From an uncultured Clostridia bacterium (GTDB taxonomy: Bacteria; Bacillota; Clostridia; TANB77; CAG-508), in NCBI GenBank assembly GCA_947628425.1, contig CANQZV010000005.1:1-38631 (forward strand): 38,631 nt of DNA, read 5' to 3'. Under the pieces are notes generated by a model that saw only the letters and a list, made by a program, of their open reading frames with translations, was not told where the DNA came from and did no database searches. Shown one piece after another: positions 1 to 38,631 of this stretch (position 1 is its first letter; the number at the start of each line of letters is the position of its first letter). Both the position numbers and the translations under genes were made by a program.

Positions 1-161
1 TCTGCTTTTGCATATTTATCTACTGCATTTTCTGCTCTTTTTATTATTCCACTATTCATTACTAAATTAATACTTACTACTGCAAGTATTAATAAAATTA
101 TTATTGTTATTACTAATGCAATAAGCGTTATTCCTTTTTCTTTATTCATTCTTTGGTTCAT
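1..161 (-). CDS. Partial (3' end outside window) protein with type IV prepilin-like N-terminus
   Basis: Reverse complement reads MNQRMNKEKGITLIALVITIIILLILAVVSINLVMNSGIIKRAENAVDKYAKA; AGGAGG upstream of the ATG at 161-159. K-G-[IF]-T-L-I-A/E followed by a hydrophobic helix resembles a prepilin cleavage/methylation N-terminus. Confidence 0.7.
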   Translation of the reverse strand, partial: MNQRMNKEKGITLIALVITIIILLILAVVSINLVMNSGIIKRAENAVDKYAKA

Positions 162-267
162 TTAAATTTTTCCTCCTTTGTTATATATTTTTACTTATTA
201 ATTATTCTCTATTTACTATTCATTATTCATATTTATATCATTATTTTACACTGGTGTCAATATTTTT

Positions 268-1398
268 TTATTTTAATACTTCATTTAATACATTAGCTAA
301 ATATTTCATACTAGCTGTTGCTTCTTCTAATGTGTTTCCTGTTGCTCCTACTTCTATAATAGAAGCTGCGTTTCTTATTTTTTGATTAAATGTAGAGCTT
401 CTTAAATTAATAGATCTAAATAAACCTGGATACATTTCGTTAGCCTTTTGTTGTATCATTACAGCAAATTTCAAGTTATTTTTCCAATTTGGATGCTTTC
501 CTCCTCCGTCATTTGTACCTATTACAAACATTAGCTGTGCTACTTTTTCTCCATTAATTTCTACAGTTGGTCCATATGTTCCTTTATTTCCTACCGCATC
601 ACGATGAATATCAAAAATAATTTCTGTACTTTCTTGTTTTTTTAATATATTTTCAATTGTTTTTAATGATCTAGTATAAGAACCTGTATAAGCTGGGTAA
701 TCATGTTTTGTATTATTATGTGTAACTTTAAATTTAAATTTTTCTAGTTCTTGTGTTAGCACATCTCCTACTTTTACAACAGAATATTTTAAGTCTGTGG
801 TTCTATAATTTCCACTTGCTTTATATGAATTTTCCTTTGTTGCTGTATAACTTTCACATGTATGTGTATGGTAAATAATAATATCAGTTGTATTCTTTGT
901 TTTATAATCTGGTTTTATAATATCTTCTGTTAATTTTATGTTTGTTAAATTTTTTATTGTAACAGATTTATATTTATTTGTATATGTGTCTTTTATTTCA
1001 ACTTTTTCAGATGTTTCTTCTTTTTCATTATTAACCGTATTTTCATTTTCCTCATTATTTTCTTCTGTTTCTTCAATTATTTCTTCTGTTTCAATATTAG
1101 GTAATTCTAAGTTTAATATTCTAATTAATCCGCTTCTAGATGTAGTTTTTGCAATTCTACTAGGATTAGTAGGAGTGTTTTCGGAAGTAGTGTTATCTAT
1201 TCCTAAATTTATAGTTTTTAAAACTGGAAGAGATATATCAATACATGATAAGAAAGTGAAGTTTTTATTTTCCTTATTTTCTTTATTAGTTTTATTTATA
1301 TAAAAAAAATATCTAGTAATTAACATTACAATGACAATAAGTCCTATTGTTGTTACTAGATATTTTATTAAATCTTTTATTTTTATAGTAGTTATCAT
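268..1398 (-). CDS. spoIIP: Stage II sporulation protein P (SpoIIP) family
   Basis: 376 aa, N-terminal TM, IIIYHTHTCESYT motif, FDIHRDAVG, AQLMFVIGTNDGGGKHPNWKNNLKFA, C-terminal IIEVGATGNTLEEA typical of SpoIIP amidase. Confidence 0.9.
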   Translation of the reverse strand: MITTIKIKDLIKYLVTTIGLIVIVMLITRYFFYINKTNKENKENKNFTFLSCIDISLPVLKTINLGIDNTTSENTPTNPSRIAKTTSRSGLIRILNLELPNIETEEIIEETEENNEENENTVNNEKEETSEKVEIKDTYTNKYKSVTIKNLTNIKLTEDIIKPDYKTKNTTDIIIYHTHTCESYTATKENSYKASGNYRTTDLKYSVVKVGDVLTQELEKFKFKVTHNNTKHDYPAYTGSYTRSLKTIENILKKQESTEIIFDIHRDAVGNKGTYGPTVEINGEKVAQLMFVIGTNDGGGKHPNWKNNLKFAVMIQQKANEMYPGLFRSINLRSSTFNQKIRNAASIIEVGATGNTLEEATASMKYLANVLNEVLK

Positions 1399-1467
1399 TT
1401 TTTCTCCTTAGTCTTTAAATATATATACATATTATATATATTATATAAAAGAGAAAAATATAACTTT

Positions 1468-2721
1468 TTATTCAAATTCTATTATGCTATCAAATATTGA
1501 GTCAGCATTTAATTCTACTGTTTTTTCTTCTCCTGTTTTCATATTTTTTATTTTAGCAGTATTATTTTTTATTTCTTCTTCTCCAATTACAAGCAGATTT
1601 TCGGCTCCTATTTTATTAGCATATTTTAGCTGAGCATTAAAGCTTCTTGAGCATATGTCTGTTTCTACTACAATATATTTTCTTAATGTTTCTGCAATTT
1701 CTAATGCCTTTTTCATTTGATTTTGTTCCATTGTTGCAATATATAATTCTGTTTTAAAGTCTTCTGGTTGTTTTTCTTCTATTAATGACAATAATCTTTC
1801 TTCTCCAGCTGCAAAACCTACTGCAGGTGTATCTGCTCCATCTAATTCTTTAATTAATCCATCATATCTTCCACCTGCTAGTACAGTATAACCATCTTTC
1901 TGAGATATAAATTCAAATACTGTTTTAGTATAATAGTCTAACCCTCTAACAATTCCCGAATCCACATCATAATTAATATTTAATTGTTTTAACATATTCT
2001 TTACATTTTCAAAATGTTCTTTACATTCTTCGCATAAATAATCAAGAATAACTGGTGCACCTTTATTTAATTTTTTACATTTTTCTTCTTTACAGTCTAA
2101 TATTCTCATTGGATTTTTATCTAATCTAGATTTACATGTACTACAATACATATTAATATTTTCATTTACAAATTCTTTTAATACTTCTTGATATTTTTTT
2201 CTACATGTTGGACACCCAATTGAATTAATTTTTAATTTTACATCTTCTATTGAAATTTTTTTAAGAAATGTATTAGCAATATTAATAGCTTCTATATCTG
2301 CTAAATATGATGATGTTCCAATAATTTCACATCCAATTTGATTAAATTCTCTATATCTTCCTTTTTGCACATTTTCATATCTAAACATAGGCATTTTATA
2401 CCACACTTTATAAGGTGATGGTTTTGAAAATAATCCATTTTCTATATATGCTCTTACAATACCTGCTGTTCCTTCTGGTCTTAATGTAATACTTCTTCCT
2501 GCTTTATCATTAAAAGTATACATTTCTTTTTGAACAACATCTGTTGTATCTCCTACTCCTCTTTCAAATAACTCTGTATATTCAAAAGTTGGTATTCTTA
2601 TTTCTTTTAAACCAAAATTTTCAAAAGTTTCTTGTGCAGCTTCTTCTATTAATTGCCATCTGTAAGATTCATCTGCAAGAATGTCTTTTGTTCCTTTAGC
2701 TTTTTGTATCATATTTTTCAC
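1468..2721 (-). CDS. hisS: Histidyl-tRNA synthetase
   Basis: KAKGTKDILADE, TLRPEGTAGIVRAY, MFRYENVQKGRYREFNQIGCEIIG, GIVRGLDYYTKTVFEF class II aaRS motifs. ATG at 2712 with an AAAGGAG site is a better start than the GTG at 2721. Confidence 0.96.
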   Translation of the reverse strand: MKNMIQKAKGTKDILADESYRWQLIEEAAQETFENFGLKEIRIPTFEYTELFERGVGDTTDVVQKEMYTFNDKAGRSITLRPEGTAGIVRAYIENGLFSKPSPYKVWYKMPMFRYENVQKGRYREFNQIGCEIIGTSSYLADIEAINIANTFLKKISIEDVKLKINSIGCPTCRKKYQEVLKEFVNENINMYCSTCKSRLDKNPMRILDCKEEKCKKLNKGAPVILDYLCEECKEHFENVKNMLKQLNINYDVDSGIVRGLDYYTKTVFEFISQKDGYTVLAGGRYDGLIKELDGADTPAVGFAAGEERLLSLIEEKQPEDFKTELYIATMEQNQMKKALEIAETLRKYIVVETDICSRSFNAQLKYANKIGAENLLVIGEEEIKNNTAKIKNMKTGEEKTVELNADSIFDSIIEFE

Positions 2722-2794
2722 TCCTTTACAATATATCAGTTTTTAGTTATATGTTAAAGTTATGTTTTTTAACTTTTGTTATTTTATTTATATC

Positions 2795-3445
2795 TTAATA
2801 ATCTTTTCTTGGTTTTAATTCAAAATAAATTGGTTTTTCTTCTTTTATCATTGTAGATTTTCCATGTCCTGGATATACAATTGTATTTTCTGGTAACACT
2901 ATCAATTTATTAGTAATACTTTCAATAATACTTTCAAAATTTGATGTTGGTAAATCTGTTCGTCCCCATGCTCCTCGAAATAGTGTATCGCCAGAAAATA
3001 GTAAATTATACTCTGATAAATATAAACTTGTAGATCCATTTGTGTGCCCTGGTGTATGAATTACTTTGAACTCCATATTTCCAATATGAATTAAATCATT
3101 ATCATCTACTCTTGAGTCTGCTTGTAATATTATTTCTGGAAGTCCAATATAAGTTGCTAAATTTATACTATCTTTATTTAAATTTTCTGCTTCTATTCTA
3201 TGAATTAATATTGTTCCACCAAAAGTTTCTTGTATATCATTTACAGCTCCTATATGGTCAGCATGGCAATGAGTTAAATAAATATATTTTAATTTTGCGT
3301 CTAATATTTTTAACATTTCAGCAATTTTTTCTGCTTCTCCACCTGGATCAATTACCATTGTTTCTTTTGTTTCTTCATCTTGAACAATATAACAATTGGT
3401 TGGTTCTACAAAACCAGTATTAACTTTTAATCTCTTTAATATCAT
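2795..3445 (-). CDS. MBL-fold metallo-hydrolase (glyoxalase II-like)
   Basis: THCHADHIGA motif, HTPGHTNGSTSLYL, FSGDTLFRGAWGRTDLP, VYPGHGKSTMI. Confidence 0.92.
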   Translation of the reverse strand: MILKRLKVNTGFVEPTNCYIVQDEETKETMVIDPGGEAEKIAEMLKILDAKLKYIYLTHCHADHIGAVNDIQETFGGTILIHRIEAENLNKDSINLATYIGLPEIILQADSRVDDNDLIHIGNMEFKVIHTPGHTNGSTSLYLSEYNLLFSGDTLFRGAWGRTDLPTSNFESIIESITNKLIVLPENTIVYPGHGKSTMIKEEKPIYFELKPRKDY

Positions 3446-3495
3446 TTGTAATCTCCCTCGTATAATTACTTTCTTATAATTTTTAGTATCAGTTA

Positions 3496-5730
3496 TTATT
3501 TTTTACGTTTAACTTCATAAACACTATCAACTTTTCTCAATGCTTTTAAAATTTTATTTAGTTCATCTATATTTTCTACTTCAATTTTAATATCTGTTAT
3601 TGCAATCTTTTCTTTTGTTGCTCTTGCATTAACACCCATGATTTTTGTTTTTAAGTTTGATAATTCTTTTATTATATCTGCCAACAATCCATTTCTATCA
3701 TTTGCAAATATTTCTATATCTACAGTATATGATGTTTCTTTGTTTTCATTATACCATTCTACATCTATCATTCTATTATCTTCTTGTAATAATTCTTTTA
3801 CATTGACACAATCTGTTCTGTGTACAGATACTCCTCTACCTTTTGTTATATAACCAATAATTTCATCTCCTGGTACAGGATTACAACACTTTGAAAGTTT
3901 AACAAGACAATTATCTATACCTTTTACAATAATACCATTATTAGAAACATTTCTATTAATTTTTTTTGTTTTACTTAGTTCTTCAATTTTTTCTTCTATA
4001 TCTAAATCTTTGTGCTCTTTTCTATATTCTTCTAATATTTTAGAAATAATTTTAGAAGGAGAAATTGCTCCAAAACCAACTGATGAATACATATCATCTA
4101 ATGAATTATATTTATATCTTGTTAGCATAGCATTAATATATTCTTGTTTATATAATTCAGTTTGATTCATGCCTATTCTTTTAATTTCTTTATCTATTAA
4201 ATCTTTTCCTCTTATAATATTCTCTTCTCTATCTGCTTTTTTAAACCATTGCTTAATTCTATTTTTTGCTACAGTAGTTTTTACATATTTTAACCAATCT
4301 CTACTTGGTCCTTTACTATTTTCTGATGTTACAATTCCTACTATATCTCCGTTTTTTAATTTTGTAATAATAGGTACCATTTTACTATTTACTTTACAAC
4401 CTACCATTTTATGCCCTATTTGTTCATGAATACTATAAGCAAAATCTATAGGAGTTGCACCTTTGGGTAATACTTTTATATCTCCTTTAGGTGTAAACAC
4501 ATATACCTCATCTTCAAATAGTTCTGTTTTTAAAGTATTCAAAAATTCTTCTGGGTCTTGCATATCTTTTTGCCACTCTAAAGATTCTCTAAGCCATGCT
4601 AATTTATCATCTTTAACTTCAACAACTGATTTTTGATTTTTATTAGCTTCCTTATATGCCCAATGTGCAGCAATACCATATTCTGCAACTCTATGCATAT
4701 CCCAAGTTCTTATTTGTACCTCAAATGGAGTACCTTTTGGACCTATTAAAGTTGTATGTAATGATTGATACATGTTTGATTTTGGTACAGATATATAATC
4801 TTTAAATCTTCCTGGCATTGGGTTATATAATTCGTGTACAATTCCTAAAGCTGCATAACAGTCTTTTACAGAATTTACTAATATTCTAAGAGCAAATAGG
4901 TCGTAGATTTGATCTAGGGTTTTATTATCTCTTTTCATTTTTCTATATATACTATATAAATGTTTTGCTCTACCAGTAACTTCTGCATCTATATGCTGAG
5001 TTTTTAATTCTTCACGAATTTTATCCATTATTTTTTCTATAAATACTAATCTTTCTTCTCTTTTTTTATCTATTCCATCTACAATTTCTCTATAATCTTC
5101 TGGATATAAATATTTAAAAGATAAATCTTCTAATTCCCATTTTAATGAGTATAATCCTAAACGATTAGCAAGAGGAGCATATAAATCCATTGTTTCTTTT
5201 GCATTTGCAATTTGCCTATCTCTTGTTAAATATTTTAATGTTCTCATGTTGTGTAATCTATCTGCTAATTTAATTAAAATAACTCTTATGTCTTTTCCCA
5301 TTGCTAAGAACATTTTTCTATAATCTTCAACTTGTTGTTCTTGTAAGGTTGTATACTGTTGCAATTTTCCTAGCTTTGTTACACCATCAACCATATCTGC
5401 AATTTCTTGTCCAAATTCATTAATAATGTCTTCATGAGTAATATCTGTATCTTCAACTACATCATGTAGCAATGCAGCACAGATTGTACTTTCATCTAAT
5501 TCAATAGTTGCCAAAATGTAGGCTACTTGAAGTGGATGAATAATATATGGCTCCCCAGATTTTCTAAGTTGATTTTTATGTTTACTATCAGCAAATTCAT
5601 ATGCTTTTAAAATTAATTTTGAATTTAATTTTTTATTGTATTTTTTCATTTCATTAATAACATCTGTAATTTCTACATTTTTAAAATCTGACATAACTTC
5701 ACCTCTATTTTTTAGTAGAATAAACAACAT
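3496..5730 (-). CDS. relA: RelA/SpoT bifunctional (p)ppGpp synthetase/hydrolase
   Basis: HD domain (ALLHDVVEDT), synthetase domain (DLFALRILV), TGS (VYVFTPKGDIKVLPKGATPIDFAYSIHEQIGHK), CCNPVPGDEIIGYITKGRGVSVHRTDC, C-terminal ACT. True start likely MSDFKNVE. Confidence 0.95.
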   Translation of the reverse strand: MLFILLKNRGEVMSDFKNVEITDVINEMKKYNKKLNSKLILKAYEFADSKHKNQLRKSGEPYIIHPLQVAYILATIELDESTICAALLHDVVEDTDITHEDIINEFGQEIADMVDGVTKLGKLQQYTTLQEQQVEDYRKMFLAMGKDIRVILIKLADRLHNMRTLKYLTRDRQIANAKETMDLYAPLANRLGLYSLKWELEDLSFKYLYPEDYREIVDGIDKKREERLVFIEKIMDKIREELKTQHIDAEVTGRAKHLYSIYRKMKRDNKTLDQIYDLFALRILVNSVKDCYAALGIVHELYNPMPGRFKDYISVPKSNMYQSLHTTLIGPKGTPFEVQIRTWDMHRVAEYGIAAHWAYKEANKNQKSVVEVKDDKLAWLRESLEWQKDMQDPEEFLNTLKTELFEDEVYVFTPKGDIKVLPKGATPIDFAYSIHEQIGHKMVGCKVNSKMVPIITKLKNGDIVGIVTSENSKGPSRDWLKYVKTTVAKNRIKQWFKKADREENIIRGKDLIDKEIKRIGMNQTELYKQEYINAMLTRYKYNSLDDMYSSVGFGAISPSKIISKILEEYRKEHKDLDIEEKIEELSKTKKINRNVSNNGIIVKGIDNCLVKLSKCCNPVPGDEIIGYITKGRGVSVHRTDCVNVKELLQEDNRMIDVEWYNENKETSYTVDIEIFANDRNGLLADIIKELSNLKTKIMGVNARATKEKIAITDIKIEVENIDELNKILKALRKVDSVYEVKRKK

Positions 5731-5741
5731 TTACAAAAATG

Positions 5742-7451
5742 TTATATTGATTTCATAATATCTTTTAAATTAAACTGAATATCTTCAATACCATTAAAAG
5801 AATTTATTTCCAATGTTCCTACTATATCAACTTTATCTCCTATTAAAAATTCCTCAGCTCTATATCCCATATTAAATCCAATTGCATTCATAATATGGTT
5901 ATTCTCTGTTTTTAATGTTAACTTCATATGTTTTCCATCTGTTAAAACTCTAATTGAATCTACTTTTAAGTTTTTATAAGCTATAAAAGGACATTTATTT
6001 GCTTCACCATAAGGTTCTAATTTTTCTAATTCTTTTACATATTCTATTTTTAACTCTTTTTCTGTTATTAATTTATCTATGTTAATAATTGGAACAATTT
6101 CACTTATGTTTGAATTATCTGCATATTTTTGAAAAGCTTTTTTAAAGTCATTAAATTTTTCTTTTGATACACTTAATCCAACTGCCATTTCATGGCCACC
6201 ATATTTTTCCAAAAATTTGCTATTTTCACATAATGCTTTATGCAAATCAAAACCAGGTATGCTTCTTCCTGAGCCTTTTCCATTTTCACCTTCAAAACAT
6301 ATAAGAATACTTGGTTTAAAATACATATCTGTTATTTTAGATGCGACAATTCCAATTACTCCGTGATGCCAATTATCTCCAGATAATACTATAGAATTTT
6401 GGTTATTTATATTTTCTTCGTTTATTTTACTTAATGCCTCTTCAAATATTGTTTTTTCTATATCTTGTCTACTTTTATTATATTCATTTAATTTTTCTGT
6501 TAAATTTATTGCTTCTTGTTTATTATTTGTTAAAAATAACTTTAATGCTTCATCGGCATGTCCCATTCTTCCACATGCGTTAATTCTTGGAGCTACTCCA
6601 AAAGATATACTCATGGAATTTATTTTTTTATAGTCAATACTATCTAATAAGGTTTTTAATCCAATGTTTTTAGTTACATCTATTAGTTTTAGTCCCAGCT
6701 TTGCAATAACTCTATTTTCATCAATAAGTGGAACAATATCTGAAATTGTGCCTATACAAACTAAGTCTAAATATTTTAAATATTCTTTTTCATCTAAGTT
6801 AAGTTTTATTCCTATTGCTTGTATTAGTTTAAAAACAACTCCTACTCCTGCAAGTTGATTAAATGGATAGTTACTGGTTTTAATTTTTGGATCTATAACA
6901 GCAACTGCATTAGGTAATTCATCTAAAGGTTCATGATGATCTGTTACAATTGTTTCTATTTTAAGTGAATTAGCATAACTAACTTCCTCTAAACCAGAAA
7001 TACCACAATCAACTGTAATCATTAATTTATAACCTTTTTTATTTATTTCATCAATTGCTTCTTTATTTAATCCATAACCTTCATCTAATCTATTTGGAAT
7101 ATATACTCCTACATTTAAGTTTCTTTCTTCTAAAAATTTTTTTAGAACAGATATACTTGTAATTCCATCTACATCATAATCTCCATATATTATTATTTTT
7201 TCTTTTTCTTCTATTGCTTTTATTATTCTATTTACAGCAAGCTCCATACCTGGTAATAAAAATGGATTATAAAAATCGTTTCTAGTTGGTTCTAAAAAGA
7301 TTTTTATTTTTTCATCTTCTATAATATTTCTTCCAACTAAAATTGTTGCTAATAACTCATTTATATTAAATTTATTTTTTATTTCTTCTATTTTTTTTGT
7401 GTCTACTTCTTTATATACCCATTTCTTATTCATATAAATCTCCCAAAACAT
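5742..7451 (-). CDS. recJ: Single-stranded-DNA-specific exonuclease RecJ
   Basis: YGDYDVDGITS, VTDHHEP, DIVPL, GRMGHADEA, ASKITDMYFKPSI, GSGRSIPGFDLHKAL. True start probably MNKKWVYKE. Confidence 0.95.
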   Translation of the reverse strand: MFWEIYMNKKWVYKEVDTKKIEEIKNKFNINELLATILVGRNIIEDEKIKIFLEPTRNDFYNPFLLPGMELAVNRIIKAIEEKEKIIIYGDYDVDGITSISVLKKFLEERNLNVGVYIPNRLDEGYGLNKEAIDEINKKGYKLMITVDCGISGLEEVSYANSLKIETIVTDHHEPLDELPNAVAVIDPKIKTSNYPFNQLAGVGVVFKLIQAIGIKLNLDEKEYLKYLDLVCIGTISDIVPLIDENRVIAKLGLKLIDVTKNIGLKTLLDSIDYKKINSMSISFGVAPRINACGRMGHADEALKLFLTNNKQEAINLTEKLNEYNKSRQDIEKTIFEEALSKINEENINNQNSIVLSGDNWHHGVIGIVASKITDMYFKPSILICFEGENGKGSGRSIPGFDLHKALCENSKFLEKYGGHEMAVGLSVSKEKFNDFKKAFQKYADNSNISEIVPIINIDKLITEKELKIEYVKELEKLEPYGEANKCPFIAYKNLKVDSIRVLTDGKHMKLTLKTENNHIMNAIGFNMGYRAEEFLIGDKVDIVGTLEINSFNGIEDIQFNLKDIMKSI

Positions 7452-7460
7452 AGTTATTAT

Positions 7461-7661
7461 TTAGCGTGTAAAATATACTATTAATGCCCCTACAATAGCA
7501 ATAATAAATCCTAATATTTTTAATCCTAAAGATGCTTGGTTTTGATCTCCGAATCCAAAGAATCTTTTTGTTAAATATCGTGCATCAAACACCATAATAA
7601 TACCTAATATTATAATAAACAATCCTATTATTATTAAAATTTTTTCAAACATTATCTTCAC
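7461..7661 (-). CDS. Small membrane protein, unknown function
   Basis: 66 aa, two predicted hydrophobic helices; sits 9 nt downstream of recJ. Confidence 0.6.
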   Translation of the reverse strand: MKIMFEKILIIIGLFIIILGIIMVFDARYLTKRFFGFGDQNQASLGLKILGFIIAIVGALIVYFTR

Positions 7662-7745
7662 TTTCCTAATTTAATATATATATAATAATATTATTTCTTT
7701 ATTTTGTCAATGTCTTTAGAGATGTCACTAAAATGATACAATAAA

Positions 7746-7780
7746 AAGCACACAGTAATAAATTTTACCACTGTGTGCTT
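7746..7780 (-). terminator. Intrinsic terminator of the 7793-8128 gene
   Basis: Perfect 11-bp stem AAGCACACAGT...ACTGTGTGCTT followed on the minus strand by TTTTTAT. Confidence 0.85.
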
Positions 7781-7792
7781 CATTTACAGGAA

Positions 7793-8128
7793 TTATTTTT
7801 TTTCAAACACAGTTTTTTTAATAAATTCGTCAACTGTGGAACTAACTCCTGCTGCTCGAAGCAATTCTTTTATTGCAATACGAACATCCTGTTCATCTTG
7901 TATAATTGTATTTTCCTGAATTGCTTCTAAGAATCTTCTCCCTTTAACTCTTTTTAAAGCAACTGCTAAAGCTGCACTTAAAAAAACGTCAAAGTTTTCT
8001 TCAGTAGCATTTGCCTGGTACAGAAAAGCTACTACTTCTTGCAATGCATCATAACCTGCAAGAGTTTTGAAGAAGTTCTTGTTTACTGTCCGCATATATA
8101 TTTCGGACTTTTTAATGTACTCTTCCAT
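7793..8128 (-). CDS. Hypothetical protein, 111 aa, soluble and helical
   Basis: Intact ORF with AGGAGG just upstream, its own promoter and terminator; family not recognised. Confidence 0.75.
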   Translation of the reverse strand: MEEYIKKSEIYMRTVNKNFFKTLAGYDALQEVVAFLYQANATEENFDVFLSAALAVALKRVKGRRFLEAIQENTIIQDEQDVRIAIKELLRAAGVSSTVDEFIKKTVFEKK

Positions 8129-8183
8129 TTTGTTCCTCCTGGAGTAATAACCCCTTAGTGATATGTTTACGAGTTACACTTAT

Positions 8184-8212
8184 ATTATACCATTTTATGT
8201 TAATTTTTGCAA
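8184..8212 (-). promoter_or_regulatory. Sigma-A-type promoter for the 7793-8128 gene
   Basis: Minus strand TTGCAA-17 nt-TATAAT. Confidence 0.75.
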
Positions 8213-8215
8213 ATT

Positions 8216-10264
8216 TTATATTTCTATTCGTGTTTCTAGCTTTTTTTCTATTATTCTTTTTAAATTTTTATTTTTATCTTTTTCTAATAATGGATCGTCT
8301 TCTAATATCTTAATAGAGGCACTTTGTACTAGTTTTAAAAGTTTTATATCTTCAAATAGATTTGCTATTTTAAATTCTGGAATCCCATGTTGCTTTGTTC
8401 CAAAAAATTCTCCTGAACCTCTTAATTCCAAATCTTTTTCAGATATAATAAATCCATCATTTGTATTTTGCATTACTTGCATACGTTTTCTAATAATTTC
8501 TGAACTTCCCTGATATTTTAAAATACAATATGATTTGTATTCTCCTCTTCCTACTCTACCTCTTAATTGGTGAAGCTGTGCCAACCCAAACCTTTCGGCA
8601 TTTTCAATTATCATAATATTTGCATTAGGTACATCAACTCCAACCTCAATAACTGTAGTTGATATTAAAATATCTATATTTCCATCTTTAAAGCTTTGCA
8701 TAATTTCGTCTTTCTCTTTTGGTTTCATCTTTCCATGTAAGTATTCTACTCTATATTCTTTGAAAATATCTGTTTTATATTTTTCTGCAAGTTCCATAAC
8801 AGACTTTGCTTCTATTTCTTCACTTTCTTCTACCAAAGGACATACAATGTAAGCTTGTCTACCCTCATTTATTTGCTTTTTTACAAAGTTATTAACTCTT
8901 TCTTCCATTGTTTTCTTTACAGCATATGTATCTATTTTTTTTCTATTTGGTGGAAGTTCATCTATAATAGAAATATCTAAGTCTCCGTATAGAATTAAAG
9001 CTAATGTTCGTGGTATTGGTGTAGCTGTCATTACTAATACATCTGGATTCTTACCCTTTGAAACTATTGTACTTCTTTGCCTAACACCAAACCTATGTTG
9101 TTCATCTGTTACTACTAGTCCAAGATTATTAAATATAACATTTTCTTCTAATAAAGAATGTGTTCCAATAATAATATCAATTTCACCATTTTTTAATTTT
9201 TCTAAAATTTCTTCTTTTTTCTTCTTTGGAGTATTTCCTAATAATAATTCACATTTTATATTATATTTTGATAATATATTTGTGAAATTTTTTAAATGCT
9301 GTGTTGCAAGTATAGAGGTTGGAGCCATCATCGCCATTTGATAACCGCATTTTACTGCTTTATATGCTGCAATTATAGATACTATTGTCTTTCCAGATCC
9401 AACATCTCCCTGCAATAATCTGTTCATAGCTTTAGAACTTTCCATATCTTTATCTATTTCTTCTAAAACTTTTAATTGTGCTTTTGTAAGTTTAAAAGGT
9501 AAATTATTTATAACATCTGACATATTCACAGATTTACTAAATTGAATTCCTTCTTCTAAGTTCTTATATTTATTTTTAAGACTTAAAAGCAATAATTGCA
9601 TTGTTAATAATTCTTCAAAAGCTAGTCTATTTCTAGCTTTTGAAAAATTACTAAATTCTTTTGGAAAATGAATTTGTTCTATTGCTTCCTTTAATTCTAT
9701 TAAATTGTATTCTCTTAATATATATTCTGGTAATGTTTCTTCTATTTTATCTTTATATAATTTTAAACCATTTTCAATAATTTGCCTAATTGTATTTTGC
9801 GATAATTGATAAGTTAAAGGATAAATTGGAATTATTTTTCCTGTATTTTTATTTTTTCCCTCAATATCGTATACAGGAGAAATCATTTCAGTTATACCAA
9901 TTTTTTTGTTTATTCTACCATAGAAAAAGTATGTTTCTCCCATTTTGAACATATTTTTTAAATAAGACTGATTATACCAAATTAATTCACATGAGTCTGT
10001 TTCATCTCTTACAATTAATTTATATATTGTCATATTTCTTCTGTAAGTTCTAATTTCTCTTATTCTAGATGTAACAATACCTTTAATTAAGCATTCTTCA
10101 TTGTTTTCAGTTTCAGATATTTTTTTTGGTTTACTTCTGTCTTCATAATCTCTAGGATAATAAGTAATTAAATCTTCTAAATTAAATATGTTTAATTTAT
10201 TAAGTAATTTTACTCTATTTGGACCAACACCTTTTACAAATTTAACATCATCTGTTAATTCCAT
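8216..10264 (-). CDS. recG: ATP-dependent DNA helicase RecG
   Basis: RLLQGDVGSGKT, VVTDEQHRFGVRQR, MTATPIPRTLAL, IVCPLVEESE, RFGLAQLHQLRGRVGRG. Confidence 0.96.
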   Translation of the reverse strand: MELTDDVKFVKGVGPNRVKLLNKLNIFNLEDLITYYPRDYEDRSKPKKISETENNEECLIKGIVTSRIREIRTYRRNMTIYKLIVRDETDSCELIWYNQSYLKNMFKMGETYFFYGRINKKIGITEMISPVYDIEGKNKNTGKIIPIYPLTYQLSQNTIRQIIENGLKLYKDKIEETLPEYILREYNLIELKEAIEQIHFPKEFSNFSKARNRLAFEELLTMQLLLLSLKNKYKNLEEGIQFSKSVNMSDVINNLPFKLTKAQLKVLEEIDKDMESSKAMNRLLQGDVGSGKTIVSIIAAYKAVKCGYQMAMMAPTSILATQHLKNFTNILSKYNIKCELLLGNTPKKKKEEILEKLKNGEIDIIIGTHSLLEENVIFNNLGLVVTDEQHRFGVRQRSTIVSKGKNPDVLVMTATPIPRTLALILYGDLDISIIDELPPNRKKIDTYAVKKTMEERVNNFVKKQINEGRQAYIVCPLVEESEEIEAKSVMELAEKYKTDIFKEYRVEYLHGKMKPKEKDEIMQSFKDGNIDILISTTVIEVGVDVPNANIMIIENAERFGLAQLHQLRGRVGRGEYKSYCILKYQGSSEIIRKRMQVMQNTNDGFIISEKDLELRGSGEFFGTKQHGIPEFKIANLFEDIKLLKLVQSASIKILEDDPLLEKDKNKNLKRIIEKKLETRIEI

Positions 10265-10366
10265 TAAACTTTCTCCTTAATTCTTATTTTATGTATACAT
10301 GTTATTATGAAATATTTACTTTTCTATAATATCATATTTAGTATGATATGTTAACGATTTTAAAAA

Positions 10367-10392
10367 AATACTAGAGTAAAAACTCTAGTATT
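10367..10392 (-). terminator. Intrinsic terminator after rpsR
   Basis: 11-bp stem AATACTAGAGT/ACTCTAGTATT, then a T-rich tract on the minus strand; overlaps the rpsR stop codon. Confidence 0.85.
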
Positions 10393-10669
10393 AATTTTGA
10401 GTATATGGCAATATAGCAATATGTCTTGCTCTTTTTACTGCTAATGTAATATCTCTTTGATGTTTAGCACATGCTCCTGTTGCTCTTCTTGGTAAGATTT
10501 TACCTTTTTCATTAATGAATTTTTTTAATTGTTCAGCATTTTTATAATCTAATACTAAATCTTTATTAGCACATAAAGCACATACTTTTTTTCTTACTTT
10601 TCTGAATTTTGGATTATAATCCTCATCATTATTTCTATTATTTTTTCTATTTTGCTTTTTATCAGCCAT
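10391..10669 (-). CDS. rpsR: Ribosomal protein bS18
   Basis: [64 protein letters not shown]. Start placed at MADKK; the ORF-track start (10705) lies inside ssb. Confidence 0.96.
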
Positions 10670-10685
10670 TTTATTTTTCCCCCCT

Positions 10686-11108
10686 TTAGAATGGTAGGTC
10701 ATCATCTGAAGTTACTTCAAATTCTGGACTTGAACTTGCTACATTATTTCCAAATGTATTTTCAAAATTAGAACTGTCTGTTCCATCCCTCTTGCTATCT
10801 GCAAAATATGCTTCTTCAGCAACTACTTCTGTTACATAATGTTTTTGTCCTTGTTCATCATCCCAATTTCTAACTTGTAGTCTTCCTATAATTCCTACTT
10901 GTTGTCCCTTTTTAAAATATTTACTACAGAATTCCCCTAATTTGCTCCAAGCTACAATATTTATAAAATCTGCTTGTCTTTCTTCTCCTTGTCTTACGAA
11001 TCTTCTATTAACAGCTATACTAAAACTTGCAACTAATGTGTTATTTGTTTGAGTATATCTAACTTCTGGATCTCTTGTTAATCTTCCCATTAAAATTACT
11101 TTATTCAT
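10686..11108 (-). CDS. ssb: Single-stranded DNA-binding protein
   Basis: [37 protein letters not shown]..., acidic C-terminal tail DDDLPF. Confidence 0.96.
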
Positions 11109-11133
11109 ATTTTTTCTCCTTATTTTAGGTTAA

Positions 11134-11418
11134 TTAATCTTCTTTTTTTACTGTAATAAACTTAATAACATTATCTTCAATTCTGTAATTTCTTTCAAGT
11201 TCAGCTATTAGTTCAGGTTTTGCATTGAAATTAAATATTACATAATATCCTTCTTTATTTTTATTAATTTCGTATGCTAATTTTTTGTTACCTAATTCTT
11301 CTACTGAATCTACTTTACCTTCATTATTAATTATATCTGTAAATTTTTGTATTAATGCCTTAATACCCGCTTCATCTACAGATGGATTAATAATGATAAC
11401 ACTTTCGTATTTACTCAT
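11134..11418 (-). CDS. rpsF: Ribosomal protein bS6
   Basis: YESVIIINPSVDEAGIKALIQKF...GNKKLAYEINKNKEGYYVIFNF; start placed at the ATG at 11418 (AGGAGG 8 nt upstream), not the GTG at 11427. Confidence 0.95.
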   Translation of the reverse strand: MSKYESVIIINPSVDEAGIKALIQKFTDIINNEGKVDSVEELGNKKLAYEINKNKEGYYVIFNFNAKPELIAELERNYRIEDNVIKFITVKKED

Positions 11419-11477
11419 TATTTTCACCTCCTTATGGATAATAACCCACTTTTATTTAAGTGAGTAAGGAACGAAAA

Positions 11478-11501
11478 AGCAATGTTTTTTCGAACATTGC
11501 T
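11478..11501 (-). terminator. Terminator-like hairpin downstream of the TPR gene, abutting the rpsF promoter
   Basis: AGCAATGT-TCGAAAAA-ACATTGCT followed by TTTT on the minus strand; the 5' arm directly follows the rpsF -10. Confidence 0.6.
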
Positions 11502-11530
11502 ATTATACTATATTTTTATTAATTTTGCAA
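11502..11530 (-). promoter_or_regulatory. Sigma-A-type promoter for rpsF-ssb-rpsR
   Basis: Minus strand TTGCAA-17 nt-TATAAT. Confidence 0.8.
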
Positions 11531-11585
11531 GCATAAAAATTAGATTTTAACAATTTTTGTAATTTTACTGTAAAATATAAATATA

Positions 11586-12008
11586 CTATCTTTCTTTTTC
11601 ATTTTTTAATAATTCTAAAATTGAATATATAAATTCCTGTGAGTCTTTATCTTCTTTTGACATTAAAATTAATTGTTTTATAAAATCATTACTATCTGGA
11701 TATTTTTCTAATCCTTGGTATGCCCATAATATTGCATCATCTAAATTGCCTTCACTTTTTTCAATATTAATTAATTGTCTATAAGCTGTGTAATTTTGAA
11801 AATCATTAATTAAAGAAAGAAGCTCTTGCCTTGCCTCTTCTATTCTATTTGCTTTAAAATATGCAAAGGCTAATAAATTTCTTGCATTTATTGCTTTTCT
11901 AGGTGAATCGCTATATTTTTTTATTTCTTCTTTATAACTTTTTATAAGTTCTTCATATTTTGATTTACTATTATCTTGAGATAAATTTTTTATTTCATCC
12001 ATTTTCAT
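11586..12008 (-). CDS. TPR-type helical repeat protein, unknown function
   Basis: 140 aa; NARNLLAFAYFKANRIEEARQELLSLINDFQNYTAYRQLINIEKSEGNLDDAILWAYQGLEKYPDSNDFI resembles TPR helices. Confidence 0.7.
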   Translation of the reverse strand: MKMDEIKNLSQDNSKSKYEELIKSYKEEIKKYSDSPRKAINARNLLAFAYFKANRIEEARQELLSLINDFQNYTAYRQLINIEKSEGNLDDAILWAYQGLEKYPDSNDFIKQLILMSKEDKDSQEFIYSILELLKNEKER

Positions 12009-12036
12009 TTCTTCCTTTTTTTATCTATTAGATAAT

Positions 12037-12065
12037 ATTATATCATAATTATGGTAACTTTACAA
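12037..12065 (-). promoter_or_regulatory. Sigma-A-type promoter for the TPR gene
   Basis: Minus strand TTGTAA-17 nt-TATAAT. Confidence 0.65.
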
Positions 12066-12088
12066 GTGTTTTTTCCATTTTATGTAAT

Positions 12089-13234
12089 TTATTTTATGTT
12101 AAATAGATATTTTTTTACAATTTCATATAATACTTGTACTCCTATTAATATAGCTTTTTCACTTACAATGTAATCTTCACTATGTTGTGGTGCTTTATTT
12201 TCTCCTTTATTTCCAATAAAAATATATGCTCCTGGTTTTTCATTCAAGAAGAAAGAAAAATCTTCTGAACACATTGTTTTATAGTTTTTTACGACATTAT
12301 CTTTTCCTACAATTTTTTCTGATATTTTTATAATATTTTCTGTTTCTGCTTTAGAATTAATAACAGCAGGAAAACCAGATGCGAATTCTATTTGTACAGT
12401 TCCGCCCATGCTTTGTGATATATTTTCCGCAATTTGTTTTATTCTTTTTACAATATCTTTCCTTAATTCATTATTAAATGTTCTGCAAATTCCCTTTAGT
12501 TTCACTTCATCTGGAATTACGTTATTAGTGTTTCCCCCATTAATTGCCGTGATTCCTATAACTGCTGTTTCATTTGGATTAATATTTCTGCTAACTATAG
12601 ATTGTAATGCTATTGTAATTGAGCTTGCAATATATATTGGATCTATACATTTTTCTGGTATAGCAGCATGACCACCTTTTCCAATTACTTTTATATTAAA
12701 TGGATCTGTTGATGCCATAACAGCTCCTTCTTTTATAGCAATTTTACCTTCATCTATTTCACTCCAAACATGTAGAGCAAAAACTTTATCAACATCTGGA
12801 TTTTTTAATACTCCTTCATTTATCATTGGTTTTGCTCCACCTTTTCCTTCTTCTGCTGGTTGAAATAATAGTTTAACATGTCCTTTTATTTTATCTTTAT
12901 TATTAATTAGTATTTGAGCAAGCGACAACAATATTGTCATATGTGCATCGTGTCCACATGTGTGTTTTACTCTATGGTTTTCATCCATTACTACTGCATC
13001 CATGTCTGCTCTAAATAATATACATTCTCCTTTTTCCGTTCCCTCAAATTCTGCTACTACTCCAGTTTTTGCAATATTTGTTTTTATATTTTTATATCCC
13101 ATTTCTTTTAGTCTTTTTATAATATATTCTGATGTTTTTATTTCTTTAAATTCTTCTTCTGGATGATTCCATAAAAATTTTTTATCATTTCTCATTTTCA
13201 ATAATAAATCGCTAATACATTTATCTATATTCAT
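12089..13234 (-). CDS. M20 (M20D-like) metallopeptidase / N-acyl amidohydrolase, possible N-acyl-diaminopimelate deacylase
   Basis: LFRADMDAVVMDENHRVKHTCGHDAHMTILL, LFQPAEEGKGGAKPMINEG, FALHVW, CSEDFSFFLNEKPGAYIFIG. Confidence 0.9.
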   Translation of the reverse strand: MNIDKCISDLLLKMRNDKKFLWNHPEEEFKEIKTSEYIIKRLKEMGYKNIKTNIAKTGVVAEFEGTEKGECILFRADMDAVVMDENHRVKHTCGHDAHMTILLSLAQILINNKDKIKGHVKLLFQPAEEGKGGAKPMINEGVLKNPDVDKVFALHVWSEIDEGKIAIKEGAVMASTDPFNIKVIGKGGHAAIPEKCIDPIYIASSITIALQSIVSRNINPNETAVIGITAINGGNTNNVIPDEVKLKGICRTFNNELRKDIVKRIKQIAENISQSMGGTVQIEFASGFPAVINSKAETENIIKISEKIVGKDNVVKNYKTMCSEDFSFFLNEKPGAYIFIGNKGENKAPQHSEDYIVSEKAILIGVQVLYEIVKKYLFNIK

Positions 13235-13259
13235 TAAAATATCCTCCTATATTTTTTTT

Positions 13260-13287
13260 AATCCCCTTAACATATGTTAAGGGGATT
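13260..13287 (-). terminator. Intrinsic terminator after dapD
   Basis: Perfect palindrome AATCCCCTTAAC-ATAT-GTTAAGGGGATT flanked by T-rich tracts on both strands. Confidence 0.9.
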
Positions 13288-13311
13288 TTTTCTAGTATAG
13301 TTAATAATTAT

Positions 13312-14100
13312 TCATCTTAATGAATCTTCTAATTCTACTTTTCCACCATATTTTAAAATTAGTGGTGTATTAATTGCTAACTTAACGTCAAAGTTAGATT
13401 CTTTTGATCTTGTTCCAGGAACTACAACCGCTCCTTTAGGAATAATTAACTGTCCTTTTTCATTGGGTACAATTACTTTTTCATTGCACAAGTCATAAAT
13501 TGGGGTACTTCCTGTAATTGTAACACCTGCCGCAATAATAGCTTTCTCTTGCACAATTGCACCTTCTGTAATGGTACAACTTGCTCCAATAAAAGCATTA
13601 TCTTCAATAATAACAGGATATGCTCCTACAGGCTCCAATACACCGCCTATAACTGTTCCAGCACCAATATGCACATTTTTTCCAATTTGCGCACATGAAC
13701 CAACTAAAGCAAGAGAATCTACCATAGAACCTTCATCAATATATGCTCCTATGTTTGTATAACATGGTGGCATAAAAGTTACTCCTGGTCCTATATATAC
13801 TCCATCTCTAATAGATGTTGTTGTAGCGACTGTTCTTACCTTTTCACTAATAGTAATTTTTCTGTCGCCCATGGTATCTTTGTCAATATAGCCTGCATCA
13901 AATTTAACAATTTTACCATATCTAAATCCAAGTAATATAAATTCTTTTACCCATTTGTTAATAATCCATTCTTCATTTATCTTTTCAGCCACTCTAATTT
14001 TTCCACAATTTAGTTCTTCTTTAAATTCTGTCCACATAGGCAATATTTCTTCTCTTGTTGCATTTTCCTTTTTTAGGAATTTTTGAAACTTTGTTGTCAT
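13312..14100 (-). CDS. dapD: 2,3,4,5-tetrahydropyridine-2,6-dicarboxylate N-succinyltransferase (DapD type)
   Basis: GKIRVAEKINEEWIINKWVKEFILLGFR, CYTNIGAYIDEGSMVDSLALVGSCAQIGKNVHIGAGTVIGGVLEPVGAYPVIIEDNAFIGA left-handed beta-helix signature resembling E. coli DapD. Confidence 0.92.
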   Translation of the reverse strand: MTTKFQKFLKKENATREEILPMWTEFKEELNCGKIRVAEKINEEWIINKWVKEFILLGFRYGKIVKFDAGYIDKDTMGDRKITISEKVRTVATTTSIRDGVYIGPGVTFMPPCYTNIGAYIDEGSMVDSLALVGSCAQIGKNVHIGAGTVIGGVLEPVGAYPVIIEDNAFIGASCTITEGAIVQEKAIIAAGVTITGSTPIYDLCNEKVIVPNEKGQLIIPKGAVVVPGTRSKESNFDVKLAINTPLILKYGGKVELEDSLR

Positions 14101-14258
14101 TTCTATACCTCCGTGTAATATGAATGGTTAATTGTTACAAAACTATACTAGAAAATAGAATACTTGTATACTTATTAATGTATTCGGCTGAAAAATTAAA
14201 TATTCATACTATTTTTATTTTATGATAAATTTTTAACAATTATTAATTTTACATATAA

Positions 14259-14513
14259 TTATATATTTTTATCTTCTACTATTCCTATACGATATTCAAT
14301 ATCTGTAGAATACGCAAATATTTCCTTTAATCTTTTTCGTGTAATAATAGATACTCTTGGTTGTGGATTTTTTTCATCATAATTTACTAATTCTTGGGTG
14401 TAACAGTTTGTTGTTGTTTTGTAAATTAAATATCTATTTTTTACAAAAGTTAAATAAATTTGAAATCCTTTATTTAAATCTTGTTCAAACTGCTTAAAAG
14501 TATAGTTATCCAT
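14259..14513 (-). CDS. Hypothetical protein, 84 aa
   Basis: Intact ORF 12 nt downstream of ligA; family not recognised. Confidence 0.55.
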   Translation of the reverse strand: MDNYTFKQFEQDLNKGFQIYLTFVKNRYLIYKTTTNCYTQELVNYDEKNPQPRVSIITRKRLKEIFAYSTDIEYRIGIVEDKNI

Positions 14514-14525
14514 AAATTTTCTCCC

Positions 14526-16544
<2,019 letters not shown>

Positions 16545-16554
16545 TTATTGCAAT

Positions 16555-17160
16555 TTAGCAATTTTTTAGCATATTTTTTCCACCTTTTAAGTAATCATAT
16601 CCAGATATAATTGTTGCAATTATTGAAATTATAAACATAATTGTTGTAATGAAATTAATAAAAAATGGTATAACATCCATATTTATAAACATAAAAGCAC
16701 CAAAAGAGTTTGTATTGTTAATATTAATAAAAGCTAAAATGATGGCAAGCATTTGTGTTACAGTTTTTATTTTTCCCCATTTACTAGCTGCAATTACCTC
16801 TCCATTTTTTTCTACTACAATTAATCTATACCCTGAAACAGCAAATTCTCTCATCATTACAATTACAGGTATCCATGCTGGTAGTAAAGATTTTTCAACT
16901 AAAATTAACATTGCAGTTAATACTAACATTTTGTCTGCAATTGGATCTAAAAATTTACCAAAGTCTGTAATTTGTTTTCTTTTTCTAGCTATGTTTCCAT
17001 CTAATTTATCTGTAATTGAAGCAGTAATAAAAATAATATTCAAAATCCACATTATAATTGAGATATTTAATATCTGTCCTTTAATTGGTAAATATGCCAC
17101 TACAAGCATAACTACAACTAACACAATTCTTAATACTGTTAATTTATTTGGTAAGTTCAT
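16555..17160 (-). CDS. pgsA: CDP-diacylglycerol--glycerol-3-phosphate 3-phosphatidyltransferase
   Basis: MNLPNKLTVLRI; TDKLDGNIARKRKQITDFGKFLDPIADKML (CDP-alcohol phosphatidyltransferase motif). Confidence 0.94.
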   Translation of the reverse strand: MNLPNKLTVLRIVLVVVMLVVAYLPIKGQILNISIIMWILNIIFITASITDKLDGNIARKRKQITDFGKFLDPIADKMLVLTAMLILVEKSLLPAWIPVIVMMREFAVSGYRLIVVEKNGEVIAASKWGKIKTVTQMLAIILAFININNTNSFGAFMFINMDVIPFFINFITTIMFIISIIATIISGYDYLKGGKNMLKNC

Positions 17161-17181
17161 AAATTTTTCTCCTTTAAATTT

Positions 17182-18186
17182 TTAATTCATAGCTTCATTT
17201 TTTGTATAATTCCATGAATCTTTACACATTTCCTCTAAAGTTTTTTCTGCTTTCCATCCTAGTTCCTTAAAAGCTTTTGTTGGATCTGCATAGCATTCTG
17301 CTATATCTCCTGGTCTTCTTGGTGCTATTTTATATTTTATTTTTATATTATTTGCTTTTTCAAATGCTTTTACCATTTGTAGTACGGAATATCCAGTTCC
17401 AGTTCCTAAATTATATACCTCTGCTCCATTAAATTTTCTTGCCTTTTCTAAGGCTTTTACATGTCCTTTAGCTAAATCTACTACATGAATATAATCTCTT
17501 ACTCCTGTTCCATCTACTGTTGGGTAATCATTTCCATAAACATTTAAAAATTCTAATTTTCCAATTGCTACTTGATTAATATAAGGCATTAAATTGTTAG
17601 GTATACCTCTTGGGCTTTCACCAATTAGACCACTTTTGTGAGCACCAATTGGATTAAAGTATCTTAATAAAATTGCACAGAATTCTTTATCCGCTATACA
17701 TACATCTCTTAATATTTGTTCTATCATCAACTTTGTACTACCATATGGATTAGTGGTAGATAAAGGAAAATCTTCTTTTATTGGAACTTCTTTGGGCATA
17801 CCATATACAGTTGCTGAAGAACTAAAAATTATTTTCTTACAGTTATATTTTTTCATTAATTCTAATAATACTAATGTTCCAGTAATATTATTATGATAAT
17901 ATTCAACTGGTTTTTCTACTGATTCTCCTACCGCTTTTAAACCTGCAAAATGAATAACTGCTTCTATTTTGTTTTCTATAAATACTTCTTCTAGTTTTTC
18001 TTTGTTTAATAAATCAACTTCATAAAATTTAAAGTCTTTTTCAGTAATCTTTCTTATTTTATTTAAAACCTCTGGTTTACTATTAATGAAATTATCTACA
18101 ATAATAATATCTTCGTTTTCTTCTAATAATTCGACTACTGTATGACTTCCAATAAAGCCTGCACCACCTGTTACTAAAATACTCAT
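17182..18186 (-). CDS. galE: UDP-glucose 4-epimerase
   Basis: [87 protein letters not shown]. Confidence 0.95.
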
Positions 18187-18212
18187 TATATTTCCTCCCT
18201 ATTACTTAAAAA

Positions 18213-19460
18213 TTAATTATTTTTATTATAATAATCATTATATAATTTAATAGCTGTTTCTGGACTATCTACACCTTGTCTATTTTTTACAGGTGCAAAG
18301 TCTTCTTCTCTTTTACCTCTTAAAATTACAATTTCATTAAAATAAGACCAAGCATCAAAAATAAATGTTTCAAATTTATAAACATTTGGTGTTTCTGGCT
18401 TTACTAAAACACCCTCATTATTTAAATAATCTGATTTTTTGTGTGCAATATGATATGGTAAGCTTTTTTTAGATAACATTTTTAATGCTTTTATATTAAA
18501 TAAGTTACACATTATATGTGATTCACCATATGTTAATTCTCCATCTATGTTTCTTTTATTTTTCATTTCATCTGACATTTCTGAGTATTCTATAACATGT
18601 ATTTTTCCATTTTTTTTGCAAATTGCACCAACTTTTTCTTCTGGAGAATTTTTTAAAATAGATTTTGTTGCAATTTTTACTTTTTTATCTTCTGCTATAC
18701 CAATAAGAATTGTATCTGCTATTTTTAATAAAATATTATCAATTGAACCAATAAAAATCCATTTTATTTTTCTTTTTTCCATATCTTTTATAATTCCATT
18801 TTTATACATAGCAATAAAAATTCCGCCATTACCGTTTGCCGCTTCTTTAATATTTTTTTTGCTTCCTATAATTAATTTTCCATTTTCTGTTAATAGTGGC
18901 AAATTGTCTTGCTTAAAAAACTTAATATATTCTTTTGGATAATTAAAGTATTGATGCTTTTCAAAAAATAAAATAATATCATTATTATTTTCTTCGCTTG
19001 TCATTATATACCATGGTATTACTACATTATATTTTAAGTTTATTTCCTTTAAATTATCTGCTAATATTTCAAATAGAAATTTAGATTTTGGTTCAATATC
19101 TATTTGAAAAGTCCCTTTTGGTCCATCATAGCCAAGTCTAGTACCTTGTCCACCTGACATAGTAACTAATGCATATTCATTATTTTTTATGATTTTTTCT
19201 CCTATTGAATTATAATAGTTTAGTTCTTCTTGTTTAAATTTATCTTTATTATAAGCAACAATTTCATCTATTCCTTCTGAACTTATAGGTTGCTTTTTTG
19301 AAAGTTCATTATATAAATTTGTTATTTTATTAAAATTTATATTATTTATTTGATACAAAATTTTTTGCTTTTCATTTTCGGTTAATTTTTCTAATAATGG
19401 TATAATTTGTTCTTGATTGTACTTATTTAATTTTTTTATTGCTTTCTTATAATCTTCCAA
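18213..19460 (-). CDS. UDPGP-type nucleotidyltransferase (UTP--hexose-1-P / UDP-N-acetylhexosamine pyrophosphorylase-like)
   Basis: VTMSGGQGTRLGYDGPKGTFQIDIEPKSKFLFE, IPWYIMTSEENN, GNGGIFIAM, IKWIFIGSIDNILLKIADTILIG. Confidence 0.9.
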   Translation of the reverse strand: MEDYKKAIKKLNKYNQEQIIPLLEKLTENEKQKILYQINNINFNKITNLYNELSKKQPISSEGIDEIVAYNKDKFKQEELNYYNSIGEKIIKNNEYALVTMSGGQGTRLGYDGPKGTFQIDIEPKSKFLFEILADNLKEINLKYNVVIPWYIMTSEENNNDIILFFEKHQYFNYPKEYIKFFKQDNLPLLTENGKLIIGSKKNIKEAANGNGGIFIAMYKNGIIKDMEKRKIKWIFIGSIDNILLKIADTILIGIAEDKKVKIATKSILKNSPEEKVGAICKKNGKIHVIEYSEMSDEMKNKRNIDGELTYGESHIMCNLFNIKALKMLSKKSLPYHIAHKKSDYLNNEGVLVKPETPNVYKFETFIFDAWSYFNEIVILRGKREEDFAPVKNRQGVDSPETAIKLYNDYYNKNN

Positions 19461-19474
19461 TTTTGTTTCTCCTT

Positions 19475-20206
19475 TTAGCCTTTAATAGATGCATTATATA
19501 TATCCATTGCTTCGTCTATGTCTCCGTCAAATATTAATTTTCCTTTTTGCATTACCATACCTCTTTTGCAAAAATCTTTTGCTGTTTTTGTGGCATGTGT
19601 AACATATAATAATGTAATATTATCATTTTCCAATAATTCATTTATTTTTTTTATACACTTTCTTCTAAATTCTTCATCTCCAACACTTAATGCTTCATCT
19701 ACAATAAGTATTTCAGGCTCAATGTTTACATTAACAGAAAAACCAAGTCTTGCCTTCATTCCACTTGAATATGTTCTAACTGGTTGATCTATATAATTAT
19801 CTAATTCTGAAAATTCTATTATTATCGGCTCTAGTCTTTGTATTTCTTCATGTGGTAATCCTAATATTTGACCTTTCAAGTAAATATTTTCTCTCCCTGT
19901 AAATTCCGGATCAAATCCAGATGTTAGTTCTAAAAGTGCACTTACTCTTCCTTTAATAATAATATCACCTGAAGTTGGAAAAGCAGCTTCTGTTATCATT
20001 TTTAAAACAGTAGATTTTCCAGCACCATTTTTTCCAAACAAAGCTACAGATTCACCTTTATTAATTTTAAAAGATACATTATCTACTGCTTTTTTTGGTA
20101 TATATGGTGTATTTTTAAAAAAAATAGCTTTAAATCTTTTTTTATCGTTTTTATATAATTTATATGTTTTACATACATTTTTAAATTCAATTACAGTTTC
20201 AGACAT
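19475..20206 (-). CDS. tagH: Teichoic-acid/polysaccharide ABC exporter, ATP-binding subunit (TagH-like)
   Basis: Walker A ALFGKNGAGKST, YSSGMKARLGFSVNVNIEPEILIVDEALSVGDEEFRRKC; typical TagH/RfbE-like order. Confidence 0.92.
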   Translation of the reverse strand: MSETVIEFKNVCKTYKLYKNDKKRFKAIFFKNTPYIPKKAVDNVSFKINKGESVALFGKNGAGKSTVLKMITEAAFPTSGDIIIKGRVSALLELTSGFDPEFTGRENIYLKGQILGLPHEEIQRLEPIIIEFSELDNYIDQPVRTYSSGMKARLGFSVNVNIEPEILIVDEALSVGDEEFRRKCIKKINELLENDNITLLYVTHATKTAKDFCKRGMVMQKGKLIFDGDIDEAMDIYNASIKG

Positions 20207-20220
20207 TTTTATCCTCCATA

Positions 20221-21030
20221 CTATAAAACATCAGGTATTTCTTTTCTTAATTTTTTATAACTCCATAAAGCTAATATTATCATAATAATAGTAACAATTA
20301 TAAAATATAAAAGTGTTTCTGGTTGTTCCCAAAACCATACTTTATTTATAAAACAATTTCTAAAACCATTTACTAGATAAGTAACAGGATTTACCATTAG
20401 AACTTTTTTTAACCACACTATTTTAATTGTGTCTGGATTCCAAAGTATTCCTGATAACCAGAATACTGCTGTAATAAAGGATTTTACTAGGTTTGCAAAA
20501 TCTTTACTAATTGATGCAAGCATAGAAGAAAATAACCCCCAACTAGTAAAGAAAATAAATGATAGTAAAATATAAAAAGGTATTTGTAAATAATATATAT
20601 CTGGTGCATATCCAAAAAATGCAAATATAATTCCTACAATAACTAATAAAATAATATTAACCATATATTTAGATACACTTACAAATGTTGGTATTGTTGA
20701 TATAGGAAACTTCATTTTATTTACTAAATATCTATATTTTCTAATTGTTTCTGTACCACCTGTTATCATATCTCCAATATAGAACCATGGAACAAGTCCA
20801 GCAATTAACCATAAGAAGAATGGATATCCATTTACACCTTTTCCTGCTCTTAACCCAATACTAAATGCAAACCAATATACAAATATAGTAATAACTGGTT
20901 TAATAATTGCCCATGACCAACCTAATGCTGATCCTCTATAAGTTTTTACTAAATCTGCTTTTGCTAGTTTAAATATTTGACTTCTATACTCTATATGATC
21001 TTTTATAATATTTATAAATTCTTTTAGCAT
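20221..21030 (-). CDS. tagG: Teichoic-acid/polysaccharide ABC exporter permease (TagG-like)
   Basis: LAKADLVKTYRGSALGWSWAIIKPVITIFVYWFAF, six hydrophobic helices, adjacent to tagH. Confidence 0.92.
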   Translation of the reverse strand: MLKEFINIIKDHIEYRSQIFKLAKADLVKTYRGSALGWSWAIIKPVITIFVYWFAFSIGLRAGKGVNGYPFFLWLIAGLVPWFYIGDMITGGTETIRKYRYLVNKMKFPISTIPTFVSVSKYMVNIILLVIVGIIFAFFGYAPDIYYLQIPFYILLSFIFFTSWGLFSSMLASISKDFANLVKSFITAVFWLSGILWNPDTIKIVWLKKVLMVNPVTYLVNGFRNCFINKVWFWEQPETLLYFIIVTIIMIILALWSYKKLRKEIPDVL

Positions 21031-21056
21031 TTTTATTCCTTTCTATATATTAAATA

Positions 21057-23432
21057 TTAAAATATATTTTCAAATTCTTTTAGTGCTTTTTTATTAAATT
21101 CCATTGCATCAAATCTTTTTAAATTGTTTATTTTACCGTTTATATAATCGTTCATTCCATCTATTATACCTTTTTCAGAATTTTCAACCAAATATACATA
21201 ACCTTGTCTAAAAAAATATTTAGGTTCAATATCTACTGTTACTACAGGAATATTTAAAATTAATGCTTCCATAATTGTTATTGGTAGTCCTTCATAGTAA
21301 GATGATAAAACAAATAAATTACATTTTTTTAATATAGACAATGGATTTCTAATGTTTTTTATAATTATAACATTTTTTAAATTCATATTTTGAACTTGTT
21401 TACATATATTTTCGAACTCTTTTCCATGTCCTCCAATAATTATTAAATAAACTTGGTCTTCCTTTAGATTATTATTTATACAAAATTCATTAAAACAATT
21501 AATTAATCTATCTAATCCTTTTTCTTTAGAAAATCTTGCAATGTTAATAAATTTTATTATTTTTGGATTGTTTAATATATTTTCTAGCTTGTCTTTTGAT
21601 ATATTAGAATATGTTTTTTGTTCAAATTCTATTGGAAGGTTAGATTTACAAATGATATCTTCTATATTATTTAAATTATGAACAATTTCTAACTTTTTTG
21701 GTTTTACATCTGCAAAACAATTATTAATTTCCTCATCCATATTCTCTCTTATTGCTATTACTTTATCATAATTTTGATAAGCTAATTTCAATGATGGCAT
21801 GTGTATATTTTGTCTTATTTTAAATTCTTCTTTTAAGTTACTGTGTGTATATCTTATTTTAATAGAATTTATTTGCATAAATAAATTAATAATTTCTTTA
21901 TTATACCCCTGAAAATCAATCGCATAATCAAATTTTATATTTGGATATAATCTATTAATTTCTCTTTTATATACATTTTCTATAATTTTTAAATTCTTTT
22001 TATTATATATGTTTTCTTCATAGAAGAGTCTTAATACCTCATCTTCTTTTTTATTTACAATTTTTTCGCCATCTATAGGAATGTAATTAATATCTTTCGG
22101 AAATTCATTAAGTAAATAATTATTCTTCTTTACTTCATCTTTAAAAAAAGTTAAATAATAATTTCTTTTTGTTAAGTCGATATTATTTATTAAGCCTTTT
22201 AATGCTGATGTAATTCCATTTTTGATTAAAGATCCTGTAAAAATAACAACATTTTCTTTGTTATTGTTAAATTCTTTCGCATCAATTACTTTTGATGGTA
22301 ATTTATTAATTAATATATTACAAATATTAGATGTTGCATCTCCTAATTCATTTAAAATATATTTTTTTAAATTGTTATTTGATATATCATCATTATTTTT
22401 AATTTTATAAAGCAACTTTTCTAGATTATTAGTTGCAAAAATACTAGGTTCTTCTTCAATATTAAGATATAATCCTATTTCTTCTTTAAAAGTTTTAATA
22501 TCATACATGTATGATATTATTTGATTATTCATTATTGAATAATCAAATAAAGAACTTGAATAATCTGTAATAAAAACATTTGATATACTTAAAACTTGAT
22601 TGAATTCATATTTTTTAGGAAATTTTTTTATTTTATTAAATTCTTCATAATTAATTTTTATTTTTTTATCTATTTTTGAATATACTAAATAATCTTCATC
22701 TAAATTATTATTTAAATATTGTAATAATTTTTTAATTTCATTTTTTTGTTCTTCTATATGTGTTTTATTTCTTTTTACAGGTGCATAAACTATTATTTTT
22801 AAATTTTTTGGATTTATTTTTTTCTTTAGCTTTTCTTGTTTATTTTTTTGAAAAAATATATCATTTTTAGGTAGACCACAAATAATATATTTACCATTAT
22901 ATATATTATCTAGCATATATGCTTTTCTGATTATATTTAGAGTATATTCGTTTGCACATATAACATAATCTGCCATTAAAAAATTTCTTTGCATGTTTCC
23001 TAATGAATATGAGCTTATTTTATTATCTCTTCCTATATGAATAAGTGGTATTTCGTCTACTATGTTAATATAAACTTGGTTTTGTTTTTTTATAAAATTG
23101 TTTGGAAGTGCACAGTTGCATATTAAAAATTTTGCTTCATATAATTTTTTATAGTATTGATCTGAGCCATATACTAATATTTTTACATTTTTAAAATTTT
23201 TATTTTTAATTTGCTTTAGAAAATATTCTATTTTGTCTTCCTTAAGCACAATATATTTTTTAAAATTTTTAAATTTAAAGTTTTTACACAATTCATTTAA
23301 TATATAATACAATGAACCCTCTAATCCGCTTTTAGAGGATTCTTGTAAAACAATTTCATTTTTTTTGATGTAAGAACTACTATAGTACTTTAATAGACTA
23401 TTTTCATTTAAAGTCTTTATTTTAAATAACAT
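21057..23432 (-). CDS. Two-domain glycopolymer enzyme: CDP-glycerol glycerophosphotransferase-like N-terminal part plus GT4-like C-terminal part
   Basis: N-terminal half: VYAPVKRN...VFITDYSSSLFDYSIMNNQIISYMYDIKTFKEE. C-terminal half: FTGSLIKNGITSALKGLI..., NIARFSKEKGLDRLINCF, FVLSSYYEGLPITIMEALILNIPVVTVD. Confidence 0.85.
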   Translation of the reverse strand: MLFKIKTLNENSLLKYYSSSYIKKNEIVLQESSKSGLEGSLYYILNELCKNFKFKNFKKYIVLKEDKIEYFLKQIKNKNFKNVKILVYGSDQYYKKLYEAKFLICNCALPNNFIKKQNQVYINIVDEIPLIHIGRDNKISSYSLGNMQRNFLMADYVICANEYTLNIIRKAYMLDNIYNGKYIICGLPKNDIFFQKNKQEKLKKKINPKNLKIIVYAPVKRNKTHIEEQKNEIKKLLQYLNNNLDEDYLVYSKIDKKIKINYEEFNKIKKFPKKYEFNQVLSISNVFITDYSSSLFDYSIMNNQIISYMYDIKTFKEEIGLYLNIEEEPSIFATNNLEKLLYKIKNNDDISNNNLKKYILNELGDATSNICNILINKLPSKVIDAKEFNNNKENVVIFTGSLIKNGITSALKGLINNIDLTKRNYYLTFFKDEVKKNNYLLNEFPKDINYIPIDGEKIVNKKEDEVLRLFYEENIYNKKNLKIIENVYKREINRLYPNIKFDYAIDFQGYNKEIINLFMQINSIKIRYTHSNLKEEFKIRQNIHMPSLKLAYQNYDKVIAIRENMDEEINNCFADVKPKKLEIVHNLNNIEDIICKSNLPIEFEQKTYSNISKDKLENILNNPKIIKFINIARFSKEKGLDRLINCFNEFCINNNLKEDQVYLIIIGGHGKEFENICKQVQNMNLKNVIIIKNIRNPLSILKKCNLFVLSSYYEGLPITIMEALILNIPVVTVDIEPKYFFRQGYVYLVENSEKGIIDGMNDYINGKINNLKRFDAMEFNKKALKEFENIF

Positions 23433-23468
23433 ATTTTCCCCTTTATTTTATAATTTATATGTATTTAT

Positions 23469-23945
23469 TTAAAGTAATTCTTTATCTTTTTCTTTATCTG
23501 AATTATTATCATCTTTAGGAATAGGTATTTGATTTAACCCATTTACTGGCTTTTGTAGTCCTAATTCTCTTTTTATTTTAGTTGTAGAAACTCCTTCAGT
23601 TCTTGGTAAATATACTAATTCACAATAATCTTGTAAATATTCAAATTTATCGCTACCTGCCCAGTCTCCCCCCATAGCAGTAATATCAATATGATATTCT
23701 TTAATATCATTAATTTTTTGTTCCCAACTATTTTCTGGAATAACTAAATCTACATACCTTATAGCCTCTAACATTTTTTTTCTTGTTTCATAATCATGAT
23801 ATGCTTTTTTCCCTTTGGCTTCATTAAATTCGTCAGTAGAAAGAGCTACTACTAAATAATCTCCTAGAGCTTTAGCTCTTCTTAATAAATTAATATGTCC
23901 ATAATGTAATAAATCGAATGTTCCATAGGTTAGAACTCTTTTCAT
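23469..23945 (-). CDS. tagD: Glycerol-3-phosphate cytidylyltransferase
   Basis: RVLTYGTFDLLHYGHINLLRRAKALGDYLVVALSTDEFN...MGGDWAGSDKFEYL...EGVSTTKIK. Confidence 0.95.
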   Translation of the reverse strand: MKRVLTYGTFDLLHYGHINLLRRAKALGDYLVVALSTDEFNEAKGKKAYHDYETRKKMLEAIRYVDLVIPENSWEQKINDIKEYHIDITAMGGDWAGSDKFEYLQDYCELVYLPRTEGVSTTKIKRELGLQKPVNGLNQIPIPKDDNNSDKEKDKELL

Positions 23946-23977
23946 TGTTTTATCATTCCTCTCTTAAATTTTTATAA

Positions 23978-25222
23978 TTATTTAATTACAATTTCTAATA
24001 CTCTTTTTGTTGCTTTTCCATCATCTAAATAATTAAACTTCTCATTAAATTTTTTATATTTTTCATCATATTCAAAATTTTTTGATATTTGCTGTATTTC
24101 TTTAACTAAACTTTGTTCATTTTCTACAATATTTCCTGGTAACTCATCTAAATTAATATAAAATCCTCTAATGTTATCTTGGTAATCTTTTAAATCATAC
24201 ATATAAAATATAATTGGTCTTTTTAATATTGCATAGTCAAAAAATACACTTGAATAATCTGTAATTAATATATCTGATATTACATATAAATCATTTATAT
24301 TTTCATAATTAGAAACATTATATACAAATCCTCTGTATTTATTAAAATCAAATGAATTTGCAACAAAGTAATGAGCTCTAAATAAGATAATATAATCATT
24401 TCCTAACTCTTTTTGTAATAAGTCAAAATCAACATCCATTCTGTATGTATACCCTACTCCTGAAGTATGCTGGTTATCTCTCCATGTTGGCGCATATAAA
24501 ATAATTTTTTTATTTCCTATATTATTAATATTAAGATTATATTTTATAGCTGTAATTGCTTCTTGAGTGTAGTTAGAAAGAAAGTCGTTTCTTGGGTACC
24601 CTTTTTCGACTATTTTACAATTTGGATTATTTTCTTTTAAATTAAAACAGCTTGTAAATTTTTCTGTACAAAATTTAGATGGAGAAAGCAAATATGTATA
24701 TCTCTCTGCATCAGCTTTATATTTATGTTGCATATCTTTTAAGCTATTTAGAGCATTTCCACCTTCTGTTGTTAAGTCATATCCTAATCTTTTTAAAGGT
24801 GTTCCATGCCAGGTTTGAATATAAACTTGTCCTTCTCTAGGTTTAATAGCTTCTGGTATTCTAGAGTTAGAAACAAAATATTTAGCCATACTATAATATT
24901 TAAAATATTCTTTAGAATTATATTTTACAATTATTGCTCTTGATAATGCTTGTATATATGTTTTACTAATAGGCTTTTTAAAACACCATATAAATTTAAA
25001 ATTGTCATATTTAGGGTCATTTAACATTTCTTCATATATAGCTTTTGGATTATCGGAATAAGTTCTTCCCATAAAGGATTCAAAAATAATCATATTTTCA
25101 TTAACTTTTGTTTTTCTACAATATTTGTTGTAAATTCTTTTTTTCTTTAGATATTCAATTTTTCTAAAAAAATTGCGCATAAATTGATTTTTCTTTATAA
25201 TATTTATTACTATTTTTTTCAT
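23978..25222 (-). CDS. CDP-glycerol glycerophosphotransferase family protein (TagF/TagB-like)
   Basis: QTWHGTPLKRLGYDL, LSPSKFCTEKF, GYPRNDFL, LYAPTWRDNQ, ITDYSSVFFDYAILKRPIIFYMYDL. Confidence 0.94.
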   Translation of the reverse strand: MKKIVINIIKKNQFMRNFFRKIEYLKKKRIYNKYCRKTKVNENMIIFESFMGRTYSDNPKAIYEEMLNDPKYDNFKFIWCFKKPISKTYIQALSRAIIVKYNSKEYFKYYSMAKYFVSNSRIPEAIKPREGQVYIQTWHGTPLKRLGYDLTTEGGNALNSLKDMQHKYKADAERYTYLLSPSKFCTEKFTSCFNLKENNPNCKIVEKGYPRNDFLSNYTQEAITAIKYNLNINNIGNKKIILYAPTWRDNQHTSGVGYTYRMDVDFDLLQKELGNDYIILFRAHYFVANSFDFNKYRGFVYNVSNYENINDLYVISDILITDYSSVFFDYAILKRPIIFYMYDLKDYQDNIRGFYINLDELPGNIVENEQSLVKEIQQISKNFEYDEKYKKFNEKFNYLDDGKATKRVLEIVIK

Positions 25223-25232
25223 GCTATCTCTC

Positions 25233-26279
25233 CTAATTAATTATAAAATCTACTAAATTTTCAATTGCATTTTTACAGTCAATTTCTATATATTTTTTTT
25301 GATAGTAAATCAATTCTTTGATATTATATTCCTTTTTTTCTATTTTGTCCATTATTTCCACAAAGTTTTCACATATAAAAGATGGAAGTTCCTCTTTTAA
25401 ATTTATATTTAGACCTCTACTTTTTTCGTAATTATCTAAATCTTTCATTAATAAGAAGATTGGTTTTTCTAGAATACTTGCTTCTATTGATAATGCTGAA
25501 TAATCTGTGATAATATAATCAGCAATTTTAATTAAATCAAAAGTTGAATATTGACTATCTACTAAATATTTTTCTGGCACATTTGTATTATCTAAAGGAT
25601 GCAGTTTTATTATAACTTTATACTTTTTTTCGTCTATCGGAGTTTGAATAATATTTTCTACTAAATTAAAATTATTATGTTTTCTAAAGGTTGGAACATA
25701 TAAAATAATTTTTTTTGATTTGAATTCTGGGTATTTCTCTAATATTTCTGCATTTTTGCTATATTTTGAATTACTAATATATTCTAACCTAGGCAATCCT
25801 AATTTTATTATTTTTTCTTTAGATGTATTAAATGCCTCTGAAAATATATTTTTTGTTATATTACTAGGAGCTATAACATAATTATAATTTTTGTGCATAC
25901 ACATTAGTTTTGCAATTAAAGCAGAACTACCTTCTTTTTTATTTAAAATTTGATAACCAAATTTTTTAACAGCTCCAGATGCATGCCATATTTGTATAAT
26001 TTTTAAATTTTTTTTATGTTTTAAAATGCTAACTGGTATACAATAACTATCAATTACACACACTCTTGAAGTGGCTAAATAGTACATTATTTTTAATAAA
26101 TAAATTCCATATATTATTTTATTTTTTAGGCCATGTTCTATTTTTCTACACAATACAATTACATTAATATAATTGTAATCTTCATTAATTTTTTTCTTAA
26201 TTAATTCGAAATCTAAAGTAATTTTATTAGATTGTCTGCTAATTAATACTATTTGATTTTTTTTAATTGGTAACCCGTT
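25233..26279 (-). CDS. CDP-glycerol glycerophosphotransferase family protein, body of a 5'-split gene
   Basis: IQIWHASGAVKKFGYQ, APSNITKNIFSEAF, YVPTFRKHNN, ITDYSALSIEASILEKPIFLLMKDL. The ORF-track start (26153) is a TTG inside the conserved ...VIVLCRKIEHGLKNK... segment; the frame stays open up to 26279 (next in-frame stop 26280-26282). Confidence 0.85.
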   Translation of the reverse strand, partial: NGLPIKKNQIVLISRQSNKITLDFELIKKKINEDYNYINVIVLCRKIEHGLKNKIIYGIYLLKIMYYLATSRVCVIDSYCIPVSILKHKKNLKIIQIWHASGAVKKFGYQILNKKEGSSALIAKLMCMHKNYNYVIAPSNITKNIFSEAFNTSKEKIIKLGLPRLEYISNSKYSKNAEILEKYPEFKSKKIILYVPTFRKHNNFNLVENIIQTPIDEKKYKVIIKLHPLDNTNVPEKYLVDSQYSTFDLIKIADYIITDYSALSIEASILEKPIFLLMKDLDNYEKSRGLNINLKEELPSFICENFVEIMDKIEKKEYNIKELIYYQKKYIEIDCKNAIENLVDFIIN

Positions 26280-26352
26280 TTATAAAAAAATAGATAAAAT
26301 TAGCTAAAAATTTAAAAATATTTACTCCAATTATAATAAAAATTTTTTTCAA
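26263..26352 (-). pseudogene. N-terminal fragment of the same CDP-glycerol transferase gene, out of frame with the body
   Basis: SD AAAGAGG, TTG start at 26352, LKKIFIIIGVNIFKFLANFIYFFIKRVTN*; the adjacent frame continues ...PIKKNQIVLISRQSNKITLDFELIKKKINEDYNYINVIVLCRKIEHG. Confidence 0.7.
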
Positions 26353-26413
26353 TTTAATACCTCTTTAACACTGCATTTAAAATTCTTATATTAAATATTT
26401 TTTATTAGTGTTT

Positions 26414-26442
26414 ATTATAATAAAAAATAGGCATATATGCAA
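26414..26442 (-). promoter_or_regulatory. Sigma-A-type promoter for the CDP-glycerol/teichoic-type cluster
   Basis: Minus strand TTGCAT-17 nt-TATAAT, about 60 nt upstream of the TTG start. Confidence 0.65.
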
Positions 26443-26482
26443 GCATTTACTATTTACTCTTTATATTTACTAAATTAGTTCA

Positions 26483-29400
26483 TTAAAATACTTTGATTGT
26501 ATTTTTTCCAACTATTTCTTTTAATTCTTCTAATATTTCTTTATTTAGATAAATACTTCCACAATCTAATGTTGTATCTCGATTTATTACTTGAACTAGA
26601 GTATTATTTTGTTCTCCATTAAAAAACTTTAATGCACCTCTTAATTTTTCTTTTTCCTTTTCTTTTAAATCTGTAATGTTAATTATTAACTTTTTTTGTT
26701 TTAGTTCATTAAAATTTGAATTTTGTGTTCCTTCATTTTTTAATTCTTTTACATCTCTTGCAACTATTTTTACTTCATCATCTTCACGAATACTTAATCT
26801 TCCTTCTATTAAAACTATATTATCTACTAATAATAAATTTACTGCATTTTGATATGCGTTTTCAAAGATAATAATTTCTGCAGAACCATATAAGTCTTCT
26901 ATAGTTACAAAAGCCATTAATTTATTATTTTTAGTATATTTTTTCTTAATATTAGATATAATTCCTGCATATTTAACATTTTGTCCATCTTTATATTTAG
27001 TTGTTATACCTGTTGTATCTAATTCTTCTTTTATTTCATGCATTTGCATTGTATTTATGTTGGTTTGATTTATAATATTTTCTCTTATTTTTTCAAGAGG
27101 GTGCCCTGAAATGTAAATTCCAAGCATTTCTTTTTCCATTGATAATAATTCTTTGTCTTCATATTCTTTTTGTTCTATATATGTATATTTTAAATCTTCT
27201 TTTTCTGATTTATCCATGGAATCTAAGTCAAACATACTAACTTGACCTTTATAACTTTTTTTTGCTGAATCTTGTATAGTGTCTATAATTGTTTCAAAAG
27301 ATGCTAAGAGTGTTTTTCTGTTTTGACCCAAGCTATCAAATGTTCCTGCTTTTATTAAACTTTCTATACATTTTTTATTTACGGCTTCATTTTGAATTCT
27401 TTCACAAAAATCTGCAAAATCTTTATAATTTCCATTTTTTTGTCTTTCTTCTACAATAGAATTTACTGCTGCAATTCCAACGTTTTTTATACTTCCTAAT
27501 CCAAATCTAATTTTATTATTTTCTACTGTGAATTTTGTAGTACTTTTATTAATATCTGGTTTTAAAATTTCAATATTTAATCTACGACATTCATCTATAT
27601 ATATTGGTATTTTATCTAGATTTCCCAAATAACTGTTTAATGTAGCTGCCATAAATTCTTCTGGATAATATGCTTTTAAATATGCTGTTCTATAAGACAC
27701 AACTGCATATGCTGCTGCATGTGATTTATTAAATGCATATTTTGCAAATTCAGCCATTTCATCAAATATTTTATTTGCAGATTCTTCATCTATACCATTT
27801 CGTACACAACCTGGTATAACAACATTTCCATTTTCATCTGTTTGTCCATGAATAAAATTTTCTCTTTCTTTTGCCATAACATCAAGTTTTTTCTTACCCA
27901 TTGCTCTACGAACTAAATCTGCTCTTCCAAGTGAATAGCCTGCTAAATCTCTAACAATTTGCATTACTTGTTCTTGATATACCATACAACCATAGGTAAC
28001 TTTTAAAATTGGCTCTAATGATGGATGGGTGTATTCACTATGTGATGGATCTAATTTATTTTTTATATATCTTGGAATTTGATCCATTGGTCCTGGACGG
28101 TATAATGATACTCCTGCTATAATATCTTCTAGGCTATCTGGTTTTAATTCTTTCATAAAACTTGTCATACCAGCACTTTCAAATTGAAAAATTCCTATTG
28201 TTTTTCCATCTCCCCATAATTTATATACTTTAGGGTCATCCATATCATTATCAAAAGTAACATCTGTTCCTCTATTTTGTTTTATTAATTTTTTCGCATC
28301 TTCAATAACTGTAAGTGTTCTTAATCCTAAAAAGTCCATTTTTAATAAACCTAGCTCTTCTAGAATTGTCATTGTATACTGAGTTGAAATTGCACCATCA
28401 TTAACATATAAAGGTACATAACTATCTACTGGTTCTTTTGTAATAACTACTCCACATGCATGTGTAGATGCCTGTCTTGGCATACCTTCTAAAGCCATTG
28501 CAATATCTAATAATTTATGTATTTCGTTATTATTTTCGTATAGTTCTCTTAATTCTCTATTTTGTTCCATTGCTTTACTAATTGTTATATGTACTGCAAA
28601 TGGTACCATTTTAGCTAATTTATCAGTTTCAGAATATGGAAAATCTAATGCTCTACCTACATCACGAATAACCATTCTTGCAGACATAGTTCCAAAAGTT
28701 ATAATTTGTGAAACATGGTCTCTTCCATATTTTCTAGCAACATAATCTATTACTTCTTGCCTTCTTTCATAGCAAAAGTCAACATCAAAGTCTGGCATAC
28801 TAATTCTTTCTGGATTTAAAAATCTTTCAAAAAGTAAATTATATTTAATTGGATCAATGTCTGTTATTCCTATACTATATGCAACAATAGAACCTGCACC
28901 AGAACCACGACCTGGTCCTACTGGTATTCCCTGTGATTTTGCCCAGTTAATAAAATCCCATACAATTAAGAAGTAGTCCACATACCCCATCTTTTTTATT
29001 ACAGATATTTCATATTCCATTCTATCTAGAATTTCTTTAGGCGTATTTTCACCATAACGCACTTTTATTCCATCATCACATAATTTTTTAAAATAATCAT
29101 AATGTGTTGCATATTCTTTAGGCACTTCATAGTTAGGTAAAATTGTATGACCAAACTCGAATTCTACATTACATTTTTCTGCAATTTTTACTGTATTTTC
29201 TAAAGCTTCTGGTATGTTTGGAAAAAATTCTTTTACTTCTTGTGGACTTTTAATATAAAAATCATCTGTTTCAAATTTCATTCTATCAATATCAGACATC
29301 TTTTTTCCAGTTTGAATACATAAAAGCACTTCATGATTATAAGCATCTTCTTTTTTAGTATAATGTGCATCATTAGTAGCAACTAATGGAATATTTAATT

Positions 29401-29983
29401 TTCTAGATAATTCAACTAATTTTTGATTTACTAACGCTTGTTGTTTTAAAGTGTTTGTTTGAATTTCTAAATAATAATCTTCTCCAAATAAATTTTTATA
29501 CCATAAAGCTATTTCTTCTGCTTTTTCCATATTCCCGTCTAAAATAGCTTGAGGTAAGCTACCTGCTAAACATGCACTACAACAAATTAAGTCTTTATGG
29601 TATTTTTCTAAGGTTTCTATATCTATTCTTGGTTTATAATAAAATCCTTCTGTAAAACCTATTGAGACTATTTTACTTAAATTTTTATAACCATTATTGT
29701 TTTTAGCAAGTAAAATTAAATGATTATATTTATTATCAATTCCAGGTTCTTTATCGAATCTACTACGAGGAGCAACATAAACTTCGCACCCTATAATAGG
29801 CTTAATTCCTTCACTCTTACATGCTTTATAAAATTCTATAGCTCCATACATAACTCCATGATCTGTAATAGCAATTGCATCCATGCCTAGACTTTTCGCA
29901 ACCTTTGGTAATTCTTTTATTCTATTTGCTCCATCTAGTAAGCTATATTCACTATGAACATGTAAGTGTACAAAATCTCCCAT
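26483..29983 (-). CDS. dnaE: DNA polymerase III alpha subunit (DnaE)
   Basis: PHP domain (FVHLHVHSEYSLLDGA), PGRGSGAGSIVAY, MPDFDVDFCYERR, RPGPMDQIPRYI, MVYQEQVMQI, RRAMGKKK, FNKSHAAAYA, C-terminal OB-fold. Confidence 0.97.
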   Translation of the reverse strand: MGDFVHLHVHSEYSLLDGANRIKELPKVAKSLGMDAIAITDHGVMYGAIEFYKACKSEGIKPIIGCEVYVAPRSRFDKEPGIDNKYNHLILLAKNNNGYKNLSKIVSIGFTEGFYYKPRIDIETLEKYHKDLICCSACLAGSLPQAILDGNMEKAEEIALWYKNLFGEDYYLEIQTNTLKQQALVNQKLVELSRKLNIPLVATNDAHYTKKEDAYNHEVLLCIQTGKKMSDIDRMKFETDDFYIKSPQEVKEFFPNIPEALENTVKIAEKCNVEFEFGHTILPNYEVPKEYATHYDYFKKLCDDGIKVRYGENTPKEILDRMEYEISVIKKMGYVDYFLIVWDFINWAKSQGIPVGPGRGSGAGSIVAYSIGITDIDPIKYNLLFERFLNPERISMPDFDVDFCYERRQEVIDYVARKYGRDHVSQIITFGTMSARMVIRDVGRALDFPYSETDKLAKMVPFAVHITISKAMEQNRELRELYENNNEIHKLLDIAMALEGMPRQASTHACGVVITKEPVDSYVPLYVNDGAISTQYTMTILEELGLLKMDFLGLRTLTVIEDAKKLIKQNRGTDVTFDNDMDDPKVYKLWGDGKTIGIFQFESAGMTSFMKELKPDSLEDIIAGVSLYRPGPMDQIPRYIKNKLDPSHSEYTHPSLEPILKVTYGCMVYQEQVMQIVRDLAGYSLGRADLVRRAMGKKKLDVMAKERENFIHGQTDENGNVVIPGCVRNGIDEESANKIFDEMAEFAKYAFNKSHAAAYAVVSYRTAYLKAYYPEEFMAATLNSYLGNLDKIPIYIDECRRLNIEILKPDINKSTTKFTVENNKIRFGLGSIKNVGIAAVNSIVEERQKNGNYKDFADFCERIQNEAVNKKCIESLIKAGTFDSLGQNRKTLLASFETIIDTIQDSAKKSYKGQVSMFDLDSMDKSEKEDLKYTYIEQKEYEDKELLSMEKEMLGIYISGHPLEKIRENIINQTNINTMQMHEIKEELDTTGITTKYKDGQNVKYAGIISNIKKKYTKNNKLMAFVTIEDLYGSAEIIIFENAYQNAVNLLLVDNIVLIEGRLSIREDDEVKIVARDVKELKNEGTQNSNFNELKQKKLIINITDLKEKEKEKLRGALKFFNGEQNNTLVQVINRDTTLDCGSIYLNKEILEELKEIVGKNTIKVF

Positions 29984-30129
29984 TTTACTTCTCCTTTTAT
30001 ATAATTGGAATTATTATATAACATTTTAAATTAAAAATAAAGTATATATGTAATCATTTTTATTTAATTAGATTTTTTATTTATCTTTTGCAATATATTT
30101 ATATAATAGAATTTTACTATTATATAAAG

Positions 30130-30166
30130 AAAAGGTATAATAAAGATTACCTTTATTATACCTTTT
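30130..30166 (-). terminator. Intrinsic terminator after the lysozyme-like gene
   Basis: 16-bp perfect stem AAAAGGTATAATAAAG / CTTTATTATACCTTTT; overlaps the stop codon. Confidence 0.85.
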
Positions 30167-30857
30167 TAGTTGCTGTAATTATTTGACTCATTCTACCATA
30201 TACTAAATTTATCCATGTACCTGATGGACAAAATTTTTTTTGCACTCCTGCTAGTGTTTTTCCTCCATAAAATTTTCCACCTGGTGTTAAATAGTTATTA
30301 TGTAATTTTTGAGCTGCAACTTCTAAACCTTGTTCTGTAGAAGAATAATGAATTAATTTTCCATTTAACATTAAACTAATATAATTATGAGTTCTTCTAT
30401 GGTTTTGAGCTATATTCCAACCAGACTCTGCAGAAATTAATCCGCAGAAAAATATTTCATTAATTTGATATTTTTTACATAAATCATATATTAAATCTGC
30501 ATTATTATAAAAGAATTTAGTTGTATCTTGTGATACTTTATTTATTAATTTTTTAAAGTCTGATTTTGAAAGCCCTGTTCTTTTTGTTAAATCCATATTC
30601 TTACTTATTTTAACATTTTTTATTTGTGTACTTTTAACTTTTTGCTCTATTTTTTTAGTTTTTGTTTCACTATTTGATTGTATAGTGTTTCTTGTTATAT
30701 TTTCTTTTCCTCTTGATGTAATATTAGAATTTTCTCTTATATAAATATCTTTAAAATTTGTTTTTTTATTTCTTATTAATTTTTCTATATTTGTTTCTTC
30801 TACAATTTTTATTTCTTTTATTCTATCTTTCGTAGCTGTAATGCTATTTGCATTCAA
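30156..30857 (-). CDS. Exported lysozyme/glucosaminidase-like protein
   Basis: LIYDLCKKYQINEIFFCGLISAESGWNIAQNHRRTHNYISLM...GLEVAAQKLHNNYLTPGGKFYGGKTLAGVQKKFCPSG resembles lysozyme-fold peptidoglycan hydrolases. The listed TTG start omits an upstream signal peptide (see findings). Confidence 0.75.
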   Translation of the reverse strand: MNANSITATKDRIKEIKIVEETNIEKLIRNKKTNFKDIYIRENSNITSRGKENITRNTIQSNSETKTKKIEQKVKSTQIKNVKISKNMDLTKRTGLSKSDFKKLINKVSQDTTKFFYNNADLIYDLCKKYQINEIFFCGLISAESGWNIAQNHRRTHNYISLMLNGKLIHYSSTEQGLEVAAQKLHNNYLTPGGKFYGGKTLAGVQKKFCPSGTWINLVYGRMSQIITATKKV

Positions 30858-31056
30858 TGTATTACTACTACATAAGATTATTAAAAATATAGTTGCAGGA
30901 ATAATTAATAATCCAATTTTTAGTAATACATTTTTCGATTCATACTCTATAATAATTCCTCCTTTTTTAGAGCAACTATTTAATTATAGCATGAATTTCT
31001 AAATTTGTCAAATTTTTCAAACATTTTTACGAAAATTCGTTTTGTTAATATGTATA

Positions 31057-31767
31057 TTAACCATTATTTATTATCTTCATAGGATTTGTTATTGTTAATT
31101 TTTTTAATTCTTCTTCACCTATTATCTTTTTTATTCTTTTTTTACTTTCTTCAACAGATGAATATAATGTATTTTTTTTGTGTACATCTGATGCTAAAAA
31201 GCTTATTAATCTCTTTTTTAGAAGCTTTTCTATTGCCTTTTTAGGCTCTTCACCATATAAACCTAATACACTTCCATAATTTGATTGAAAAAGAACTCCT
31301 TTTTTATGTAATTTTTCTACTAACTCAATATTATTTTGAAAGTAATTATATCTTTCTGGATGTGCTATAATTGGAATTTTATCTATATTAAATATTTTAA
31401 AAATAATTTCATCTAAATATGTAATATTTGTGTTCATTGGTAATTCAAATAAAACATATTTACTATTATTTAAAGGAGATACTATATTTTCATATATTAA
31501 TTTGTCCATATCTTCGCTTATATAGATTTCATTTCCAACATAAACTTTTATTGGTATATTTAGTTGATTAAGTGCATCCTGTATAGACTTCACCCAGTAT
31601 TCTCTTATTTGTGTATTAATTTCGTAATATTCTTTTATATAATGTGGTGTTAAAATAATATCTGTAAAACCTGCATTAACAGCTTCTTTAAAAATTTCAA
31701 ACGTTTCTTCTATACTTTTTGACCCATCGTCTATATTTGGAATTATGTGTGTATGTATATCTACCAT
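31057..31767 (-). CDS. CpsB/CapC-type PHP-fold protein tyrosine phosphatase
   Basis: MVDIHTHIIPNIDDGSKSIEET, TPHY, VYVGNEIYI, IIAHPERY, LASDVHKKNT. Confidence 0.93.
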   Translation of the reverse strand: MVDIHTHIIPNIDDGSKSIEETFEIFKEAVNAGFTDIILTPHYIKEYYEINTQIREYWVKSIQDALNQLNIPIKVYVGNEIYISEDMDKLIYENIVSPLNNSKYVLFELPMNTNITYLDEIIFKIFNIDKIPIIAHPERYNYFQNNIELVEKLHKKGVLFQSNYGSVLGLYGEEPKKAIEKLLKKRLISFLASDVHKKNTLYSSVEESKKRIKKIIGEEELKKLTITNPMKIINNG

Positions 31768-31785
31768 TTAAAATCCTCTCTTACT

Positions 31786-32679
31786 CTATTGCATTTTATT
31801 TTTTTCATTTTTTAAATAGGTATTTAAACTAGATAATATTTCATCAGTTTTTGTTATATTCTTTTCTTCCTGTTTTTTTCTGTTATTTTCATTATTTGAA
31901 GTATTTGATTCCTTTCTTGGTATATTATTTAAATTTTTAACATAACTACTTGAACTTTTTTTAGAAGATGGTTTTAAATTAGTTTTATGTCCATAATAGT
32001 AATATCTATCTTGGTATTGTTTCGTATTTACTTCCATTTTATTAATAACAACACCAATTACTTTTCCTCCAACATTATCAATATCTTTTTTTACTTTATT
32101 TAAATCTTCCATTTTTGTTCTATTTTGAGCAGTAACTATAATTGTTGAATCTACAAATCTTGATAAAATAACAGAATCAGTTACAATAAGAGAAGGTGTT
32201 CCATCTATTATAACAATATCACATATTTGTTTTAATTCACTTAGTAAATGAATCATTTTTTCTGAAGCAATTAATTCAGATGGATTTGGTGGAATATTTC
32301 CTGATGGTAATAAATATAAATTTTCTATTTCTGTACTTCTTATATATTTTGCTAATTCTTTTTCGCCTTCTTCTCCTTCTGAACTAACACCTGATAAATA
32401 ATTTGATAATCCTGGTTTTTGAGTTGCTCCAAAAATACTGTGTTGTCTACCTTTCCTCATATCGCAATCTATTAAAACAACTTTTTTATTTGCTTGAGCA
32501 AATGTAGCTGCAAGATTTGCTGCAATTAAACTTTTACCTTCTCCTGGTACAGTAGAGGTAATTAATAAGGTTTTTAAGTTTTTATTTGTATTCATAAATT
32601 GTATGTTTGTTCTTAAAGTTCTAAAAACTTCGGAAATTGGAGATTTTGGATCTTTTTTTACAATTAATTCTTTTTCCAT
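31786..32679 (-). CDS. BY-type tyrosine kinase CpsD/CapB family
   Basis: SPISEVFRTLRTNIQFMN, TVPGEGKSLIAANLAATFAQANKKVVLIDCDMRKGRQH, IIDGTPSLIVTDS, YQDRYYYYG tyrosine cluster. Confidence 0.93.
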   Translation of the reverse strand: MEKELIVKKDPKSPISEVFRTLRTNIQFMNTNKNLKTLLITSTVPGEGKSLIAANLAATFAQANKKVVLIDCDMRKGRQHSIFGATQKPGLSNYLSGVSSEGEEGEKELAKYIRSTEIENLYLLPSGNIPPNPSELIASEKMIHLLSELKQICDIVIIDGTPSLIVTDSVILSRFVDSTIIVTAQNRTKMEDLNKVKKDIDNVGGKVIGVVINKMEVNTKQYQDRYYYYGHKTNLKPSSKKSSSSYVKNLNNIPRKESNTSNNENNRKKQEEKNITKTDEILSSLNTYLKNEKNKMQ

Positions 32680-33386
32680 TATCTTTTACCTCCTTTTCTA
32701 AAATTCGAATCAAATTCTGGCACTTGCGCTAAAACAAGCAATCCTGTAGATTTTTCAATATCTTGTTCTGTTTTAACTGTATTATCTAACATATTAGCTA
32801 TTAGTACTTTCATAACTGCAATTACAATTCCTATAAAAGCAAATATAACAATATCTTTTAAATGATTAACATTATATGGTGTACTTTCTACCTCTGCAGA
32901 ATCAACAATATAAACATTATTTATATTATATATTTCTGATACTTGTGTGCTAAAAACTTTTGCTATTTCATTTGCTATATTACATGCATAAGTTGGATTT
33001 TCATTTGCTACTGATATTTCTATAACTTCAGTATCATTTTCAGAACTTACAGTAATTTTATTTTTTAATTGTTCTTCTGTAATATCTTTAATATTTAAAT
33101 TTGTTATTACCTCTCTTAGTACTGTTTTACTTGTCATTAGTAATCTATATGTAGAAACCAAATTTGAATTTAAGGTTAATTCTGTTTGTGTGATAGCGCT
33201 GCTGTTATTTGTTTTTTCATCATTTGTTGTTGCTAAAACTAATTGAGTTGTAGATTTATATTCAGGTGTAACAAAAATAAATGAATAAATAATCCCTACT
33301 ACTATAAATATAAGAGTAATTAATATAATTTCAATTCTTTTACTCCAGAAAATTTGAAATAATTCTTTTAAATCTAACTCTTCCAT
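32679..33386 (-). CDS. Wzz/CpsC-type chain-length determinant / BY-kinase activator
   Basis: ELFQIFWSKRIEIILITLIFIVVGIIYSFIFVTPEYKSTTQLVL, C-terminal TM, tail VKTEQDIEKSTGLLVLAQVPEFD. Confidence 0.9.
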   Translation of the reverse strand: MEELDLKELFQIFWSKRIEIILITLIFIVVGIIYSFIFVTPEYKSTTQLVLATTNDEKTNNSSAITQTELTLNSNLVSTYRLLMTSKTVLREVITNLNIKDITEEQLKNKITVSSENDTEVIEISVANENPTYACNIANEIAKVFSTQVSEIYNINNVYIVDSAEVESTPYNVNHLKDIVIFAFIGIVIAVMKVLIANMLDNTVKTEQDIEKSTGLLVLAQVPEFDSNFRKGGKR

Positions 33387-33387
33387 C

Positions 33388-34029
33388 TTATATTTCCTCC
33401 AATGTATTTGTTTTTGTAATTGTGAATAATAATGTTGCTATATATAAAGTTAAAGCTATTGGCATTGTATATGTTGTAAAAGGTATTTGAGTAATAACTA
33501 TAATACTAAAATATATACCTTCTATTAATACCAAATTAATAAGTATTTTAAATACTTCTCTTATTATATTCTTATTTTTAATATTTCGAATTACAATATA
33601 AACAATACTTATTATTGTTGCTAATATTGTAGGAAACATATAAGGTGTTATAACTGTACTAATTCTGGTAGAAGGTATTGGTATTTCGTACAATTCAAGT
33701 TTTTCTACATCTATATTATATTTTTCAGATATTTTTGTTTTAAAATTATCCAATTCTTCTTGTGTATAATTTTCTAATTTAACAGAAAAAACTTGGTTTA
33801 ATTTTTCAACATCTTGAACTAGAATTTTCCTATTTTGAAATGTTTCTTTTGCAATTGTTTCAATATCAGTTTTATTATAACCTTTACTTATCATTACTTC
33901 AATTCTAGTTCCTTTTTTATATGCAATAGATTTATTAAATCCTACTACAAATAACATTATAATTCCTGCTAAGATAATTAATACTATCAGCGATAAAATT
34001 ATTTTTTTTATCTTAGATGTTTTTTTCAT
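33388..34029 (-). CDS. Divergent SecF-like membrane protein
   Basis: N-terminal TM then FNKSIAYKKGTRIEVMI (cf. SecF 'GIDF.GGT..EV'), soluble P1-like segment, then about four hydrophobic helices. Remote similarity by eye. Confidence 0.5.
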   Translation of the reverse strand: MKKTSKIKKIILSLIVLIILAGIIMLFVVGFNKSIAYKKGTRIEVMISKGYNKTDIETIAKETFQNRKILVQDVEKLNQVFSVKLENYTQEELDNFKTKISEKYNIDVEKLELYEIPIPSTRISTVITPYMFPTILATIISIVYIVIRNIKNKNIIREVFKILINLVLIEGIYFSIIVITQIPFTTYTMPIALTLYIATLLFTITKTNTLEEI

Positions 34030-34185
34030 TTTTTTTAATCATTCCTTTCTTTTAGTTCAGAGCAAAAGCATCATTATTAATATATTTTTTATATGTTGCA
34101 TATTGGTTTATGTGCCAAATTTACAACAAAAAGTTTGAATACAATAAATCTTATCTAATAGAGATTTTTCTATTAGGTAAAAATT

Positions 34186-35592
34186 TTAAGCCTGTCTATT
34201 ATTTTTAACTGTTAGTAATGTAACAGTAAAGAGTATATTTCCTAACATTAGAACAATCCATCCCCAGAATAGTAATAATCCCATAGTATTAATTACTGTC
34301 ATATTACTAAATGCAAATACTACAAATAAAATTAGAATAATAGATATTAAATCTATTGTTTTTAAATAAGCTATTTTTGTATTTTCAATAATTGTTTTAT
34401 CTGTATTATTTTTAATTTCTTTTAATAAATTATTTATTAAACATGTATTTAAAATTATTAATCCTACAATTGCAGCTATAGAGTTAAAAGATAAAGCAAT
34501 ATTGGTTAGTCTAATTAATATAGTAATTAATGCAATATTTGTAATAGTACCAATTGTGGCTAATAATCCGTTTACTTTATATTTTATAATAAAATAAATA
34601 CATATAACAACCATTATAATTGCAGTAATTAATAATAATGTATAAAATACAATATCATTTTCTGTTGTATTAATATATTCTTCTGCTGAAATAGTATATA
34701 CAACTGGTGTTTTTCCAATGTTTGATAATTTTGATACAATTGTTGCTGTATTTAGTGTTGAATTTACAGTTGTAGTAGAAGTAAGATCTTTTGCCAATGT
34801 TATTCTTAATGTTTTTGCTGTTAATAATATATCATCATATGATACTTCTTCTATTTGTTCTTCATCAAATTCTACTACAAATTTATTAACTGTAGTTTCT
34901 CCATCTTCATCTGTACTGTTTTTATATGCTTCCATGTTATTTACTTTTTCTATTCCTAAATCTGTTAATTTTAGACTCATATAAATTACATAGCTTCCAT
35001 CTTCTGTAGTAGCATATGTTGTTTCTACATTTTTTACAATTGAGGTATCTGATGCATCTAGAATAATATCGCTTGTGTTAGAATCTTTTAATTGTAATTT
35101 TCCTTCCATTGGTAATATTGATTCTATATCTTCAGGATATTCGTCTTCAAAATTCAAAACAATTTTACCTGTTTTTTTATCTAAATCTATACTATATTGA
35201 TCTGCTTGTAGAAAATTTAATCTTTCTTTAAAAACTTTTAAAGATTTTTCATAATTTTCTGTAGTTAAATTTTCTTTTGAATTAACTGGTTCTTCTTCTG
35301 TTGTATAGTCTTTCGTATTTTCTATATCTGATTCAGATATTTCATTTCCATCTTTATCATAATAGGTCGTATTAACGCTATCATCTACTTCTAATTCTAA
35401 AATTGTTGCTCCTTTAAGGTCTGAAGCTAATTTATAGTTTGGAATTTTATTTATATATTGATTAAATTGTTTTATATAAATTCCTCCAAAACCAATTAAA
35501 ATAATTAACATGCATATAAGTATAATAAGCACTAATTTTAAGCTTTTTCTATGTTTCAATTTTATTCCTCCTAATTTTATAATCAAAGACAA
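34186..35592 (-). CDS. Divergent SecD-like membrane protein
   Basis: YKLASDLKGATILELEV (cf. SecD 'GLDL.GG..L.L'), ENYEKSLKVFKERLNFLQA, PMEGKLQLKD, IIKYKVNGLLATIGTITNIALITILIRL...LSFNSIAAIVGLIILNTCLINNLLKEIK (cf. SecD TM segments). Likely start is TTG at 35559 (GGAGG, 7-nt spacing). Confidence 0.65.
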   Translation of the reverse strand: MSLIIKLGGIKLKHRKSLKLVLIILICMLIILIGFGGIYIKQFNQYINKIPNYKLASDLKGATILELEVDDSVNTTYYDKDGNEISESDIENTKDYTTEEEPVNSKENLTTENYEKSLKVFKERLNFLQADQYSIDLDKKTGKIVLNFEDEYPEDIESILPMEGKLQLKDSNTSDIILDASDTSIVKNVETTYATTEDGSYVIYMSLKLTDLGIEKVNNMEAYKNSTDEDGETTVNKFVVEFDEEQIEEVSYDDILLTAKTLRITLAKDLTSTTTVNSTLNTATIVSKLSNIGKTPVVYTISAEEYINTTENDIVFYTLLLITAIIMVVICIYFIIKYKVNGLLATIGTITNIALITILIRLTNIALSFNSIAAIVGLIILNTCLINNLLKEIKNNTDKTIIENTKIAYLKTIDLISIILILFVVFAFSNMTVINTMGLLLFWGWIVLMLGNILFTVTLLTVKNNRQA

Positions 35593-35760
35593 TATAAATT
35601 TTATATCAATTACTTTATTTTTTCAATAGTTTTTTTTAAAAAATATAAGTTATTAAATTTTATATATATCCACATAAAAAATTAAATGTAAACACGCTAT
35701 TTATATTACTAAACAAAAGTACATGAGATATTTGTAATAAAAGTAATATAACTATAAGTA

Positions 35761-35792
35761 AAAAGAAAGATTAAACTAATAATCTTTCTTTT
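35761..35792 (-). terminator. Intrinsic terminator after greA
   Basis: 13-bp stem AAAAGAAAGATTA / TAATCTTTCTTTT flanked by A/T tracts. Confidence 0.8.
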
Positions 35793-35812
35793 ATTTATAT
35801 TATTTTTATAAA

Positions 35813-36316
35813 TTATTTAGTGATTGATAAAATTTTTAACTGAATAATTCCTCCTGGTGTATTTGCCTCTACTACTTGATTTTTCTTAGCACCTAATAAT
35901 GCTGCTCCAATTGGTGATTCATTAGATATTTTGTTAGCTGATAAATCTACCTCTGTTGAACCAACAATAGTATATTCAATATCTTCATCAAATTCTATAT
36001 CATGTACTTTTACTTTATTTCCTATTTGTACAATTTTTGTATCAATTTCTGATTCATCTATTATTCTAGCATGTCTTAATTTATTTTCTAAATCTGCAAT
36101 TTTTGTTTCATTTGCAGCTTGTGCATTTTTAGCTTCATCATATTCAGAATTTTCTGATAAATCTCCAAAGCCTAATGCAACTCTAATTCTTTCTGCAATT
36201 GCTGATCTTTCCTCAGTTTTTAAATAATCTAATTCTTTTTCTAATTTATCATATCCTTCTTGCGTTAATAGTATTTCTTTTTCTTCCATGATAACATTCA
36301 TTCCTTTCTTGCACAA
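35813..36316 (-). CDS. greA: Transcription elongation factor GreA
   Basis: LTQEGYDKLEKELDYLKTEERSAIAERIRVALGFGDLSENSEYDEAKNAQAANETKIADLE...ISNESPIGAALLGAKKNQVVEANTPGG. Likely start MEEKEIL. Confidence 0.96.
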   Translation of the reverse strand: MCKKGMNVIMEEKEILLTQEGYDKLEKELDYLKTEERSAIAERIRVALGFGDLSENSEYDEAKNAQAANETKIADLENKLRHARIIDESEIDTKIVQIGNKVKVHDIEFDEDIEYTIVGSTEVDLSANKISNESPIGAALLGAKKNQVVEANTPGGIIQLKILSITK

Positions 36317-36350
36317 ATTTTAGTTTTATTTTTTGCTAATATGCTTTTCT

Positions 36351-36379
36351 ATATTAAACCCAAAAAAAACATTTGTCAA
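36351..36379 (-). promoter_or_regulatory. Sigma-A-type promoter for greA
   Basis: Minus strand TTGACA-17 nt-TAATAT; the -35 overlaps the stop codon (TGA, 36376-36378) of the upstream gene. Confidence 0.75.
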
Positions 36380-37326
36380 GCTTTTTGCATTATAAACTTA
36401 AATTCTTTTGTATTAATTACTCCACTATTTCCAATTAAATTTAAAATATTAATTTTATCTTCTTCTATTTTATTTATCATTTTTTCATAATTATCTGTTT
36501 TCCAATTAATTATGCTTTCATATAAATAAAGCATATCATATTGATTTAATATGTTTTCTTTTCTAAATATATCTTTTATATTATTATTAAAATCAATTCT
36601 ACATGAATTAACAACAATTCCATTAAATAATCTAGATTTTATTTTAATGTTTTTATTGGAATTAACTATAATTGCATTGTTATTAATTAAAAAATCATTT
36701 ATTTGAATTTCATTAAAATCTAAATTTACAATTAACTTTGAATTTACTAAACTTTTTGTATAACTATTTGAAAATTGAATTGCTATTCCTTCATCATTAT
36801 ACAACTCATTTTCTATTTTTTTAAATTGAAACATCTTTTGTGTAACAATTTTAATACTTTTATATTGCAAAGCTAGGTTCTTAATAATAAATTGATGTAA
36901 AATAGAATTTTTGTTACATAAAATACTAATGTCGCACATGTTTGGTTTAGAACATTGTAGTTTATGAATGTACTCTAATTCTTTAAATAATAATATTTTC
37001 TTTATTTTTTGTCCATCAAAATATGGTAAATTATACTTTATTAAAAGTTCTAATATATTTTCATTTAATAAATCATTTGAAATAACAAATTTACTATTTG
37101 CTATTTTTTTAATTTTAGTCATTTTCTTAATAATATTATTCATTTTTTTCTTTTTGGCTTTTTCTTTTATTGGTAAAATACATACTTTAAAATTATTTTC
37201 TTTAATTGTAGGAATATTAAATTTATATTTAAAGAAAAAAATTAAATATTTAAAATAATACAAAAATTTATTTTTAATAACATCTTCATATTTATAAACT
37301 TTTTTTAAATAAATAACATTTTGCAT
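36376..37326 (-). CDS. Uncharacterised protein, C-terminal half possibly Rossmann-like
   Basis: Intact ORF; start placed at MQNVIYL (GAGAGG 7 nt upstream). Segment CDISILCNKNSILHQFIIKNLALQYKSIKIVTQ has a beta-alpha-beta look. Family not recognised. Confidence 0.65.
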   Translation of the reverse strand: MQNVIYLKKVYKYEDVIKNKFLYYFKYLIFFFKYKFNIPTIKENNFKVCILPIKEKAKKKKMNNIIKKMTKIKKIANSKFVISNDLLNENILELLIKYNLPYFDGQKIKKILLFKELEYIHKLQCSKPNMCDISILCNKNSILHQFIIKNLALQYKSIKIVTQKMFQFKKIENELYNDEGIAIQFSNSYTKSLVNSKLIVNLDFNEIQINDFLINNNAIIVNSNKNIKIKSRLFNGIVVNSCRIDFNNNIKDIFRKENILNQYDMLYLYESIINWKTDNYEKMINKIEEDKINILNLIGNSGVINTKEFKFIMQKA

Positions 37327-37676
37327 AAAAAAACCTCTCATATTATTTATAATTATATGAGTGGTTGTCTTTTTCTATTACATATTTATTTTATTTTTAG
37401 TTTTTATAATTAGTTATTCACTCTTCACTATATTGATGAGGTGAAATTAAAATAATAAAAATATGAAAGTTGTTATTTTTAGTATTTTATCAGTATCCAT
37501 TTCAGTTTTTCTTTAAAGTTGTTCAAGCAATTATTGCATAATAGATACAAACTTTTTATCGCTATTTCTTTGATATTCTTTGTTAGAATATTTATCCAGC
37601 ATATAATATAGCATACTTACATATTATTAAAGTATATAATATTTTTTATAAATTGCAACAAAATTTATAAAAAAAA

Positions 37677-37703
37677 CTCAAAGAAGTAACAGACTTCTCT
37701 GAG
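37677..37703 (-). terminator. Intrinsic terminator after the 37722-38264 gene
   Basis: CTCAAAGAAGT...ACTTCTCTGAG (10 of 11 paired) followed by a run of T on the minus strand. Confidence 0.8.
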
Positions 37704-37721
37704 AAATCAATCCATTTGTTT

Positions 37722-38264
37722 TCAGGTACATACGAATTCCAAGAAATGAATTAAGAATATACATGCCCACATTCCACCATTTATAAATTCTTTTTTACGT
37801 TCTTTTCCTTCAATTATTATTGCTTTTATTATGTTGATTAGAGCTGTCAATACTACCATAACAAGAAAAACAATATATAATGTTGTTCTTGTTATAAATT
37901 CATCTTTAAAGAATAATTCGTATATAAGTCCAGTCAATGCAGACATCGAAATAAAAAAACCTAACAGATCATAAGTAAAACTATTCACTATTTTTGCAGT
38001 TATTGATTTTACTTTTCTGGGTATTTTTGATATACATTCAGCAAATGAATAAGACTCAAAATACTTTTGCATACTCTTAATTTCAGAATGGAAAGCAATC
38101 AAAATAGCAACAACTCCAACAAAAGATATTCCGAATACTACAAAGAACCAAATTCTTGGATCAATACCGTAGTATTTCCGAATGTGATATTGAGCAATGA
38201 AAAATGCTACAACTGCCAAAATTGTTCCTAAGATTTTTAATAATTTCTTTTTCATAAAGTTCAT
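37722..38264 (-). CDS. Polytopic membrane protein, unknown function
   Basis: 180 aa with about four hydrophobic segments; own promoter and terminator; AAAGGATG upstream of the ATG. Confidence 0.7.
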   Translation of the reverse strand: MNFMKKKLLKILGTILAVVAFFIAQYHIRKYYGIDPRIWFFVVFGISFVGVVAILIAFHSEIKSMQKYFESYSFAECISKIPRKVKSITAKIVNSFTYDLLGFFISMSALTGLIYELFFKDEFITRTTLYIVFLVMVVLTALINIIKAIIIEGKERKKEFINGGMWACIFLIHFLEFVCT

Positions 38265-38321
38265 CCTTTCTTAATGTGTTGTGGATTGATTTTTTTGTTC
38301 TAAATCATAGAAACTGTAATT

Positions 38322-38350
38322 ATTATACTACATAATTCCTTATTTTTCAA
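38322..38350 (-). promoter_or_regulatory. Sigma-A-type promoter for the 37722-38264 gene
   Basis: Minus strand TTGAAA-17 nt-TATAAT. Confidence 0.8.
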
Positions 38351-38560
38351 CTTTTTCATCTTTTAAACTCATTATACATATAAAAATTCCTTTGTAGCAT
38401 AGGAATTTGGCTTTTCCATAAATCTTAACCCCATATGAGTTTTGACTAATGGTACAAAACATCATTGATATTAAAATATATAAGCAAAAATCTTAAAAAA
38501 ATTTTTGCATGAAAATAAAAATAAAATATAATTTTTTGCAAACTTTTGTTTATGTTTCTA

Positions 38561-38589
38561 TTGACTTTTATTCAAATTCTTTATATAAT
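38561..38589 (+). promoter_or_regulatory. Sigma-A-type promoter on the plus strand, directed out of the window
   Basis: TTGACT-17 nt-TATAAT. Confidence 0.65.
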
Positions 38590-38631
38590 TTAAAAAGAAA
38601 ATAAGGAAAAGCAGAGTGTGGTATCATCTCA

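Follow-up and report, generated by a model that had tools for sequence, protein, structure and literature searches.

What the two genes studied here encode, and what their products could still do, is the question raised by this locus. Descriptions of SecDF have it pulling on exported proteins with the energy of protons, and treat a central Asp/Arg pair as its core. The window, that is, the whole 38,631-nucleotide stretch of DNA analysed from an uncultured Clostridia bacterium, carries a SecD-like and a short SecF-like frame next to genes for surface polymer synthesis. The original prediction had proposed either a specialised RND-like translocase for that polymer system or a degenerate housekeeping SecDF. 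Both frames are present where it had placed them, on the minus strand, among the following genes:

31057..31767, minus strand: CpsB/CapC phosphatase (Pfam CpsB_CapC, 1.3e-60), neighbour only
31786..32679, minus strand: BY-kinase of the CpsD type (NCBIfam TIGR01007, 1.1e-59), neighbour only
32679..33386, minus strand: wzz-like chain-length determinant (Pfam Wzz, 2.6e-19), neighbour only, outside the system
33388..34029, minus strand: secF orthologue, 213 aa, four TM helices and a P4-like domain, TM5-TM6 missing
34186..35592, minus strand: secD orthologue, open frame of 468 aa, N-terminal TM, P1-type exported domain, C-terminal TM block
35813..36316, minus strand: greA, upstream neighbour (NCBIfam greA, 1.5e-55)

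The secD and secF frames are separated by 156 nt. The probable real start of SecD is a TTG at 35559 behind AGGAGG, giving 457 aa rather than 468.

Identification of a divergent SecDF

Homology of both subunits to SecDF was significant, though far below curated cut-offs: the window SecD matched NCBIfam TIGR01129 with E=2.2e-8 and the window SecF matched TIGR00966 with E=3.4e-10 over model positions 5-180 of 279. The top NCBIfam match for SecD was SecDF_plasm (NF046001, 2.7e-9), which differs from it in being a fused model of 878 positions. A Pfam search returned no useful match for either protein. With a profile built from 13 members of the window's family (f1), canonical SecD proteins from sister family f5 were retrieved at 1e-31 to 1e-47.

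AlphaFold2 models agreed with the layouts read from the sequence. The SecD model (pLDDT 74.7, with some low-confidence stretches) has one N-terminal TM helix, a large exported domain and a C-terminal TM block, while that of SecF (pLDDT 87.7) has four TM helices (residues 2-28, 123-148, 155-180 and 188-212) around a small alpha/beta domain. In the Foldseek comparison that the original prediction had called for, the top PDB match of both models was the SecDF of Thermus (5xan for SecD, E=1.2e-11; 5xap for SecF, E=9.5e-6). As whole-chain TM-scores are low (0.33 for SecD, 0.43 for SecF), the evidence for a SecDF/RND fold rests on Foldseek rank and E-value. An MMPL/HAE RND exporter identity was rejected, SecDF ranking first by profile and by fold each time.

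A second, canonical secDF was also sought in the same genome (1.23 Mb, 98% complete), and no other SecD or SecF was found there. One further RND-type match (C3) was rejected as another SecDF, being an MMPL protein. The pair shares with the SecD/SecF of the Sec translocase (TIGR01129, TIGR00966; T. thermophilus 5xan/5xap) its fold, its gene order and its P1 and P4 domains, as well as the conserved clostridial locus and a single copy next to canonical SecY and YidC, but it lacks the GLD..GG and ER motifs and has four rather than six TM helices in SecF.

An ancestral locus with a private neighbour

The canonical clostridial locus reads tgt-yajC-TIGR04086-secD-secF-recJ (L168-L171, partial in L172-L174); in L172 and L173, recJ is followed by relA. 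In the window's family the order is tgt-x-yajC-TIGR04086-HD-secD-secF, complete in L068 and L084 and without HD in L078; other family loci, such as L073 and L075, preserve it in part. As the family order matches the canonical one, the divergent pair is placed as an orthologue at the ancestral position. In the window genome, recJ-relA-MBL-hisS lies on one strand at 1468-7451, far from secDF at 33-36 kb, so this locus was split by rearrangement. By profile, fold and gene order, 33388-35592 is thus best described as a vertically inherited, single-copy secD-secF pair.

Most family loci carry the HD-domain gene immediately upstream of secD (for example L084:5967-6641 and L077:8412-9071), but the genus of the window lacks it; its product is a possible functional partner. 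The proximity of greA to secD is kept in four relatives (L062, L064, L067, L083), in which a 321-aa frame adjoining greA in the window (36376-37341, without significant Pfam match) is conserved as well. On the other side, a perfect 12/12 match to a sigma-70-type promoter with an extended -10 (30983-31011, minus strand) sits between cpsB and a gene at 30156-30857 with a weak NCBIfam match to a peptidoglycan hydrolase.

Only 1 nt, not the 2 nt first reported, separates the end of secF (33388) from the start of wzz (33386), with no terminator-like site, as would suit a specialised RND-like translocase serving the Wzz/BY-kinase system. The conservation of this linkage across relatives was the check proposed for that reading, and the regions retrieved around secDF from 23 other family genomes, three of the same genus included, yielded no homologue of wzz, the BY-kinase or cpsB. 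The secF-wzz contact is private to the window genome. Since the link occurs there only, not even in the rest of the genus, while the secD-secF pair itself is family-wide, a polymer-specific translocase is unsupported and very improbable. The alternative of a degenerate housekeeping SecDF fared better: the absence of a second secDF, the ancestral locus in relatives, the SecDF folds and the family-wide presence all support it.

Loss of the proton-relay residues and truncation of SecF

In SecDF, D519 of SecD and R247 of SecF are located at the centre of the proton channel; deprotonation and reprotonation of D519 are critical for proton transport, and mutation of D519 or R247 locks the protein in the I form (review PMC8669966). 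In the window SecD, ASDLKGA replaces GLD.(S/A)GG, LNTCLINNLLKEI replaces AVDANVIIFER, and the central Asp of TM4 is absent from the local sequence LNTCLINN. The C-terminal end of the window SecF precedes the NDT..V.DR and RT..TS motifs.

This degradation, already remarked on in the original prediction, is not a chance feature of one genome, as the same losses recur in all 63 family secD/secF pairs aligned against 6 canonical ones from the window's order. With residues aligned across ~20-30% identity, the TM4 Asp of SecD (equivalent to E. coli D519) was present in 6/6 canonical and 0/63 family sequences, where the column is never acidic; the alignment of this helix could be 1-2 residues off, Asn being usual two columns before the Asp column (47/63) and some acidic residue lying in the TM4 core in 8/63, at non-equivalent places, but none of these puts an Asp back in the canonical column. 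The TM4 Asp of SecF (equivalent to E. coli D213, a relay residue in Thermus and E. coli SecDF) showed the same distribution, 6/6 against 0/63. The TM5 Arg of SecF (R247 equivalent), found in all six canonical sequences, is absent from all 63 family members because their SecF stops after TM4. Alignment therefore recovered none of the three residues in the family.

The truncation is equally consistent. Family SecF proteins usually measure 206-227 aa, have four TM helices and match the SecF model mostly over positions 2-190 of 279, while SecF from 28 f2 and f5 genomes matches the whole model length and passes the cut-off. The exported part of SecF is more variable, the membrane helices staying in each case: genus g37 has lost the P4 domain (126-135 aa), and genera g11 and g35 have an enlarged exported part, in g35 clearly by P4 duplication (261-291 aa; loci of the three genera, L146, L147, L150, L151 and L154-L156). 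Constraint on the exported part is therefore uneven, since one genus has lost P4 and others carry it in duplicate.

Could ion drive persist through a rewired relay, for example between SecF Glu/Gln170 and the near-invariant SecD Arg361? Position 361 of SecD is Arg or Lys in 63/63 family sequences and position 170 of SecF is Glu or Gln in 57/63, which would favour such a relay. However, no replacement acid is conserved anywhere in the TM regions of the 63 pairs. Glu and Gln alternate at position 170, as would suit a hydrogen-bonding residue more than a protonated one; Arg361 sits where TM3 ends instead of mid-membrane, and the TM5-6 part of SecF is gone. We consider a rewired relay unlikely, and regard the two positions as candidates for new structural contacts.

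SecDF states in sister families and other clostridia

Within the window's order, SecDF is canonical in f2 and most of f5, motor-less in f1, and undetectable in f3, f4 and part of f5. The canonical proteins of f2 and f5 are homologous to those of the window's family but keep all motifs, with a SecF open frame of 293-357 aa. Genomes of f3 and f4 in which two profiles found no SecD or SecF (G026, G027, G030, G031, G034, G035 and others) have a completeness of 95-100% and do encode SecY and YidC.

In a class-wide sample, SecF was canonical in 189/243 genomes. Inspection of the weak matches revealed a second clostridial family, f64, with full-length but eroded SecDF (loci L117, L118 and L119). Like the window's family, its three members (G312, G328, G344) have all lost the SecF Asp and two have lost the SecD Asp; in contrast to it, their SecF is full length (316-363 aa) and G328 keeps the SecD Asp. 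The erosion in f64 is probably independent of that in the window's family.

Two genomic losses were rejected as causes. YajC scored over the cut-off in 5/25 f1 genomes and in none of 15 sampled f2-f5 genomes, and so also went unfound in those sampled genomes of f2 and f5 whose SecDF is canonical. An ATP synthase c subunit (F or V type) was not found in the window genome or in most sampled genomes of the order (found in 4/25 f1, 3/3 f2 and 0/12 f3-f5); there is no simple link with relay loss, because f5 keeps canonical SecDF without a c subunit.

The scarcity of yajC in the family, together with the erosion of all canonical motifs, the duplication or loss of P4 in some genera and the entry of the HD-domain gene into the operon of most members, would also fit a repurposed pair that no longer serves SecYEG and has taken on another envelope task related to lipid, wall or small molecules. 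Yet secD and secF are still neighbours in their original order where the ancestral translocase locus lies, and no new partner gene is constant in all members, the HD gene being missing from the window's genus. Repurposing therefore seems a rather unlikely outcome.

Retention under purifying selection

The divergent SecD is present in 94/97 family genomes of at least 90% completeness (122 profile matches less the 28 that are canonical). Among the three exceptions, G011 has no SecY in its assembly either, so a contig is likely missing there. SecY and YidC are canonical in the family. Between close species, dN/dS was 0.13-0.31 for SecD (78-91% identical proteins) and 0.07-0.29 for SecF (84-94% identical), and both genes are intact in >25 genera at ~30% identity. 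Intact frames and dN/dS values well below 1 demonstrate, at the level of sequence, that the genes are not relics. A pair in decay and heading for loss could be imagined from the sister lineages in which SecDF is undetectable, and from G016 (L076:5600-6460), where secD is present and directly downstream of it a rhodanese-like frame replaces a recognisable secF; against the conservation just described, this is highly improbable.

A probable proton-independent accessory of the translocon

In the most likely reading, to which we assign a probability of roughly 70%, the family encodes a SecDF that cannot run the known proton cycle and is maintained as an accessory assisting SecYEG independently of the PMF. 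The ancestor of the sampled members would have lost the central TM4 Asp from SecD and, from SecF, both the TM4 Asp and all sequence beyond that helix, so that the TM5 Arg went too. Once the Asp-Arg pair is gone, the I-to-super-F movement that protons are described to drive in SecDF should be impossible, and we infer from these absences that proton coupling has been lost. The exported P1 (and usually P4) domains could hold or shield the emerging polypeptide outside, while the ten TM helices of SecD and SecF would dock to the translocon. The role would probably be passive, that of a trans-side substrate holder or scaffold.

The original prediction had noted degenerate motifs but not that, across the family, the proton relay and TM5-6 of SecF have gone while both genes stay under purifying selection. 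A search of mostly open-access literature for SecDF with lost relay residues found nothing on this case. The window's family, small-genome uncultured gut Clostridia, has dropped the relay pair and one third of the SecF membrane helices, with both genes under purifying selection and SecY and YidC normal. Retention of both genes under selection after relay loss implies a second, motor-independent role of SecDF, one that E. coli mutants do not readily reveal. We hold it somewhat more probable than its converse that a whole family keeps a motor-less SecDF under selection, that a PMF-independent function suffices, and that a second clostridial family has independently begun to lose the same motor. 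The window's order offers a comparative series, canonical in f2 and most of f5, motor-less in f1 and none detected in f3 and f4, and the family itself would be a natural test of SecDF function without the proton gradient as its power source.
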